This document shows positions 1 through 64,000 of a DNA stretch of 64,000 nt, piece by piece; within the stretch, counting starts at the first letter, position 1; the number at the start of each line of letters is the position of its first letter. The stretch lies in contig NZ_OW150024.1 of the NCBI RefSeq assembly GCF_933509905.1, positions 2,406,001 to 2,470,000 of the forward strand. The letters are read 5' to 3'. This DNA comes from Trichlorobacter ammonificans (GTDB taxonomy: Bacteria > Desulfobacterota > Desulfuromonadia > Geobacterales > Pseudopelobacteraceae). The notes below the pieces were generated by a model, which had not been told where the DNA came from, searched no databases, and was given only the letters and a program-made list of their open reading frames with translations. A program made the translations under genes and the position numbers.

Positions 1-275
1 ATCATCTGGATCACCGCTTCGATGGTTGGGGTTTTTGCCTTAACATGACATTCTGTTTCACCCGTCATGACATAATCAAAGTCCCATCCCTTCTCTTTGC
101 ATAGCCAGTACACTTCTTCTGTCGGCGTGGAATTCCTCTTCTTTCTCTGCGCAAACGTCGATTGCGTGAACCCCAGCATTTCCGCCAGTACGATCTCCCT
201 CTTTTCTCCAGACACTTCCCTCAACCGCGAAACAACATCCACGAAATCACTTTTTGTCATTTTTAATCTTGACAT
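1..275 (-). CDS. CI-like phage repressor (partial, runs off left edge)
   Basis: Reading the minus strand from the ATG at 275 gives an open frame of 91 codons to the window edge. The N-terminus matches the Bac_CI_repr type of helix-turn-helix: a first helix around VVSRLREVSG, the HTH core LAEMLGFTQSTFAQRKKRNS, then the family-typical ending FDYVMTGE near residue 72. AAGGAAG lies about 8 bases before the start. It is divergent from the phage operon, as expected of a lysogeny repressor acting on the short control region between 276 and about 330. The C-terminal half is outside the window, so whether it has a peptidase-type dimerisation domain cannot be told. Confidence 0.8.
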   Translation of the reverse strand, partial: MSRLKMTKSDFVDVVSRLREVSGEKREIVLAEMLGFTQSTFAQRKKRNSTPTEEVYWLCKEKGWDFDYVMTGETECHVKAKTPTIEAVIQM

Positions 276-328
276 TTTGTCATCTTCCTTTATAACCCGC
301 ATTAACACATCATCTTTGGGCGGTCGCC

Positions 329-517
329 GTGGACGAACTTCTTCGCAACATACTTTCCGAACTCCGGGCTATCCGCTCGGCCCTCGATGCTCAGGCCGCA
401 CCAGTCCGGACCGAATACTACCGTCAGCTTGCGAGTAGCCCCCTGACGCCTGAATCCGTTCAGCGTCACAACTCGGCCGTTCTCAAGCGTCAGCGTCAGA
501 AGGTGTCTCGTGCCTAA
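329..517 (+). CDS. Small phage protein, predicted helical
   Basis: A GTG start gives 62 residues beginning MDELLRNILSELRAIRSALD, an amphipathic helix, with a basic tail. It overlaps the next plus-strand gene by 8 bases, as in the rest of the phage operon, and its third codon positions are pyrimidine-rich like other phage genes. The ribosome binding site is weak (GGGCGG). A competing minus-strand frame at 302-529 (75 residues, ATG start) ends just upstream of the repressor and could be the real gene instead; only one of the two is likely coding. Function unknown. Confidence 0.4.
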   Translation: MDELLRNILSELRAIRSALDAQAAPVRTEYYRQLASSPLTPESVQRHNSAVLKRQRQKVSRA

Positions 518-719
518 GATCGCTTTCATGAGGCGCTGCCGTCGGTGTGGCCAGTCTGTCTATGTTTTTGACGTTGACAAGAAAGGTGTCTGTTCAGCCT
601 GCCGTCGTTTGCCTGTTGTTGCCTTTGCGGCTGGTCTCATTGCTCTCATTACTGGCTTTCGTATCCTCAGGCGTTCTTTTGCACCCTCTGCCCCTGTTTC
701 TGAGGAGTCGCCGCCATGA
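510..719 (+). CDS. Membrane-anchored zinc-ribbon microprotein
   Basis: 69 residues. Two CxxC knuckles (CRRC and CSAC, about 14 residues apart) are followed by one hydrophobic segment (PVVAFAAGLIALITGF) and a short basic/proline tail, so it should sit in the inner membrane with the zinc ribbon at the N-terminus. A GTG at 510 is chosen because AGAAGG precedes it at good spacing; an ATG at 528 is possible. Its stop overlaps the next ATG (ATGA at 716). First of five zinc-ribbon proteins in this prophage. Function unknown. Confidence 0.6.
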   Translation: MPKIAFMRRCRRCGQSVYVFDVDKKGVCSACRRLPVVAFAAGLIALITGFRILRRSFAPSAPVSEESPP

Positions 720-955
720 CGTCTCAATCTATGCCATCTGGCGAATTTCGCTGTAGCAAAAATCGTGGCCGCCCGAAATCGGCTGATCCGCTCATCTTCA
801 AAACCGTTGGCCTGACTCAGGCGCAATGGGACTGGCTGTCCCTGTGGGCCTTCACCGGCAACCCGTCTCGCCTGCTCTCCGAACTCCTGGACCGTGCCAT
901 GAAGTTTTGGCCTGCCGGGCCGTTCCTGTTTGGACACCGGAGGAAATCGCAATGA
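716..955 (+). CDS. Putative ribbon-helix-helix-like phage DNA-binding protein
   Basis: 79 residues starting at an ATG that overlaps the previous stop by 4 bases. The core contains RGRPK (an AT-hook-like basic patch), then a strand and two helices around FKTVGLTQAQWDWLSL and SRLLSELLDRAMKF, an arrangement like small RHH regulators. It is the last gene before the hairpin-rich intergenic region, so it may bind the origin or control replication genes. The fold is inferred from pattern only. Confidence 0.55.
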   Translation: MTSQSMPSGEFRCSKNRGRPKSADPLIFKTVGLTQAQWDWLSLWAFTGNPSRLLSELLDRAMKFWPAGPFLFGHRRKSQ

Positions 956-957
956 AC

Positions 958-1041
958 CTTGTCAACAAGTCCACATACCTCGCCGGTCGGCTAGCTCCCC
1001 ACGAGCTAGACCGGCGTGCGTCTGTGGACCCTGTTGACAAG
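958..1041. repeat. Nested inverted repeats, candidate phage origin or packaging hairpin
   Basis: The outer arms are CTTGTCAACA at 958-967 and TGTTGACAAG at 1032-1041, extended by TCCACA (970-975) and TGTGGA (1023-1028). Inside lies a second hairpin: CGCCGGTC (981-988), a 3-base bulge, TAGCTC (992-997), a 5-base loop, GAGCTA (1003-1008), GACCGGCG (1009-1016). Filamentous phages carry such stacked hairpins as plus/minus origins and packaging signal in the intergenic region next to the replication gene, which fits this place. Which role applies is not determinable here. Confidence 0.6.
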
Positions 1042-1099
1042 AATGTCTCACCGGCGCCGCCTGCCCTTTCCCCCCGCCTTTTTGCCGTTCGCCTTTTGG

Positions 1100-1146
1100 T
1101 CCGTCCGGGCGGTTTGACGCCTTCAGGCGTCACCCGTCCGGACGGA
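1100..1146. repeat. Long hairpin in phage intergenic region
   Basis: The arms TCCGTCCGG (1100-1108) and CCGGACGGA (1138-1146) pair fully, followed inward by a few mismatched bases and a second perfect part TGACGCC/GGCGTCA (1115-1121 with 1126-1132) around the loop TTCA. No T-run follows, so it is more likely a structural signal for replication or packaging than a terminator. Confidence 0.6.
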
Positions 1147-1161
1147 TCGGTTTGGGGGGTC

Positions 1162-1188
1162 AGTCGGGGTTATAGTATCACCCCGACT
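1162..1188. repeat. Third hairpin of the phage intergenic region
   Basis: AGTCGGGGT (1162-1170) pairs with ACCCCGACT (1180-1188) around a 9-base AT-rich loop. It lies between the long hairpin at 1100-1146 and the small hairpin at 1191-1206, making four stacked stems in about 250 bases. Confidence 0.55.
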
Positions 1189-1190
1189 AA

Positions 1191-1210
1191 CTGCAACTTT
1201 TTGCAGTTTT
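1191..1210 (+). terminator. Short hairpin with T-run, possible terminator
   Basis: CTGCAA-CTTT-TTGCAG (1191-1206) is followed by TTTT. The stem has only 6 base pairs, so termination may be weak or conditional ahead of the gene starting at 1233. Confidence 0.35.
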
Positions 1211-1232
1211 GCTCCCTGCCGGTGGTGATGTC

Positions 1233-1520
1233 ATGAAGGTCTATCGCCTCGGCTACAACCTTCGTCGTCGTTGGGAACTCTGTTACCTTGTGCATTGCTT
1301 CGAGTGCTACGCTGTCCTGCCACTTAACCCTGATCCCGACGAGTTTCTTGTTTGTCCTGATTGCGGCACCAAGTACGATCTCCTTGACGTTCGCCTGTCT
1401 TCCTCTTCGGACTCTCCTGCTCCTTCTCGCCGCACAATCGTCACTCTTGGCCCTGACGGTCGTCTCCATCGTCGTCAGATTTCGCCTGTTGCTGCCGCTC
1501 AAGGGGAGTTACCGTTTTGA
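1233..1520 (+). CDS. Zinc-ribbon phage protein upstream of rep
   Basis: 95 residues from ATG 1233. CFEC and CPDC lie about 16 residues apart, a typical zinc ribbon, followed by a serine/proline-rich stretch and a basic C-terminal part. The stop overlaps the TTG start of the replication gene (TTGA at 1517-1520), suggesting translational coupling with Rep. It may therefore assist or modulate initiation at the hairpin region just upstream, but that is inference from position only. Confidence 0.6.
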   Translation: MKVYRLGYNLRRRWELCYLVHCFECYAVLPLNPDPDEFLVCPDCGTKYDLLDVRLSSSSDSPAPSRRTIVTLGPDGRLHRRQISPVAAAQGELPF

Positions 1521-2656
1521 TTGACACTATCAAGCTGGCATATCCTCTGGATAACCGCCTTCTGGCGCTCTTGGACGGTTGCGCCGAGCGCCTGCAAAAG
1601 CTCTCCCCTGACGGCGAAATCCTTTGGGAGAAATCCATCGTCCGTGGCGATGTCATGCCGTCCCACTATTCCGGCCTTCGGATCAGTATACGCCGTGTCA
1701 ATGAACTTTATAGCTTTTTGAACGAAGATCAATCACGGAATATCGGTGATCTCGCCTTCTTCGAATTCAGCCTGCAAAAATGGCAAAGCCCCAGCGCCTA
1801 CAACAACCGCAATACCACCATTGCCACCGACATGCTCGCACTTCACGAGTGGATACTGACACTCTCCCGTGCACTTGAGTACGAATTTGACCCCGAAGGA
1901 TTTCGGCTTTACCGTGTAGACCTCTCGCAAAACTTCCTGCTTAAGCACGGTAAACCTGCCGACTACATACGCTGTCTCGAAATCACGTTCAGTCGTCACC
2001 CTACCGCCGATAACCGCCTTGAACGCACTGGCTATGCAGTATACCAGCGCTCCTCCTGGCTTGGCAAAAAACTGTACTACAAAGGCCAGGAATTTCTAGA
2101 CGTAGAGCGGAAAAAGCACAAAACCATCTACACCGACCGTTATTGCGCAAACGAACTCACTGAATCCGAAACCTACACCCCCGACCAGCTACAGCCCCTT
2201 ACGCCCACTGAAATTAACGAACTCATGTCCATGGTCCGCTTTGAGGTTGAATTCAAGCGTGACTACTTCCAGAGGTACAAAATGGCAACCATACACATGA
2301 TCCCGAAACTGGTTGAACGCTTTAACCAGGAAAAAAACAAGTACATCAATATCCCCCTGATCGCCCGTGGTGAAGTGCAAGGCGAATTCGCGCTCTCCCC
2401 GTCTGAGTACTTCATCATCGAGCTGGTCCGTGTTCACGGTCTCAAACGTGCCAAGGAAGTTTACCTCCTCAAGAAGTCTGAGCGCTCCTGGTACCACCAT
2501 CAGCGTCAGCTTGCTGGCCGTGGCATCCACCTGTCTGCCCTTGACAACTCCAAGTATCGCTATTCCGAAGAAGAACGCTTTATCAACCCTGAACAAAAAG
2601 ACTATCAGCTCGAACTTGCCCCGTTTCAGGAAGACTACCTTCAAATGGCAGCCTAG
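1517..2656 (+). CDS. Phage replication initiation protein, gene II/X-like
   Basis: 379 residues from a TTG start coupled to the preceding gene; the opening MIDTIKLAYPL is typical of filamentous-phage/plasmid Rep proteins, which nick the plus strand and start rolling-circle replication. The central part has the family-like VRFEVEFKRDYFQRYKM stretch, and a C-terminal helical region follows (HGLKRAKEVYLLKKSERSWYHHQRQL). The length fits the II/X (Phage_CRI) group. An RstA/Rep_trans relation is an alternative; catalytic tyrosines were not assigned. It lies directly after the stacked hairpins, the expected origin. Confidence 0.8.
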   Translation: MIDTIKLAYPLDNRLLALLDGCAERLQKLSPDGEILWEKSIVRGDVMPSHYSGLRISIRRVNELYSFLNEDQSRNIGDLAFFEFSLQKWQSPSAYNNRNTTIATDMLALHEWILTLSRALEYEFDPEGFRLYRVDLSQNFLLKHGKPADYIRCLEITFSRHPTADNRLERTGYAVYQRSSWLGKKLYYKGQEFLDVERKKHKTIYTDRYCANELTESETYTPDQLQPLTPTEINELMSMVRFEVEFKRDYFQRYKMATIHMIPKLVERFNQEKNKYINIPLIARGEVQGEFALSPSEYFIIELVRVHGLKRAKEVYLLKKSERSWYHHQRQLAGRGIHLSALDNSKYRYSEEERFINPEQKDYQLELAPFQEDYLQMAA

Positions 2657-2687
2657 GCATGCCTAAACCCAACAAAGGAGACACACC

Positions 2688-3041
2688 ATGAGCACACCCG
2701 TACCGATCATCCCCAGCGAGCAAAAACCCGTAGTTGCCGACTCCATCACCATCACCGGCATCTTTGCCAGCTCCTCCATCAGTAAAACCAGTGGTCATCA
2801 GACGGTCCTGGTGCTGTCTGGCGGCAAACCCACGAAGGTCCGTAGCTTTTACGCTGACCCCTCGCTTTCCCGTCTTGTTTCGGGATCCTTCGTCAAGGTC
2901 GTTGCGCATGAAATCGAATACGTAATGTCCGACTTCAACGGCCTTTCGTATGGATCCCGTCGTTTTGATATTCAACCTGTGCAGTCGAATACAACCGCCG
3001 TCCCTCAGGGTGGCCCCGCCCTGGAGAAGAAGGCGGCTTAA
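2688..3041 (+). CDS. Putative phage ssDNA-binding protein (gpV-like)
   Basis: 117 residues from ATG 2688 with a strong AAAGGAG site. The body is beta-rich (ITITGIFASSSIS, QTVLVLSGG, VKVVAHEIEYVMSDF), consistent with an OB-fold, and it has a short polar tail. Position directly after Rep and before the coat genes is where filamentous phages encode gpV, which coats the plus strand before export. No sequence hallmark is decisive, so the call rests on size, predicted fold and synteny. Confidence 0.6.
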   Translation: MSTPVPIIPSEQKPVVADSITITGIFASSSISKTSGHQTVLVLSGGKPTKVRSFYADPSLSRLVSGSFVKVVAHEIEYVMSDFNGLSYGSRRFDIQPVQSNTTAVPQGGPALEKKAA

Positions 3042-3053
3042 AGGAGAACGCCT

Positions 3054-3251
3054 ATGTTCCCTCTTTTTGCACTACTCGCTTCCGTCTTCGTCTTGTTCCC
3101 CGGCGTTGCTCGTGCTGAATGGACCCCGCTGATCCAGGCCGCCGACTTCACCGGCATCCGTACCGACGTCCTTGCCACTGCTGGTGGAATCATCTCCGTG
3201 ATCCTCATCATCTGCGGCTTGGGCATCCTCATACGCTCGCTTGGGCGCTGA
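3054..3251 (+). CDS. Coat-like protein with signal peptide (candidate 1)
   Basis: 65 residues. The signal peptide probably ends at GVARA, leaving a mature chain of about 43 residues: a short polar N-terminus, one long hydrophobic helix (GGIISVILIICGLGILI) and a basic end (RSLGR). That is the layout of inovirus virion proteins. AAGGAG precedes the start. With the next gene it forms a pair of coat-like proteins; one should be the major coat, the other a minor coat. Confidence 0.65.
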   Translation: MFPLFALLASVFVLFPGVARAEWTPLIQAADFTGIRTDVLATAGGIISVILIICGLGILIRSLGR

Positions 3252-3309
3252 TCCGTCCCAATGACCGGCCGGCATTGGTGGATATAACTCAAAGAAAGGA
3301 GAAGTACCG

Positions 3310-3561
3310 ATGTTTCAAAAAGCAATCGACAAACTGAAGTTTGCATTCCTGATGGTCTGCCTGTCCGTGTTCTCGCTGTTCATGACCGTCTCCCCGTCCG
3401 TCGCCGCACTGGACGCCGACGTTGAAGCCATGTTTACCGCTGTTGACATGGCTGACCTGAAAACCAAGGTCGCGGCCCTGCTCATGGCCACGCTTCTGAT
3501 CCCGCTGCTGTTTGTGGGTGCGCGACTGGTCAAGCGTGGTATCCGTTCCGCTGGTTCCTAA
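3310..3561 (+). CDS. Probable major coat protein (pVIII-like)
   Basis: 83 residues: a long signal peptide ending near SVAA, then about 50 residues with an acidic N-terminus (LDADVEAMFTAVDMADLK), a hydrophobic helix (VAALLMATLLIPLLFVGA) and a basic C-terminus (RLVKRGIRSAGS). This acidic-hydrophobic-basic order is that of pVIII. A strong AAAGGAG precedes it and a strong terminator follows at 3575, as after gene VIII in other filamentous phages. A small near-palindrome (3258-3278) lies in the gap from the previous gene. Confidence 0.75.
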   Translation: MFQKAIDKLKFAFLMVCLSVFSLFMTVSPSVAALDADVEAMFTAVDMADLKTKVAALLMATLLIPLLFVGARLVKRGIRSAGS

Positions 3562-3574
3562 TTTTTCACCGACC

Positions 3575-3602
3575 GGGAGGGGCACTCCAGCCCCTCCCAT
3601 TT
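3575..3602 (+). terminator. Rho-independent terminator after coat gene
   Basis: A perfect 9-bp GC stem GGGAGGGGC/GCCCCTCCC (3575-3583 with 3590-3598), a 6-base loop, then ATTTT. It separates the highly expressed replication/coat half from the morphogenesis half of the phage, as in classical filamentous phages. Confidence 0.85.
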
Positions 3603-3615
3603 TCAAGGGTCTGTC

Positions 3616-3900
3616 ATGTTTGACTATTCGAACCTCTTTACAACCGCACACTCCGGCGTGTCCGGCATGTCCTTTGACATCGGCATCGCCTTTACCGGCC
3701 TGATCGTCATACTGCTGGTTGTCCAGGGGTTGGAAATACTCATTGACGTACTGCTTAACCGCAAGTCCGAACGCGATGAATATGAACAGTGGAAGGCTAA
3801 CAAGGAGAAGTACGCTCGCTTTCGTGCCACCTATGAATCTGAAACCAACTCTCATGGCCCTTCGGCTCCGAAGCGTCCATATACATCAAACTATCTCTAG
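3616..3900 (+). CDS. Phage membrane protein with one TM helix and long basic/helical tail
   Basis: 94 residues from ATG 3616. A polar N-terminus without a signal peptide is followed by a strong TM helix (GIAFTGLIVILLVVQGLEILIDVLL) and a charged helical tail (KSERDEYEQWKANKEKYARFRATYE). It is the first gene after the terminator. It could be a minor virion or assembly protein; no family recognised. Confidence 0.6.
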   Translation: MFDYSNLFTTAHSGVSGMSFDIGIAFTGLIVILLVVQGLEILIDVLLNRKSERDEYEQWKANKEKYARFRATYESETNSHGPSAPKRPYTSNYL

Positions 3901-3909
3901 GAGGTTGTC

Positions 3910-4074
3910 ATGCCTGAATTCGGCGGTAATTTCGGTGGTGATCGTTACACCTGCGGTGAATGTGGTGATCCTGCCCCGTGGGGCAATGGTCTGTGCTCTC
4001 GCTGCCGTAGCGCCATTGAGAAGGTCTATGAAGACTATTACGGCGTCTATGACGATGAGGATGCGGAGGACTGA
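3910..4074 (+). CDS. 54-residue zinc-ribbon phage protein with acidic tail
   Basis: A strong TAGGAGG site precedes ATG 3910. The protein has a glycine-rich start, CGEC and CSRC knuckles about 12 residues apart, then a strongly acidic/tyrosine-rich tail (YEDYYGVYDDEDAED). Two bases separate its stop from the next start. Function unknown; it belongs to the set of zinc-ribbon proteins in this prophage. Confidence 0.65.
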   Translation: MPEFGGNFGGDRYTCGECGDPAPWGNGLCSRCRSAIEKVYEDYYGVYDDEDAED

Positions 4075-4076
4075 CT

Positions 4077-4274
4077 ATGTCTCTCGATCTTCCCGTTCCT
4101 CGCTGTTCTGAGTGCTTTACTGTTCTTCCTTCTTTTTCTTCGGACTGCCCGGTTTGTCGTGGCGAAGAGGCTCGTGACCTTTGCTATACCTCTTCCTGCC
4201 CTCCGTCTTGTTCCTCCTGTCCGGGTTTTTTTGAAGAATTCGACTGTGACTATGACGACACGGAGGACCTATGA
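4077..4274 (+). CDS. Cysteine-rich phage protein with acidic tail
   Basis: 65 residues. CSEC and CPVC form a zinc-ribbon-like pair, then a second cysteine cluster (CYTSSCPPSCSSC) and an acidic end (FDCDYDDTEDL) resembling the tail of the preceding protein, so the two may be diverged duplicates. It overlaps the next gene by ATGA at 4271. No family recognised. Confidence 0.6.
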   Translation: MSLDLPVPRCSECFTVLPSFSSDCPVCRGEEARDLCYTSSCPPSCSSCPGFFEEFDCDYDDTEDL

Positions 4275-4456
4275 TTCGACTTGTTTACGGCACACCAGGA
4301 AGCGGCATGTCTTACGTGCACAACAAATTTTTCCCTCTTGTTGATGACCCTTCTGAGTCGATTCTGCTGTCTCTTTCTTGCGCGTGCTGCGGTGAGGATG
4401 TTTACCAGGACAACCTTTGTCGTGACTGCTTTGAATCGCTTCGTGAAAGGGACTGA
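4271..4456 (+). CDS. Zot N-terminus-like fragment fused to a zinc ribbon
   Basis: 61 residues. It opens MIRLVYGTPGSGMSYVHNKFF, closely parallel to the Zot opening in this phage (MIVFYVGTPGSGKSYEAVKK at 7125), but the Walker A lysine is replaced by methionine and no ATPase body follows. The second half has CACC and CRDC knuckles. It looks like a duplicated and truncated Zot start joined to a zinc ribbon, or a small protein that evolved from it. It starts in a 4-base overlap with the previous gene. Confidence 0.6.
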   Translation: MIRLVYGTPGSGMSYVHNKFFPLVDDPSESILLSLSCACCGEDVYQDNLCRDCFESLRERD

Positions 4457-4458
4457 TC

Positions 4459-4572
4459 ATGCAGCTTGATCTTCAATGGATGGGCTATGGTGCTGGATTG
4501 GTAATGATCGGCTGGTTTGCTGGTATGGTTGTATCAGTTGCCTCCAGGGCAATCAGCCATTTCAGGGGCTAA
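4459..4572 (+). CDS. 37-residue phage membrane protein (pVII/pIX-like)
   Basis: ATG 4459 opens a 37-codon frame: a short polar start (MQLDLQWMGYG), one hydrophobic helix (AGLVMIGWFAGMVVSVA) and a basic end (SRAISHFRG). Size and layout match the tiny end-cap proteins pVII and pIX. It sits in the tight operon, 2 bases after the previous stop and 3 before the next start. Confidence 0.55.
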   Translation: MQLDLQWMGYGAGLVMIGWFAGMVVSVASRAISHFRG

Positions 4573-4575
4573 GTC

Positions 4576-5133
4576 ATGCTGCGCCTTCGACTTGTCCTAA
4601 TATCCTTTCTGCTGCTTTCTCAGCTTTCCTATGCTGCTGAGATTTGCGTTTGGCCCGTTCATCCCGGTTCATACCTTGAAAATTCCGGCAATTTCTACCT
4701 TGTCCAGTCTGCACCATCAGTTTTTTCGTCGTTTCCGTTTTCTGGTTCTGCCGATGGCCTTTACAGTGAGCTTTCTTCCATTCAGATACTTCCTGACTCC
4801 GTAATCTTCTCTTGTTTTTTGCCCTTTTTATCTCAGGTTGGCTCTTTAACTGGTGACAGGCTCCTCTATAGCGCTTCTATCGTTCCTGTTCCTCCTGGTC
4901 AGTACCCTGTGGTTTTGCCTCTTCCTTACATGGACTTTGCAAACTCTCTTCCAGATCCTGGCCCGCCTCCTCCGTCTGGTGATACGTCGTTGGCTGCGGT
5001 CATGGATAAGCTCAACTCCATAGAGATGAGGATTGCACAAATGGACCCGACAATAATCACTCAGACCGTCTCGTTCCTTGTCGGCGCTTTCGTAGGGATC
5101 GCTTTTGTTATCGCATCTAGTTTGAGGTACTGA
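4576..5133 (+). CDS. Exported phage protein with C-terminal membrane anchor
   Basis: 185 residues. A signal peptide ends near LSYAA; a beta-rich ectodomain with two cysteines (C24 and C80 region) and a proline stretch (DPGPPPPSGD) precedes a helical segment and a C-terminal TM helix (TVSFLVGAFVGIAFVIASSL). The topology is like minor tip proteins that stay anchored until virion release. No family recognised; a role beside the larger pIII-like protein is inferred. Confidence 0.6.
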   Translation: MLRLRLVLISFLLLSQLSYAAEICVWPVHPGSYLENSGNFYLVQSAPSVFSSFPFSGSADGLYSELSSIQILPDSVIFSCFLPFLSQVGSLTGDRLLYSASIVPVPPGQYPVVLPLPYMDFANSLPDPGPPPPSGDTSLAAVMDKLNSIEMRIAQMDPTIITQTVSFLVGAFVGIAFVIASSLRY

Positions 5134-5135
5134 CC

Positions 5136-5276
5136 ATGATTCAGTTACCACCTGGATTCAATGCTGCTCAGCTGTTGTCTGATTTCTTCGCCTTTGCAAC
5201 TCCGTTTCTTTCTATATCCATGCTCTTCGGTGTTGCTGCAATAATCCGTAAATCCATCAATCAGGCGGGCCGTTGA
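5136..5276 (+). CDS. 46-residue phage membrane protein
   Basis: ATG 5136 gives MIQLPPGFNAAQLLSDFF, one hydrophobic helix (ATPFLSISMLFGVAAII) and a basic end (RKSINQAGR). It starts 2 bases after the preceding stop. The layout is that of a small virion protein without a signal peptide. Confidence 0.55.
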   Translation: MIQLPPGFNAAQLLSDFFAFATPFLSISMLFGVAAIIRKSINQAGR

Positions 5277-5277
5277 T

Positions 5278-5400
5278 ATGCAACTTGATATTGTTTCAAT
5301 AAGATTCAGGTTTCTAGTTTTGGGATTCTTACTTCTTTTTTTTCTTATTGGATTCGTTAGATGGTTGTTTAAAACAATAGGTTACTATTATGCAGCGTAA
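5278..5400 (+). CDS. 40-residue phage membrane protein
   Basis: ATG 5278 opens 40 codons: MQLDIVSIRFRF, a hydrophobic helix (LVLGFLLLFFLIGFVRWLF) and KTIGYYYAA. The first four residues equal those of the 37-residue protein at 4459, hinting at duplication. It overlaps the pIII-like gene by 11 bases (5390-5400). Confidence 0.5.
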   Translation: MQLDIVSIRFRFLVLGFLLLFFLIGFVRWLFKTIGYYYAA

Positions 5401-6796
5401 ATTTTTGAGACTACCAGCTTTTGTTCTTTGCGCTTTCTTGGCCTTTTCCCCTCCTTCTCATGCGCTTGCTCCTCTTGCTGTCATCCCTTCTTGGTACTTC
5501 GTTACCTCTGCTGTTCTTCACGTTGCTGCCGCTGCTGCTGGCCTCTACTACGCTATGCTGCCTGATCGCCCCGCAACTTCCTCCTCTGACGGCTCGGTAT
5601 CCCGTCCTTCTAGCGTCGCCTGGATCGATCTATCCACGGGCAAGGCCGACCTTAATGAGGTTTCTGTTACTGCTCAAATTTCGCATGACAACCTAAAGGG
5701 GGTCATTACTGCGAATCCTACCAAGTATCCTAACCTGAAGAACGCTCTCGAATATGCGGTCCCCCCTGTCGATGACACAACGAAGCTCGGCGACGTTATC
5801 CGTTATAATGGACAAAATTACGAAGTCACTCGTATTACTGGCTTTTCTTCTGGTTGCGTTGGTACTCCTGGCTTTCAAGTTATTGGCGGTAAACTCTATT
5901 ACGCTGATCAGCGGGGCGGCTATTCCGGTGGTGTTTGTCAACCTGGCTCTCAGTATCGCAGTGTTGAGTTTGATGCTGTAAGCAAACCTGTCTCCAAGCC
6001 ATCGACTCGTCCCGCTACTCCCTCTGAGTTCGCTTCTCAGATTTCCGGCGGCTCCGGCCCTGTAAAGCCTCTCTATCAGCAGGAGATTGACAAGGCCTTT
6101 CAGGACCCCAATTATGTTCCCGTTTTTACTGATGACACTACTGGTCTTCCCTTCGAGAACCCTCCTCAGTATAGGGTTGCTACTCCCTCCCAGGTTGACG
6201 CTTACAATAATAAAATTCAGGCTCAGCAGGCTGCTTCCGATGCTGCAGCTGCGTCGGTTGCTTCTGCTCAGGCTCGTTCATCTGCTGCTGGTGCTGCTGT
6301 CGATTCAGCCCGCAATGCTGTTACTGTTGCTCAGGGCAATTACAATACTGATCCCTCTGCTGGTAACGCTCAGATATTGGCCGATGCTCAGCGAGCTCTT
6401 GCCCGTGCTGAGTCCGACAAGGCCGATGCTGATGCTAAGCTTTCTGAAGTTGATGCCAAGCAAAAGCAGCAGGAATCTGATGATTTGACCTTGGGAGACA
6501 GTGGTTTTTCTTCTGATCCTTACGGTGACGGTTCTAATTTTGATCTTGGCGTTCGTTTTAATCAGTTTGTCGTTGATATGAAGGCTACTTCTTTATTCAG
6601 CCTTCCTAATCAGTTTTTTTCTGGCATCCCTTCGGGTGGTGATCCCTCTGTTTCGTTCGATGGTGGTCGATTTGGCCATCATACTTTTGATTTTTCTACT
6701 TTATTCAGCGCATTCACTGTTCTTAGGAGTGTCGTTTTCATCTGTTTTGGTTGGCTTTCTATTCGCATAGTTGCTCTAAAGGGTGGAGGTGGCTAA
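5390..6796 (+). CDS. pIII-like adsorption (tip) protein
   Basis: 468 residues: signal peptide (ending near PPSHA), a hydrophobic N-terminal stretch, a globular part with cysteines (GCVGTPG, GGVCQPG), a long alanine-rich coiled coil (about residues 270-370, ASDAAAASVASAQARSSAAG and onwards), a glycine/serine-rich linker and a C-terminal TM helix (FTVLRSVVFICFGWLSIRIV). This is the architecture of the inovirus attachment protein, which binds the host receptor and caps the virion. It is encoded just before the pVI-like and Zot genes, as in Pf1-type phages. Receptor unknown. Confidence 0.75.
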   Translation: MQRKFLRLPAFVLCAFLAFSPPSHALAPLAVIPSWYFVTSAVLHVAAAAAGLYYAMLPDRPATSSSDGSVSRPSSVAWIDLSTGKADLNEVSVTAQISHDNLKGVITANPTKYPNLKNALEYAVPPVDDTTKLGDVIRYNGQNYEVTRITGFSSGCVGTPGFQVIGGKLYYADQRGGYSGGVCQPGSQYRSVEFDAVSKPVSKPSTRPATPSEFASQISGGSGPVKPLYQQEIDKAFQDPNYVPVFTDDTTGLPFENPPQYRVATPSQVDAYNNKIQAQQAASDAAAASVASAQARSSAAGAAVDSARNAVTVAQGNYNTDPSAGNAQILADAQRALARAESDKADADAKLSEVDAKQKQQESDDLTLGDSGFSSDPYGDGSNFDLGVRFNQFVVDMKATSLFSLPNQFFSGIPSGGDPSVSFDGGRFGHHTFDFSTLFSAFTVLRSVVFICFGWLSIRIVALKGGGG

Positions 6797-7122
6797 TGCC
6801 TGCTATAGTTCAGTGGCTTTCTACGGTATGGAATACTCTTAAAACTGCTCTTTCTTGGCTTCTTGATGGTTTCCTTTATGTCCTTAAGGCTGCTTTCTTT
6901 TTTGTTTTCGATGGTCTCCTAACTGCTGTGGTTTCAATTGTTGGTGCTCTTGATGTTGGTTCTCTTATTACGAATCTTGCTGGCGCTTGGACTGGTCTTC
7001 CTCCAGCTTTGATTTGGGTCATTAATGCTACTGGTATTCCTACTGGCCTCAGTATGGTTTTTTACGCTCTTGTTGTTCGCATGATTCTCAACCTCATACC
7101 AGCAGCCTTTACCCGTATCTAG
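6796..7122 (+). CDS. pVI-like minor coat protein (DUF2523-type)
   Basis: 108 residues from ATG 6796, which overlaps the previous stop by one base (TAATG). Nearly all hydrophobic, with about three TM segments (LDGFLYVLKAAFFFVFDGLL, LTAVVSIVGALD, GLSMVFYALVVRMILNLI). DUF2523/pVI proteins sit between the adhesin and Zot genes and anchor pIII to the virion end; size, topology and place agree. Confidence 0.75.
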   Translation: MPAIVQWLSTVWNTLKTALSWLLDGFLYVLKAAFFFVFDGLLTAVVSIVGALDVGSLITNLAGAWTGLPPALIWVINATGIPTGLSMVFYALVVRMILNLIPAAFTRI

Positions 7123-7124
7123 CC

Positions 7125-8510
7125 ATGATCGTCTTCTACGTCGGCACCCCGGGCTCTGGAAAGAGCTATGAAGCGGTAAAGAAGATCATCGACAACCTTC
7201 GCCTTGGTCGCACCGTTTGCACCAATTTGGATGGCATGGATGATCCCAAATGCATCGAATACATCAAGGCTGCATTTAACCTTGATGATTATGAATTTGG
7301 TCGTCTTTTTATTTACCTCTCAAAGCCTGACGTTGCTCAATTCTGGAAAACCCGTAGGGTCAACAAAACGCTGCACCTCCCTGATGGATCAGTCGATACC
7401 GTTCCAGTCGATGAACATATTTGCCCCCCTGGCTCGTTGATTGTCATTGATGAAGTCCACAAACATTTCAATGCCCGCTCCTGGCAAAGCCAGGCTAATA
7501 ACGAAATGGCCGATTGGGCTTCGACTCACCGCCATGCCGGTTATGATCTCATTCTGATCACTCAGGACATTGACAAGGTCGAAAAACAGGTCAGATCTCT
7601 TACCGAGTGGTCGTACCTTTTCCGTCAGGTCAACTTCTTGGGGAGTGCCGTAAAGCGAAAATACCTTTGCTACGCTTATACTGGCGACGAGCATCGAGGG
7701 ACCCCTCTTAGCAAGAGCGTCCGAACGTACAATCCAAAGTATTTCCCTTGCTACAAGTCCTATTCATCCAAGGATGCCAAGGAGGTTGGCTTTATGCAGC
7801 ATGCCAATATTCTTCGTCATCCTATCTTCTATTCGATACCCCTGGTCCTTGCGTTTTGTATCTGGATGTTCTCCAAGAGCAGCCTTGCCACCGGCGACGT
7901 TTTCGGTACCGACAAGAAGTTGAAGCAGACTCAACAGCAGATTGACGCTATGCGTAAGCCTGTTTCAGCTAAACCCTTGCCGACTCATGCTATTCAGCCC
8001 CGCAACTCCTCTGCTGTAGCTGCTCCGGCAGTGTTCCCTGACTCTAGCTCCCCTGCTGCCCCTTCATCTTCTTTGCCATCCTGGCGGCCCTATCACGTCC
8101 AGGGGTACCTTCGTGACGGCGCTCGTACCCTTTACATGGTCAATGGTGTTACCCTGGATCAGACAAAGTGCCGTAACTTTGATCGTGCTACCCGTACCGT
8201 TGAATGTTTCGGGCCTGATCTCTCTGCTCCCTCTCCAGGATCCCCAGGATCCCCGGCGAGTTTTTCTTCTCCTTCAGCTTTTGCTCCTGCACCTGTCGAG
8301 AAGCGTGACATTCACGCTTTGCCATCGGGCGAAATGTACGCTACACGCTCCGTTCACCTGAGTGACCGTCATGTCACTGAACGTATCTCTCCTCCTGATC
8401 TGCCCCATGAGCAGCGCAGTCCGGCCCTTGCCGTCACTCGTGAGATGCGAGCTACCCGTTCTATTCCTGGCAGCGACAAGAAAATAACTGAGGAGGTTAC
8501 ATATCCATGA
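7125..8510 (+). CDS. Zot/pI-type phage assembly ATPase
   Basis: 461 residues. The N-terminus has a Walker A motif (GTPGSGKSY, residues 8-16) and a Walker B-like LIVIDEVHKHF, the Zot family signature; these inner-membrane ATPases drive virion extrusion. A TM helix (IFYSIPLVLAFCIWMF) divides the cytoplasmic ATPase from a periplasmic part with a Q/P/S-rich linker and a small domain with two cysteines (TKCRNF, VECFG). The C-terminus has a roughly 20-residue unit twice (GEMYATRSVHLSDRHVTE and REMRATRSIPGSDKKITE). It starts 2 bases after the pVI-like gene. Confidence 0.92.
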   Translation: MIVFYVGTPGSGKSYEAVKKIIDNLRLGRTVCTNLDGMDDPKCIEYIKAAFNLDDYEFGRLFIYLSKPDVAQFWKTRRVNKTLHLPDGSVDTVPVDEHICPPGSLIVIDEVHKHFNARSWQSQANNEMADWASTHRHAGYDLILITQDIDKVEKQVRSLTEWSYLFRQVNFLGSAVKRKYLCYAYTGDEHRGTPLSKSVRTYNPKYFPCYKSYSSKDAKEVGFMQHANILRHPIFYSIPLVLAFCIWMFSKSSLATGDVFGTDKKLKQTQQQIDAMRKPVSAKPLPTHAIQPRNSSAVAAPAVFPDSSSPAAPSSSLPSWRPYHVQGYLRDGARTLYMVNGVTLDQTKCRNFDRATRTVECFGPDLSAPSPGSPGSPASFSSPSAFAPAPVEKRDIHALPSGEMYATRSVHLSDRHVTERISPPDLPHEQRSPALAVTREMRATRSIPGSDKKITEEVTYP

Positions 8511-8707
8511 AGACTCGACGTAAGCCGGTTTCTTTCAGGCTTGATCCTCGCCTGATTGATGATATTGACTTTTTTGCTAGGAAATCGGGCGTTTCTCGGA
8601 CAGCAGCTGTTGAGATGCTTCTTTCTGATGGAGTTCGTGAGGTTAATGAGTTGATTTGCGGCCATGCACCAAAATGCACCACAAAACAAAAGGGCCTACT
8701 TTCGTAG
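8507..8707 (+). CDS. Ribbon-helix-helix regulator at prophage right end
   Basis: 66 residues, starting in a 4-base overlap with the Zot gene. The pattern VSFRLDPRLIDDIDFFARKSGVSRTAAVEMLL is a standard RHH (Arc/CopG) fold: strand, helix, turn, helix. Its last codons and stop lie inside the terminator hairpin at 8688-8715. It may regulate the phage or act in excision; the target is unknown. Confidence 0.7.
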   Translation: MKTRRKPVSFRLDPRLIDDIDFFARKSGVSRTAAVEMLLSDGVREVNELICGHAPKCTTKQKGLLS

Positions 8708-8715
8708 ACCCTTTT
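8688..8715. terminator. Terminator at end of prophage operon
   Basis: AAAAGGGCCTAC (8688-8699) pairs with GTAGACCCTTTT (8704-8715), 11 of 12 pairs, with a 4-base loop. The A-run and T-run make it usable in both directions, so it may also end the tRNA-Arg transcript coming from the right. Confidence 0.8.
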
Positions 8716-8719
8716 AAAA

Positions 8720-8796
<77 letters not shown>

Positions 8797-8852
8797 ACAA
8801 ACGACAACTCATCCCGGTTGCCCCGGACCAGGGGTTTAATACCCCCATTCGG

Positions 8853-8880
8853 TTGACAGAATCGGTTCAGGGTGTATACC
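8853..8880 (+). promoter_or_regulatory. Sigma70-type promoter for the envelope paralog cluster
   Basis: TTGACA (8853-8858), a 16-base spacer and TATACC (8875-8880) lie about 170 bases ahead of the first paralog gene. It is the only good match in the gap 8797-9047, which holds nothing else recognised; a long 5' leader is implied. Confidence 0.55.
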
Positions 8881-9047
8881 AGATTCAGCCGGCATTGTCG
8901 AGACCGTATGCCCTGCACGGCGCACAGTAATCCCGTTCCATCACGATCAATCAGATGTTTATTGTCGGTATGCTTTACACTGCCGGCCAGCTTTGTTATG
9001 CTGCCGCCACCCTGCTGAATACCCAACCGCACCCAGGTGACTATGTA

Positions 9048-9866
9048 ATGAAACGACGTTTCTTTCTCCTGATCGCCACCGCAGTAACGTTCCTTGGTGC
9101 CAGTAGCGGCTTGGCGGCTTCCAAGCCGGCCGACGGCGAACGCCTGCTCCTGATCCGCGCCGTGGGCGGCGCTTCGGAAAAGGAGGCGGTCGCCCAGACC
9201 GGCGTGTACGACAGCATGGTGGAATACCTGACCGACCGCGGCTACCGGGTGGTTGACCGCCAGGCGGCGGAGCAGGCCGCCATGCAGATCGCCGCAACCC
9301 ACGAGATCGATCCCGTCCTCAACAAGGCCGCCGCCTACGGCCTCAAGTTCCTTGCCGAATACAGCATCCACTTCAAGACTTCCACCATCGTCAAGGACCC
9401 GGAACGGGGGATCGGCGCCTTGGTGCGGGTCAGCGCCAAGGTGGTGGACAACACCGGCGCCCGTATCATCACCGCCAAGTCGGCGGAGGCATCCTCCACC
9501 GGTCATACCGCGGACGATGCCACGGAAAAGGCGGCCCGGACGGCCGGGCGCAAGGCTATCGAACAGCTGGCAAAGGGAATCGAGCAGCACGTTGCCCAAG
9601 CCGGCAGCGAAGGGCGCACCCTGACGCTGGTCCTGGAGGGACGGGCGCAGGTGCTGGACCGGCTGCTCGGCGCCATCGAGCGCTCACCCGCCGTGGCTGC
9701 GGCCCGGGAGGTGGAGTCGGGCGGCGGCAAGGCAACACTGGAGGTCATCTGCAAGGTCCGTCGGGACCAGTTCGAGCGTGAGCTGCTCAGGGCGGCCGGC
9801 CAGCAGGGGGTCCAGTTGCAGAAGATCCGTTCCGAAGGCAATCGCAGCACCTGGAAAATCAGATAG
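9048..9866 (+). CDS. Exported paralog A (CsgG/FlgT-like middle plus C-terminal module)
   Basis: 272 residues; ATG 9048 follows AGGTGA. A signal peptide ends near GLAA. Unlike its three downstream paralogs it lacks the N-terminal FlgT_N-like domain and begins at once with the middle domain (GVYDSMVEYLTDRGYRVVDRQAAEQAAMQ), which contains the shared ATHEID...LNKAAAYGLKF block. The C-terminal 90 residues form a module with EVESGGGKATLEV and the ending RSEGNRSTWK, shared with the next two proteins. It should act in the periplasm. Function unknown; an envelope assembly role is inferred from resemblance to FlgT/CsgG-type folds. Confidence 0.75.
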   Translation: MKRRFFLLIATAVTFLGASSGLAASKPADGERLLLIRAVGGASEKEAVAQTGVYDSMVEYLTDRGYRVVDRQAAEQAAMQIAATHEIDPVLNKAAAYGLKFLAEYSIHFKTSTIVKDPERGIGALVRVSAKVVDNTGARIITAKSAEASSTGHTADDATEKAARTAGRKAIEQLAKGIEQHVAQAGSEGRTLTLVLEGRAQVLDRLLGAIERSPAVAAAREVESGGGKATLEVICKVRRDQFERELLRAAGQQGVQLQKIRSEGNRSTWKIR

Positions 9867-9878
9867 GAGGAATCACAC

Positions 9879-10982
9879 ATGAAACGCATTCTGTTACTGG
9901 CTCTGGGAGTGTTTATCCTGAGCACCGCCGCTGCCCTGGCAGCCACCGTCACCGCCACCGGCGAAGGCCCCAGCAAGGAGCAAGCCTTGGCCACCGCCAT
10001 GCGTCGCGCCGTCGAGCAGGGGGTTGGCACCATGGTCAAGTCCAGTACCACGGTGGTGGATTCCGCCCTGGTTGACGACAAGATCCTCTCCCACAGCAAG
10101 GGGTACGTCACCAGCTACAAGATCGTCAAAGAGCAGAAAAACGGCGACGAGTTCGTGATCACCATCTCCGCCAACGTCGATAACAAGCTGCTGAAAGACG
10201 ATATCGACGCCCTGACCATCCTGCGCAAGACCGTGGGCAATCCACGCATCCTGGTGGCCTTCAGCAACAAGTCCAAGGACAAGCTCTTCAAGGACAAGGA
10301 GTTCACCGAGGAGATCTACAACGGTATCGTGGAATCCCTCACCGACAAGCAGTTCCGGGTGGTGGACAAGGCAGCCGCGGAGCGTTTCTCCATGCAGCAG
10401 GCCGAAACCCACGAGATCGACGTGGACCTGAACAAGGCGGCCGCCTACGGCCTCAAGTTCCATGCCGAGTATACCCTGTTCTACAACGTGAGCGGCGTGG
10501 TCCGCGAGGGAGCCATCGGCAAGAGCGTGCTGCTGAACGTGAAGACCCAGTTGATCGACAACACCCGCTCCCAGGTGATCACCAGCAAGAAGGTGGAGCA
10601 GGCAGGCATGGGCCAGACCGTGGATCAGGCGCTGGAGAAGGCGGCCCGCGAAGGGGGCAAGAAGATCGTCAACCCGATGATCGAGGTGCTGCAGAAGCAC
10701 TGGATGGACCAGCAGCAGAACGGCGCGCTGTACACCATCGTCATCGACGGCGTGGAGGACCCGGAGCAGATCGCCAAATTCACGGAGATGTTCGAGAAAT
10801 TCCCCCTGGCCAGCGGCGCCAAGGAGGTTGAGTCCGGCGGCGGCAAGACCACATTCGAGGCGGCCTACAAGGGCAAGCGCGACCAGCTTGACCGCGACGT
10901 GCTCAGAACCGCCAAGGAGCTGGGCTGGTCCCTGAAGAAGGTCCGCGCCGAAGGCGCCCGCAGCACCTGGAAAAAGCTCTAG
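9879..10982 (+). CDS. Exported paralog B, three-domain FlgT/LPP20-like protein
   Basis: 367 residues; AGGAGG lies ahead of ATG 9879. A signal peptide ends near LAATVT. The N-terminal domain (residues about 22-110: ATGEGPSKEQALATAMRRAV to SANVDNKLLKDD) has the FlgT_N/LPP20 look. The middle domain (about 118-275) shares ETHEIDVDLNKAAAYGLKF with paralogs A and C. The C-terminal domain (about 280-367) contains EVESGGGKTTFEA and RAEGARSTWK. FlgT_N domains occur in outer-membrane or periplasmic accessory proteins; the role here is unknown. Confidence 0.8.
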   Translation: MKRILLLALGVFILSTAAALAATVTATGEGPSKEQALATAMRRAVEQGVGTMVKSSTTVVDSALVDDKILSHSKGYVTSYKIVKEQKNGDEFVITISANVDNKLLKDDIDALTILRKTVGNPRILVAFSNKSKDKLFKDKEFTEEIYNGIVESLTDKQFRVVDKAAAERFSMQQAETHEIDVDLNKAAAYGLKFHAEYTLFYNVSGVVREGAIGKSVLLNVKTQLIDNTRSQVITSKKVEQAGMGQTVDQALEKAAREGGKKIVNPMIEVLQKHWMDQQQNGALYTIVIDGVEDPEQIAKFTEMFEKFPLASGAKEVESGGGKTTFEAAYKGKRDQLDRDVLRTAKELGWSLKKVRAEGARSTWKKL

Positions 10983-10991
10983 GAGGCCGTC

Positions 10992-12122
10992 ATGCACCGG
11001 ATCGTCGCGTTTGCACTCCTGTTGACCCTTGCCCTCGGCGGCATTGCCCGTGCCGACCAGTTCACGGCCACCGGCCGCGGCTCGTCCGAGGACGCCGCCG
11101 TGACCAACGGCCTGAACAGCGCCATCGACCTGGCGGTGAAGCAGATCCTGGACGAGGAAACCGTCAAGAAGAACAAGCAGAAGATCGCCGCCGCCCTGAA
11201 GGGAAAAGCCAGGAAGCTGGCCCGGGTGGTGCAGAAGGGAGATGCCGAGTTCACCGGTGCGGGGTACGAGCTGCAGGTGGTGGCCGACGTCAACCTGAAG
11301 GCCCTGGAAAACGAGATCAATGCCCTGGGGCTGATGCAGGACGCCATGGGCAACCCGCGCATCATGGTGCTGTACAACCCCAACCTGCCGCAGGGGGCCA
11401 CCCTGGGCCAGACCCGGGCCGACCTGGAGGCGTTCTTCGACAACTCCTACGGTGCCATCGTGGATGTGCTGGTGGACAAGGGGTTCGACGTGATCGACCG
11501 GGCCTCGGCCCTGAAGTTCGCCGTGCAGGTGGCGGAAACTCACGAAATGGACCTGGACACCAACAAGGCCGCCCTCTACGGTCTGCGCTACAACGCCGAC
11601 CTGGTGCTCTACTACCAGACCGTCGGCATCGGCCGCGTCGGCGCCTGGAACCAGACCGGCAGTTCCGCGAAGATCTTCCTGCGGGCGCAACTGATCAACC
11701 CCTCCACCTCGCGGATCGTGGCCAGCAAGGATGTGGAGTCCGGCTCCATGGCCGGCACCATCCAGGAGGCGCTCTACCGGGCCGCCAAGGATGTGGGGCA
11801 GAAGATTTCGGTGGTGATGATCGACGCGATCAAGAAGAGCTGGAAACGTGAGAAGTCAGGGGCCGGCACCTTCATCGTCGTGCTGGACGGCGTGGCCGAC
11901 GTGGACGAGATCGCCGGCTTCAAGAGCGGGCTGCAGGCGATCCCCGGCATGGAAAACATCCGGGAACGCGAGTCCGGTGGCGGCACGACCACCATCGAGA
12001 TCAAGTCCGGCAGCAGTGCCGATGCCGTCAAGAGCGCCGTCAACAAGGTGGGCAAGCAGTTGGGCTGGTCCCTCAAGCTGGTCCGCTCCGAAGGAGCCCG
12101 CAGCACCTGGAAACGCCAGTAA
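10992..12122 (+). CDS. Exported paralog C, three-domain FlgT/LPP20-like protein
   Basis: 376 residues, 9 bases after paralog B with AGGAGG in the gap. A signal peptide ends near IARA. The order of domains equals paralog B: N-terminal (ATGRGSSEDAAVTNGLNSAI), middle (ETHEMDLDTNKAALYGLRY, with an added AWNQTGSSAK stretch) and C-terminal module (RESGGGTTTIEI, RSEGARSTWK). The high identity of the C-terminal tail across A, B and C points to recent duplication or gene conversion. Confidence 0.8.
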   Translation: MHRIVAFALLLTLALGGIARADQFTATGRGSSEDAAVTNGLNSAIDLAVKQILDEETVKKNKQKIAAALKGKARKLARVVQKGDAEFTGAGYELQVVADVNLKALENEINALGLMQDAMGNPRIMVLYNPNLPQGATLGQTRADLEAFFDNSYGAIVDVLVDKGFDVIDRASALKFAVQVAETHEMDLDTNKAALYGLRYNADLVLYYQTVGIGRVGAWNQTGSSAKIFLRAQLINPSTSRIVASKDVESGSMAGTIQEALYRAAKDVGQKISVVMIDAIKKSWKREKSGAGTFIVVLDGVADVDEIAGFKSGLQAIPGMENIRERESGGGTTTIEIKSGSSADAVKSAVNKVGKQLGWSLKLVRSEGARSTWKRQ

Positions 12123-12143
12123 CCATTTACACGGGAGGTTCGT

Positions 12144-13268
12144 ATGAAACGTCTGTTTTTGTTGGTTATCGCCCTGGGACTGCTGCTGACGCCGCTGCTG
12201 GCGGCGGCTGAAGTCCGCACCTATACCGAGATCGTCTCCATCAAGGTGGAGGACGACGAATACACGGCCCGCAAAAAGGCCGAACAGCGCGCCCGCGAGC
12301 AGGCCCTGGAGCATTACCTGCGCGATGTCTATCCCGACCGGGCCGCCACCCTGAACCTCACCGGCGACGAGAAGTACGTCAAGGATCTGGAAATCCTGGA
12401 AAGCTCGGTGACGGGGATGTTCGGCAAAGAGCTGAAAGCCAAGATACGGGTCACCATCAACGAGGAGGCGGTGCGGGCCTACCTGAAGCGTCAGGGGGCG
12501 GTGACCGGCAAGAACGAGGAGCGCCGCATCGTGGTGATGATCATCCCCGGCAAGATGGACACCGGCGATGCCCCGATGATCCTGGACAACGTACGGGCCG
12601 AGGTGCGCCGCAGCCTGACCGCCGCCGAGTACACGGTGATCGACTCCGACGACGACGCGGTCAACAAGGCGCTCACCGAGGAAGCCGATTACAACAAGAT
12701 GGTGCAGCACATGAACAAGATCGCCGACCAGCTGGCCGACAAGGGTGAATGGCTGGTGCTGGGCAAGGTGGATGTCAGCGTGGCCCCCAGCGGCAGTGCC
12801 TACATCTATCGGGCCATGATGACCGGCAAGACCGTCAGCCTGGCCAGCCGGGACCTGATGTGGGAGGGCAACCCGGACGGCGCGGCCCGCGCTTCAAAGG
12901 AAGAGGCCCCCGCGGCCATCCGTCTGGCCGCCATTGCCGGTGGCAAGGCCTTTGCCAAGGAAGTGGTGGCGGCGCTCAACACCAAGACCCTGACCCAGGA
13001 GCGCCGCGGCGCCCGTTTTGAACTGGTGCTGCCCACCAAGGGGGATTACCGGCTGGAGCGCAAGCTGCTCAAGCTGCTGGGCGAAGATGTCAAGGGGTTG
13101 AAAAACGTGAGCCAGAAGAACCGCGGCAAGGGGGACATGGTGGTTGATCTCTACTATGCCGGCAAGATCAGCGATCTGGTGGACCTGCTGATGGACTCCT
13201 TCGAGAAGGATGCCCAGCTCAAGCGTTGGAACCCTGAAATCCAGGGCAACAAGGTCGTCTTCAAATAG
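12144..13268 (+). CDS. Exported paralog D, diverged member of the same family
   Basis: 374 residues; GGGAGG precedes ATG 12144. A signal peptide ends near LAAAE. Same three-part plan: FlgT_N-like start (KVEDDEYTARKKAEQRAREQAL to LKAKIRVTINEEAVRAYL), middle domain (APMILDNVRAEVRRSLTAAEYTVIDSDD), C-terminal module (FELVLPTKGDYRLERKLLKLLG to IQGNKVVFK). It lacks the ESGGG and EGxRSTWK signatures, so it is the most distant copy. Same operon by spacing (21 bases). Confidence 0.75.
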   Translation: MKRLFLLVIALGLLLTPLLAAAEVRTYTEIVSIKVEDDEYTARKKAEQRAREQALEHYLRDVYPDRAATLNLTGDEKYVKDLEILESSVTGMFGKELKAKIRVTINEEAVRAYLKRQGAVTGKNEERRIVVMIIPGKMDTGDAPMILDNVRAEVRRSLTAAEYTVIDSDDDAVNKALTEEADYNKMVQHMNKIADQLADKGEWLVLGKVDVSVAPSGSAYIYRAMMTGKTVSLASRDLMWEGNPDGAARASKEEAPAAIRLAAIAGGKAFAKEVVAALNTKTLTQERRGARFELVLPTKGDYRLERKLLKLLGEDVKGLKNVSQKNRGKGDMVVDLYYAGKISDLVDLLMDSFEKDAQLKRWNPEIQGNKVVFK

Positions 13269-13303
13269 CAAGTCCATCCCATAGCACAAAGGACACGACG
13301 CCC

Positions 13304-14572
13304 ATGCACCACGCATCACTCACCGCCCAGGCCAAGCTGCTGATCGCCGCGCTGCTGGCCTTCGCACTGTTCGGCCTCTCCGGCTGCGCCACCGGCATGT
13401 CCGCCCTCGAATGCGGAGTCGAATCGATGAACCCGACGGTCATGGCGGCGCTGGACTCCTTCGAGTCCGCCGCCATCTCCATCAAGCTGTCCAACCGGGT
13501 ACTGCTGCAGTCCCCCCTCTCCGAGCAGGACACCTGGCCCAGCGATCTGCAGGGTGCTCCCTCCGGCGGTGCCGCATTGAAAATGGGACTGTCTCTGCTC
13601 GGCTCTTCCCAGGGGGTCACGGTTCCCTTGGAGATTGATCCGGAAACCGGCTTTCCCCGTCCCACCAGCGCCCTCTACCTGTTCCTCAAGGAGCGTCAGG
13701 AGTTGCTGGACAAACACGTCAGCAAGGAGGATGTCCGCTTCTTCCGCAACAAACCCCAGGACGTCTACTACCGGGAACTGGCCGGACGCAAGAAGCCGGA
13801 CACCATCCACGAATACGTCTACCGCAACCCGCTGATGGCCTATGGCGTCGTTGCCAACAACAAGAACGAGATGCTGAACCTGGAGGCGGAAATCGCCCTG
13901 ACCGCCCGCGGCTATACCCAGTGCGACGCCTTCCTGCGCAAGGCGAGTGCGACGGTTGACGCAGAGGTCAAGAAGGCCGCCTGCAAGGACCCGGCCCTGA
14001 AGGATGAGGCGATCACCGCCGCCCTGAAGGAAAAAACCGAAGACATGGCCACCATGGAGAAGAACTACGGCAAGCTGGCCAACAAGGTCTACGCCGCATC
14101 GGTTGCCGGTGCCGACTTCTCCATGGCCGCCCTGGTCAAGATCGGCTGCGCCGTGGTGAACGGCGTCCGCGCCTTCCCCAACATCAACAATGAATTCAAA
14201 GGGCTGAAAGGGGCATACAATGCCGCCATGCTCTTCCCCCGCATCAAGATGGTGCTGAACTCGCTGGGGATCTACAAGGACAATCTGGGACTGCAGTACA
14301 CCGTCTACAAGACCATGTATGAGCAGCTTAAGGGCAAGTACCAGTTGAAGGAAGAGGAGCCGGAACAGGGGCAGAAGGTCAAGGAAGCGCTGCGCCGGAT
14401 CGAGCTGGCCGAGGCGGCACTGAAAGAGCTGGAGCCCAAGTTGCAGCTTGCCTTTGCCGGTGAAGCCGTGGCGTTCAGCAGCCAGGAGGCGCAGCGTCTC
14501 GAGCGGATCGCCGCCCTGTTCCCGGAGGCGGGCGAACCGTCCGTCCGGCTGGCCCGTCTGCTGAACCGCTGA
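13304..14572 (+). CDS. Lipoprotein of the paralog cluster, mostly helical
   Basis: 422 residues. The signal peptide ends in a lipobox LSGC (Cys near residue 28), so it is probably an outer-membrane lipoprotein. The rest is alpha-helical with many charged residues; GYTQCDAFLRKASATVDAEV and a C-terminal helix LRRIELAEAALKELEPKLQL stand out. The gap of 35 bases from paralog D suggests the same operon. No family recognised. Confidence 0.7.
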   Translation: MHHASLTAQAKLLIAALLAFALFGLSGCATGMSALECGVESMNPTVMAALDSFESAAISIKLSNRVLLQSPLSEQDTWPSDLQGAPSGGAALKMGLSLLGSSQGVTVPLEIDPETGFPRPTSALYLFLKERQELLDKHVSKEDVRFFRNKPQDVYYRELAGRKKPDTIHEYVYRNPLMAYGVVANNKNEMLNLEAEIALTARGYTQCDAFLRKASATVDAEVKKAACKDPALKDEAITAALKEKTEDMATMEKNYGKLANKVYAASVAGADFSMAALVKIGCAVVNGVRAFPNINNEFKGLKGAYNAAMLFPRIKMVLNSLGIYKDNLGLQYTVYKTMYEQLKGKYQLKEEEPEQGQKVKEALRRIELAEAALKELEPKLQLAFAGEAVAFSSQEAQRLERIAALFPEAGEPSVRLARLLNR

Positions 14573-14583
14573 TCAGCATATTC

Positions 14584-14623
14584 CGGGCTCCGTCCGGTGC
14601 TCTCCGGCACCTGACGGAGCCCG
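14584..14623. repeat. Long hairpin between the two lipoprotein genes
   Basis: CGGGCTCCGTC (14584-14594) pairs with GACGGAGCCCG (14613-14623), with an inner GGTGC/GCACC stem. No T-run follows, so it may be an RNA-stability or attenuation element rather than a full terminator. Confidence 0.5.
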
Positions 14624-14645
14624 TATGTTACCGAAGGAGCACACC

Positions 14646-15482
14646 ATGATTCGTCATTTCCGTCTTCTCGCCCTCTGCAGCGGCCTGCTGCTTGCCGCCG
14701 GCTGCGCCACCGCTCCCGAGATGGTCTACGTCACCGAGGCCCAGCAGGTGACCACCCAGGCTCTGGAACCGGTCAATCTTGACGACATCGGCCTTAAAAA
14801 GGACTTAAACGGCAAGTTCTCGTCCCAGCTCTCCCCCGAACTGGCTGGTGAGTTGATGAGCGACATCCAGGCGCAACTGGCTAATACCCGCCGTTTCACC
14901 AAGGTGTTGATGAACGCTTCCGACCAGGAAACCTACATCGTGGAACCACGGATCGAGAGCCTCAGCTCCTTTGAAGCGCCCATGAACATGGACCCCAGCC
15001 GCAAGCTGGTCACCTTCAAGGCGCGGGTCAGGCTCGATGTCAAGTTCATGAACACCAAGGGACAGGAAGAGCTGGTCAAATCCTACAGCGACGACCGCAA
15101 ACTGGAAACCAAGCTGCCCAAAAAAGAGGTTCTGGGGGCGGAGAAGATGCAGGAGTTCTTCAAGCGGGCGGTCACGATCGGCTTCCGGGCTGCCGCCGAC
15201 CGCCTGGGAAGCGGCTTCAACCCCAGCTACGAGATGGGAGTCATCAGCCGGATTAACGGCAGGATCGCCTACGTGCAGATCAACACCAGCAAACTGCGCA
15301 AGGTGCCCAAGAAGCAGCAGGCGGTGGAAGTGGTTGACGACAGTAATGCCGTACTGGCCAGCCTCGGCGAGCTGCAGATCGAGGACGGCAGCCTTTCGGG
15401 CAGGTTCTTCGAAAAAGCGGGAGCCAGCGTCAGGGAAGGCCAGAAGGTGCGGGCGCGGGTCAACGCCATGCTGCTGGAGTAG
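14646..15482 (+). CDS. Lipoprotein with FlgT_C-like C-terminal domain
   Basis: 278 residues from ATG 14646, preceded by GAAGGAG. Lipobox LAAGC gives a mature N-terminal Cys. The middle region (SPELAGELMSDIQAQLANTRRF to FKRAVTIGFRAAADRL) resembles periplasmic CsgG-like helices. The last 90 residues (GVISRINGRIAYVQINTSKL to VREGQKVRARV) are a small beta barrel like the FlgT C-terminal domain, where a gene-product-specific SH3-like fold is usual. Together with the paralogs it supplies the parts of a FlgT-like protein on separate chains. Last gene of the cluster. Confidence 0.7.
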   Translation: MIRHFRLLALCSGLLLAAGCATAPEMVYVTEAQQVTTQALEPVNLDDIGLKKDLNGKFSSQLSPELAGELMSDIQAQLANTRRFTKVLMNASDQETYIVEPRIESLSSFEAPMNMDPSRKLVTFKARVRLDVKFMNTKGQEELVKSYSDDRKLETKLPKKEVLGAEKMQEFFKRAVTIGFRAAADRLGSGFNPSYEMGVISRINGRIAYVQINTSKLRKVPKKQQAVEVVDDSNAVLASLGELQIEDGSLSGRFFEKAGASVREGQKVRARVNAMLLE

Positions 15483-15510
15483 CCCGGACGTACCGCCCGG
15501 CTGCGCTCAA

Positions 15511-15540
15511 GGGCCTGCAGAAACCAGCTGCAGGCCCTTT
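15511..15540 (+). terminator. Terminator of the envelope paralog cluster
   Basis: GGGCCTGCAG (15511-15520) and CTGCAGGCCC (15528-15537) form a perfect 10-bp stem with a 7-base loop, followed by TTT. The remaining 150 bases to the next gene hold no recognised feature. Confidence 0.75.
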
Positions 15541-15692
15541 GCGCATGCCCGCTTTGCCCTTCAATACTACCACCGCATCCGCACCCGGGCACTCTACCGT
15601 GTCCGGCATCATTGCAGCATGGGCACTACAGGGTACTGTACCCCAGCCGCGGGGATCGACGCGGACCATCCACCCGGAAGGAGCTCTCCACC

Positions 15693-18053
15693 ATGTACAA
15701 CCGTCTGCCTGTCCGCCTCACCGCCCTCTGGTGCATTGTTCTGCTCGTCTGCAGCAGCGTCCTGCCGGCTGCCGCGGCACTGCACCCCCTCAGCATGCTG
15801 CAGCACAACCAAAGCACGGGCATTGGCGACATTGACATCACCATCTCTCTGGACTGGAACCCGGATACGGTCAACACGTCCGTCACGCCCCGCGGCATGA
15901 CCAGGGCTGAAACCGAGGCTGCCGTGAGAAGCTACGCCGCGTCCCTGCATGCCATGACCAACGGCCTGCACCGCCTGCGCAACGTCTACGTGTACACGAA
16001 CAGGAAATCCTGGGCCAACGCCGATATCCGCTACATCGGCACCAAAGCCGGACGGTCGGAGGCCAATATTGCCGGCTGGCAGACACCGAACCAGCAGATC
16101 ACCATGTACGTCTACGAGGACGACAGCCAGGTCGATGAGTACCCCGGACCGGTTCTGGCCCACGAATCGGGGCATTACGTGTACGGCCTGCTGGACGAAT
16201 ACCGTGAACAGGGCGCCCAGGCCCAGACCATCAGCCAACTGATTGCAGCCGGACTAAGCTACATGCCCTCCGGCGAAGATGACGGTTCCCAACCCTCTAT
16301 CATGAACCAGCATGCAAGCTATCCCAACTGGTTTTCCACGGCAGAAGGCTATGCCGGCCCGGCTGTCAGGCTGAACACCGCGCACTACCGCGTCTACGGC
16401 AAGTCGATCTGGGACACCCTCACCTCGGCTCCCACCAGTGATCCCGAGTATGCGCAAGGGTTCGGCCGCCAGCAGTTCGAAGCCTTTGCGGGAAAAAGGG
16501 TACGGTCGGCCGGCGATCTGAAGGCCGGCCAGACGGGTACCCTGAACGGCTATGACGCAGCCCTGAACATCGTCTGGGTCGACGCGCCGATTCTCAACCT
16601 GGTGCTGCTGGACGCAAACATTCCGGCTGCACGCTGGCCCGAAGCACTGAACGCGGTCGCCACGCTGACGGAACATACGCCGTCGCAGAGCTACCTGGAG
16701 GTGCTGAGCGGCGGCGATATCGCCGTGCCGCGCACTCTGGTGACTGACGGCACGCGTACCAGCCTCGCGACGCAGGCGCGCGGCGTGACGCAGGGAAAAG
16801 CGGTCGCTCTTCAGGATGCCCTTGTGCGTGCCGTCGAGGAGACGAAAAAATACCGCGCCACCCTCAAAAATCCCCAGGTCTCCGTTATCCATCTGCTGAC
16901 CGCTTCAAACCAGCCCGTCTCCGCGTCACTGCTGACAACGCTGCGTGCGAACAACATCATGTTGAAGATTCTCTACAGCGACACCCCGGAAGCGCGCACG
17001 GCCGCCAAAGCGACACAGCGGCCCGCACCACGGGCGTTGAAGGCGTCCGATCCGTCATCCGCTGCCGATGGCCAGGTGTACCTGAGCCAGCTCAGTCAGG
17101 CCACCGGCGGCAGCTTCACCACCGCCAACTCCCCCGCGGAGCTGGAGAACCGGGCGGCTTTGGCCACGCAGGAGCTTGAAGGGTACGCTCCAGCCATCAT
17201 CAACGAGTCGGTCATGGCCGCCCTTGCCGCCAATCAGTCGTACAGCATGCAGTTCACCGTCGGCAGACATGATCCGGTACCGCTGATCATCATGAGCGCT
17301 TCGAAAGCTGATTTTGCACGGCTTTCCCCCAGCCTGACCGATCCGAAGGGCCAGAAGGTCACCGGCAGCACCGCCGGCATCACCCTGGTGGAGGACAGTG
17401 AGAACGGCGGATGGCTCTGGCTGATCGACCCGGACACCTACACCGGCTCGCTGGGCGTCTGGACCGCACGCTTGACCGCCTCGGCGGCGGTGAGCAATGA
17501 AGTCGGCATGCTGGCCGCCAGTATTTCGGAACTGCAGATGCAGCTCGACGTGATTCAGCGGCCGGTGCTGGGCAATCTGCTGGAAGTCTCCCTCAGGCTG
17601 GGGCGCCCGATTCTGCATGCCAGGGTCCGGGTCACCGTGTACAACGAAAGCGGCACCCCGCTCCGCTCTGGCGTGCTCCTCTCCGATGACGGGAAACACG
17701 GCGACCTGCGACCGAATGACGGAATCTATACTCTGTCCCTCAACGATCTCAAGCCGGGCGAGTATTCATTCGCCGTGGTCGTGGACGACAACGGCGGTAC
17801 TGCCATTGTTTCCGACCGGGGCACCATGTTCAACCCCAAGAAAAGCGCACGGGCCGACGAATATACCGGTCCGTTCCAGCGGATCGACGAGGCGACCTTT
17901 GCGGTTGCCGCCCTGCCTGCATCCCCGGGCGACGGCGGAGGAGGAGGAGGAGGCTGCGCTGTCGGCAGCGGCACCTCCGGCGACCTCCTGCTGGCCATGA
18001 CCGTGATCGTGCCAGTGCTCTACCTGCTCCTGCCCCGCCGGCGGCGGCATTGA
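15693..18053 (+). CDS. CLCA-like exported metalloprotease with C-terminal sorting signal
   Basis: 786 residues from ATG 15693 (site GGAAGGAG). A signal peptide ends near PAAAA. A zinc-protease motif HESGHYVYGLLDE (residues 157-169) matches HExxHxxxGxxDE, the pattern of the calcium-activated chloride channel accessory (CLCA) metalloproteases. A degenerate von Willebrand A-like region follows (about 300-510), then a beta-sandwich domain (RVRVTVYNESGTPLRSGVLLSDDGKH). The C-terminus (about 746-786) has a glycine run, a cysteine (755), a TM helix and RRRRH, a CTERM-type sorting signal akin to Myxo/JDVT/GlyGly-CTERM. It should be exported, processed and surface-displayed. A CPBP protease gene lies three genes downstream. 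Confidence 0.8.
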   Translation: MYNRLPVRLTALWCIVLLVCSSVLPAAAALHPLSMLQHNQSTGIGDIDITISLDWNPDTVNTSVTPRGMTRAETEAAVRSYAASLHAMTNGLHRLRNVYVYTNRKSWANADIRYIGTKAGRSEANIAGWQTPNQQITMYVYEDDSQVDEYPGPVLAHESGHYVYGLLDEYREQGAQAQTISQLIAAGLSYMPSGEDDGSQPSIMNQHASYPNWFSTAEGYAGPAVRLNTAHYRVYGKSIWDTLTSAPTSDPEYAQGFGRQQFEAFAGKRVRSAGDLKAGQTGTLNGYDAALNIVWVDAPILNLVLLDANIPAARWPEALNAVATLTEHTPSQSYLEVLSGGDIAVPRTLVTDGTRTSLATQARGVTQGKAVALQDALVRAVEETKKYRATLKNPQVSVIHLLTASNQPVSASLLTTLRANNIMLKILYSDTPEARTAAKATQRPAPRALKASDPSSAADGQVYLSQLSQATGGSFTTANSPAELENRAALATQELEGYAPAIINESVMAALAANQSYSMQFTVGRHDPVPLIIMSASKADFARLSPSLTDPKGQKVTGSTAGITLVEDSENGGWLWLIDPDTYTGSLGVWTARLTASAAVSNEVGMLAASISELQMQLDVIQRPVLGNLLEVSLRLGRPILHARVRVTVYNESGTPLRSGVLLSDDGKHGDLRPNDGIYTLSLNDLKPGEYSFAVVVDDNGGTAIVSDRGTMFNPKKSARADEYTGPFQRIDEATFAVAALPASPGDGGGGGGGCAVGSGTSGDLLLAMTVIVPVLYLLLPRRRRH

Positions 18054-18067
18054 TGAAAACGGGGATT

Positions 18068-18145
18068 CCGGCATCCCGGCAGGCGTGGCCGGGATGCCGG
18101 GCTCCGTCTGGCCGGCCGCTCCCCGGCACGCGCCGGGGAGTTTCT
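18068..18145 (+). terminator. Two hairpins, the second with T-run
   Basis: The first is a 13-bp stem CCGGCATCCCGGC/GCCGGGATGCCGG (18068-18080 with 18088-18100) lacking a T-run. The second, CTCCCCGGC/GCCGGGGAG (18119-18127 with 18132-18140), is followed by TTTCT and is a plausible terminator. They separate the metalloprotease from the deacetylase, so the latter may have its own promoter. Confidence 0.65.
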
Positions 18146-18194
18146 ATGCTTGCGAAATGAGAGAAACTTGATACAGTATGTCACCTTTGCAGAT

Positions 18195-18214
18195 GGTACC
18201 GTGACGGTACCGTC
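18195..18214. promoter_or_regulatory. Palindromic element upstream of the deacetylase gene
   Basis: GACGGTACCGTC (18203-18214) is a perfect 12-base palindrome; a second GGTACCGT copy begins at 18195, so the unit GGTACCGT occurs twice, 10 bases apart. It lies about 40 bases before the start at 18251 and could be an operator. No regulator is identified. Confidence 0.35.
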
Positions 18215-18250
18215 CAGCTTCCGCATCCCCGAAGGATTAGCCACCGGATC

Positions 18251-19009
18251 ATGACGACCAGGGAAACCGGCACCGTTCGCACCGCGACCTCGATCATACT
18301 GCTCTATCACCGGATAGGAATGCCCCGCCCCTCCTCCCTGGTCTGGGGCCAGTATGTCGCACCGCCGCTCTTCCGCTCGCAGCTCGGCTGTCTCGCTGCG
18401 GAGGGGTGGGAGGGAATTTCACTGGAGCGCGCCATCACCGGCCCTTCCGACGGCCGGAATACGTTTGCCCTTACCTTCGACGATGCCTACCTGAGCGTCT
18501 ACGAACACGCCTTTCCGGTACTGGTCGAGCGGGGACTGACGGCCACGCTCTACGTCGTGGTCGACAGCGTCGGCACGGTCAACCAGTGGGATTGTCAGCG
18601 GGGGGACTGCGTCGAGCGGATCATGACCCTCGGCCAGATCAGGGAAATGGCGGACCGCGGCTTCGAGATCGGCTCCCATACGCTGAGCCACCCTCACCTC
18701 ACCGGCCTCGATGACGACCGGTTGCGCCGCGAACTGGTCGACTCGAAGCACCGGCTTGAGGACCTGCTGGGCAGGGAGGTGAGCTCACTGTCGTATCCCT
18801 ATGGCGATCACGACCAGCGCGTGATCGAGGCCGCCCGTGCAGCCGGCTACCGCAATGCCGTATCCACGGTGCTCGGCACGGTCGCCGCAGCGAGAAGCAC
18901 CTATGAAATCCCCCGGATAAACGTTCGCTGGAATGCCATAGGACCGCTCTTGAAACGCAAGATCAGAAGGGCGGTTCGCAAGACGATGGTGGTGCCATGT
19001 CAACCTTGA
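18251..19009 (+). CDS. Polysaccharide deacetylase (NodB family)
   Basis: 252 residues. The NodB homology motifs are present: TFDDAY (metal-binding Asp pair, about residues 75-80), SHTLSHPHL (second metal site, about 140-148) and SYPYGDHD (about 178-185). These enzymes remove N-acetyl groups from glycans. No signal peptide is seen, so action is cytoplasmic or at the inner face. It overlaps the glycosyltransferase gene by 13 bases, implying a joint role in making or trimming a cell-surface glycan. Confidence 0.88.
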   Translation: MTTRETGTVRTATSIILLYHRIGMPRPSSLVWGQYVAPPLFRSQLGCLAAEGWEGISLERAITGPSDGRNTFALTFDDAYLSVYEHAFPVLVERGLTATLYVVVDSVGTVNQWDCQRGDCVERIMTLGQIREMADRGFEIGSHTLSHPHLTGLDDDRLRRELVDSKHRLEDLLGREVSSLSYPYGDHDQRVIEAARAAGYRNAVSTVLGTVAAARSTYEIPRINVRWNAIGPLLKRKIRRAVRKTMVVPCQP

Positions 19010-20175
19010 AAATACTGAAAGCCATTACCCCTTCCGGCATTGGTGGTGCGGAGCTGTTCGTCGTCAACGCCTGCCGGGCATTTCTGGGATTGAAGGCCGA
19101 TGTTCGGCTTTTCTGCCCGGCCGGACGGCCATTCGTCGACTACTCCCGGGAGCGGGGCCTTACCCCCACCACCTGGAAGACCAGCGGCAAGGTCGACCCG
19201 GTAACCGTGTTCAAGCTGGCCCGCCTGATCAGACAGGAACGATTCAACGTCATCCATACGCACCTCTCCACCGCCAGCCTGCTCGGCGCATTGGCCGCAC
19301 GGCTTGCTGGTGTTCCCTCAGTGGCCCATGTCCACGGACTCAACAGCGCCACCTGCTACCGCTACTCCACCGCGCTTATTGCCGTGTCCGAAGCGGTGAA
19401 GGCGCACCTCTGCACCCAGGGAGTCCGGCCGGAAAAAATTCATGTGATCCACAATGGTGTCGATCTGGTCCGCTTCAAGCCACGGCCGCTTTCAGAAGCC
19501 AAGCATGCCCTGGGATACGATACCCATACGCCGCTCTTCGGCGTTTTCGGGCGCCTCTCTCCCGAAAAGGGGCAGGAAGTGGCCATTGAAGCCATGGCGC
19601 AGCTTGCTGCCTCGGTTCCCGACGCCCTGCTGCTGCTGATTGGCGAAGGCAAGGACCGGGAACGGCTCGCCCGCTTCGCCGCGACGCTCGGCATTGAAAA
19701 GAATATTGTTTTCGCTGGATTCAGAAAGGATGTCCGAGAGGTGATGGCGGCCTGCGATGCGGTGATCGTGCCCTCCCGCAAGGAGGGGTTCGGCCTGACC
19801 GCAGCGGAAGCCATGGCACTCGGCCGGCCGGTCATCGCAACTGCCGTGGGCGGCTTACCGGAAATTGTCGTCGATGGGGACACCGGTCTGCTGGTACGCC
19901 CCAATGACTCGCACGCCCTTGCGGCAGCCCTGGAAGCCGTGGCTCACGACCCGGTCATGGCCGGAACCATGGGAGCCCACGGCCGCAAACGGGCTGAACG
20001 GCTGTTCGATCTGCAGGCCCAGATGGCGAAGGTGCTGTCGCTGCTGAACGGTACGGTCGCCCCCGCTCCCCGGCTGCGGCAGGAGTATGCCACCGTCAAG
20101 AACGTCCTGCGCTCGATCATGCTCCTGTCCGTCCCCCACCTGCACGAACAGGCCCACCTCCTGACCTGGTGCTGA
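18997..20175 (+). CDS. Glycosyltransferase family 4
   Basis: 392 residues with GT-B fold hallmarks: an N-terminal glycine-rich loop (GIGGAELFV), HTHLSTA and HVHG in the N-domain, FGRLSPEKG at the start of the C-domain, and the EGFGLTAAEAMALGRPVIAT motif (about residues 263-282) that binds the sugar nucleotide in GT4 enzymes. Coupled to the deacetylase by overlap, and lying between a sorted surface protease and a CPBP protease. Sugar donor and acceptor unknown. Confidence 0.9.
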   Translation: MSTLKILKAITPSGIGGAELFVVNACRAFLGLKADVRLFCPAGRPFVDYSRERGLTPTTWKTSGKVDPVTVFKLARLIRQERFNVIHTHLSTASLLGALAARLAGVPSVAHVHGLNSATCYRYSTALIAVSEAVKAHLCTQGVRPEKIHVIHNGVDLVRFKPRPLSEAKHALGYDTHTPLFGVFGRLSPEKGQEVAIEAMAQLAASVPDALLLLIGEGKDRERLARFAATLGIEKNIVFAGFRKDVREVMAACDAVIVPSRKEGFGLTAAEAMALGRPVIATAVGGLPEIVVDGDTGLLVRPNDSHALAAALEAVAHDPVMAGTMGAHGRKRAERLFDLQAQMAKVLSLLNGTVAPAPRLRQEYATVKNVLRSIMLLSVPHLHEQAHLLTWC

Positions 20176-20203
20176 TGCCGGCACGGCCGCGGCTGACGCA
20201 GTG

Positions 20204-20608
20204 ATGAAGCAGCAATACGAAACCGCACTGCTCTTTCTGGCCGCCGTCCCGGTGGCCGCAGTGGCTCTGCATGCCGGCCTGGTCCCCCGTTTCTCGCCGG
20301 TTCCCCTGTGGTACCTGCTCATCGCCGCCCCGCTCTGGGAAGAACTATTCTTCCGGGGCGTCATACAGCGACGGCTGCATGAAACCTCCCGAGGAAGCCG
20401 GCATATTGCCGGCTTATCAACCGCCAACTGGCTGACAAGCCTGCTCTTCATGATGGCTCACCTGCCGTTTCACGGTATATCCGCTGCAGCGACCCTCGCC
20501 CCCTCCCTGGCGCTGGGCCGGCAGTTTGAGCAATACCGGCACCTCGTTCCCTGCATCCTGCTGCACGGCTGGTTCAACCTCTCCTGGTTGCTGCTGGCGC
20601 GGAGCTGA
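20204..20608 (+). CDS. Small CPBP-family glutamic intramembrane protease, candidate CTERM sorting enzyme
   Basis: 134 residues from ATG 20204 (a GTG at 20201 is adjacent). The CPBP/CAAX-protease motifs are all present: EELFFR (EExxxR), FMMAH (FxxxH) and HGWFN (HxxxN), each in or next to a hydrophobic helix. It is short for the superfamily, as are the proteases paired with JDVT-CTERM proteins. The same locus encodes a protein with a Gly-Cys-TM-Arg tail, so it probably cleaves that tail, by analogy with myxosortase-type systems. The pairing is inference; no clear ribosome site is seen. Confidence 0.75.
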   Translation: MKQQYETALLFLAAVPVAAVALHAGLVPRFSPVPLWYLLIAAPLWEELFFRGVIQRRLHETSRGSRHIAGLSTANWLTSLLFMMAHLPFHGISAAATLAPSLALGRQFEQYRHLVPCILLHGWFNLSWLLLARS

Positions 20609-20684
20609 AACGGATGAGCGGACCGTTCGGGGCACCTTAGCAAGGCTGTGGTAAAATTGGGGTAAACGAGCAGCACGAAAATAA

Positions 20685-20719
20685 AAGGGGCCAGCTCGCG
20701 TTTCGCGAGCTGGCCCCTT
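20685..20719. terminator. Strong bidirectional terminator
   Basis: A perfect 16-bp stem (20685-20700 with 20704-20719) with a TTT loop, flanked by A- and T-rich bases on both sides. It lies between the CPBP gene (plus) and tRNA-Ser (minus) and can end both transcripts. Confidence 0.9.
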
Positions 20720-20727
20720 GTTTGTAC

Positions 20728-20815
20728 TGGCGGAGGGGCAGGGATTCGAACCCTGGGTGCCTTGCGGCACACTTGATTTCGAGTCAAGCACCTTCGACCT
20801 CTCGGACACCCCTCC
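20728..20815 (-). tRNA. tRNA-Ser (anticodon CGA)
   Basis: The minus strand gives GGAGGGG acceptor, a D arm with CCGAGAGGTCGAAGG, anticodon stem-loop CTTGACTCGAAATCAAG (anticodon CGA), a long variable arm (TGTGCCGCAAGGCAC), a T arm with GGTTCGAATCC, and encoded CCA. The 88-base length with long variable arm is typical of class II tRNA-Ser. Confidence 0.97.
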
Positions 20816-20878
20816 GGAGAAAAAAACGGCCCGTTCAGGCAGGCCGGAACAGTTCTATACACCATCCGCCGGAAAAAC

Positions 20879-21361
20879 TCAAGCGCCGCATTGTTGACGC
20901 CGCCGGCGCAACCGGCTGAAGAACGCCGACAGCAGCCGCGAGCATTCGGCCTCCCGTATCCCGCTCACCAGGGCGAAGCGGTGATTGAGCCGCGTATCGT
21001 TGGAAAGGTCATACAGCGAACCGGCCGCGCCGGCCTTGGGATCAAAGCAGCCGAACACCACCTGCGGAATACGGGCCAGGATGATCGCTCCCATGCACAT
21101 CAGGCAGGGTTCCAGGGTCACATAGAGGGTGCAGTCCAGGAGCCGCCAGGAGCCCAGCTTCTTCGCCGCCTTGCGGACAGCCAGCAGCTCGGCGTGGGCA
21201 GCAGGGTCCTGCTTCGATTCGCGCAGATTATGGGCGCGGGCGATAATTCGTCCCTCCTTCACGATCACGCACCCGATCGGTACCTCCTCCTTGTCCTCCG
21301 CCCGGCGGGCTTCAGCAATCGCTTTGTCCATCCAGTAAGCGTGGTCCCGCTCACGCGTCAT
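20879..21361 (-). CDS. tadA: tRNA-specific adenosine deaminase
   Basis: 160 residues from the ATG at 21361 (MTRERDHAYWMDKAI). Converts A34 to inosine in tRNA-Arg(ACG). The zinc site is formed by HAE (in HAELLAVRKAA) and PCLMC; the glutamate of HAE is the proton shuttle. Length fits the family. Its start overlaps the end of the HD-GYP gene by 11 bases, so it is the last gene of a minus-strand operon with the HD-GYP and stomatin genes. An upstream start (11 residues longer) lacks family support. Confidence 0.93.
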   Translation of the reverse strand: MTRERDHAYWMDKAIAEARRAEDKEEVPIGCVIVKEGRIIARAHNLRESKQDPAAHAELLAVRKAAKKLGSWRLLDCTLYVTLEPCLMCMGAIILARIPQVVFGCFDPKAGAAGSLYDLSNDTRLNHRFALVSGIREAECSRLLSAFFSRLRRRRQQCGA

Positions 21362-22370
21362 GCGCCCCCCCCTGCCCCGGTGCGGTAGAAGCAAGGTGCG
21401 TACGTTCCTGGTCCGACACCCCCCTGGTGGTGGTCATCACCCCTTCGAACTGCCGGAAATACTCATAGTTGAACAGACCGTTGCTGGCCTCCTCGCGCAT
21501 CATCCGCAGGGCCTCGGCCTGCGGGTAGGCAGGTCGGTAGCCCCGCTCGCTGGTCAGGGCGCTGTAGGTATCGCAGATGGCGGCCAACTGGGCGCTGCGG
21601 GGAATATCCTTCTGCTGCCTGCCCGAGGGATACCCTTGTCCGTCGAAACGCTCGTGGTGGTAGCGGACGATATGCAGGGCCACCTCTCCCAGGCCGAGGT
21701 TTTTGAGGAACTCGTACCCTTTGTGCGCATGCTCCTTCACGCTGAGGTATTCGGCTTCGGAGAGGGCGCCGGGTTTTTCCAGTATTTCATCGGCAATAAA
21801 GGTCATACCAAAGTCGTGCAGCAGTGAGCCGATGCCGACCTCGATCATCTCTTCCTGGGTCAGCCTGAATATCTTCTCGTGGATCAGGAGGTTAAGGGCC
21901 GCTACCTGAACACTGTGGGAAAAGATGTAGTCGTTGTGGGCGGCGATGGTCCGCAACGATTCAAGGGCATGTTCCTCATCCGCCACGTAACTCATCATGT
22001 GCCTGATCAGGCTGCGGCAGCGGTCCAGGCAGGCAGCCTGTTCCGGTGACTCGAAGATGTCGATGACATAGTTGACCGAGGTCTGATACAGGATCAGCCC
22101 CTTGGCCGCGCCGGTGACATCGTTACGGTCCAGTATGCGGGAGAGGTTCTGCTCCAGGTAGCTGTTAACCTCCTTGAGATCGCCGCTCCTGACGTAGAGA
22201 AACTCGATCCGGCTGTTCTCCAGACGCCGCTGGTCGGCTTCGCAGAATCGCCGCTGTTCATCCTTGTAGAGCACGTATTTGCCACCGGTCTTCAGATACA
22301 GCGCCACCTCCGGAAACGATGCCGGGTCGACACAGTCGACGCTGATGGGCCGCCAAAAACAATCACTCAT
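21351..22370 (-). CDS. HD-GYP domain protein (putative c-di-GMP phosphodiesterase)
   Basis: 339 residues. A roughly 130-residue N-terminal region of unclear family precedes an HD-GYP domain: HSVQVAALN, LLHDFGM (HD pair), HHERFDGQGYP and ICDTYSALTSERGYRPA. This class hydrolyses cyclic di-GMP to pGpG or GMP. The GYP loop reads GQGYP and is intact. It starts 10 bases after the stomatin-like gene. No TM segment or receiver domain is seen, so the input signal is unknown. Confidence 0.88.
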   Translation of the reverse strand: MSDCFWRPISVDCVDPASFPEVALYLKTGGKYVLYKDEQRRFCEADQRRLENSRIEFLYVRSGDLKEVNSYLEQNLSRILDRNDVTGAAKGLILYQTSVNYVIDIFESPEQAACLDRCRSLIRHMMSYVADEEHALESLRTIAAHNDYIFSHSVQVAALNLLIHEKIFRLTQEEMIEVGIGSLLHDFGMTFIADEILEKPGALSEAEYLSVKEHAHKGYEFLKNLGLGEVALHIVRYHHERFDGQGYPSGRQQKDIPRSAQLAAICDTYSALTSERGYRPAYPQAEALRMMREEASNGLFNYEYFRQFEGVMTTTRGVSDQERTHLASTAPGQGGAHDA

Positions 22371-22379
22371 GTTTCGTTC

Positions 22380-23231
22380 CTACCCCTTCCCCATGATGCC
22401 GCGGATGGCTGCCGGCAGGTCCGCCGGCAGCATGACCATCTTGCCGTTCTGCGAGGTGGCCATCTTCTGCAACGCATTGACGTAGCGGTCCCCCAGCAGG
22501 AAAACCGCCGGCAGGTCGCGGTCCTGGATGGCGGCACTGATGTCGCCTATGGCCCGGGCCGATGCCTCGGCCAGCCGGATCTGGGCGTCAGCCTCCCGCT
22601 TTGCCGCCTCCAGCTTGCCGTCGGCCTCACGGATCATCGCTTCCCGCCGCCCCTCCGCTTCAAGGATGGTGGCCTGCTTGAACCGCTCGGCGCTGGCCTG
22701 CTGCTCCATAGCCTTCTGCATGGAGTCGGACGGCTTGATATCCTGGATCTCCACCGACTGCACGTAGATGCCCCAGGCCGCAACCTCCTTGGCGATGTTG
22801 TCCTGCAGCCGGGCCTTGATATGCTCCCGCTCCGACAGGGCGCTGTTCAGATCCATCTGGCCGATGATGGCCCGCAGCGACGTCATGACCAGGTTCTGGA
22901 TGGCGTATTCGTAGTTCTGAATCTCGTAGACGGCACGGGTGGGATCGGTGACCTTGATGAAGGCCACGGCGTTGGTGATGATCACGGCGTTGTCCCGGGT
23001 GATCACCTCCTGGGAACCGATGGCCAGCACGTCCCCCTTGGTGGAGACCCGGTAGGCCACGTTGTCGATGTAGGGGATGATGAAGTTCAGCCCCGGCTTG
23101 AGGGTGACGTGGAACTTGCCCAGCCGCTCCACCACCCACTCCTGCCCCTGGGGAACGGTCTTGACCCCGGCAAAGACGGTTGCGGCGACGATGACGGCCA
23201 AAACGGCGACAACAAAGAATGTGGCAGGCAT
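22380..23231 (-). CDS. SPFH/stomatin-like membrane protein (QmcA/paraslipin type)
   Basis: 283 residues. One N-terminal TM helix (TFFVVAVLAVIVAATVFAG) is followed by an SPFH domain (VPQGQEWVVERLGKFHVTLKPG, DPTRAVYEIQNYEYAI, IGQMDLNSALSEREHI) and a long alanine/glutamate coiled coil (ILEAEGRREAMIREADGKLEAAKREADAQI). SPFH proteins oligomerise at membranes and often pair with NfeD-like OB-fold proteins, which here is the gene 10 bases upstream. Confidence 0.92.
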   Translation of the reverse strand: MPATFFVVAVLAVIVAATVFAGVKTVPQGQEWVVERLGKFHVTLKPGLNFIIPYIDNVAYRVSTKGDVLAIGSQEVITRDNAVIITNAVAFIKVTDPTRAVYEIQNYEYAIQNLVMTSLRAIIGQMDLNSALSEREHIKARLQDNIAKEVAAWGIYVQSVEIQDIKPSDSMQKAMEQQASAERFKQATILEAEGRREAMIREADGKLEAAKREADAQIRLAEASARAIGDISAAIQDRDLPAVFLLGDRYVNALQKMATSQNGKMVMLPADLPAAIRGIMGKG

Positions 23232-23241
23232 GGCAAACCTC

Positions 23242-23688
23242 CTAAAGTTTCTTCACTTTCAGTATCTGGCCTTCGATATCGATCACCTGCACCGTGTCCC
23301 CCACCTTGAGCGGCTCTTCGGCGTAACAGGTCCATTCGTCCGCCCCCAGGATCGAGATCCGGAATCTGACCGTTCCCTTCTGGTAGGAGTCGTCGGTACC
23401 GCGGATAACCATGCCCGACTCCCCCACGATCCCCTCCTTGGAAAGACCGGCATGGGTGCGATCACCCCGGTCCCGCAGATATCTGAACCAGAGAACGGTG
23501 AAGCCGACCGAGGCCAAGGCCCAGAGCAGTACCTGCAGCCAAGCCGGCAGCTCCGGCAGCAGAAAGAGCAGCAGCCCCACCACCAAGGCCCCCAGACCGA
23601 ACCAGATGATGGTGAATGACGGGATCACCAACTCCAGGCCGATCATGAGAAGCCCCGCGACCATCCAGTACCACCATTCGAGCTTCAT
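23242..23688 (-). CDS. NfeD-like membrane protein, partner of the SPFH protein
   Basis: 148 residues from ATG 23688; an ATG 6 bases earlier falls right against the GGGAGGA site, so the second is preferred. Three TM helices (WWYWMVAGLLMIGLELVI, IIWFGLGALVVGLLLFL, LQVLLWALASVGFTVLWF) precede a C-terminal OB-fold (EEPLKVGDTVQVIDIEGQILKVKKL). Short NfeD proteins of this form are co-transcribed with stomatin homologs and probably bind them. Confidence 0.9.
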   Translation of the reverse strand: MKLEWWYWMVAGLLMIGLELVIPSFTIIWFGLGALVVGLLLFLLPELPAWLQVLLWALASVGFTVLWFRYLRDRGDRTHAGLSKEGIVGESGMVIRGTDDSYQKGTVRFRISILGADEWTCYAEEPLKVGDTVQVIDIEGQILKVKKL

Positions 23689-23833
23689 GGGCATTCCTCC
23701 CTCGTTATCGGGACAACGGCAGCAGTATACCAGAAACCGGCTATTTTGACCTCATTGATCGCGAGGAAAAACTATTTGCCCTGAACCTCCCGAAATGACA
23801 TACTTTGTCTATACACACCACGGAGGTGTTCCC

Positions 23834-24025
23834 ATGGACGTGAATGCAGTAGCAGGCGCAAGCCTGCTGATGAAATCGGCCCAGACCCAGCAGAATCTGT
23901 CAGCTTACATGATCAAGATGAACGCCCAGGCCCAGGAACAGATGGCCAACCTGCTGGCCCGAACCGCCCAGCAGACGCCCCAGCCGGCAAAAAACCCGGA
24001 CTACGGCTTTTCAACCTACGCCTGA
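23834..24025 (+). CDS. YjfB-like putative motility protein
   Basis: 63 residues; CGGAGGTG precedes ATG 23834. The pattern MDVNAVAGASLLMKSAQTQQ, a helical glutamine-rich middle and an end with QQTPQPAKNPDYGFSTYA matches the small YjfB family (PF14070), linked to motility genes by co-occurrence. It stands alone between a divergent operon and a terminator at 24054. The biochemical function is not known. Confidence 0.75.
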   Translation: MDVNAVAGASLLMKSAQTQQNLSAYMIKMNAQAQEQMANLLARTAQQTPQPAKNPDYGFSTYA

Positions 24026-24053
24026 CCCCCAACGGCAGGCTGCCGGGGAGCAA

Positions 24054-24084
24054 CGGGCCGGTGGAGATTTTCTCCGCCGGCCCG
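24054..24084. terminator. Terminator between the YjfB gene and the V-ATPase operon
   Basis: CGGGCCGG-T-GGAGA (24054-24067) pairs with TCTCC-G-CCGGCCCG (24071-24084), 13 pairs plus a G-U, around a TTT loop. It lies between two converging genes and probably serves both. Confidence 0.75.
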
Positions 24085-24087
24085 TGC

Positions 24088-24726
24088 TCATTCCGCCTCC
24101 CGCCCCCGCAGGTCCCGAAACCGTTTCAGACGAAAGGCAGCCTCCCGCTCCCGCTCCCCCAGGAACTGGGCGATGCTGCGCACCTGCCCCTGCAGACCGG
24201 GCAGAATCCGCTCCTCCAGCACCCGTATCCGCCGCGTCACCCGCACCACCTCCCGCCCCAGCCGCCGCACCTTGTTCTCCCAGGCGGCGATATCCAGCAT
24301 CGCCTGCAGGATCTCCTCGAACTGTCGCAGGGTCTCCTCAAGGTGAACCGTGGCAACCAGGGGGTCGTAGCCGCGAGCCAAGGGAGAACGGAGCGGCGAC
24401 TGGCGCACCGTCACCTCCCGATAGCGCAGCCCCATGACGGCATGTTCCCCCACCTCCAGTCCCAGGTCCTGTTCCGCCACCGCGGCCAGGGAAACCAGTT
24501 GCCGGTCCCCTTCAAGGGCCAGGGCGATGGCCAGCTCCCGCAGGGCACGGCCGTAGGCGCTGCGCACCGCATGCCGCGAGGCGAGAAACGGCGCGGTGGC
24601 GGCCAGCAGTTCGCGGATCAGGGCCTGGCGCCGTGCCTTGAGAATGCCGGTGCTGTTCTGCACCGAACGGCTCTTTTCCTTGAGCAGCAGCAGGTTGGTT
24701 CGGGTGGGATGGATCATCGGCGTCAC
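24088..24726 (-). CDS. ntpD: V/A-type ATPase subunit D
   Basis: 212 residues, almost all helix, with the family start HPTRTNLLLLKEKSRSVQ and the end helix RRIRVLEERILPGLQGQVRSIAQFL. D forms the central rotor shaft of the V/A-type enzyme. It begins in a 4-base overlap with subunit B (24723-24726) and is the last gene of the operon. Confidence 0.93.
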   Translation of the reverse strand: MTPMIHPTRTNLLLLKEKSRSVQNSTGILKARRQALIRELLAATAPFLASRHAVRSAYGRALRELAIALALEGDRQLVSLAAVAEQDLGLEVGEHAVMGLRYREVTVRQSPLRSPLARGYDPLVATVHLEETLRQFEEILQAMLDIAAWENKVRRLGREVVRVTRRIRVLEERILPGLQGQVRSIAQFLGEREREAAFRLKRFRDLRGREAE

Positions 24727-26042
24727 TCCGTCAGCGAAAACCGCTCCAGCAACGCGCTCCCCCGGTCCAGGCTCTCCGCCACGCTGCGCCGCTCATCCCC
24801 CTGGTGCACCAGTTCCCGCTCGAAAGCGTCGGCAAAGTCCAGCATCCGGCGGTCCCGCTCCCCCAGCCCGTCGCGTCCCACGATCGCCTCCAGGCGGCGC
24901 AGGTCCCGGCCACGGGCGTAGTGGCGGTAGAGGCGGTTTGCCAGGGCACGGTGATCCTCGCGGGTGCGGCCGGCGCCGATCCCCTGCTGCATCAGGCGGG
25001 AAAGGCTGGGCAGCACGTCCACCGGCGGGAAGATCCCCTGCTGGTGCAGTTCCCGCGACAGCACGATCTGCCCTTCGGTGATGTAGCCGGTCAGGTCCGG
25101 CACCGGATGGGTGATGTCATCCTCCGGCATGGTCACCACCGGCAGCATGGTGACGGAGCCGGGAAGCCCCCGGATCCGGCCGGCCCGCTCGTACAGGGAA
25201 GAGAGATCGGAGTAGAGGTAGCCGGGATAGCCCCGCCGTCCCGGCAACTCCTCCCGGGCCGTGGAGACCTCCCGCAGGGCGTCGCAGTAGTTGACCATGT
25301 CGGTGATCAGCACCAGCACGTCCATGCCGTGGCGGAAGGCCAGGTATTCGGCCACTGCCAGGCCGAAGCGGGGGGCCAGCAGCCGCTCGATCACCGGCTC
25401 TCCGGCCCGGTTGATGAAGGCGGTGAAGCCCCCCTGCATTCCGGACAGCACGTCGAGATAGGCGGCATATTCGTGATGGGTCAGCCCCAGGGCCACGAAG
25501 ACCACCACGAAGCGCCCACCCCCGGCCAGCCGGGCGTTTTTCAGGATACCGGCAGCCATCTCCCGGGCCGGCAGGCCGGCGCAGGAGAAGATCGGCAGCT
25601 TCTGCCCCCGCACCAGGGTATTCAGGGCATCGATGGTGCTGAAACCGGTCTCGATGAAATCCTGGGGCCGGGCACGGGCCACCGGGTTGATCGGGGCGCC
25701 GGAGATCGGCCCCCACCGTTCCGGGATGAAGGGGGGCTCGCCGTCAAGGGGGACGAAGGAGCCGTTGAAGATCCGTCCCACCACCGCGGGGGACAGGGGG
25801 GCCCGCTTGACCGCGTCGCTGAAGACGACGGCGGCATCGGTGCCCAGCCCGCGGGTTTCTCCCATCACCTGCACCAGCACCGTGTCGTTGTCGATCTTGA
25901 TCACTTCCCCTTCCAGGGTTCCGCCATCGGGAGCGGCGATCCGCACCACCTCGCCGAAGCGCACCCGGCGCACCCGGTCCAGGAAGACCAGGGGGCCGCG
26001 GATGGCGGTCACGCTGCGGTAGGCATGTTCACTGAGCCGCAT
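24723..26042 (-). CDS. ntpB: V/A-type ATPase subunit B
   Basis: 439 residues from ATG 26042, chosen because AAGGAGG precedes it; it overlaps the end of subunit A by 14 bases. It is the non-catalytic stator-ring subunit: the P-loop is replaced (SCAGLPAREMA), as usual for B. Conserved stretches include TGFSTIDALNTLVRGQKLPIF, GRRGYPGYLYSDLSSLYERAG and the region TMPEDDITHPVPDLTGYITEG. Confidence 0.95.
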   Translation of the reverse strand: MRLSEHAYRSVTAIRGPLVFLDRVRRVRFGEVVRIAAPDGGTLEGEVIKIDNDTVLVQVMGETRGLGTDAAVVFSDAVKRAPLSPAVVGRIFNGSFVPLDGEPPFIPERWGPISGAPINPVARARPQDFIETGFSTIDALNTLVRGQKLPIFSCAGLPAREMAAGILKNARLAGGGRFVVVFVALGLTHHEYAAYLDVLSGMQGGFTAFINRAGEPVIERLLAPRFGLAVAEYLAFRHGMDVLVLITDMVNYCDALREVSTAREELPGRRGYPGYLYSDLSSLYERAGRIRGLPGSVTMLPVVTMPEDDITHPVPDLTGYITEGQIVLSRELHQQGIFPPVDVLPSLSRLMQQGIGAGRTREDHRALANRLYRHYARGRDLRRLEAIVGRDGLGERDRRMLDFADAFERELVHQGDERRSVAESLDRGSALLERFSLTE

Positions 26043-27660
26043 CGCCGCCTCCTTTTTCCAGGGCCGCATCCAGGGTTTCGCCGGCGGCCAGGCGCTGTTC
26101 GATCCGGCGGTGATCGGCCAGGATAGCGTCGATCAGGGCCACGGTCCGGGACGGCGGACTGAAGGCGTCCTCGCCGTAGGCCCCCTGGCAGAGGAACTCC
26201 TGCCTGATCCGCTCGGCACTGTGCAGGATCAGGCGGTCCTGCTCCTGCATCCCCTCGTGGCCGACGATCTCAGCCACCTCCCGCAGCGCTTCCTCCCGCT
26301 GCAGCAGGCCGCGGCAGCCACGGCGGGCCTCCACCCATCCGGCCGACACGCTGCGGGCAAAGTGCTGTTCCATGGCCTGTTCGTAGAGCGAGTAGCTCTG
26401 GAACCAGTTCACTGCCGGAAAATGACGGCGGTGGGCCAGGGCCGCGTCCAGCATCAGGAAGGCTCCGGCGGTGCGCAGGCAGGCCTGGGTGACCGGTTCG
26501 GTGAAATCCCCCCCCGGCGGGGAGACGGAAAGGATCATGCTCAAGGAGCCGATGGCACCGCTTACGGTCTCCACCACCCCTGCCCGCTCCATGAAGCCGG
26601 CCATGCGGGAGGCCAAGTAGGTGGGATATCCTTCCTCTCCCGGCATTTCCTCCAGGGAGGAGGAGATTTCCCGCAGCGCCTCGGCCCAGCGGGAAATGCT
26701 GTCGGCCAGGAGCAGCACGTGACAGCCCATGTCCCGGAAGTACTCGGCCATGGTGACGGCGGTGTAGATGGAGGCCTCCCGGGCCGCCACCGGCATGTTG
26801 GAGGTATTGGCCACCACGATGGTTCGCTCCATCAGCCGCCGGCCGGTCCAGGGATCGCTCAGGGAGGCGAACTCCTCCAGCAGTTCGGCCATCTCGTTCC
26901 CCCGCTCGCCGCACCCCACGTACACCACCAGGTCCACGTCGGCGAACTTGGCCACCGCCTGCTCCAGAATGGTCTTGCCGGTACCGAAACCGCCGGGGAT
27001 GATGGCGGTACCGCCACGGGCCAGGGGGTAGAGGAAATCCACCACCCGCTGGCCGGTCACCAGCGGTTCGGCGGGCGGGAGTCGGCGGCGGCAGGGACGG
27101 GGCCGGCGTACCGGCCACTGGCAGCAGACCGTGACCGGGGTGCCGTCGGCGTAACGCCCCACCTCCTGGCAGAGGCTGAAGGCACCGGCCGTGAGCGCGG
27201 CAAGCTCTCCGTCACGGGGGGCGGTCACCAGGTGGCGTACCCGCCCCTCTTCGGCATGGCCGATCACCTCGCCGGCCCGCACCGTTTCACCCGCCTCCCT
27301 GAGGGGGACGAAATTCCAACGCGCCGGGCTGTCCAGCAGGGAGGCGCTGCTGCCGGCGCCGATGAAGGGACCGTCCCGCTCCAGCAGCTTTTCCAGGGGG
27401 CGCTGCAGGCCGTCGTACATCCCTCCCAGAAGCCCCGGCCCCAACTGGGCGACAAGGGGGCGGGCCGTCCCCCGCACCGGCTCACCCAGGGCAAGACCGC
27501 GGGTATCCTCGTACACCTGCACCACGGCCCGGTCCCGCTCCAGCCGCACCACCTCGCCGGTCAGGCCGGCGCTCCCCACCAGCACGATCTCGTAGAGCGT
27601 CAGACCGGTCAGTTCCACGGTCACGGTGGGGCCCGCTATGCCGGTGATCACCCCGTTCAT
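26029..27660 (-). CDS. ntpA: V/A-type ATPase catalytic subunit A
   Basis: 543 residues, slightly shorter than the usual 570-600. Walker A GGFGTGKT (near residue 225) and the following FADVDLVVYVGCGERGNEM define the catalytic subunit that hydrolyses or makes ATP. Downstream motifs ADSISRWAEALREIS and GYPTYLASRMAGFMERAG are conserved. It overlaps subunit F by 4 bases. The operon order (G-I-K-E-C-F-A-B-D) is a standard bacterial V/A-ATPase order. Confidence 0.97.
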   Translation of the reverse strand: MNGVITGIAGPTVTVELTGLTLYEIVLVGSAGLTGEVVRLERDRAVVQVYEDTRGLALGEPVRGTARPLVAQLGPGLLGGMYDGLQRPLEKLLERDGPFIGAGSSASLLDSPARWNFVPLREAGETVRAGEVIGHAEEGRVRHLVTAPRDGELAALTAGAFSLCQEVGRYADGTPVTVCCQWPVRRPRPCRRRLPPAEPLVTGQRVVDFLYPLARGGTAIIPGGFGTGKTILEQAVAKFADVDLVVYVGCGERGNEMAELLEEFASLSDPWTGRRLMERTIVVANTSNMPVAAREASIYTAVTMAEYFRDMGCHVLLLADSISRWAEALREISSSLEEMPGEEGYPTYLASRMAGFMERAGVVETVSGAIGSLSMILSVSPPGGDFTEPVTQACLRTAGAFLMLDAALAHRRHFPAVNWFQSYSLYEQAMEQHFARSVSAGWVEARRGCRGLLQREEALREVAEIVGHEGMQEQDRLILHSAERIRQEFLCQGAYGEDAFSPPSRTVALIDAILADHRRIEQRLAAGETLDAALEKGGGDAAQ

Positions 27661-27974
27661 CGCCGCACCTTCACCTGGTAGCCCACGGCCCGGCGGATCA
27701 GCCGCAGGGCGTAATCCTCGGCCGCCGCCGTTCCGAGGGGAGCCGGCAGTACCACCAGCACGCCGGACCAGCGCTGTTCCAGGGCATGGAGCATCTCCTC
27801 CCCCACCTCCTCCACCAGCCGTTCATCAAGGATCACCACCCCGCCGTCGGACGCCGCCAGGGCCTGCTGCAGCAGTTCCGCCACCTGACCGGGCTCAGCC
27901 GCCAACTGGACCGCTCCGCAGCAGGCAAAGCCGTTGTCGGCGTCGGCAGGAGTGACCGCCACCACCCGTTTCAT
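27657..27974 (-). CDS. ntpF: V/A-type ATPase subunit F
   Basis: 105 residues from ATG 27974 (MKRVVAVTPADADNGFACCG). The alpha/beta fold with GGVVILDERLVEEVGEEMLHAL and the ending LRLIRRAVGYQVKV is typical of subunit F, which binds the rotor with D. It overlaps subunit C by 4 bases and subunit A by 4 bases. Longer upstream frames read into subunit C and are not used. Confidence 0.9.
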   Translation of the reverse strand: MKRVVAVTPADADNGFACCGAVQLAAEPGQVAELLQQALAASDGGVVILDERLVEEVGEEMLHALEQRWSGVLVVLPAPLGTAAAEDYALRLIRRAVGYQVKVRR

Positions 27975-28927
27975 CGCCGCAGCTCCGCGGCCACCTGTTC
28001 CGGGCCGATGGCCTCCAGTTTCTCCAGCAGGCCGATCATGGCCGCCTCGTCGCTGCAGCGCCAAAGGTAGTCCAGGATCAGCCCCACCCCGTCGCCGGTG
28101 CGGACCAGGCGAGCGGTCAGACGGCGCCGGGCGATCCGGAGAAGCTGCTCCGGATCGACCTCTTGACCGGCGCCGTCCATCCCCCCCAGGCGTGCCGCCA
28201 GCCGCAGCAGCCCGGCGTTGTCGTTGCGGCGGAACAGTTCGATCAGGCGCGCGGGGTCGAGCGTTCCTCCGGCCAGCAGGCGGGACGGCTCGGTCTGACG
28301 CCAGCGCAGCCCGTTCAGCAGCGCGGAAAGGTTGCGGCTGTCCACAACCAGCGTCAGGCAGCACCGCATCTGCGGATGCAGCGGCCCGGAACAGGCCGCC
28401 TCCAGGGATCGCTCCCAGAGCAGCCGTTCCGTACCGCCGGTTCCGGCGGCGCGAAACGCCGCCCCAAGTCCGCCAAACGCCGGATGGCAGTCCACGAGAC
28501 GGCGCTCCAGCCGCTCCACCGCCCCGGCGCAGCCGCCCCCACTCCGCAGCAGCTCCCTGAGCGGAGCGGCCAGCAGGCTTGCCGCCAACAGCGACTCCGG
28601 CAACGGTTGGCCGCCGGCCAGCAGCCGCAGGCAGACGGCCAACGGCTTCAGCTCCGCCAGCCAGAAGAAGGGGGCCGTGGCCCTTCGCAGCGGTTCCGTC
28701 ATCCGGGCAAAGACCCAGCGGTACTCCCGGCGCAGCGCCTGCAGTGCCCAGTGGGGTTCAGCGGAGGGCAGCGGCCGCCAGGGAGCGGCGGGCAGGGAGG
28801 CCGTTGGCTGGCGGGGCGTCTGCAGATGCTGCCAGTCCCGCACCAGAAAGGAGCGCCGCCCCCGGATACGGGCCAGCAGGCAGTCGGCCGACTGACCGGC
28901 CGGCAGGTCACAGAGCAGCCGTCGCAC
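27971..28927 (-). CDS. ntpC: V/A-type ATPase subunit C
   Basis: 318 residues from a GTG start at 28927. Helix-rich, with LIELFRRNDNAGLLRLAARLGG and the ending IGLLEKLEAIGPEQVAAELRR typical of the funnel-shaped C/d subunit that joins the rotor shaft to the membrane ring. It is diverged in sequence; the call rests on length, C-terminal pattern and position between E and F. Confidence 0.85.
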   Translation of the reverse strand: MRRLLCDLPAGQSADCLLARIRGRRSFLVRDWQHLQTPRQPTASLPAAPWRPLPSAEPHWALQALRREYRWVFARMTEPLRRATAPFFWLAELKPLAVCLRLLAGGQPLPESLLAASLLAAPLRELLRSGGGCAGAVERLERRLVDCHPAFGGLGAAFRAAGTGGTERLLWERSLEAACSGPLHPQMRCCLTLVVDSRNLSALLNGLRWRQTEPSRLLAGGTLDPARLIELFRRNDNAGLLRLAARLGGMDGAGQEVDPEQLLRIARRRLTARLVRTGDGVGLILDYLWRCSDEAAMIGLLEKLEAIGPEQVAAELRR

Positions 28928-29519
28928 CCTCGCCCCCTCCTTCCGTTGTCCGGTCCCCCGGCATGGTTCGCAGCTCCGCCATCAGTGTCGGCAAAAGGTC
29001 GGGCCAGAGCCGGGTCAGCCGCGTTTCCAGGCTGTTGTCCACCGTAAGGCTGCCATCGGCAGAGACCGCCCGCAACCCGCCGGACAGTGCCGGGTCCGTG
29101 GTCACCGTCACGCCCGGAAAGCAGGCTTCAGCCACCTGCCGGTCGACCTCGGCCACCGTCACCGTTCCCCAGGCCAGCTCCGGCAGTTCCCCTGCCAGCC
29201 GACGGAACAGTCCTTCATCACCACCGGAACACACCTGGCCGAGACAGGCCTGTGCCCGTTCCCGCAACCGCAGGGCCAGGAGGTGCTCGGCCCGCAGCCG
29301 GATCAGCGCCGCCTCCCGGGACGCCGTTGCCAGCAGGGCAGCGCGGCGCTCGTCACAGCAGCGGGCCAGCTCCCGTTCATGGCGCTGTCGCTCGTCGGCG
29401 CTTTGCTCCGCCGCCGTCCGGCGCAGCCGCGCTTCCTCCGCCGTCTCCCCGGCGGCAATCGCGGCCAGGGTTTCCGCGCCCTCCCGCTGCAGCGCCTCCA
29501 GCAGTTCCCGCCGTCCCAT
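28908..29519 (-). CDS. ntpE: V/A-type ATPase subunit E
   Basis: 203 residues. A long N-terminal helix rich in Ala, Arg and Glu (EALQREGAETLAAIAAGETAEEARLRR) forms the peripheral stalk with subunit G/H; the C-terminal alpha/beta head follows (GTVTVAEVDRQVAEACFPGVTV, SVDNSLETRL-like end at LTVDNSLETRLTRLWPDL). It overlaps subunit C by 20 bases. Confidence 0.88.
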   Translation of the reverse strand: MGRRELLEALQREGAETLAAIAAGETAEEARLRRTAAEQSADERQRHERELARCCDERRAALLATASREAALIRLRAEHLLALRLRERAQACLGQVCSGGDEGLFRRLAGELPELAWGTVTVAEVDRQVAEACFPGVTVTTDPALSGGLRAVSADGSLTVDNSLETRLTRLWPDLLPTLMAELRTMPGDRTTEGGGEGATAAL

Positions 29520-29528
29520 GACCCGGAC

Positions 29529-29741
29529 TCACTTGTTGAGGATCATGGTGGCGATCACGAACCCCAGGATCACCATGGTCTCGGGAATGGCCAGCAGGAT
29601 GATCACCGTGCCGGTCAGCTCCGGTCGTTCGGCGATGGTGCCGGCGCTGGCCGCGCCGATCCGCGACTGGGCCCAGGCCGTGGCAACGGCGCAGAGCCCC
29701 ACTGCCAGGGCGGCGGCGAAACAGATCAGGACCTTTTCCAT
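29529..29741 (-). CDS. ntpK: V/A-type ATPase membrane rotor subunit K (c), two-helix form
   Basis: 70 residues from ATG 29741 with AAGGAGG. Two TM helices make a small (8 kDa-type) c-subunit, unlike the doubled 16 kDa K of Enterococcus. Ion-site residues can be read: Q25 in helix 1 (AWAQSRIGAASAG) and E54-T55 in helix 2 (AIPETMVILG). Q...E(S/T) is the ligand set of Na+-binding c-subunits, so Na+ coupling is likely, though H+ use cannot be excluded. Confidence 0.9.
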   Translation of the reverse strand: MEKVLICFAAALAVGLCAVATAWAQSRIGAASAGTIAERPELTGTVIILLAIPETMVILGFVIATMILNK

Positions 29742-29773
29742 GGGATGACCTCCTTGACTGGGTGTATGCGGCG

Positions 29774-31618
29774 TCACTCCTTGCGCAGCGGTTCGAATCT
29801 CCTGCCTCCGGGCTCCACGAAGGTGCCGAGGAACTCCACGAAATGGAGTCGCAGCCCGTGGATGGCGGGGGCGAACAGCCCCAGCAGGATGGCCACGCCG
29901 TGCAGGGCGATGGCGGCCAGGGCGCCGAGGACCAGGTTGCCGGACAGACCGGCCAGGTGATTGGCCGCATTGGCCAGCAGGGCCGAACTGAGCCCGATGG
30001 CCATGATCCGGGCGTAGGAAACGATGTTGCCGATGGTCTTGACCATCTCCAGGGGGGCCAGCAGTCCGCCGGACAGCACCAGCAGCGGCAGCAGCAGGCC
30101 GATCAGCAGCAGGATCGGCCGGGACAGCAGCCAGGGGGAGGGATAGAGCCGGGAAACCGCAAGCATGGCCAGGCAGGCGATCAGGCTGATGCCGGCGACC
30201 CGCGCCACCGCTTCGCTGCGCTGGTGATGCCGCAGCGCCGAAATCACGCCCAACAGCATCCCCAGCAGCATGTGGCATCCTCCCAGTGCCAGCGAAAACA
30301 CCAGCATCGGCAGCACCGCCGTGCTCCGCTCCGGCAGAAGGGGCGTCAGGTGCAGCAGGCGTCCCCCCGCCTCGCCGAAGAATTCGCCGAACAGCATGCC
30401 GAACAGGATGGCGTAGCTGGATGAGACGAGCAGAATGCGGGCGCCGTCGCCGACGGCACCCGTCGGCCGGCGGCGGCGCAGCCAGAGGGCCGCGAGCAGC
30501 AGTACCAGGCCGTGCCCCGCGTCACCCAGCATCATGCCGAAGAAGAGCGGAAAGAAGACGGCGATGAACGGGGTCGGGTCCCAGGACGAGTAGCGGGGCA
30601 GCGGCAGCAGGCGGGTAAACAGCTCGAAGGGACGGATGTAGGGAGGATTGCGCAGGGCCACCGGCACCTTGTCCAGGTCATGCTCCAGGATATCCCGGCG
30701 TTCCAGCACCACCCTGCCGCCGAAGCGGCTGTTCAGGGCCGTGGCCAGGGCTTCGCTCCGCTCGCTCAAGGCCCAGCCGTGGATGACGAAGCACATGCCG
30801 GTACGCCGGACCGAACCGGTCGCCGCCAGCAGGGCCAGCCGCTGCGCCAGCCAGTGATCGATACGGCGGTAGAAGGCCAGCCAGCGCCGGGCGAACTGTT
30901 CCCGCTCCCCGTCGACGGCAGCCAGCAGACCGCGCAGTTCGGCAAGACGTTCCTGCAAACGGGCGATCCGTTGCGGCAGGGGGAGATGGCCCACTGACTC
31001 CGGCAGGGGTAGTTCGGGGAGCTGTTCGTTGTTCAGCGCTTTCCTGATGACCGCGCTGCGGGAGGGAGGGGCGGCGATCAGGCCGATCAGGGTGCCGTCG
31101 CCGGCACGGGTGGTGGTGAGGGTGTATTCGCCGTCCACCAGCAGGGTAAGGGCCTCCCGCAGGCGCTCCACCCAGGAGGGGTCGCGCAGGGTGATGCCGA
31201 TGAATTCCAGGCCGTCGTGGTCCTGGCGGTCGCTGATCAGCCGGTCGATGGCCGTCAGCAGGTGCTCGTAGCGTGCCAGCTCCTCCTCTTCCCTGCGCAG
31301 CGTTTGCCGCCGTTCTTCGAGGTTGCGGCAGAAATCCAGGTGCTGCGTCACGGTGACGGCGATGGTGTCCAGCACGGTCAGGGGGTCCAGCCGGCTTGCG
31401 GTAACGTCGGGGGACGGCAGGAGGGCAATGATCTCGCCGGTGCGACGGCGGAGGTTTTCCAGGAAGAGGCGTTCCGCAACCACCCGTTCGTCGGCCGCCG
31501 ACACCCCGGTCTCCTCCTCCTCGATCTGGAAGATTCCCTGTTCCCGGATCAGCTCCAGCACTTCCAGCAGCAGCTCCCGGGGACCGGCCACCTCAAGCCT
31601 GCTCATGCTGACGATCAT
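29774..31618 (-). CDS. ntpI: V/A-type ATPase subunit I (a)
   Basis: 614 residues. A cytoplasmic N-terminal half with coiled coils (residues about 1-330) is followed by a membrane half with some seven TM helices (FIAVFFPLFFGMMLGDAGHGLVLLL onward). FFGMMLGDAGHG and the late arginine-bearing helix region (VSYARIMAIGLSSALLANAANHLAG) are family hallmarks; the latter provides the channel arginine opposite E54 of the c-ring. It starts in a 4-base overlap with the G/H subunit. Confidence 0.94.
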   Translation of the reverse strand: MIVSMSRLEVAGPRELLLEVLELIREQGIFQIEEEETGVSAADERVVAERLFLENLRRRTGEIIALLPSPDVTASRLDPLTVLDTIAVTVTQHLDFCRNLEERRQTLRREEEELARYEHLLTAIDRLISDRQDHDGLEFIGITLRDPSWVERLREALTLLVDGEYTLTTTRAGDGTLIGLIAAPPSRSAVIRKALNNEQLPELPLPESVGHLPLPQRIARLQERLAELRGLLAAVDGEREQFARRWLAFYRRIDHWLAQRLALLAATGSVRRTGMCFVIHGWALSERSEALATALNSRFGGRVVLERRDILEHDLDKVPVALRNPPYIRPFELFTRLLPLPRYSSWDPTPFIAVFFPLFFGMMLGDAGHGLVLLLAALWLRRRRPTGAVGDGARILLVSSSYAILFGMLFGEFFGEAGGRLLHLTPLLPERSTAVLPMLVFSLALGGCHMLLGMLLGVISALRHHQRSEAVARVAGISLIACLAMLAVSRLYPSPWLLSRPILLLIGLLLPLLVLSGGLLAPLEMVKTIGNIVSYARIMAIGLSSALLANAANHLAGLSGNLVLGALAAIALHGVAILLGLFAPAIHGLRLHFVEFLGTFVEPGGRRFEPLRKE

Positions 31619-31944
31619 GGCTCGCCCCCCGGCAGCAGCCCCCGCAGGCGGGGTGCCAGGAAACGATCCAGGTCGGCCGTTTCCATCCGCTCCAGACGCT
31701 GCGCATAGGCCTGTGCCTCGGCCACCAGTCCCTCGGCCTCCTGACGGGCACGCCGCTCGGTCCTGTCCAGGGCCTGTTCCCGTTCGGCCCGCAGCGCCCC
31801 GGCCTCGCGTTCCCGCTCCTGGGCAAGCTCGCGCGCGACCGCGGCAAGCCGTTCATCCCGCTGCCGCTGCCGCTCGTCGATCCGCTGACGGATTTCCCGC
31901 TCGGCCGCCAGTATGTCGGACAGCAGTTCGTCATCCATCGTCAT
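31615..31944 (-). CDS. V/A-type ATPase peripheral stalk subunit G/H
   Basis: 109 residues, one long charged coiled coil (ILAAEREIRQRIDERQRQ to AYAQRLERME) ending in the DRFLAPRLRGLLPG segment. It pairs with subunit E as the peripheral stalk. The start could be GTG 31947, ATG 31944 or ATG 31938; GGAACGG lies just ahead. First gene of the operon; 150 bases separate it from the radical SAM gene upstream. Confidence 0.82.
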   Translation of the reverse strand: MTMDDELLSDILAAEREIRQRIDERQRQRDERLAAVARELAQEREREAGALRAEREQALDRTERRARQEAEGLVAEAQAYAQRLERMETADLDRFLAPRLRGLLPGGEP

Positions 31945-32094
31945 CACCGTTCCGGTTGGAAATGACGTGCCGATGCCTCTGGCTCAAGTGTACCAGAGTT
32001 TTACGATTTTGCCGGGGACGGCAGGAGGGACCGGGGGAGGGAGCACCGCGCAACGCCGCAGACGGCCTCCGGAATAGTTTTTCAAAGCCCTGGT

Positions 32095-33783
32095 TCAGGG
32101 CCGTCCGTGGAAGAGGGAGGTAATGCAGCGGAACAGGTGATAGCGGCTGCCGCTCACCCGCCAGTCCAGCTCATGCTTGCCGCAGAGGGTATCGAGACGG
32201 TTCAGCTGCCGGATCTCCTCCCTGAGCGCTGCGTCCGGCGGGTCGCCGCTGTCCAGCCGCGCCACCACCCGGCGGGCCCGCTCGATCTGCTCCCTGATCC
32301 GGCGCGATTCGGCGGCACTGACCAGACCGTGGCGTTCCTTCAGCACCACCAGGGCCTCGGCGCCGTCGTAGGTGGCGCTGACGATCTCGTCCCGGGTCAT
32401 CCAGGCGGTCTCGTAGTTCAGCCGTTGTTTCCAGCTCGGCATCAGCATGGCCCGGCGGTGATCGGCCAGGCTCCGGTAGAATAGGCGATACCCCATCTCT
32501 TCGGGATTTTGAAAAGCCCGGCTACCGGGGTCCACGAACGGTGCCAGGGGAGCAAGGAAGGGGAGCAGCTTGCCGCCGGCGCCGAACCGCTCCAGCAGGT
32601 CGCCGCAGTAGGCCACCGACGCCTGCACCGAGGCGTAACTTTGCTCCGGCAGTCCCACCATGAAGAAAAGGTCGATCCGCCGACAGGGGCTGGCAACCAA
32701 CGCCTCCAGCGACTCCTCCAGCAGGCGGTTGTCGAACTGCTTGCCGAAGGCCCGTCTAACCCTGATGTCGTGGGATTCCGGCGACAACTCCACGTTGAAA
32801 TGGGCGATGCTTTCCGACAGCCGCTCAATAATCCGGCGCGAGGGGGGATGAAAAAATTCAACGGCCAGTTCATTGGCAATGCGATGGCGACCGATGGCGG
32901 TGAAGAAGGCATCGGCATACTCCGGGCCTGCCTGGAGCAGGTCGCCGATGATCATGATCGGTGCGCCGGTATGATCGGCAATGGCGGCGATGTCGTCGGC
33001 CAGAAGCTGCGGCGAGCGAAATGCCGGCGCGGTGCGCACGCAGACCTCGCTGAAGGCCGACGACGAGGCGCCGCAGCCGGAACAGTCATGGTTGCAGCCG
33101 CGGCAGGTAAAGACCGCCAGCACCGGGTGTTCCAGCCAGTTGAGGTAGGGAAGATACCCCACCGGGTCGCGGTATTTGAGCAGCATCCGGAAGAAGTGGG
33201 CGTAGTCGTAACGGGCGTGGTCCAGGGTGTCGGGACGCCAGCTGATGCCGTTGTCCACCACCAGGCCCTCCCGGCGCCAGACCAGGTTGGGTATCCGCTC
33301 GAAACCGCCGCCGTTCCGCAACGCCTCCAGCAGCAGCCGCAGCGGTTCCTCGGTGGAATCGCCGCAGACCACGAAATCGACGTAGGGGTGGTCGCGCATC
33401 AGCTCATCGCGAAAGTAGGTGGCGGACAGCCCTCCCAGGATCACCGGCACGTCGGGGTGCTGCCGCTTGAGTTGCTCCGCCAGGCCGAGACTGCCATCGA
33501 CATGGGGAAGCCAGTGCAGGTCGATGCCGAAGGCCCTGCTCTTCAGTCCGGCTGTGAACCGCTCTGCGTCAAAGGTACGGTCCCGCAGCATCTTCAGGGC
33601 CAGGTTGACCACCCGCACCTCGAACCCGTGACGGGTGAGATACTCCGACAGGGTCAGGAAACCGATCGGATAGCCTTCAAAAATCGAGGTGGAGGGGATG
33701 ACGTCGCTCACCGGCCCCAGGAAGCAGGGAAGTTCGCGAAAACGGAAAATGCTGGGCGGGTGCAGCAGGGTCAGGTCGGTCAT
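32095..33783 (-). CDS. B12-binding-domain radical SAM protein
   Basis: 562 residues from ATG 33783 (MTDLTLLHPPSIFRFRELPC). The N-terminal part is a cobalamin-binding-like Rossmann domain (GFEVRVVNLALKMLRD, VPVILGGLSATYF, YVDFVVCGDSTEEPL). The radical SAM cluster motif CNHDCSGC (CxxxCxxC) follows FTCRG near residue 255. It resembles the B12-rSAM group with a TIGR04190-like layout; the substrate is unknown. It lies 150 bases upstream of the V-ATPase operon on the same strand. Confidence 0.82.
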   Translation of the reverse strand: MTDLTLLHPPSIFRFRELPCFLGPVSDVIPSTSIFEGYPIGFLTLSEYLTRHGFEVRVVNLALKMLRDRTFDAERFTAGLKSRAFGIDLHWLPHVDGSLGLAEQLKRQHPDVPVILGGLSATYFRDELMRDHPYVDFVVCGDSTEEPLRLLLEALRNGGGFERIPNLVWRREGLVVDNGISWRPDTLDHARYDYAHFFRMLLKYRDPVGYLPYLNWLEHPVLAVFTCRGCNHDCSGCGASSSAFSEVCVRTAPAFRSPQLLADDIAAIADHTGAPIMIIGDLLQAGPEYADAFFTAIGRHRIANELAVEFFHPPSRRIIERLSESIAHFNVELSPESHDIRVRRAFGKQFDNRLLEESLEALVASPCRRIDLFFMVGLPEQSYASVQASVAYCGDLLERFGAGGKLLPFLAPLAPFVDPGSRAFQNPEEMGYRLFYRSLADHRRAMLMPSWKQRLNYETAWMTRDEIVSATYDGAEALVVLKERHGLVSAAESRRIREQIERARRVVARLDSGDPPDAALREEIRQLNRLDTLCGKHELDWRVSGSRYHLFRCITSLFHGRP

Positions 33784-34004
33784 GGAAGCGGTTCCGTAGC
33801 AGCCCTGAAGGGGCGAAGAGCTGGATAACTGTTGTAGTATACCAGCAGGACACACAAACGCAACATAGAGATTTTACATTATTTTTTTCTTCATACCCTT
33901 GCGATGCCGCCAGACGGGGGTATATTGGTATCAAATTCATGTTTGTCGACACCAACCATTTTCAGCACCACGCTGCCCGCGGCCGGCAGAGAAGGGAGGG
34001 CTCC

Positions 34005-35198
34005 ATGCCGCGCACACCCTTTGACCAGTGGAACGATGACGAACCCTGCGCCGAATACCTGGCACGCCAGGGGGTCAGCCGCCGCCAGTTCCTGTCGTTG
34101 TGCGGCCGGATTGCCGCGGTTCTCGGCTGCGGCGGCCTGGTGGCCGGCGGCCGGAGCGAGGCGCTGGCCAAAGAGATCGCCCAACGGCTGGCCGGTGCCA
34201 CACGACCGGTGGTGGTCTGGCTGCAGCTTCAGGAATGCACCGGCTGCCTGGAAAGCGCCCTCCGTTCCGGTGACCGCACCCTCGAAAACCTGATCCTCTC
34301 CATGGTTTCCCTTGAGTACAACGAACTGCTGATGGCTCCGGCCGGTTCCCGGGCCAACGAGGTGCTGGACAACGCGATTGCCCGGCCGCACCTGCTGGTG
34401 GTGAACGGTTCCATCCCGTTGCGCGACAAGGGAGTTTACTGCGTGATCGGCGGCGAAACCGCCGAGGAGCAGTTGCGCCGGGCCGCCAAAAACGCCACCG
34501 CCGTGCTGGCGGTGGGAGCCTGCGCCCACTACGGCTCGGTCCAGGCGGCCGCTCCCAATCCCACCGGCGCCGTGGGGGTAGAGGAGATCATCCGGGACCG
34601 GCCGGTGGTGAACCTGGCCGGCTGTCCCCCCATCGGCGAGGTGATCACCGCCACCCTGCTCTACTATCTGGTCTATGGCCACACCCCGCCCCTGGACCGG
34701 GAGGGGCGGCCGCTCTTCGCCTATGGCCAGCGGATTCACGACAAGTGTCCCCGCCGGGCCCACTACGATGCCGGCCAGTTCGTTACCGACTTCGACGACG
34801 AAAGTGCCCGCAGGGGGTACTGCCTCTACAAGGTGGGGTGCAAGGGGCCGGCCACCTTCGCCCCCTGTCCGATCATCGAGTGGAACCAGGGAAGCGGCTC
34901 GCCGATCAAGGCCGGCCACCCCTGCCTGGGCTGCACCGAACGGGACTTCTTCGACCGGATGAGCCCCTTCTACGAACGGATGCCGTCCCTGGACGTTCCG
35001 GGAGTGGGGGTGGAACTGACCGCAAACCGGATCGGTGCCGCCGTGGTGGGTGCCTCCCTGGCCGGCGTGGCGGTGCACAGCGCCGCCACGGTGCTGCGCA
35101 AGCGCCAGTCCCGCAAGGAACAGTCGGAGCCCCTGCCGCTGGCCGTGCTGGGTGATGAGGAGGCGTCCGGCGACACCAGCAGGGAAAGCGACAGATAA
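34005..35198 (+). CDS. [NiFe] uptake hydrogenase small subunit, TAT-exported
   Basis: 397 residues; GAAGGGAGGG precedes ATG 34005. A twin-arginine signal (SRRQFLSLCG, R26-R27) leads to export as a complex with the large subunit. The proximal [4Fe-4S] site is seen in QECTGCLESALRSGD; further cluster ligands follow in the C-terminal part (CPRRAHYDAG, CLYKVGCKGPATFAPCP, HPCLGCTERDFFD). A C-terminal TM helix (IGAAVVGASLAGVAVHSAATVL) anchors it to the periplasmic membrane face. It passes electrons from H2 to the cytochrome b subunit. Confidence 0.96.
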   Translation: MPRTPFDQWNDDEPCAEYLARQGVSRRQFLSLCGRIAAVLGCGGLVAGGRSEALAKEIAQRLAGATRPVVVWLQLQECTGCLESALRSGDRTLENLILSMVSLEYNELLMAPAGSRANEVLDNAIARPHLLVVNGSIPLRDKGVYCVIGGETAEEQLRRAAKNATAVLAVGACAHYGSVQAAAPNPTGAVGVEEIIRDRPVVNLAGCPPIGEVITATLLYYLVYGHTPPLDREGRPLFAYGQRIHDKCPRRAHYDAGQFVTDFDDESARRGYCLYKVGCKGPATFAPCPIIEWNQGSGSPIKAGHPCLGCTERDFFDRMSPFYERMPSLDVPGVGVELTANRIGAAVVGASLAGVAVHSAATVLRKRQSRKEQSEPLPLAVLGDEEASGDTSRESDR

Positions 35199-35225
35199 CC
35201 GCCGGCCGGCGGGAAAGGAGCGACC

Positions 35226-36947
35226 ATGGCACCCCAGCGTATCGTCATAGACCCGATCACCCGTATCGAAGGGCACCTGCGCATCGAACTGGAAACCGAC
35301 AACGGCAGGATCAGCAACGCCTGGGCCTGCACCACCCAGTTCCGCGGCATTGAAAAGATTCTCCAGGGGCGTGACCCCCGCGATGCCTGGGCCCTGGTGC
35401 AGCGGATCTGCGGCGTCTGCACCGGCGTCCACGCCATCGCCTCCATCCGTGCGGTGGAGGATGCCCTCAAATACCCGATCCCCCGTGCCGCCGAACAGAT
35501 CAGAAGCCTGATGATGGATATGGGCACGGTACAGGATCATGTGATTCACTTCTACCATCTGCACGCCCTGGACTGGGTGGATGTGACCAGCGCCCTCAAG
35601 GCCGATCCGGAGAAAACGGCCCGGCTGGCCGCAACCCTCGCCGACTGGCCCACCAATTCGGCGGCAAACTTCCGCGCCGTGCGCGACAAGGTGCAGCAGT
35701 CGGTGGCCGGCGGCCAGTTCAGCATCTTCAGCAACGGCTACTGGGGACACCCGGCCTACCGCTTGCCGCCGGAGGCCAACCTGCTGGCCCTGGCCCACTA
35801 CCTGGAAGCCCTGGAGTGGCAGCGGGACGTGATCCGGCTGCAGACCATCTTCGGCGGCAAGAATCCCCACCCCAACTTTCTGGTGGGGGGGATGGCCTGC
35901 GCCATCAACATGGACAACCAAGCCACGGTCAACCAGGTTTCCCTGGCCCAGTTGGAGGGGATGGTGCAGCGTGCCCGTGCCTTCGTGGAAAAAGTCTACC
36001 TGCCGGACCTGCTGGCCATCGCCTCCTTCTACAAGGAGTACGCCGACATCGGCGCCTCCAGCCCGCACCTGATGGCAGTGGGCGAAGGAGGCCTCTCCTG
36101 GGCCGGTAGCCCCTCCGGCACCGTCAAGCCGGGGATCGTACGGGACGGCGACGTGACACATCTGCTTCCCTTCGACCACAAGAAAATAGCCGAGTTCATC
36201 ACCTCCTCCTGGTACGTTTACCCGGACGGTGACCAGGCGGGACGCCATCCCTGGCAGGGGGAAACCGTGCCGCGCTACACCGGCCCCACCCCGCCTTACC
36301 AGCAGCTTTCCGCCCATCGCAAGTACACCTGGTGCAAGGCCCCCCGCTACGACGGCAAGCCGATGCAGGTGGGACCCAATGCCCGGCTGCTCACCGCCTA
36401 CGCCCAGGAGCATGAAGCCACCGTGGCCCTGCTGACCGGAACCCTGGACCGGCTGGGGCTCAAACCGGCCCAGCTCAACTCCACCCTGGGGCGGACCCTG
36501 GCACGGGGACTTGAGTCGCAGTTGATCGCCCGCCGCATGAGCGATACCTTTGCCGCCTTTGTGGAGACGATCCGGCAGGGAGAGACCGCCACCTTCAACC
36601 CAGCCCTCTGGGAGCCGGAATCCTGGCCGAAAAGCGCCCAGGGGGTCGGTTTCATGGAGGCGGCACGGGGCACCCTCAGCCACTGGGTGCAGATCGAGAA
36701 CCGCAAGATCGTGCGCTACGAATGCGTGGTGCCCAGCACCTGGAACAGCTCGGGACGGGACGGCCAGGGGCAGCTTGGGCCCTACGAGCACGCCCTGGCC
36801 GGCAACGGCCGCCATCCCCTGCAGGACCCGCAACGCCCGCTGGAGGTGCTGCGCACCATCCACTCCTTTGACCCGTGCCAGTCCTGCGCGGTACACCTGA
36901 CCGACCTGCGGGGCAGGCCGTTGGGAGAGGAGGTGACGGTACGATGA
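35226..36947 (+). CDS. [NiFe] uptake hydrogenase large (catalytic) subunit
   Basis: 573 residues. The nickel is held by RICGVCTGVH (C62, C65) and DPCQSCAVH (C551, C554), the L1 and L2 motifs. The 16 residues after H557 are the tail normally removed by a maturation endopeptidase; no such protease or hyp gene is in the window. It exits by the TAT pathway with the small subunit. It starts 27 bases after that gene and overlaps the next by ATGA. Confidence 0.97.
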   Translation: MAPQRIVIDPITRIEGHLRIELETDNGRISNAWACTTQFRGIEKILQGRDPRDAWALVQRICGVCTGVHAIASIRAVEDALKYPIPRAAEQIRSLMMDMGTVQDHVIHFYHLHALDWVDVTSALKADPEKTARLAATLADWPTNSAANFRAVRDKVQQSVAGGQFSIFSNGYWGHPAYRLPPEANLLALAHYLEALEWQRDVIRLQTIFGGKNPHPNFLVGGMACAINMDNQATVNQVSLAQLEGMVQRARAFVEKVYLPDLLAIASFYKEYADIGASSPHLMAVGEGGLSWAGSPSGTVKPGIVRDGDVTHLLPFDHKKIAEFITSSWYVYPDGDQAGRHPWQGETVPRYTGPTPPYQQLSAHRKYTWCKAPRYDGKPMQVGPNARLLTAYAQEHEATVALLTGTLDRLGLKPAQLNSTLGRTLARGLESQLIARRMSDTFAAFVETIRQGETATFNPALWEPESWPKSAQGVGFMEAARGTLSHWVQIENRKIVRYECVVPSTWNSSGRDGQGQLGPYEHALAGNGRHPLQDPQRPLEVLRTIHSFDPCQSCAVHLTDLRGRPLGEEVTVR

Positions 36948-38113
36948 GCAGCCGGACGGCAGAAGATATTCATGTCGCCCTGGGGGTACCGATGGCCTTT
37001 GGCGGCGAGACCAGCCGCGACCTGCTGGTGGCGGCCGCCCTGGCCGCACGGGCAGGCACCACCGACCCGGTGGACCTGGCGCTGCTGGGGGCTGCGGCCC
37101 ACACGGAAGATCTGCGCAATTACCAGCAGCTTTCCTACACGCCGCCCGATCCCCGGTTCAAGCGGAGCATCACCAGGGTGCGCAACCTGGAGACCGGCAA
37201 CGAGGAGCTGATCGCCCGGGGCAACCTGGAGTCGATCCTCTACCTCTGCCGGGCCGATGAAGCCACCCGCTACCATGCCGGCATGGAGGCCGACCTGAGC
37301 GAGGTGGACGACTTCCGGGCCGTGGGGGTGGCCCACGGCAGCGCTCCGCGACCGGACGGCAGCGAGGAATGGACCTTCCTCGGGTTCATTCCGGTCAAGG
37401 CGGTACGCCGCAAGACCAGCCGCGCGGAGACCCCCAACGTCTACCGCTACGTGGTGGTCTGGGACTGGCAGCTCCGTTTCCTGCACTGGGCCGCGTTCCT
37501 CACCATTCTGCTGCTCTGCCTGACCGGCTGGCTGATCGGCAGCAGCCGGCTGACCCACGGCGGCATCGGCGAGGACACCTACTACCTGGGCTGGCTGCGT
37601 CTGGTGCATTTCAGCGCCGGATGGCTGCTGGTGACCATGGGCATCCTGCGGATCGCCGGCCTGTTCCTGGCCTCCACCAGGTATCAGCGCTGGCGGGCCC
37701 TGTTCCCGATCACCCTGAAGGATCTGAAGAACCTGTTCCTGGTGGGGCGCAACTACCTGCTCTGCATCTTCGAGCACGGTCCCCACTACGTGGGCCACAA
37801 CCCGTTGCAGCAGGTGGCCTACACCGGCATCTACCTGATGGCGCTGGTGGCGATCCTGAGCGGCTTCTGCCTCTACGTCGCCTACGACCCCGCCTTCTGG
37901 TTGTTCCGGCCGTTCATGCTGCTGAACGGGCTGATCGGCATCCAGTACATCCGCCTGATCCACCTGGCCATGCTCTGGGTCTTTCTCGCCTTCATCCCGA
38001 TCCATGTGTATCTCGCCATCCGTGCCGACACGGTGGAACGGGAAGGAGCCATCTCCTCCATCTTCAGCGGCGGCCGCTGGTGCCGCAAGGGAACCCGCTT
38101 CGAGGACGACTGA
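36944..38113 (+). CDS. Hydrogenase cytochrome b subunit fused to a P-type ATPase N-domain-like segment
   Basis: 389 residues. The C-terminal 220 residues are a four-helix HyaC/HupC-type di-heme cytochrome b with histidines in FLHW, VHFSAGW, LIHLAMLW and IPIHVYL; it hands hydrogenase electrons to quinones. The first 165 residues are not part of that family. They read like the nucleotide-binding domain of PMA1-type P-ATPases: DPVDLALL (41-48), SYTPPDPRFKRSITRV (64-79), ARGNLESILYLC (91-102, where ATPases have KGAPE), DFRAVGVA (123-130), WTFLGFIP (143-150). No P-domain, DKTGT or actuator is present. Start overlaps the large subunit stop. Confidence 0.85.
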   Translation: MSSRTAEDIHVALGVPMAFGGETSRDLLVAAALAARAGTTDPVDLALLGAAAHTEDLRNYQQLSYTPPDPRFKRSITRVRNLETGNEELIARGNLESILYLCRADEATRYHAGMEADLSEVDDFRAVGVAHGSAPRPDGSEEWTFLGFIPVKAVRRKTSRAETPNVYRYVVVWDWQLRFLHWAAFLTILLLCLTGWLIGSSRLTHGGIGEDTYYLGWLRLVHFSAGWLLVTMGILRIAGLFLASTRYQRWRALFPITLKDLKNLFLVGRNYLLCIFEHGPHYVGHNPLQQVAYTGIYLMALVAILSGFCLYVAYDPAFWLFRPFMLLNGLIGIQYIRLIHLAMLWVFLAFIPIHVYLAIRADTVEREGAISSIFSGGRWCRKGTRFEDD

Positions 38114-38127
38114 CCCCGAAACGAAAA

Positions 38128-38166
38128 CGGCTCCGCCATACCGGATACAACGGTATGGCGGAGCCG
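38128..38166. terminator. Bidirectional terminator after the hydrogenase operon
   Basis: A 16-bp stem CGGCTCCGCCATACCG/CGGTATGGCGGAGCCG (38128-38143 with 38151-38166) with a 7-base loop lies between converging genes. The plus-strand T-run is poor; AAAA on its left gives a U-run on the minus transcript. Confidence 0.75.
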
Positions 38167-38198
38167 GGAACGTCTGCTTCCGGTGGTTCCGGACCGGG

Positions 38199-39362
38199 CT
38201 ACGAGCGTTTTTTCGCCTTCCGGTCCGGCTCCGCTGCTTTCTCCGGCTGCTGCGGTGGTACCGCATCCCTGGTCACCACCAGTTCCGTCCCCCCCTTGCC
38301 GTCCGGCTTCAGGATCGACAGCACGCTGTGGGGAGGAATGGAGGGCGGCGTCACCAGTTGCCTGCCCGATTTCTCGAAGGCCTGATTGAGCGCCTCGATG
38401 GTCTCCTGATCCGTAACCAGCTCTTCTTTTTTCCCGGGAAGTACCCAGTCGCCGCTGCTCTTGCGGATAATCCGCTGCTCCGTCGCACCGTTTCTGAGCC
38501 GGTTCAGCTTGCTTTTCACCGACTCCCGCCCCACCGCCTCCCGCACCCCCTTGATTTCAGCACCAAGCAGCTCGGCAAAACGCTTGTCGAATGCGGCCAG
38601 TTTCTTTTCCTGAATCTCGGCGGCTTCGGTGGCGATGAAGGAAACCTTGTCCTGGCGCTCTTGCAGGCGCTTCTGCTGCATGGCCAGGTAGCCCATCCCC
38701 GCCAGCAGCAGGACCAGGGCCAGGAGCGACAGCACCAGGAACCAGGGGGAGAGGGCGCTGGTGACCCGGGCCGTGCGCAACTGCCCGGCGGTCTGCTCGG
38801 TATCGTCGGCCACCTTCTGCACGATGAGCGAGAGCTCCGTTACACTTTTGGCGGCTTCTTCCGCCATCGCCTGCTGGGACCGGGTCATCTCCGCCAACAG
38901 CGCCATAAGGTCGTCGGCTTTTTTCTCCGTCGAACGGACCAGGCCCGTAAGCTGCTCCAGCGTCTCCGCCTGCTGCTCCAGCGTCTCCGCCTGCTTCTCC
39001 AGCGCAGATGCCGGCTGGGCAGACGGCACCGTCTCAGCCAGCCCCGCTGCTCCCCCTGAATTCAGGAGGTGCGAAAGGGTCTGCATCGCCTGCTCCGAGG
39101 CAGGGGGGATGATATCCGGTTCCTCGTCTCCCCCCGACGGTTTCGCTTCACCAGCCTCAGTGCCCTCGTTCGGCTCGGGATACTGCTGAGCCGCTACGTC
39201 AACGCCGCCCTCGACCTCAGCTTCACCGGCTGCAGCGGACGGCACCGCAGCCCCGTCGGCGGAAGACTCCTCCACTGCGGCAACCGGCTCGCCGGTCATC
39301 GCTCCCGTGGCGGCTCCATCCTCGGCAACGGACGGCGTCTTCTCCTCCTCAATGCTGTTCAT
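38199..39362 (-). CDS. Membrane protein with acidic N-terminus and coiled coils, unknown function
   Basis: 387 residues. Residues 1-110 are acidic, Ala/Glu-rich and probably disordered. A helical repeat follows (EKQAETLEQQAETLEQLTGL), then a coiled coil to about 200 and one TM helix (FLVLSLLALVLLLAGMGYLAM). The C-terminal half has another coiled coil (RLQERQDKVSFIATEAAEIQEKK) and a basic tail. It has no signal peptide and no recognised family. The layout suggests a chemoreceptor- or MCP-like scaffold without a signalling tip, but that is speculation. It stands alone. Confidence 0.75.
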   Translation of the reverse strand: MNSIEEEKTPSVAEDGAATGAMTGEPVAAVEESSADGAAVPSAAAGEAEVEGGVDVAAQQYPEPNEGTEAGEAKPSGGDEEPDIIPPASEQAMQTLSHLLNSGGAAGLAETVPSAQPASALEKQAETLEQQAETLEQLTGLVRSTEKKADDLMALLAEMTRSQQAMAEEAAKSVTELSLIVQKVADDTEQTAGQLRTARVTSALSPWFLVLSLLALVLLLAGMGYLAMQQKRLQERQDKVSFIATEAAEIQEKKLAAFDKRFAELLGAEIKGVREAVGRESVKSKLNRLRNGATEQRIIRKSSGDWVLPGKKEELVTDQETIEALNQAFEKSGRQLVTPPSIPPHSVLSILKPDGKGGTELVVTRDAVPPQQPEKAAEPDRKAKKRS

Positions 39363-39566
39363 ACCATCCCCCTGACATATTCAGATGATCCGCACGTGCG
39401 CCATTGATACCACAAACCAGTGGCGGTGCCGGCACAAAAAACGGGCCCTATCCCGCGGACAGCACCGTTCAGGGCACTGCCCCCCTGCCCCCCTCCGACA
39501 GCCACCAGCAGGCAGCGAAGCGGATGAGCCGCCGCCATGGTGGTACCGGTATCTGGCGTGAAGGGG

Positions 39567-40055
39567 TCACAGGAAGCGAACGATCACAAACAGTCCGATC
39601 ATGGCGATGCCGATGGCCAGTTTGCCGGCAACGCCGATGGCCAGCCCCACGACGGTGCCGAAGCCGGTCCGGCCGGCCTGGTCAAGGCTGCGCTGCATGG
39701 AGAGTTCGCCGATCACCGCCCCGACGAAGGGACCGAGCAGGATGCCGGGCACCCCCAGCAGCAGTCCCGCCAGTCCGCCCAGGGCGGCACCGGCCATGGC
39801 CCGCCGCGAACCGCCGTAGCGGGCCGCTCCGAACGCGGCGGCGGCGACCTCCACCAGGTAGGTCAGGCCGGCCAGTAACGCCAGCGCCAGCAGCGTCCAG
39901 GGGCCGATGTGGCGAAACCCCTCCGCCCAGGCGCCGCAGAGCAGCCCCAGGAAGAGCAGCGGCGCCCCCGGCAGCATCGGCAGTACCAGCCCCGCCAGAC
40001 CGGTTGCGGTCAAAAGCCCCCCGATGATCCAGAGCATGAGCGACTGGTCGGCCAT
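39567..40055 (-). CDS. DUF456 family membrane protein
   Basis: 162 residues from ATG 40055, which lies just inside the end region of the OYE gene (stop at 40060). Some five hydrophobic helices rich in Gly/Ala/Leu, with the family-like GLAGLVLPMLPGAPLLFLGLLC near the start and LGVPGILLGPFVGAVIGEL in the middle. Function unknown. The last gene of a same-strand run. Confidence 0.85.
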   Translation of the reverse strand: MADQSLMLWIIGGLLTATGLAGLVLPMLPGAPLLFLGLLCGAWAEGFRHIGPWTLLALALLAGLTYLVEVAAAAFGAARYGGSRRAMAGAALGGLAGLLLGVPGILLGPFVGAVIGELSMQRSLDQAGRTGFGTVVGLAIGVAGKLAIGIAMIGLFVIVRFL

Positions 40056-40059
40056 GGCG

Positions 40060-41124
40060 TCAACGGGCGCGCAGGTACTGTTCGGGCCAGGCGGTCTCAC
40101 TGCCCAGCCGCTTGGCCGCCTGCAGGGGCCAGGAGGGGGAGCGCAGCAGTTCCCGCCCCAGGAGCACGGCGTCGGCCTGGCCGTCGGCGATGATCTGTTC
40201 CGCCTGCTCCGCGTCGGTGATCAGCCCCACGGCACCGGTGGCGATGCCGACCTGCTGGCGGACGGCGGCGGCAAAGGGGACCTGAAAGCCGGGAGCCGCC
40301 GGTATGACGGCATCCGGCACCAGCCCACCGGTGGAGCAGTCGACCAGATCGATGCCGCACTCCCGCAGCCGGCGGCACAACTCCAGGGACTGGGGCAGGT
40401 CCCAGCCCCCCTCGACCCAGTCCGTTGCCGATATCCGCACGAAGACCGGCAGTTCGGCCGGCCATGCCTCGCGAACGGCCCGGGCCACCCGCAGCGGGAA
40501 ACGCAACCGGTTGTCCGGGCTGCCGCCGTAATCGTCCGTGCGCCGGTTGCTGAGCGGCGACAGGAACTGGTGCAGCAGGTAACCGTGGGCCATGTGCACC
40601 TCCACCACCTCGAACCCGGCGGTACGTGCCCGACGGGCGGCGGCAGCAAAGTCCGCTTCGATCCGCTCCAGTTCGGCTTCCGTCAGCTGACTCGGCACGG
40701 GGTAGTCGGCGGCAAAGGGGAGCGGACTCGGCGCCACCGGCTGCCAGCCTCCCTCGCCTGCAGCCAGGGGACCGCCCCCCCGGCAGGGATGGGCGGTGGC
40801 TGCCTTGCGTCCGGCATGGGCCAACTGCAAGGCAGCCACCGCCCCCTGCTGCCGGATGAAATAGGTGATCGGCGCAAAGGCCCGTGTCTGTTCGTCGTTC
40901 CAGATGCCGCAGTCCTGGGGGCTGATCCTTCCCTCCGGGCTGACCGCCGTGGCCTCCACCATGACCAGGCCGGCCCCGCCGGCGGCCCGGCCGCCGTAGT
41001 GAACCAAGTGCCAGGTGGTGGCCAGCCCGTCGGCGGCGCAGGAATATTGGCACATGGGTGACATGAAGATACGGTTGCGCGCCGTGATGCCGCGCAGGGC
41101 AAGGGGTGTGAACAGTCGGCTCAT
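40060..41124 (-). CDS. namA: NADH:flavin oxidoreductase, old yellow enzyme (YqjM/NamA-like)
   Basis: 354 residues from ATG 41124. FMN-binding TIM barrel of the OYE class: [27 protein letters not shown] near the N-terminus contains the cysteine typical of YqjM-type enzymes, QLAHAGRKA and [26 protein letters not shown] hold substrate and flavin residues, and [20 protein letters not shown] is near the phosphate site. These enzymes reduce activated C=C bonds. Longer upstream frames run across the MFS gene in another frame and are rejected. Confidence 0.92.
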
Positions 41125-41252
41125 GGCGTCCTCCCTGGTGTGTGAAGATCGTACTCCGGAATCCGGCTGACCGGCATCCGGCACTGTGATGTCGTCAGTA
41201 TACCCGATCCCGGCGGGCCCTTCAGCACCGGAAACGAAAAAATGACGGTTGT

Positions 41253-42413
41253 TCAGCCGGCGGCTGCCTCTGTCCCCCGTGGAACCGGAATCCTGATGAA
41301 CTGCGCCAGCACCAGGGAGACTAGCCCCAGGACGGCCCCCATCAGGAACGGAATCCGGTAGTCCAGCATCCAGAGGTAGCCCCCCAGGGCCGGCAGGAAG
41401 ACCGCCGCGATATGGTTGATGGTGAACCCCACGGCAGAGGTGGGGGCGATGTCCCCCGGCTCGGCGATCTTCTGGAAGTAGGTGCGGATCGCCACGGCGA
41501 AATTGAAGAGGATGTAGTCCAGGATGTACATCCCGGCCACCACCCACTTGGAGGAGGACCAGGCGTAGGTGAGAAAGACGGCGATGACCCCGGCGTACTC
41601 GACGGTGCAGAGCGTACGCTCGCCGAAGGCGTTGATGGCCCGGCCGATCATCGGGTTGATCAGCCAGTTGATCAGGTTGTTGATGATGAACAGCACGGTG
41701 ATGGCCTGCACCGAGAAGTGAAATACCTTGACCAGCAGGAACATGGAAAAGACCATGTAGATCTGGCGCCGGGCGCCGGACAGAAAGGTCAGGGCGTAGT
41801 AGAGCCAGTAGCGCCGCTTCAGGAACATGCGCAGCTTCTGCGGCGGTACGTTCTCGTGGGTGGGGTCCCGGAACGTGGCCCAGAGTCCCCCCAGCATGAC
41901 CACCACGCCCACCGCCAGGAACATGCCCCGGTAGTCCAGCACAAACCCCATCAGCCAGATCAGGACGGCGGAGATGATGCTGCTCACTGCCGCCAGGCTG
42001 CGCAGCCTGCCCATCACCAGCGGCGAATGGTGGGTGGAGAAATACTGCAGGGTCAGGGACTGGTTGACGGTTTCGTAGTAGTGGAAGCCGAAGCTCATGA
42101 TCAGCGTGGTGAGCGCCACCCCCCCGAAGGTGGGAAACAGGCCGGTGAGCGCCACCCCACCCCCCAGTAGGATGATGGAGAGGGCCGCCAGGCGGTGTTC
42201 CCGGATCACCAGCATGACGTAGATGGCGGTGAGGGCCAGGAAGCCGGGGACCTCCCGGATCGACTGGGTCAGTCCCACCTGGAACCCGTCCAAGTTCACC
42301 GTTTCCACGGCGTAGTTGTTGAACAGAATGGTGTACCCCTGCAGCCCCACCATGGAGGCGGCGGTGAGCACGGCGAGAAAGCGGTACATCGGTTGGTTTT
42401 CGGCGGTCAGCAT
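41253..42413 (-). CDS. MFS transporter
   Basis: 386 residues with about 12 hydrophobic helices and the typical central loop ([23 protein letters not shown]). No signature identifies the substrate. It starts inside the last 7 bases of lipA, so it may be translationally coupled to the lipoylation genes, which invites the idea of a lipoate-related or unrelated passenger role; nothing in the sequence decides. Confidence 0.85.
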
Positions 42414-43285
42414 GGAGATGGTTCCGATCCGGGACGGTCACTTCGGTACTGAGCAGCATGGTAGGAGCTGCGCACGTAGGGGCCGGACTCCACATGACTG
42501 AAGCCCAGTGCGAGGGCCTGCTCCCGCAGGTCGTCGAACCGTTCCGGCGGCAGGTAGGCCGCCACCGGCTGATGGCGGCGGCTGGGGGCCAGATACTGAC
42601 CGATACTCAGGTAGCGGCAGCCTGTCGAGCGCAGGTCGGCCAGCAGCTCCGCGACCTCCTGCTCCGTTTCTCCCAGCCCCAGCATGATGCCGGATTTTGC
42701 CGGAACAGCGGGCCAGCCCTCGCTGACCCGGCGCAGCAGCTCCAGGGAGCGCCGGTAGTCGGCACCGCAGCGGACCCCGTAGAGGCGGGGCACGGTTTCC
42801 AGGTTGTGGGCCAGGATATCGGGGGCAGCGGCCATGACAGCCGCCAGGGCCGACCAGTCTCCCCGGAAGTCGGGAACCAGCAGCTCCACCGTCGTAGCGG
42901 GGGAAATGTCGCGTACCGCCCGCACCGCGGCGGCATAGTGAGCAGCGCCGCCGTCCGGCAGGTCGTCGCGGGTGGGGCTGGTGATCACCACATGGGAGAG
43001 CGCCAGGCGCCGCACCGCCTCGGCCAGCCGCTGCGGCTCATCCGGATCGGGAGGCTGCGGTACGCGGTTCTTCTCCACGTTGCAGAAGCTGCACTGCCGG
43101 GTACAGTCCCTGCCCAGGATCAGGAAGGTGGCCTGGCCGCAGCCGAAACACTCGGCGATGTTGGGACAGAGTGCCTGCTGGCAGACCGTGTTCAGCCCCA
43201 GCTCCCCCAGAAGCCGGCGCATCGGCGCCTGTTCGGCCACGTTGGCTTTTTTACGCAACCAGTGCGGCTTGCGCTCGATCTTCAT
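42407..43285 (-). CDS. lipA: Lipoyl synthase
   Basis: 292 residues. It inserts two sulfurs into protein-bound octanoyl groups. Radical SAM cluster CTRQCSFC (CxxxCxxC), the auxiliary cluster cysteines in [16 protein letters not shown], and the closing RSSYHA motif are all seen. It overlaps the ligase gene by 4 bases, linking lipoate insertion and attachment in one operon next to the glycine cleavage genes. Confidence 0.96.
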
Positions 43286-44103
43286 GGTTCCCTGCCGTCC
43301 AGGTTCCAGGCCGGGTTGCGGTATTTTTCCTCCAGCAGCCGCGCGGCGGTGGCCCGCTCCTCCGGCAGCAGCCGCCCCTCGGCCAGGTGAACGCCCAACG
43401 TGTGCCGGAAGCAGTCCAGAAGCCGCGCCCCGAGCTGCTCCTCCCCTTCTCTCCTACCCTCGCGGACCAGGCAGGTGGCCTGACCGGCGATATCAGTCGG
43501 CACCTGCCGCAGGCAGGCCGCTCCCTCGGCGAGGCGATCCCCCCGGGGAATGGAACCGTGCTGGAAGATCACCTGCCGCAGACGGCGTTGGGCATTGCCG
43601 CCGATTTTTCGACCACCGATCAGGATGTCGTAGCTTTCCCGGCCGGCAAAACAAAAGGGGGTCCGCCGCAACCGCCCCCTCTCCCCCGGCATGTCGTCGC
43701 CAGCGTAGCCGGCCATGAACCCCAGGCTGCGGTAGAAGGCCAGCAGGAAAGCGGTCAGCACCCGGAAGGAGTCCTTGATGGAGGAGGTGGCGGGAATCTG
43801 CTCCGGCGAGCAGACCAGGCTGTAGGTCAGTTCGTCGGCATGGAACAGCGCCCCGCCCCCGGTCATCCGCCGCACCACCGCGATGGCGTGCCGGCGGCAG
43901 TGCTCCGTGTCAATCTCCCCGATCGGCTGGAAACGTCCCAGGGAAAGGGCTGCGGGGTGCCAGCCGTACAGCCGGAACACCGGCCAGGAGGTGGCGGGAT
44001 CGAAGTGACGCAACAGTGCCTCATCAATGGCCATGTTCTCGGCACCGGAGAGTGGCGGCCCCATAATGAGACGCCAGGGCGGGCGGGAGACGGCGGAGCT
44101 CAA
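43282..44103 (-). CDS. lplA: Lipoate-protein ligase / octanoyltransferase family
   Basis: 273 residues from a TTG at 44103 that overlaps the preceding stop (TTGA); an ATG at 44064 would give 260. Motifs: GAENMAIDEALL, RLYGWHPAALSLGRFQ, RRMTGGGALFHADELTYS (lipoate/octanoyl pocket) and GGRKIGGNAQRR with the conserved lysine. It may act as a lipoate ligase or as a LipM-type octanoyltransferase; sequence reading cannot separate them. The substrate is probably GcvH made by the neighbouring operon. Confidence 0.88.
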   Translation of the reverse strand: MSSAVSRPPWRLIMGPPLSGAENMAIDEALLRHFDPATSWPVFRLYGWHPAALSLGRFQPIGEIDTEHCRRHAIAVVRRMTGGGALFHADELTYSLVCSPEQIPATSSIKDSFRVLTAFLLAFYRSLGFMAGYAGDDMPGERGRLRRTPFCFAGRESYDILIGGRKIGGNAQRRLRQVIFQHGSIPRGDRLAEGAACLRQVPTDIAGQATCLVREGRREGEEQLGARLLDCFRHTLGVHLAEGRLLPEERATAARLLEEKYRNPAWNLDGREP

Positions 44104-44645
44104 TGCTGCGTTTCCGTTCCGGCCATCCTGAGGGCCGGGCGCCGCACGGCGCAGTGCGTCAGGTTCCAGTCCGCCCCCTTGAGAATATCGCAGAGCAGCC
44201 GGTTGATGCTGGAGACCATCCCGGCGTTGAGGTTGATGCTCAGCGTCTGGCCGCTGGCAAGGGTGAGCGTGAGGGCGGCGTGACGATCCCGGGGGGAAAT
44301 TTCCACCTTGACCACCAGCAGCGGCTGCTGCCCCAGCGGGTAGTGGGAGGCTTTGGCTTCGAAGCGGGCACAGAAGGGTGAGGATGGCGGGGAGGAAGCG
44401 GACGCACCCTCCGATGCCACCTCCCGGTCGAACTGTTCCAGGGCCTGCTGCAGGGCCGGGTTGGTCCACTGCTGTGTCTCCGACCCCATTTGCACCTCCT
44501 CGGAGTGCGCAAGACCGGCCACCATCCGGGCAACCACCGCCCGGGTCAGCCAGAAGCGGAATTCCGCCCCTTCCAGGGTATTGATCCGCAGCAGCAGCCG
44601 ATCCTCACGGGGCACATAGGAGAGATTGACCTGATTCAGTTGCAC
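44100..44645 (-). CDS. Conserved-looking hypothetical protein inside the gcv-lipoylation cluster
   Basis: 181 residues, soluble, beta-rich (QLNQVNLSYVPREDRLLLRINTL, PLLVVKVEISPR, ALTLTLASGQTLSINLNAG), with FRFWLTRAVVARMVAGL after the first beta part. It is linked to the ligase by a TTGA overlap and lies 18 bases after gcvPB. No family recognised. Its position suggests a role tied to glycine cleavage or lipoylation. Confidence 0.7.
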   Translation of the reverse strand: MQLNQVNLSYVPREDRLLLRINTLEGAEFRFWLTRAVVARMVAGLAHSEEVQMGSETQQWTNPALQQALEQFDREVASEGASASSPPSSPFCARFEAKASHYPLGQQPLLVVKVEISPRDRHAALTLTLASGQTLSINLNAGMVSSINRLLCDILKGADWNLTHCAVRRPALRMAGTETQH

Positions 44646-44663
44646 GCGTTCGTCCCCATGCCG

Positions 44664-46109
44664 TCAACCGCTGCAGCAGACCTGCTGCTCGCGGGCAGCC
44701 CTGGTTTCGTCCAGGCGGGTAACCGGCATGGTGACCGGCATGGCGGCGAAGGCCGCCGGATCACGCTCTGCCAGTTGCGCCGCCTCGATCATCGTCTCGA
44801 TGAAGGCGTCCAGTGTCGCCTTGCTCTCGGTCTCGGTGGGCTCGATCATGATCGCTTCCTTGACGATCAGCGGAAAGTAGACCGTGGGCGGATGATATCC
44901 CCGGTCGATCAGGAATTTGGCGATGTCGATGGCATGCACGCCGTGAGCCAGTTGCCGTGAGGCGGAAAAGACGCACTCGTGCATGCAGGTCAGATCAAAG
45001 GGCAGCTCATACCAGGGCTTCAAGCGCTCCTTGATGTAGTTGGCGTTCAGCACCGCCTGCTCCGAAACCTGTATCAGTCCCTCCCGCCCCAGCATGATCA
45101 GGTAGGCGTAGGCCTTGGCCATGACGCTGAAGTTGCCGAAGAAATTGGCGGTGCGGCCGATGGAGGCGGGATTGTCCAGCTCCAGCGTCAGGAACCCGCT
45201 TGTTTCGTCATGCACGATGCGGGGCATCGGCAGGTAAGGGCTCAGCCCCTTTTTCACCCCCACCGGCCCGGCGCCGGGACCGCCGCCGCCGTGGGGGGTA
45301 CCGAAGGTCTTGTGCAGATTGACATGGATCACGTCGAAGCCCACGTCCCCGGGGCGAACCTTGCCCATGATGGCGTTTAAGTTGGCACCGTCGTAGTACA
45401 TCAGGGCGTCATGGCTGTGGGCGATGTCGGCGATCTCCCGGATATGGGGATTGAACAGCCCCAGGGTGTTGGGGCAGGTCATCATCACCGCCGCCACCTC
45501 GTCGTTCATGGCCTGCCGGAACAGCTCCATAGCCATGTCGCCGTAGGGGGCGGTCGGCACGGTGATGATCTCGTACCCCACCATGGCGGCCGATGCCGGG
45601 TTGGTGCCGTGGGAGGAGTCGGGCACCACCACGTACCGTTTCCGGTTCCCCCTGGCCCTGTGATAGGCGGCGATCAGCAGCATGCCGGTCATCTCGCCGT
45701 GGGCGCCGGCCAGGGGCTGGGTGGTCACCTCGTCCATGCCGGTAACATCGGCCAGCAGTTGCCCCAGGTCGTAGAGCATCCCCAGCGCCCCCTGGCAGCA
45801 TGCCTCGCCGCCCGGCAGGAGCGCGGTCATCGGATGCAGCGGCGCAAACAGGTTGGCCGCATTTTCCAGCACCTTGGCGTTGTACTTCATGGTGCAGGAG
45901 CCCAGGGGATAGAAGGTGGTATCCACCGAAAAGTTACGGCGGGACAGGTTGGTGAAATGCCGCACCATGTCCAGCTCCGACACCTCCGGCAGGGCGGCTG
46001 GTTCGCCCCGGAGCAGCGATGGGGGCAGCTCCGGCGCCGGCGGCACATCGGAAGCCGGCAGCCTGACGCCGCGCCGTCCCGGAACCGACTGTTCGTAGAT
46101 CAGCTGCAT
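44664..46109 (-). CDS. gcvPB: Glycine dehydrogenase (decarboxylating) subunit 2
   Basis: 481 residues. The PLP-binding half of the split P-protein: the lysine lies in [17 protein letters not shown], and [17 protein letters not shown] is a conserved loop. With GcvPA it decarboxylates glycine and loads aminomethyl onto lipoyl-GcvH. It overlaps gcvPA by 10 bases. Confidence 0.96.
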
Positions 46110-47440
46110 AGCGCCTCCTTCAGCGTGCGGGCCAGGGTGTCGATCTCAGCCTTGCTGCGTTTTTCGGTGACCGTCACCACCAGCAAATTGTCCGACCCTT
46201 CATAGTACGGCCCCAGCGGCACGCCGGCCGCGACCCCCTTCTCAAGCAGGGCCGCCACCACCGGAGCAGCCGGCTGCGGGAGCGATACGGTGAACTCGTT
46301 GAAGGTGGGAGCGGTCTGCAACACCGTGACGCCGGGAATGGCCGCCAGCCGTGTCTTGGCGTACTCGGCCTTGTCGTAGTTGAGCCGGGCCAACTCCGCC
46401 AGGCCGGACCTGCCGACGGCGGTGAGGAAGATGATTCCCCGCAGGGCACAGAGGGACTGGTTGCTGCAGATGTTGGAGGTGGCCTTGTGGCGCTTGATAT
46501 GCTGCTCCCGTGCCTGAAGGGTCAGCACGAACCCGCGCGTGCCGTTTCTGTCCACGGTCTCTCCCACGATCCGCCCCGGCATGCTGCGGATGAGCGCCTT
46601 CCGCGCGGCGATGAAACCGAAGGAGGGACCGCCGAAGGAAAGGGGGTTGCCGAGGGACTGGCCATCCCCCACAGCGATGTCGGCGCCCATTTCCGCCGGG
46701 GTCTTCAGGATACCGAGGGCAACCGGGTAGACCGCCGTCACCAGCAGTCCGCCCACGCCGTGTACCTGGGTCGCCACCGCGCCGAAATCCTCCACGCAGC
46801 CGAAGACGTTGGGATACTGCACCAGCAGCGCTGCGGCGCGATCATCGAGCTCCGCAGCCAGTTCCTCCCGGTTCAGCAGCCCGTCCAGCGGCGCGAGTTC
46901 CACAATGTCCACCGCCAGGTTGGCCAGGTAGGTACGCAGCACGGCCCGGGCAAAGGGGCTGATGCAGCCGTCCACCAGCAGGCGGTGCCGGTTGGTGGCC
47001 CGCAGGGCCATCATGGCGGCTTCGGCCAGGGCGGTGGCGCCGTCGTACAATGAGGCGTTGCTCACCTCCAGGCCGGTCAGGCGGCAGATGGCGCTCTGGT
47101 ACTCGAACAGGGCCTGCAAGGTTCCCTGGGAGCATTCCGGCTGATAGGGGGTGTAGGCGGTGTAGAACTCGGCCCGGCCGGAGAGGTGGTCCACCACGGC
47201 AGGAATGAGGTGGTCGTAGCAACCACCGCCGATGAAGAGCGTCAGCTCCTGATCATTGTCGGCGGCAATCTGGCGCATCCGCGCAAAGGTTTCGAACTCG
47301 GACATGCCGGGGGGCAGGTTGAAAGACTTGGCCCGCAGTTCCGCCGGAATCGGGGCAAAAAGTTCCTCAACGCTGCCGACGCCGATGGCGGCCAGCATCT
47401 CCCGGATTTCCTCCGGGGTGTGGGGGCAGTAATGGCTCAT
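46100..47440 (-). CDS. gcvPA: Glycine dehydrogenase (decarboxylating) subunit 1
   Basis: 446 residues. Conserved start [43 protein letters not shown] and the glycine-rich [17 protein letters not shown] region are typical of GcvPA. It forms the heterotetrameric P-protein with GcvPB. Sixty-six bases separate it from gcvH. Confidence 0.95.
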
Positions 47441-47506
47441 GGAGAATCTCCCGCAGGGACGCTTCTTCTAATCGCTCGCTTCGCCGGGTACCCAGACGGT
47501 TTGCCC

Positions 47507-47881
47507 CTACAGGGTCGCAAGGTACTCCGCGTACTGTTCTCTGGTCATCAGTCGGCCGACGTCGGCAGGATCGCTCAGTTCCAGCTCCACCATCCAGGCT
47601 GCCGCTTCGGCGGACTCGTTCACCTGTTCCGGCGCCTGTTCAAGGGCCGTGTTCACCGCCCTGACCGTGCCGGAAACCGGTGCGTAGATGTCGCTGGCCG
47701 CTTTGACCGACTCGATGGCCGCCAGCACCTCGGACTGTTTCACTGCCTTCCCGACAGCCGGCAGTTCCACAAAGGTGACGTCCCCCAGTTCACGGGCCGC
47801 ATGTTCGCTGATGCCGATCCGCGCCACGTTTCCCTCGATCAGTGCCCATTCATGTTCCTTGGTGAAATAAAGTGCGGACAT
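47507..47881 (-). CDS. gcvH: Glycine cleavage system H protein
   Basis: 124 residues. The lipoyl lysine lies in AIESVKAASDIYAPVSG (near residue 64). It shuttles the aminomethyl group between P, T and L proteins. The L protein (dihydrolipoamide dehydrogenase) is not in this window. It sits 29 bases after gcvT. Confidence 0.97.
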   Translation of the reverse strand: MSALYFTKEHEWALIEGNVARIGISEHAARELGDVTFVELPAVGKAVKQSEVLAAIESVKAASDIYAPVSGTVRAVNTALEQAPEQVNESAEAAAWMVELELSDPADVGRLMTREQYAEYLATL

Positions 47882-47910
47882 CTCGGTTCCTCCGGTCTTT
47901 TCTGGTGTTT

Positions 47911-49011
47911 TCAGTGTCGAAGCGACCCCTTGTCGTAAAACGGCAATCCGCAGACAACCGCCTCCATCGCGGCACGCTCCTGACGGATGGTCAGCGCAGT
48001 ACCGGGCACCGCGCAGGCCGGCGGCACGAAACCCAGCCCGATCCCACAGCCCAGCATGGGCGAGAAGACGCCGCTGGTCACCTCCCCCACCCGTTCCTCG
48101 CCCCGGTATATCCCGTAGCCGTGCCGGGGGGTGCGGCGGGAGCTGATTCGGAAGGCCGCCTTGACTCGCCCCAGGGGGGCCGCCTGCTGCCGCAGGAGCG
48201 CCTCCCGGCCGACGAACGGCTTCCGCAGGTCGACGAACATCCCCAGGCCGGCTTCCAGCGGCGTGACGGTCTCGTCCAGGTCGTTGCCGTAGAGGGAGTA
48301 GCCCACCTCCAGCCGCAGCACGTCCCGGGCTCCCAGGCCGGCCGGTTTCACCCGCTCGTCCCGCAGCAGCAGGTCCCAGAGCTCAGTCGCTCGATCGGCG
48401 GGCAGGAAGATCTCGTAGCCCAGTTCGCCGGTGTAGCCGGTGCGGCTGACAATGGCGCCGGTGCCGAGGATATCGGTCTGCATGAAGCGGAAGTAGGGCA
48501 GGGAGGCGATCCGGTCGCCGAAGGCGGCGGCCAGCACCTCGCGGGAACGGGGTCCCTGCAGGTCGATTTTGCCGGTGATGGCGGAAATGTCGCTGAATTC
48601 GCCCCCGGCGAGACGGCTCCCGATCACCCGGAAATCGTTGGGAGCAGTGGCGGCGTTGACCACGATCATCGCTTCCTGCTCGGCAATGCGGAAAACGATC
48701 AGATCGTCGATGATCCCGCCCCGTTCGTTCAGCAGAAAGCCGTACCTGGAACGCCCCACCGGAATGGTCGTCACGGAAAAGGTGAACAGCTCCTCCAGGC
48801 CGAAGGCCTGGAAATCGCCACGGAAGACGAATTCTCCCATGTGGCAGATATCAAACAGGGCCGCCTGCTCACGGCACCAGCGGTGCTCGGCGATGATCCC
48901 CTCGTACTGGATCGGCATCTCCCAGCCGCCAAAGGGGGCCATCAGCGCCCCCAGGGCACGGTGTCGGGCGTTCAGGGGGGTAGCCTGCAGGGTGTCGGCC
49001 AGGTCCGCCAT
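47911..49011 (-). CDS. gcvT: Glycine cleavage system T protein (aminomethyltransferase)
   Basis: 366 residues. It transfers the methylene to tetrahydrofolate. Family blocks: LNARHRALGALMAPFGGWEMPIQY, FDICHMGEF, YTGELGYEIFLPAD (folate site Asp/Glu region) and VTSGVFSPMLGCGIGLGFV. First gcv gene of the minus-strand set. No glycine riboswitch was found in the short gap ahead of it; the gene at 49024-49470 lies 12 bases upstream. Confidence 0.97.
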   Translation of the reverse strand: MADLADTLQATPLNARHRALGALMAPFGGWEMPIQYEGIIAEHRWCREQAALFDICHMGEFVFRGDFQAFGLEELFTFSVTTIPVGRSRYGFLLNERGGIIDDLIVFRIAEQEAMIVVNAATAPNDFRVIGSRLAGGEFSDISAITGKIDLQGPRSREVLAAAFGDRIASLPYFRFMQTDILGTGAIVSRTGYTGELGYEIFLPADRATELWDLLLRDERVKPAGLGARDVLRLEVGYSLYGNDLDETVTPLEAGLGMFVDLRKPFVGREALLRQQAAPLGRVKAAFRISSRRTPRHGYGIYRGEERVGEVTSGVFSPMLGCGIGLGFVPPACAVPGTALTIRQERAAMEAVVCGLPFYDKGSLRH

Positions 49012-49023
49012 GATTCCTCCTTG

Positions 49024-49470
49024 CTACCGCTTACGCTTGCTGCCGGTACCGCCGGCAAGACTTTTGATATCGCTCAGGCGCATCTTCCAGCGTCCCTCTT
49101 CGTGATCCAGGGTAAACTCGCGACTATGGCTGTTCTCGGCGGAAGAACCGCCCTCCATTCCGACCCGGGCGAACACTTTGGCAGTGGTACGCTTTTCGTT
49201 GACAACACGAAAGTCCCGCAGCTTGGTGAAACAGCAGGCCGGCCGAATATCCGTTTCCCTGAGCAGGCGGACGAACCGCTCCCGGGTCATGCCGCTGCGG
49301 TGGGACAGAAGATCGTACAGCTGTTCGAAGCGCCCGTCGCGCCAAACATCGAGCGTGGCGGCCATGGCCTCTTCGCGGGGATCAAGCGGCGTGGCGGCGG
49401 CGGACGCCGCAGGGAAGGGAAACACCAGACAGCAGACAAGGAAGAAGAGCAGAATTACCGGGCGGAACAT
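49024..49470 (-). CDS. Exported hypothetical protein upstream of gcvT
   Basis: 148 residues from ATG 49470. A clear signal peptide (VILLFFLVCCLVFPFPAASA) is followed by a small alpha+beta domain (AATLDVWRDGRFEQLYDLLSHRSGMTRERFVRLL), like NTF2-type or Cif-like periplasmic domains, and a basic tail. It is probably periplasmic. Co-orientation and a 12-base gap to gcvT suggest co-transcription although the functions look unrelated. Confidence 0.72.
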   Translation of the reverse strand: MFRPVILLFFLVCCLVFPFPAASAAATPLDPREEAMAATLDVWRDGRFEQLYDLLSHRSGMTRERFVRLLRETDIRPACCFTKLRDFRVVNEKRTTAKVFARVGMEGGSSAENSHSREFTLDHEEGRWKMRLSDIKSLAGGTGSKRKR

Positions 49471-49561
49471 TGCAGCCCCCCTGCGAGAATGGATGGGCCA
49501 TGGTAGTGCATCCTCCCCGGGCTGGCAACGATAAATTTGACCGACAGGACAACCGCCAGAC

Positions 49562-49589
49562 TTGCGAATCCTCGCTCTTGGGGTATACA
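49562..49589 (+). promoter_or_regulatory. Sigma70-like promoter for the GAF-HD-GYP gene
   Basis: TTGCGA (49562-49567), a 16-base spacer and TATACA (49584-49589), about 40 bases before the start at 49631, in the gap between two divergent genes. Confidence 0.45.
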
Positions 49590-49630
49590 TAGAAACGGTG
49601 CAGCGAGCGTACCCCTCAAGGTGTGAATTC

Positions 49631-50875
49631 ATGAAAGATTACAACCACATTCTCCAGAGCCTGCTGAACTTCGGCCTTGATATCTCTCAAATCAAGGACG
49701 TCGACGTCCTGCTGGAGAAAATCCTCAGCGAAGCCCGCGGCTTCACCGGCTGTGACGCCGGCACCATCTACATCAAGGAAGGTAGCTGGCTCTACGCCCG
49801 CTACTCCCAGAACGACACCCTGCATGCCGCCGCAACGGGGCATCGCAAATCGGTCTACACCAACATCACCATCCCGGTGGACAACAGCTCCATCGCCGGG
49901 TACGTGGCCGCCACCGGCAGCCAGCTCAACCTTCCCGACGTCTATGAGCTCGATCCCGACCTGCCCTATTCCTTCAACCGTTCCTTCGACGCCATGACCG
50001 GCTACCGCACCGTTTCGCAACTGGTGCTGCCGCTCACCAGCATGCGGGGGGAAACCGTCGGCGTCCTGCAACTGATCAACGCCAAACGCCCCGGCGGGGC
50101 GGTGACCCCCTTTGACAGCAACGACGAGAGCGGCATCAGCTATTTCGCCGTCACGGCGGCCAACGCCATCGAACGGGCCAAGATGACCCGCGAAATCATC
50201 CTGCGGATGAACCGGATGGCCGAACTGCGCGACCCCAAGGAGACCGGTCCCCACGTCAACCGGGTGGCCGCCTACTCCGTCGCTCTCTACGAAAGTTGGG
50301 CCGCCCGCAAGGGGCTTCATCAGGAGGAAGTCGACCGCACCCGCGACATCCTGCGGATGGCGGCCATGCTGCACGATGTGGGCAAGGTGGCCATCTCGGA
50401 CAGCATCCTGAAGAAGCCGGGGCGCTTCACGCCGGAGGAGTACGAGGTGATGAAGCTGCATACCGTCTACGGCGCCCGGCTGTTTCCGGATCTCTATTCC
50501 GAACTGGACGAAGCGGCCGCCGACGTGGCGCTGAACCACCACGAGCGCTGGGACGGCAACGGCTACCCCGGCCACATCAGCCTGGCCACCCTGAAAGCCC
50601 TGCCGGGGTACGAGAAGGAAGACGGTTCGCCGCGGGGCAAGAAGGGAGAGGAGATTCCGCTGTTCGGCCGGATCGTGGCCATTGCCGACGTCTACGACGC
50701 CCTGTCCAACCGCCGCTGCTACAAGGAGGCCTGGGACGCCTCCGAGGTACTGCAGGAACTGCGCAAGGATGCCGGCACCGCCTTTGATCCGGAACTGGTG
50801 GAGGTATTTCTGGAGAACATCGAGACCATCCGTCAGATCGCCGCCCAGTTTCCGGACGACTCCGACGCCCACTGA
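49631..50875 (+). CDS. GAF-HD-GYP protein, putative c-di-GMP phosphodiesterase
   Basis: 414 residues from ATG 49631. A GAF sensor domain (residues about 15-185, FTGCDAGTIYIKEG, SSIAGYVAATGSQLNLPDVY, VLQLINAKRPGG) is joined by a helix to an HD-GYP domain: RVAAYSVALYE, MLHDVGKVAISDSILKKPG, HHERWDGNGYPG and AIADVYDALSNRRCYKEAW. The metal-binding HD and the GYP loop (GNGYPG) are intact. It is a single-gene unit, the second HD-GYP protein in the window. Confidence 0.93.
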   Translation: MKDYNHILQSLLNFGLDISQIKDVDVLLEKILSEARGFTGCDAGTIYIKEGSWLYARYSQNDTLHAAATGHRKSVYTNITIPVDNSSIAGYVAATGSQLNLPDVYELDPDLPYSFNRSFDAMTGYRTVSQLVLPLTSMRGETVGVLQLINAKRPGGAVTPFDSNDESGISYFAVTAANAIERAKMTREIILRMNRMAELRDPKETGPHVNRVAAYSVALYESWAARKGLHQEEVDRTRDILRMAAMLHDVGKVAISDSILKKPGRFTPEEYEVMKLHTVYGARLFPDLYSELDEAAADVALNHHERWDGNGYPGHISLATLKALPGYEKEDGSPRGKKGEEIPLFGRIVAIADVYDALSNRRCYKEAWDASEVLQELRKDAGTAFDPELVEVFLENIETIRQIAAQFPDDSDAH

Positions 50876-51002
50876 CAGCGACCCTCTTTTTCTCCCTGTT
50901 CTTCCGCCACATCGCCGCCACGTATGCGCTCCCCACCCCGGAAACGGCAAAGGCGGGTGCTTCGCGCCCCGCCTTTGCCGTTTCCGGTCATCTCCGGAGG
51001 TC

Positions 51003-52172
51003 CTAAGCTGCAAGATGCTCCCGTCCAAAAGGGGACATCTGCCGCAGGCGGGCGATAATCGGCGGCATTTCCTTGATGACCGTATCCACCTCGGCATCCG
51101 TCGTATACCGGGACAGTGAGTAACGGATCGACCCATGGGCACAGGTGAACGGTACGCCCATGGCCCGCAGCACGTGTGAAGGTTCCAGCGAACCGGAAGT
51201 GCAGGCACTGCCGGAAGAGGCGCAGATACCCAGTTCGGACAGGAGCAGCAATATCGCCTCACCTTCAACAAATTCAAAGGCAATGGAGGTGGTATTGGGC
51301 AGACGCTCAGCTCCCCCGCCGTTGACGCGGGCATTGGGAATGGCGTTCATCAGGGCTGTTTCCAGACGATCACGTTGCGCGCGTACCGTGGTGTTCTCGG
51401 CGATCATATACTCGCCTGCCAACTGGCACGCTTTACCCAGGGCGATGATGGCGGCGGCGTTCTCGGTGCCGGCCCGGCGGCTTTTCTCCTGATGCCCCCC
51501 CACCAGGAGCGGCCGGAACGGGGTCCCCTTGCGCAGGTACAAGGCGCCGATCCCCTTGGGAGCGTGCAGCTTGTGACCGGACAGGGACAGCATGTCAACC
51601 TGGGAGGCAGCCATATTGATCGGAATTTTACCCACTGCCTGTACCGCGTCGGTGTGGAACAGGGCTCCATTGGCCCTGGCGATGGCGGCAGCCTCCTCCA
51701 CCGGAAAGATCACGCCGGTTTCGTTGTTGGCCCACATGAAGGAGACAATGGCGGTGTCGTCGTCGATGGCCCGCTTGTACTCGTCCATGTCCAGACGGCC
51801 GGCACCGTCCACCCCGATTTCCGTTACCCGGTACCCCTTGGTGCGCAGGTTACGGCACTGGGTCAGCACCGCCGGGTGCTCCACCCGGCTGGTGATGATA
51901 TGCTTGCGGTCCGGCAGCACCTCCAGGGCGGAGCGGATGGCAGCATTGTCGCTCTCGGTACCGCAGGCGGTGAAGATGATCTCGTCCGGCGTCGCCCCCA
52001 GCAGATCAGCCACCCGTTTGCGGGCCTCCACCACCTTCCCCTGTACCTGGCCGCCAAAGAAATGCATGGAACTGGGATTGCCGTACAGTTCGCAGAAATA
52101 GGGGCGCATCTCCTCGAAAACCGCCTCGTCCACCTTGGTGGTGGCGTTGTTGTCCAGGTAAATCTCTTTCAC
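51003..52172 (-). CDS. nifS: Cysteine desulfurase
   Basis: 389 residues. The PLP lysine lies in LSGHKLHAPKG and the persulfide cysteine in SSGSACTSGSLEPSH; start MKEIYLDNNATTKVD is characteristic. It supplies sulfur to NifU, encoded upstream with a 4-base overlap (52169-52172). Group I (NifS/IscS type) by the short C-loop. In Geobacter-type organisms this pair serves general Fe-S assembly. Confidence 0.95.
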   Translation of the reverse strand: MKEIYLDNNATTKVDEAVFEEMRPYFCELYGNPSSMHFFGGQVQGKVVEARKRVADLLGATPDEIIFTACGTESDNAAIRSALEVLPDRKHIITSRVEHPAVLTQCRNLRTKGYRVTEIGVDGAGRLDMDEYKRAIDDDTAIVSFMWANNETGVIFPVEEAAAIARANGALFHTDAVQAVGKIPINMAASQVDMLSLSGHKLHAPKGIGALYLRKGTPFRPLLVGGHQEKSRRAGTENAAAIIALGKACQLAGEYMIAENTTVRAQRDRLETALMNAIPNARVNGGGAERLPNTTSIAFEFVEGEAILLLLSELGICASSGSACTSGSLEPSHVLRAMGVPFTCAHGSIRYSLSRYTTDAEVDTVIKEMPPIIARLRQMSPFGREHLAA

Positions 52173-53041
52173 GCCGGCACCTCCTGCACCCGCAGGTCGT
52201 CGTGGACCAGCTCCCGCAGCTTCATCTCCACGAAGCGGGCGGTGTTGCCGGACGAGGCGCAGCCGGCGCAGGCCTTGCGGAAAGCGATCTGCACCACATC
52301 TCCCTCGATATCCATCAGCTCCAGGTCACCGCCGTCGGCCAGCAGCATGGGACGGATATCCCGCTCCAGCACCTCCTGTACCAGTTGCATCTTCTTCAGG
52401 TTGGAAAGCTTGCCGGTCCGGGCCTGCGGCTGGGCGGTCTGCTGACCCAGCACCTCGGCGATCAGTTCCTTGATTTTGGGGATGCAGCCGCCGCAGGCAC
52501 CGCCGGCCTTGGTGAAGTGGGTCACCTGCTCGGCCGTGGTCAGCTTGTTGGTCTCGATCACCTTCTTCAGGAAGGTGTCGGTGATGCCGAAACATTTGCA
52601 GACCAGGGTTCCTTCATAGTCGGGGTAGGCATGGCCGTGGTCATGCTCGGCATCGTGCTCCGGCACCGCCAGGCCGCGATACTTGTAGATAGCCACCTCC
52701 AGCGCCTCCTGCCCCATCACGGAGCAGTGCATCTTCTCCTCCGGCAGCCCCCCCAGGAACTGGGCGATATCCTGGTTGCTGATAGCCAGGGCCTCGTCCA
52801 GGGTCTTCCCCTTGACCATCTCGGTCAGGGCGGAGGAGGAGGCAATGGCGCTGGCGCAGCCAAAGGTCTGGAATTTGGCGTCAACGATCTTGTCCTTGTT
52901 CTCGTCAAGCTTCAGGTACAGCTTCAGGGCGTCGCCGCAGGCCAGGCTGCCCACTTCCCCCACAGCATCGGCGTCCTGTATCTCACCCACGTTCCTGGGG
53001 TTCAGGAAGTGATCTTTCACGGTTGGTGTATAGTCCCACAT
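52169..53041 (-). CDS. nifU: Fe-S cluster scaffold NifU, three-domain
   Basis: 290 residues. The N-terminal IscU-like domain has SLACGDA (C35), FGCASAIASSS (C62) and MHCSVMG (C106). The central BFD-type [2Fe-2S] domain shows CKCFG and GACGGC. The C-terminal Nfu domain has CAGCASS. All three scaffold sites are intact. A histidine-rich linker (HDAEHDHGH) joins the first two domains. Confidence 0.96.
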   Translation of the reverse strand: MWDYTPTVKDHFLNPRNVGEIQDADAVGEVGSLACGDALKLYLKLDENKDKIVDAKFQTFGCASAIASSSALTEMVKGKTLDEALAISNQDIAQFLGGLPEEKMHCSVMGQEALEVAIYKYRGLAVPEHDAEHDHGHAYPDYEGTLVCKCFGITDTFLKKVIETNKLTTAEQVTHFTKAGGACGGCIPKIKELIAEVLGQQTAQPQARTGKLSNLKKMQLVQEVLERDIRPMLLADGGDLELMDIEGDVVQIAFRKACAGCASSGNTARFVEMKLRELVHDDLRVQEVPA

Positions 53042-53068
53042 GGCGCTTGGATTCCTTTCTTCTCGTCT

Positions 53069-53104
53069 GTCACCTGCCCTGACAACTCTGCCGCATCAGG
53101 TGAC
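53069..53104. promoter_or_regulatory. Inverted repeat upstream of nifU
   Basis: GTCACCTG (53069-53076) and CAGGTGAC (53097-53104) form a perfect 8-bp inverted repeat with a 20-base spacing, 28 to 63 bases ahead of the nifU start (minus strand). It could be an operator for an Fe-S or redox regulator or a leader hairpin; no regulator gene is adjacent. Confidence 0.35.
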
Positions 53105-53142
53105 CGTTGTGTTTGTCATTGATCAAAAAACAGGCGTTTCCG

Positions 53143-54561
53143 TCAGCCCAGAATAAACTGCCTGCCTGCCGCCATCACGTCGTTCAGCCGGGCTTCGCCG
53201 GATGCCTCGCCGTAGAGGCGCACCACCGGTTCGGTGCCGGACTTGCGGAAGAGCAGCCAGGAACCGTCGGCCAGCAGCAGCTTGACCCCGTCCACGGTGA
53301 TCACGTCGGTTACCGCTGCGCCGGCAACCTCCCTGGGCACCGCGGCAACCTTGCCGGCATAGGCGGCTTCCAGCTCCGGCGAAAGCCGCAGGTTGTCGCG
53401 CCGGGTGACGAAGCGTCCCACCTCGCCGTAGAGGCGCTCAAGCAACTCCCGTACCGTCTTCCCCTCGCGGGCCACCATTTCCGCCACCAGGAAGCAGGCC
53501 AGGATACCGTCCTTCTCCGGCACATGCCCCTTGATGGTCAGACCGGCACTCTCCTCGCCGCCGATGACGATCTTGTCCTGGCAGATCAGCTCGCCGATAT
53601 ACTTGAACCCTACCGGGGTCTCAAAAACCGGCACGCCGTGCTTTTTCGCCACCGCATCGACAAAGTGGGACGTGGCCACGCTGCGGGCCACGCCGCCGGA
53701 GAGTTTACGCACCCGAATCAGGTAGTCCAGCAGCAGGGCAATGATATAGTTGGGTTCAATGTAGGTGCCGTCGGCATCGAGTATGCCGAAACGGTCGGCG
53801 TCGCCGTCGGTGGCAAGACCGAGACGGATGGCGGGATCGTTCCTCACCAGGGTGATGAAGTCGGGTATGTGCGCTTCGGATGGCTCCGGCGGCTGCCCGC
53901 CGAAGTAGGGGTCAAGGTGGTCGTTGATAATCCGGTAGGGCACGCCCCGCCGTTGCAGCGGCGGCTCAAGGTAGCCGCGACTGGTGCCGTAGAGCGGATT
54001 CAGGGCCAGCGTGCCGATCCCCTGCAGGGCGTCGAAATCGATCTTCCGTTCAAGGTCGGCCAGATACGCGCTGCGGGGATCGATCCGTTCCAGCAGCCCC
54101 TGCCGTTCGGCCTCTTCAAGGGTCGGCTCCTGCCAGCAGACGGTGCCCAGCAGACGGTTTGCCCGCTGCTCGATATCTTTCGTGGTTTCCGGCAGCGCCG
54201 GGCCGCCCCAGGAGGGGGAAAACTTGATGCCGTTGTACTCCGGCGGATTATGGCTGGCGGTGAAATTGATCCCGCCGTTGGCCTGCCGGCGCAGAATCTC
54301 GAAGGAGATTACCGGGGTCGGCACATCCCGGTCGCAGAGGCAGGCCTTGATACCGGCTCCGGCCAGCACCCGGGCCGCTTCCTCGGTAAAGCGACGCCCC
54401 ATGAAGCGGGTGTCGCTCCCCACGATCACACCGTTGCCGGCCTGACCGTTTTCCTTGAGATGATCCGCAATGGCCTGCACCACCACCTTGACGTTGTCGA
54501 AGGTAAAATCTTCACACAGGATGCCGCGCCAGCCGGATGTGCCGAAAGCGATTCGGGTCAT
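53143..54561 (-). CDS. Phosphoglucomutase/phosphomannomutase family protein
   Basis: 472 residues. Alpha-D-phosphohexomutase with the phosphoserine loop TASHNPPEYNGIKFS (Ser-containing, near residue 103), metal loop DGDADRFG, sugar loop GGEESAGL and phosphate loop FRKSGTEPVVRLYGE. It interconverts hexose 1- and 6-phosphates; glucose versus mannose preference is not decided by reading. The start MTRIAFGTSGWRGILCEDFT fits the family. Confidence 0.94.
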   Translation of the reverse strand: MTRIAFGTSGWRGILCEDFTFDNVKVVVQAIADHLKENGQAGNGVIVGSDTRFMGRRFTEEAARVLAGAGIKACLCDRDVPTPVISFEILRRQANGGINFTASHNPPEYNGIKFSPSWGGPALPETTKDIEQRANRLLGTVCWQEPTLEEAERQGLLERIDPRSAYLADLERKIDFDALQGIGTLALNPLYGTSRGYLEPPLQRRGVPYRIINDHLDPYFGGQPPEPSEAHIPDFITLVRNDPAIRLGLATDGDADRFGILDADGTYIEPNYIIALLLDYLIRVRKLSGGVARSVATSHFVDAVAKKHGVPVFETPVGFKYIGELICQDKIVIGGEESAGLTIKGHVPEKDGILACFLVAEMVAREGKTVRELLERLYGEVGRFVTRRDNLRLSPELEAAYAGKVAAVPREVAGAAVTDVITVDGVKLLLADGSWLLFRKSGTEPVVRLYGEASGEARLNDVMAAGRQFILG

Positions 54562-54706
54562 GCCATTCCTCCGGAAAATGAATGGGACAGCAGTGGTCTA
54601 TCGACACTAATACACCGATTGATACGCCGTCAAGTCAAAGCACCCTCCCCCGTCGTCGCCACCGGAAACCGCCAAAAAGTATGGACAGTCGTCCCGTTTT
54701 TTGGTA

Positions 54707-54736
54707 TTGACTTTTTCTTTTTGAAATTGCTAATGT
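54707..54736 (+). promoter_or_regulatory. Promoter for the PxxKW protein gene
   Basis: TTGACT (54707-54712), an 18-base spacer and TAATGT (54731-54736) lie about 45 bases before the start at 54780. The rest of the gap 54562-54706 shows nothing recognised. Confidence 0.5.
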
Positions 54737-54779
54737 TTAACTCTGTTCAGGCAGAGTTACTTTGAGGAGGATGAAGCGA

Positions 54780-55079
54780 ATGCAGTGTCAAACCGTGCTT
54801 CCCGGTACCGAGTGTACTTTTATGGCCAAAAGCGGATGTGTCTTTCCCGACGGGTCCTGTCAGATTGTCGTGGAAAATTGCGAGGGCTGCGAACGGATCG
54901 TGAGCGGCACCATCGGTCAGGTATGCAGCGCCTATCCGGCACCGTCGAAGAAGTGGGCCAACGGCATCTGCAACTTCGCCACCCACGTCAAGGTGGAGCT
55001 CAAGGTCGAAGACCTCAAGGTCAACCCCCTCAAGGCATCCAAGAAAGCCTCCGGCGGCAAGGGCGGCAAGAAGAAGTAA
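54780..55079 (+). CDS. PxxKW family cysteine-rich protein
   Basis: 99 residues. ATG 54780 is preferred: GAGGAGG ends 9 bases before it, whereas the in-frame upstream starts abut or precede that site. Six cysteines (CQTVLPGTEC, GCVFPDGSC, NCEGC, VCSAYP, GICNF) and the signature PSKKW (PxxKW) are present, then a lysine-rich tail (KKASGGKGGKKK). The family is known from Desulfuromonadota and may bind metal or clusters; function unknown. Confidence 0.85.
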   Translation: MQCQTVLPGTECTFMAKSGCVFPDGSCQIVVENCEGCERIVSGTIGQVCSAYPAPSKKWANGICNFATHVKVELKVEDLKVNPLKASKKASGGKGGKKK

Positions 55080-55105
55080 ACCGCTCCGACAGCGTGTCAG
55101 CCAAT

Positions 55106-55135
55106 CGGGGGGAGCCTGCTCCCCCCGTTTCGTTT
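55106..55135 (+). terminator. Terminator after the PxxKW gene
   Basis: CGGGGGGAG/CTCCCCCCG (55106-55114 with 55119-55127) with a 4-base loop is followed by TTTCGTTT. Confidence 0.8.
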
Positions 55136-55154
55136 CCGCACCCGGACAAACGTC

Positions 55155-55622
55155 ATGTCATTCGATACGCTCGCCTGTCCTTCCTGCGGCGCAGCGGTTA
55201 TCCGCTACCGCAACCCCTTCCCCACCGTAGACATCATCATCGAACGTGCGGGGCGCATCGTGCTGATCAAGCGCAAGAATCCGCCTCACGGCTGGGCGCT
55301 GCCGGGCGGGTTCGTCGATTACGGCGAGTCGCTGGAGCAGGCTGCGATTCGTGAAGCACGCGAGGAAACCTCCCTGGAGATCCGCAACCTTCGTCTTTTG
55401 GGCTGCTACTCCGATCCTGCCCGGGACAGCCGCTTCCACACCATCTCTACCGTTTTCATCGCCGAAGCGTCCGGTATCCCCCAGGCAGCCGACGATGCCG
55501 CCGAACTCGCTCTGTTTTCCCCTGCCAACCTGCCTGCGCCGCTCTGCTTCGATCACGCCCGCATTCTGGACGATTACGTGCATTCGTTGCGCCGGCCGCA
55601 ACCAGACTCGTCAAGAGAATAG
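55155..55622 (+). CDS. Nudix hydrolase with N-terminal zinc ribbon half
   Basis: 155 residues. CPSCGAAVIRYRNPFPTVD forms a partial zinc ribbon (one CxxC), typical of Nudix proteins acting on nucleotide sugars or NAD-like substrates. The Nudix box is GGFVDYGESLEQAAIREAREETSLEI with REAREE intact. Its 3' end overlaps the converging mqnA gene by 12 bases. Confidence 0.92.
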   Translation: MSFDTLACPSCGAAVIRYRNPFPTVDIIIERAGRIVLIKRKNPPHGWALPGGFVDYGESLEQAAIREAREETSLEIRNLRLLGCYSDPARDSRFHTISTVFIAEASGIPQAADDAAELALFSPANLPAPLCFDHARILDDYVHSLRRPQPDSSRE

Positions 55623-56432
55623 GACCAGATCCGGCTCTGCGGAAAGCAGACCGAGTTCTGCCCCATAGGCGTAGAACAAGCGCAGTCCATCCAGTTCTTT
55701 TTTCCCGAGATTGTAAGAGATGTTATCCCGCCAGTAGGCGATCAGTCGTTCCCTTCCCATCCATGACGCCTCCTCTGCCTGCGCCGCAATCCGTTCCCGC
55801 TCCCGGCAGGCGTACTCTTTTGCCACCAGCAGTTGACCGGCCAGCGTAGCCATCTCCTGCCGATGCTCTGCTGCCGCCGTCCGGGTACAGAACCAGAGCG
55901 CAAAGACAAAGGGGAGTCCGGTCCAGTCATACCAGAGGGAACCGAGGTCGTAAACGTACGGAGCAGGCCCCACCTGGGAGGAGCGCAGGGCCGCATCACC
56001 GATCAGCAGCATCGCCGGCGCCTCCTCCAGGGCGGCGACTATCCCGGAGTCGCTGACGCGAAAGGTGCAGCGACAGCCGAAACGCTTGCTCATCAGGATT
56101 TTGAGCAGGTTGACCGAGGTTGCCGATTCGGCGGAAAGCAGGACCGTCCGACCGTCCAGCTCCTCAAGGGGGACGCGGGAAAAGAGCAGCACGCTGGCAA
56201 CCGGCCCGGCGCTGCTGATGGAGAGTTCCGGGAGGATCAGATACCGTTCCGCATTAACGGCGTACGCAAAGGAGGAAGAGGGACAGACGTCGATCTCTCC
56301 GGCTGCCAGCATACTGTTCAAGACCGCCGGAACACCGGACACGATCTGGTAGCCTTCACAGGGAAAGCAGGTAGTAAGCCCCCGGAAGAGCGGTGTGACG
56401 TTGGCGTAATCGATCCGGCCGATCCGCAGCAT
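55611..56432 (-). CDS. mqnA: Chorismate dehydratase (futalosine pathway)
   Basis: 273 residues from ATG 56432, which overlaps the stop of the TolC-like gene (TGATG). Start MLRIGRIDYANVTPLFRGL, then LNSMLAAGEIDVCPSSSFAYA and LLIGDAAL are MqnA hallmarks; the fold is a periplasmic-binding-protein type used as an enzyme. It makes 3-enolpyruvyl-benzoate from chorismate, the first step of futalosine menaquinone synthesis, consistent with a menaquinone-using anaerobe. Confidence 0.92.
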   Translation of the reverse strand: MLRIGRIDYANVTPLFRGLTTCFPCEGYQIVSGVPAVLNSMLAAGEIDVCPSSSFAYAVNAERYLILPELSISSAGPVASVLLFSRVPLEELDGRTVLLSAESATSVNLLKILMSKRFGCRCTFRVSDSGIVAALEEAPAMLLIGDAALRSSQVGPAPYVYDLGSLWYDWTGLPFVFALWFCTRTAAAEHRQEMATLAGQLLVAKEYACRERERIAAQAEEASWMGRERLIAYWRDNISYNLGKKELDGLRLFYAYGAELGLLSAEPDLVLFS

Positions 56433-57934
56433 CAACGAACGTCCCGGTACAGCCGGTCGGCATCGGGCGCCACCATCCGGACCTGCTGCTGCTCCAGAAT
56501 CACCCCGGTCGCTTTCCAGAGCTGGGTAACAGCCGTGTCATAGGCGACCTGGGCTTTGATCTGGTTCTGCTTCGCCGTCGCCAGATCGTGTTCAACATCC
56601 AGCACATCCTTGGTGGTTGCCAGCCCCACCTCAGCCTTGCGCACAAAGGCGTTCAGGCGCTCCTCGGCAAAACGGCGCCCCCGTTCCGCCACTTCCAGCA
56701 GCTTGAAGTTGGCCTCAATGGCCCTGAGCGCCGCCCGCACTTCGTTGACGATCAGCTCCTGCTGGTTACGGATCTGTACCGAGAGTTGATCACTCTTGAG
56801 GCGGTTCTTGCGATACTCGTTCTCCGCGGCGCTGTTACCCAGGGGATAGGAAAAAGTCAACCCGACCCCCCAGGCGGGGTAGTTGCCCGACCCCAGCCGG
56901 TCCATGTCCCGGGAATAGCTCTCCCCCAGCCCCGAGGCTGCGGCCGAAGCAGTCAGGTTCAGATCGGGCCGGGTACGGTTATCGGCAACCCGCGCCTGTA
57001 GCTCGGCGGCGTCACGGTTGCGCTGCAGCTCCTTCAACTCAGGGCGGTTGGCCAGGGCACGTCCGACCTCCTCCTGTTCGGACGTGCCATAGCGGCTGGT
57101 CAGCGGCTGGTCCACCGCCTCAAGCACGCCGAGCACCTCCAGTTGTACCAGTTGACGCAGCAAGTCGGACTGGTCGGTCACCGCCCGCTCCGCATCGATC
57201 AGTTCTTTCTCCCGCGAAGCCACCCCGTACTGGGCGTTCAGTATCTCCATGGCCGGCAACACACCGGCGACGACCCGCGCCTGGGTCTCGGACAGGATTC
57301 GCCGGGCCAGCTCCAGGGAAACCCGTGCCACCTCCTGCTCCCGCTGCAAACTGTACAATTTGAAATATTCGGTTCGCACCTGGGTTACCAACGTCATCAG
57401 GCGGCTCTGCAGCTTTTCAAGGGTAGCATCCTTGCCGAGCCGGGCCACTTCGATGGTCAGTTCCGTGGCCTCGCGACCGAAATTCTTCAGGAGCGGCTGG
57501 CTGAGGGTCAGCCCCAGCGTGGAATCCCAGTAGGAGGACAGGCCGACGGCGGCGGCGGTCTGGTCGGAGGAGAGATAGCTGTTCTCGTAGTCGAGCGAAA
57601 CCGTGGCGCCGCTGGGAAGCACCTGACTGACGCCGGCATTGAGCTGCACGGAACGGGACCAGAGTTTGCGGGATGCCTGCAGCAGGGAATAGGAGGTCGT
57701 TTCGCCCACCGACGTGGTCAGGCTGAGGGTCGGGTTGTACAGGCCACGGCTTTTGCGATACTCCGCCTCCTGCATGGCCGGGTTGTACAGCTCCGCCTTC
57801 AGGTCCAGGTTCCGCTCGACAGCCGACCTGATCGCATCGGACAACGTCAGCGGCACCCTGTCCGCTCCGTGGGCCACGCCGCTCACCAGCATCAGCAGAC
57901 CTACTGCCTGCACCATCATCCGTCGCATAGACAT
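56432..57934 (-). CDS. TolC-family outer membrane efflux protein
   Basis: 500 residues from ATG 57934 (or 57928, better spaced from GTGAGGGG). A signal peptide ends near VAHGA. Two homologous halves of coiled-coil hairpins are seen (helices such as RSRLMTLVTQVRTEYFKLYSLQREQEVARVSLELA and the late NEVRAALRAIEANFKLLEVAERGRRFAEERLNAF), as in OM channel proteins of efflux or type I export. No pump genes are adjacent; the partner is unknown. Confidence 0.9.
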   Translation of the reverse strand: MSMRRMMVQAVGLLMLVSGVAHGADRVPLTLSDAIRSAVERNLDLKAELYNPAMQEAEYRKSRGLYNPTLSLTTSVGETTSYSLLQASRKLWSRSVQLNAGVSQVLPSGATVSLDYENSYLSSDQTAAAVGLSSYWDSTLGLTLSQPLLKNFGREATELTIEVARLGKDATLEKLQSRLMTLVTQVRTEYFKLYSLQREQEVARVSLELARRILSETQARVVAGVLPAMEILNAQYGVASREKELIDAERAVTDQSDLLRQLVQLEVLGVLEAVDQPLTSRYGTSEQEEVGRALANRPELKELQRNRDAAELQARVADNRTRPDLNLTASAAASGLGESYSRDMDRLGSGNYPAWGVGLTFSYPLGNSAAENEYRKNRLKSDQLSVQIRNQQELIVNEVRAALRAIEANFKLLEVAERGRRFAEERLNAFVRKAEVGLATTKDVLDVEHDLATAKQNQIKAQVAYDTAVTQLWKATGVILEQQQVRMVAPDADRLYRDVR

Positions 57935-57961
57935 TCCCCTCACCCCGTCTCCCGGCACTAT

Positions 57962-57989
57962 AGAAAAAGGGCGGTGTTACCCGCCCTTT
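57962..57989 (-). terminator. Terminator of the accB-accC-gcvH unit
   Basis: Read on the minus strand: AAAGGGCGG, a 6-base loop, CCGCCCTTT, followed by TTC; the 9-bp stem is at 57966-57974 and 57981-57989. It separates this unit from the TolC-like gene. Confidence 0.75.
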
Positions 57990-58011
57990 CGGAGAATCCT
58001 GTCAGTCCGCG

Positions 58012-58401
58012 TCAGACATCCCGGTCTTCAATGTACTCCAGGTAGTCGTCCGCCGACATCAGCGATTTCAGCTCGTCGGGATCATCGACTGAAATTTCGG
58101 CCAGCCAACCAGCGTCGTAGGGATCATCGTTGATCAGGGACGGGTTGTCAAGCAGCTCGTGGTTTACCTCCGTCACGGTGCCGCTGAACGGCGCATACAG
58201 CTCGGCCACCGTCTTGCGGGCCTCGACGGAGCCCATGGAATCCTCCTGCTCGACCTCATCTCCCTCGTCGGGCAGCTCCACGGAGGCAACGGCACCCAAT
58301 GCGTCCTGGGCAAAATCGGTGATGCCGACCACGGCGGTGCGCCCCTCACGCCGCACCCAGAGGTGTTCCCGCGTATACTTGAGTTCCTCGGGGATATCCA
58401 T
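58012..58401 (-). CDS. Second GcvH-like lipoyl carrier protein
   Basis: 129 residues, with LKYTREHLWVRREGRTAVVGITDFAQDALG and the lysine region SVEARKTVAELYAPFSG, in which the lipoyl lysine of GcvH is conserved although ESVK is replaced by EARK. It differs from the GcvH at 47507-47881 and lies 3 bases after accC. It may be a GcvH paralog used as a lipoyl relay or stand-alone carrier; the placement with the biotin carboxylase is curious. Confidence 0.88.
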   Translation of the reverse strand: MDIPEELKYTREHLWVRREGRTAVVGITDFAQDALGAVASVELPDEGDEVEQEDSMGSVEARKTVAELYAPFSGTVTEVNHELLDNPSLINDDPYDAGWLAEISVDDPDELKSLMSADDYLEYIEDRDV

Positions 58402-58404
58402 CGA

Positions 58405-59745
58405 CTACTCCAGTACGATCCGCTCAAGGAACGAGGTGTCGACATTCCCTTCGATGAAATCCTTGTTGGCCATGATCCGCTTGTGGAAGAAGATGGTGGT
58501 CTTGATCCCCTCGATGATGTACTCGTCCAGGGCCCGGGCCATGCGACGGATGGCGTCCTCGCGAGTCTCGGCATGGACGATCAGTTTGCCGATCATGGAG
58601 TCGTAGTGGGGCACCACGCTGTACTGGTCGTACACGAAGGCATCCACCCGCACCCCCAGCCCGCCGGGCTGATGGTAGGCGGTGATCTTGCCGGGACAGG
58701 GGGTGAACTTGAACGGGTCCTCGGCGTTGATCCGGCACTCGATGGCATGGCCGGTGATCTTGATATCCTCCTGGGTGTAGCGGAGCGGCAGCCCGGCCGC
58801 CGAGCGGATCTGCTCCCGGATCAGGTCCACGCCGGTGATCATCTCGGTCACCGGATGCTCCACCTGGATACGGGTGTTCATCTCCATGAAGTAGAAGTCG
58901 CCGTTCTTGTCCAGCAGGAACTCCACCGTGCCGACGCTGCTGTAGTTGACCGCCTTGGCGGCCTTGACGGCAGCAGCACCCATGGCGGCACGCAGTTCCG
59001 GCGTCAGCACCGGACAGGGGGCCTCTTCAATGATCTTCTGGTGACGGCGCTGGATGGAGCAGTCCCGCTCCCCCAGGTGGATGCAGTTGCCGTGTTTGTC
59101 CGCCAGCACCTGGATCTCCACGTGGCGCGGTTCCACGCAGTATTTCTCGATGTAGACATCCGGGTTGCCGAAACCGGCCTGGGCTTCGGCCTTGGCGGTG
59201 GCATAGGCAGTGGCCAGGGCCGCCTGGGAGTGGACGATCTTCATGCCGCGACCGCCGCCGCCGGCGGTGGCCTTGATGATCACCGGAAAACCGATCTGCT
59301 TGGCGATCTTCACCGCTTCGTCAACGCTTTTCACGTTGTCCTTGGTGCCGGGCAGGATCGGTACGCCGTGGGGAATAACCGCCTGACGGGCGGAAATCTT
59401 GTCCCCCATGACCCGCATGCTCTCGGCCGAGGGACCGATGAAGGTGATGCCGCACTGTTCGCAGACTTCGGCAAACTTGGCATTTTCCGACAGGAAGCCG
59501 TAACCGGGGTGGATCGCCTCGGCATCGGTCAGTTCAGCCGCACTGACGATGGCGTTGATGTTGAGGTAGCTCTGGCTGCTGGGGGCCGGTCCGATGCAGA
59601 CCGACTCGTCGGCCAGCTTGACATGGAGCGAATCGGCGTCGGCCGTGGAGTAGACCGCAACGGTCTTGATCCCCAGCTCCTTGCAGGCCCTGATCACCCG
59701 GATGGCAATTTCGCCGCGGTTGGCGATGAGTACTTTATGGAACAT
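58405..59745 (-). CDS. accC: Acetyl-CoA carboxylase biotin carboxylase subunit
   Basis: 446 residues. ATP-grasp enzyme that carboxylates biotin on AccB: start [25 protein letters not shown], glycine-rich loop [10 protein letters not shown], and [19 protein letters not shown] with the catalytic glutamate and arginine. Spacing to accB is 8 bases. Confidence 0.97.
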
Positions 59746-59753
59746 GGCCGCTC

Positions 59754-60233
59754 CTAGAGCTTTTCAATGACAAACAGCGGCTGACCGAACTCCACCGGCT
59801 GCGCATTCTCGACGCAGATCTTGACGATCTTGCACTTGAACTCCGCCTCGATCTCGTTGAACAGCTTCATCGCCTCAACCAGGCAGAGCACCTGTCCCTT
59901 TTCAACCACTTGGCCGACTTCAGCAAAGGCCGGGGACTCCGGCGAGGGGGAACGGTAGAAGGTGCCGACGATGGGGGAGTTGATGGTCTCGCCGGTCTCC
60001 GCAGCCGGAGCGGCAGCAGCAGGTGCGGCAGCGGCGGGAGCAGCCGGAGCCGCTGCAGCGGCAAGCGGCGCGGCAGCCGGCAAGTAGGCCTGAGCAGGGG
60101 CGGCCATCTGCACGATCTCGGTCCGCTGCCCCCGCTTGATGACGATCTTCTCGTCGGCGTTATCCATTTCAAATTCGGTAATATCGGTCTCGGTAATCAT
60201 CTTTATCAACAGCTTCAGATCCTTGACTTCCAT
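59754..60233 (-). CDS. accB: Acetyl-CoA carboxylase biotin carboxyl carrier protein
   Basis: 159 residues. Helical start [23 protein letters not shown], an alanine/proline-rich linker (about residues 45-80) and a biotinyl domain with [13 protein letters not shown], where K is biotinylated. It works with AccC in fatty acid synthesis. No efp gene lies between pepQ and accB here, although that is common in relatives. Confidence 0.95.
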
Positions 60234-60299
60234 GTTCAGACTCCTTCCTGATATCGGGTATCGCTACCTACCACATTTTCATGATTTTCAACAGAACGA

Positions 60300-61370
60300 T
60301 TACAGGCTCTTCAGCCCCTTATCGATCCGGGTCAACAGCCGGCAGCCGTCGGCGGTGACCGCCACGGTATCCTCGATCCGCACCCCGCACCGGCCCGGCA
60401 GGTAGATCCCCGGTTCGATGGTGAAGACCATCCCCTCTGCCACCACCGCATCGCTGCGGGGGGAGATCACCGGCTTCTCGTGGATATCCAGCCCCACCCC
60501 GTGCCCCAGGCCGTGGCCGAAATAGTCGCCGTACCCCTGGGCCGCGATATGGTCGCGGGCCACCGCATCAAGATCACGGCAGGAGATGCCCGGCTTCACC
60601 GCTGCAATGGCCAGGTCATGGGCAGTTTTCACCGTCTCGTAAACCCGCCGCTGTTCCTCGCCGATCTCCCCGACGGCCACGGTCACGGTCTCGTCGGAAT
60701 GATAGCCGGCCAGCACGGCACCGAAGTCGATGGTAACCAGTTCGCCGGCCCGGATCACCTTGCCGGAAGCACGGCCATGGGGCATGGCGCCCCGCTCCCC
60801 CGAGGCAACGATGATATCGAACCCGCTAGCATCGGCGCCGCGACGGCGCATCTCGAACTCAAGCTCTAAAGCGAACGCCGCCTCGGTCACACCGGGCCGC
60901 AGGCCGGGCAGCACCGCCTCAAGGGCTGCAGAGGCCAGGGCCGCCACCTGCTCCAGGAGCTTCAGCTCTCCGGCATCCTTGAGATCGCGAATCCGCTCCA
61001 GCTCAGGCCCGATCGGCAGCAGTTCACAGCCGGCCAGCTGCTCCGCCAGGGTCCGGTGGGCCGTGACGGTGGTATGGGCAGCTTCAAAGCCGATCCGGTG
61101 CGCCCCAACGGAACCGGCCAGTTCCGCCACCGCTTCGTGGCGCCGGGAACGCTCCAGAACGGTCAGCCCGGCCACCTCGGCCGTCGCCTGCACCGTGTAG
61201 CGGGAATCGCAGACAAACCAGCCCGCACCATCGGCAGTCAGCAGCAGTGAGCCTTCGGAGCCGCTGAAGCCGGAGAGGTAGCGCAGGTTCACCGGGTGCT
61301 CGATCAACAGCAGATCGAGGTGCTGTTCTTCAAAGAACGGACGAAGAAGCTGCCGCCGGTTTTTTAGCAT
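60300..61370 (-). CDS. pepQ: Xaa-Pro aminopeptidase / prolidase (M24B)
   Basis: 356 residues from ATG 61370, preceded by GAGAGGGTGG. Creatinase-type N-domain, then a pita-bread catalytic domain with metal ligands in TIDFGAVLAGYHSDETVTV (Asp pair), GHGLGHGVGLDIHE (His), FTIEPGIYL (Glu) and RIEDTVAVT (Glu). It cleaves peptides with proline at the second place. It lies between aroQ and accB as in relatives. Confidence 0.93.
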   Translation of the reverse strand: MLKNRRQLLRPFFEEQHLDLLLIEHPVNLRYLSGFSGSEGSLLLTADGAGWFVCDSRYTVQATAEVAGLTVLERSRRHEAVAELAGSVGAHRIGFEAAHTTVTAHRTLAEQLAGCELLPIGPELERIRDLKDAGELKLLEQVAALASAALEAVLPGLRPGVTEAAFALELEFEMRRRGADASGFDIIVASGERGAMPHGRASGKVIRAGELVTIDFGAVLAGYHSDETVTVAVGEIGEEQRRVYETVKTAHDLAIAAVKPGISCRDLDAVARDHIAAQGYGDYFGHGLGHGVGLDIHEKPVISPRSDAVVAEGMVFTIEPGIYLPGRCGVRIEDTVAVTADGCRLLTRIDKGLKSL

Positions 61371-61433
61371 AAATAAAACCACCCTCTCAACCTGAATTGA
61401 CAAGATCGGCCAAAAAAGGGTGGCACCTCCGAA

Positions 61434-61868
61434 CTATTTTTCACTGTGATTAAAAAGTGCCCGCAATCCCAGCAGGTAGCTGTCCAGACCGAACCCGCTG
61501 ATCTGGCCCAGGGCCAGGGGAGCCAGAAAACTGTGATGCCGGAACTCCTCCCGGCGGTAAACGTTGGAAAGGTGTACTTCAACAAAAGGGAGCCCCACGG
61601 CTGCCAGGGCATCGCGCAGCGCAACGCTGGTGTGGGTGTAGGCGGCCGGATTGATCAGGATGGCGTCACAGGTGTCCCGCGCCCCCTGGATGGCATCGAC
61701 CAGCGAACCTTCGCAGTTTGACTGGAAGAAGGCAACGCTGCAGCCCAGCTCCGCAGCCAGACTTTCCAGAGCGGCATTGATCTGGGCAAGGGTCAGAGTT
61801 CCGTAGATTTCGGGCTCCCGCTGCCCCAGCAGGTTGAGGTTAGGGCCATGCAGCACCAGCACACGCAT
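61434..61868 (-). CDS. aroQ: 3-dehydroquinate dehydratase, type II
   Basis: 144 residues. The start [57 protein letters not shown] and [18 protein letters not shown] contain the catalytic Tyr and His of the type II enzyme of the shikimate pathway. aroB lies a few genes upstream on the same strand. Confidence 0.97.
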
Positions 61869-61871
61869 AGG

Positions 61872-62234
61872 TTACTCCACCGAGCGGATCAGTTCAGGGA
61901 CAACGGTGCTCAGGAGGAAGCGTGCCTTGCCCGGGTTGGCGTCACGGGACAGGACCATGACGGCGAAAAACTCCTCGTTCAGGATACGAACCACCATGAC
62001 CGCATTGGCGGTGGTCACCGTCATTTCTTCCAGGTCACCGGCCCCCACCACGTCGATGGACCGCCGGATGTCCTTGACCACGGTTGCATATTCCACTGCC
62101 ATGGCCTGCACGTCGAAACCGGCCGTATCCCGTCGCACCTCGTCGACGGCGATGCAGTCGCGCCCCATCAGCATAATCGCGTGGGCACCCTCAATCCGCC
62201 CGATCAGCGACTCCAGCAGCTCCCTCAGCGACAT
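61872..62234 (-). CDS. Roadblock/LC7 domain protein
   Basis: 120 residues from ATG 62234 (GGAGGGTGC ahead). The alpha/beta pattern LRELLESLIGRIEGAHAIMLMGRDCIAVDEVRR, AVEYATVVKDIRRSIDVVG, LEEMTVTTANAVMVVRIL is that of Roadblock/LC7 proteins, which often act with MglA-type small GTPases in polarity or motility. It overlaps the TPR gene by 10 bases; no GTPase gene is adjacent. Confidence 0.8.
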   Translation of the reverse strand: MSLRELLESLIGRIEGAHAIMLMGRDCIAVDEVRRDTAGFDVQAMAVEYATVVKDIRRSIDVVGAGDLEEMTVTTANAVMVVRILNEEFFAVMVLSRDANPGKARFLLSTVVPELIRSVE

Positions 62235-63187
62235 GTCCGCACCCTCCGGATATTCTCCAGCCACCCTTCCAGGACCACCACCTTTTCCCGGTTCGTGGCT
62301 GACCGGTCCGCGGCTGCCGCCGTACCGGCGGCAGCGCCCTCCTCGACGGTGTCAGGTGTCTCCATTCCTTCAAGTTCGACAAGGCGAGCGGCGACCGCAG
62401 CATCTTCCGGATTGCGCACATGCAGCATCCGGTAAATCTCCCGCGCCCGGTCGCCGAACCCCTGGGAAAGATAGAGTTCGGCAACGGTCGGCGTGATCAT
62501 CGGGTCATCATCGGCAGCAAGCTCCGGCAGTGGCAGCTCGTCATCGGCAGCAGCCTCCCGGCCGATCCCGTCGAACAACGCCTCCGGCTCCGGAGCGAAA
62601 CGGTCGACCGTTATCCAGGGATCGGTCTTACGCACCACCGGCGCGTTTGCCAGCACTGCCAGCGTCTCCTCGCCACTCTCGTCCGCTTCCTCCGGAATCA
62701 CGTCGTCATCGGACAGCTCGATCAACTCCAACTCCCCGCCAGCATCAACGAGCGGCGGCGTATCCCAGAGCGAGGATTCAAGAGCGGCAAGCTCGGCACG
62801 GACACCCAGATCGTCAGGATAGAACTCAAGGATGGTTCGCAGGGCCGCCAGTGCCTCGTCATGCCGGCCGGCCGCACGGCTGAGTTCCACCCGCATCTGC
62901 TGGGCTTCCAGTGATTCCGGCGTAGCGGTCACGACCACGGCAAGGGCCTGCAGAGCCTCATCGTACAGCCGCTGCTGACGACAAGCCCGTGCCAGAGCCA
63001 TCCGGCCGGCCAGAAATCCGGGGTGGCGGGCGACACCGTCTCTGGCCGCCGCCAGGGCCTCTTCTCCCTGCCCCGCCTGCAGATAGAGATCGGCAAGGGG
63101 AGCAAAAGCGTACGAATCGGGAGCTGCCTCGAGACGCTTCCGGTACCCCCTGATCCTCTCCTGCAGGTCATCGGTCAGTGACGCCAT
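62225..63187 (-). CDS. TPR-repeat protein
   Basis: 320 residues from ATG 63187; the in-frame GTG at 63199 falls inside the GAGGTGAGGG site. Residues about 1-135 are tetratricopeptide-like (PDSYAFAPLADLYLQAGQGEEALAAARDGVARHP, FLAGRMALARACRQQRLYDEAL, EALAALRTILEFYPDDLGVRAELA). An acidic linker follows and a final TPR-like unit (VAELYLSQGFGDRAREIYRMLHVRNPED). Probably an adaptor paired with the LC7 protein downstream. Confidence 0.85.
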   Translation of the reverse strand: MASLTDDLQERIRGYRKRLEAAPDSYAFAPLADLYLQAGQGEEALAAARDGVARHPGFLAGRMALARACRQQRLYDEALQALAVVVTATPESLEAQQMRVELSRAAGRHDEALAALRTILEFYPDDLGVRAELAALESSLWDTPPLVDAGGELELIELSDDDVIPEEADESGEETLAVLANAPVVRKTDPWITVDRFAPEPEALFDGIGREAAADDELPLPELAADDDPMITPTVAELYLSQGFGDRAREIYRMLHVRNPEDAAVAARLVELEGMETPDTVEEGAAAGTAAAADRSATNREKVVVLEGWLENIRRVRTCR

Positions 63188-63207
63188 GACTTCCCTCACC
63201 TCCCCGT

Positions 63208-64000
63208 CTAACAGGCTGCGGCCAGATCGGCCGGTGTGATCTTCAGCACGGCATGGCCGCCGATTCCCCGGTTGCAGATGTAGCTCAGGGTTCCGGCACG
63301 GTTTTTCTTGTCGCCGGCAAGCGCCGCCGTCAGCAGGTCGGTAGCGGTTTTCGGCGGGGTTACCGGCAATCCCAGGCGTTCAAGCAGGCCGACGAGACGG
63401 TCCCGCTCCCCGGCAGTGCAGAAACCGGCAGCACGGGATATTTCCGCAGCACAGGCCATGCCGATGGCAACCGCCTCACCATGCACCAGGTTCCGGTACC
63501 CCCCCAAGGTCTCAAAGGCGTGTCCCAGGGTGTGGCCGTAATTCAGTACCGCCCGCAGCCCTGATTCGTGCTCGTCCTGCTCCACTACCCACGCCTTCAG
63601 CCGACAGCAGCAGGCCACGACCTCTCCCAGCAGGGCGGTGTCGCGCCGGAGCAGCAACTCCGTTTCCGCTTCCAGCCGTTCAAACAGGCCGCGGTCCAAT
63701 ACCATGCCGTACTTGACCACCTCGGCGAGGCCGGCCCGGTAATGGCGCTCGGAAAGAGTCCGCAAGGTGTCCAGGTCCGCCAGCACCAGGGAGGGTTGAT
63801 AAAAGGCGCCGATCAGGTTCTTGCCGCGGGGATGGTCAATGCCGGTCTTGCCGCCGACACTGCTGTCCACCTGGGCCAGCAGGGTGGTGGGAATCTGCAC
63901 GAAGGGAATTCCCCGCAGGTAGGTGGCGGCCGCAAAGCCCGCCAGATCACCCACCACGCCCCCTCCCAGAGCCACGATGAAATCATGGCGATCGACACCG
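63208..64000 (-). CDS. aroB: 3-dehydroquinate synthase (partial, N-terminus outside window)
   Basis: The frame is open to the right edge (264 codons visible). [26 protein letters not shown] is the conserved NAD-binding block; [35 protein letters not shown] and [12 protein letters not shown] hold the zinc ligands and active site. It catalyses the second step of the shikimate pathway. A GTG at 63975 inside the block is not a real start. Confidence 0.96.

Follow-up and report, generated by a model that had tools for sequence, protein, structure and literature searches.

A P3A-type ATPase N-domain fused to a hydrogenase b-type cytochrome in Trichlorobacter ammonificans

The hydrogenase operon and its fused gene

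The window, i.e. the whole stretch of 64,000 nucleotides analyzed here, contains on its forward strand a [NiFe]-hydrogenase operon with the gene order hydS-hydL-cytochrome, in which a Tat-exported small subunit and a large subunit precede a cytochrome with an additional N-terminal domain. The following features are found:

33939..35198, + strand: hydS, [NiFe]-hydrogenase small subunit (TIGR00391, E=2e-125)
35226..36947, + strand: hydL, [NiFe]-hydrogenase large subunit (NF007550, E=1e-174)
36928..36934, + strand: Shine-Dalgarno sequence AGGAGGT, 9 nt 5' of the ATG at 36944
36944..38113, + strand: fusion of a P3A-type N-domain with a hydrogenase b-type cytochrome, 389 aa (sequence and profile matches)
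36944..37408, + strand: N-domain homologue, residues 1-155 (TIGR01647, AlphaFold2 model, Foldseek, alignment with P3A pumps)
37409..37456, + strand: linker, residues 156-171, basic and of low confidence (pLDDT mostly <50; approximate dN/dS 0.42)
37457..38071, + strand: Ni_hydr_CYTB domain, residues 172-376 (PF01292, E=9e-23; E. coli HyaC 4gd3, E=5e-21)

The small subunit carries a twin-arginine signal (RRQFLSL) together with a C-terminal membrane anchor and is periplasmic. Its proximal cluster reads ECTGC, which we take to lack the additional Cys found in oxygen-tolerant enzymes; the closest solved sequences are nonetheless those of the oxygen-tolerant Hyd-1 of E. coli and HoxK. The fused frame lies on the same strand as hydS and hydL, starts with an ATG that overlaps the hydL stop codon (ATGA) and has its own stop codon ending at 38113. 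In-frame ATG and GTG codons exist further downstream, but a translation start at one of these, by which the N-terminal segment would not be made at all, has a negligible probability, since ribosome-binding sites like AGGAGGT also precede the start in the fusion relatives examined and the segment is conserved as protein under purifying selection.

Several further genes surround the operon. A B12-binding radical SAM protein (TIGR04190) is encoded at 32095-33855 on the minus strand, divergent from hydS. Its closest relatives (at least 73% identical) are confined to those genomes of the same family that possess the fusion, five including that of the window, and the gene adjoins hydS in three of the loci read, the copy of genome G031 having an in-frame TAA. 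On the other side, convergent with the cytochrome gene, a 387-aa protein (38199-39362, minus strand) shows by eye one apparent membrane segment and a heptad-like region; it belongs to no family in Pfam or NCBIfam. A V/A-type ATPase cluster (subunits I, c, E-like, A, B and D; 24088-31618, minus strand) is also located near the operon. A functional link between this ATPase and the fusion is unsupported, since subunit I occurs in 23 of the 141 genomes of the order and in only 6 of the 20 that possess the fusion.

Identity of the N-terminal domain

We identify residues 1-155 as a P3A-type N-domain and regard this assignment as practically certain. The P3A H+-ATPase profile TIGR01647 matches residues 22-151 at profile positions about 314-440 of 755 (E=1.1e-13), all 20 fusion relatives match the same profile at E<=1e-3, and the sequence of the solved pump AHA2 (5ksd) matches residues 24-156 with E=3e-4. 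An AlphaFold2 model of the domain, built from an alignment of the fusion relatives only, reaches a mean pLDDT of 79 (about 90 for residues 11-100). When this model is compared with solved structures by Foldseek, Pma1 (E=2e-9, TMq 0.68) and AHA2 (E=5e-7, TMq 0.70) are both among the top three, and all 50 matches listed are P-type ATPases. Pfam gives no match to the N-terminal domain, so an annotation based on Pfam only would overlook it.

An alignment with ten P3A pumps from the same order allows the borders to be set. Its first strand is the one that directly follows DKTGTLTxN in the pumps (entry hinge strand, IHVALGVP), and its last the one that directly precedes DPPR (exit hinge strand, WTFLGFIPVKAVR), so that the fused segment is the whole N-domain, cut at its hinges. 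A P-domain (DKTGT), an A-domain or pump membrane helices are present neither in the 389-aa protein nor elsewhere in the operon. The earlier note, whose open reading frame and coordinates are correct, had described a PMA1-type H+-ATPase N-domain fused to a hydrogenase cytochrome b and lacking P- and A-domains. Sequence and predicted fold both bear this out, and the motifs follow each other in the order that it gave, namely DPVD (41-44), PPDPRFKRS (67-75), RGNLE (92-96), FRAVGVA (124-130) and WTFLGFIP (143-150).

With the N-domain of the P3A pumps (TIGR01647; Pma1, AHA2) the fused domain shares the order of helices and strands, the DPVD pair, both hinge strands and the overall fold; the Gly of KGAP and the Arg equivalent to SERCA R560 are also kept. 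Unlike Pma1 and AHA2 it is without A-, P- and pump membrane domains, its KGAPE motif is replaced by ARG[NDE][LV], the adenine-stacking Phe is gone and a cytochrome is attached. A convergent resemblance, i.e. a different domain sharing these motifs by chance, could at best appeal to the missing Pfam family and is highly improbable: profile, solved-sequence match and fold search all point to one superfamily, and the same order of elements throughout the whole domain already contradicts it.

Cytochrome part and topology

Residues 172-376 match PF01292 (Ni_hydr_CYTB) with 81.4 bits against a cut-off of 30.1, and the equivalog profile for b-type cytochromes (TIGR02125) gives 120.7 bits, just under its cut-off of 121.5. 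The nearest solved relative is HyaC of E. coli. Like the Hya-type b-type cytochromes (PF01292/TIGR02125; HyaC) this part represents a four-helix cytochrome b561-like domain with conserved His residues, encoded in a hydS-hydL-cytochrome operon; it differs from them by about 155 more N-terminal residues and by its association with a separate large-subunit lineage. H181 is conserved in 20 of 20 relatives, and H222, H340 and H354 in all 19 full-length rows. Judged from the family, these four residues are candidate haem ligands.

Loop 2 of the cytochrome is basic, as is the linker, in contrast to loops 1 and 3. According to the positive-inside rule the N-domain would thus be located in the cytoplasm, opposite to the Tat-exported catalytic subunits, and together with the family topology this makes a cytoplasmic N-domain probable. 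A full-length AlphaFold2 model (mean pLDDT 67, pTM 0.41) does not place the N-domain against the membrane part.

Distribution and evolution

A search for the fusion across the order detected it in 20 of the 141 genomes, distributed over the families f1, f3 and f4, with one copy cut by a contig end. The fused cytochrome is found directly behind hydL in all 20 cases, and hydS precedes hydL in every fusion region read that reaches far enough. Large subunits at least 66% identical to that of the window occur in 20 genomes, which are exactly the 20 possessing the fusion. The next-best HydL sequences are at most 57% identical, and the unfused cytochromes examined belong to these; those examined from the same order begin near the first membrane helix. 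No fusion was found outside the order among 277 genomes of the class, in 395 genomes sampled phylum-wide with a strict cut-off, or on plasmids. The remaining N-domain matches among the 141 genomes of the order and the 277 of the class belong to long open frames (586-972 aa), most of which have the length of an ATPase. A different architecture is thus not seen among them, leaving aside the frame of 586 aa. A search with exact peptide patterns in bacterial and archaeal genomes yielded one match only, sharing 24 residues and presumably located in an RsmI-like methyltransferase (so named from its sequence), which we reject as chance.

The same genome contains one fused and one unfused Hya-type hydrogenase operon, the latter at G000:C1:1268732-1272166 (L100 4733-8164). 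Both have the order hydS-hydL-cytochrome. The HydL of the unfused operon is 55% identical to the fused lineage, and its cytochrome (at most 244 aa) starts just before the first transmembrane helix and is without an N-domain.

Phylogenetic reconstruction places the fused sequences on one side of a single branch both in the cytochrome tree (52 rows, support 100/100) and in the N-domain tree (37 rows, support 100/100). The fusion therefore has a single origin. Fused and pump N-domains are separated by a long branch of 2.2 changes per site.

Median dN/dS values (Nei-Gojobori) amount to 0.22 for the N-domain, 0.19 for the cytochrome and 0.42 for the linker, all of them approximate because dS is often near 1. 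The frame of the N-terminal segment is open in 20 of 20 relatives and contains 40 invariant columns. Judged from these substitution patterns, the fused N-domain is kept under purifying selection. The earlier note had spoken of a relic, and this word does not fit a domain that is maintained by selection. A decaying segment that is translated but neutral would find some agreement in the scattered occurrence of the fusion (20 of 141 genomes) and in the partial loss of the ATP site; it is nevertheless very unlikely, given that its dN/dS is near that of the cytochrome, that the frame is intact throughout, and that the domain is strictly linked to one HydL lineage.

Nucleotide pocket

The residues of the N-domain that correspond to the nucleotide site of the pumps are:

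37064..37075, + strand: D41-P-V-D44, aligned with Asp372/Asp375 of AHA2 (both Asp invariant, 20/20)
37145..37162, + strand: P68 (position of the adenine-stacking Phe) and K73 (K492 position), from the alignment of the relatives
37217..37231, + strand: R92-G-N-L-E96, replacing KGAPE (R92 and G93 invariant, 20/20)
37316..37318, + strand: R125, equivalent of SERCA R560 (Arg in 19/20, Lys in 1)

SERCA equivalences beyond Phe487 and Arg560, such as the K492 position, are those that we presume. Of the 20 fusions, 8 have Lys or Arg at the K492 position and the other 12 Ala or Cys. The stacking Phe, present in 10 of 10 pumps compared, is Pro, Leu or His in every fusion, and the Lys of KGAP is Arg in all 20. 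Six residues are invariant in the fusions and not in the pumps, namely R58, R78, R80, E87, Y100 and R109. Alignment with 5ksd assigns D41, D44 and A126 to Asp372, Asp375 and Ser457 of AHA2, the numbering assuming that the 5ksd chain starts at residue 12, which agrees with how the three residues are spaced. In the AHA2 model the adenine is contacted by Asp372 and Asp375 and the ribose by the backbone of Ser457 (PMC5387105), and for SERCA Phe487 and Arg560 were named necessary for nucleotide binding (PMC3203174).

The pocket or surface of the N-domain is rebuilt, i.e. neither intact nor decayed. Nucleotide binding by the fused domain is possible but not predicted, since every relative shows changes to the pocket while the acidic pair and the R560-equivalent Arg are kept. 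The most serious alternative among those considered, proposed in the earlier note, assumes an adenine-nucleotide sensor, in which the N-domain would bind ATP or ADP in the cytoplasm and make H2 oxidation or quinone reduction depend on the energy charge of the cell. It can build on the invariant D41/D44, aligned with residues that contact adenine in AHA2 (PMC5387105), on R125, on the conservative replacement of the KGAP Lys by Arg and on the probable cytoplasmic location. We consider it possible, though less likely than not, because a Phe named as necessary for binding in SERCA (PMC3203174) is lost in all fusions and kept in all pumps compared, the majority of fusions have Ala or Cys at the K492 position, KGAPE is not kept, and a long branch lies between fused and pump domains.

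Putative function

The following course of events is consistent with these observations. The gene of a Hya-type hydrogenase cytochrome b acquired, in a single event, the complete N-domain of a P3A pump, severed at both hinge strands. The host hydrogenase faces the periplasm and, like other members of its family, is probably linked to quinones. Purifying selection and the strict linkage to one HydL lineage show that the domain was retained as part of a functional protein, and charge and family topology would put it on the cytoplasmic side, connected with the first transmembrane helix by a tether of about 15 residues. ATP hydrolysis of the P-type is impossible, since the phosphorylated Asp resides in the P-domain, which the protein lacks. 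The pocket has been rebuilt by keeping the acidic pair and one Arg, losing the stacking Phe and the KGAP Lys, and acquiring Arg residues invariant in the fusions only. Such a non-catalytic domain may tune electron transfer from the hydrogenase to the quinone site or may hold a cytoplasmic partner, and it would probably act via a changed ligand or partner surface and not via canonical ATP binding.

A repurposed, non-catalytic regulatory or docking domain in the cytoplasm, probably acting close to the quinone side of the cytochrome, is the reading that we favour, with a somewhat better than even chance of being right. Against it counts that D41/D44, R125 and the conservative exchange of Lys for Arg could mean that nucleotide binding survives. 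More specifically, the pump-free N-domain might be a cytoplasmic ligand sensor, regulating how electrons pass from a respiratory hydrogenase into the quinone pool, a proposal that we put forward tentatively and hold to be possible though on balance doubtful. In that case the ligand may be ATP/ADP or another phosphorylated signal, bound by the new Arg residues.

Biological significance

The enzyme is of a known kind, but the domain architecture of the fused protein is new. Text searches of an open-access literature library reveal no description of this fusion, nor of a membrane-bound uptake hydrogenase controlled directly by a cytoplasmic ligand or of a P-type N-domain free of its pump. To our knowledge no membrane-bound uptake hydrogenase is under direct control of a cytoplasmic ligand, and we know of no P-type ATPase N-domain that is in use outside a pump. 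With about 155 residues, the N-domain forms one soluble unit, which makes the question directly testable. If the domain senses a ligand, the enzyme itself would be the point at which the use of H2 is coupled to the energy state or the signalling of the cell. Were it to serve for docking only, it would still represent a piece of a classic ion pump that was excised at its hinges, moved to another protein and kept there.
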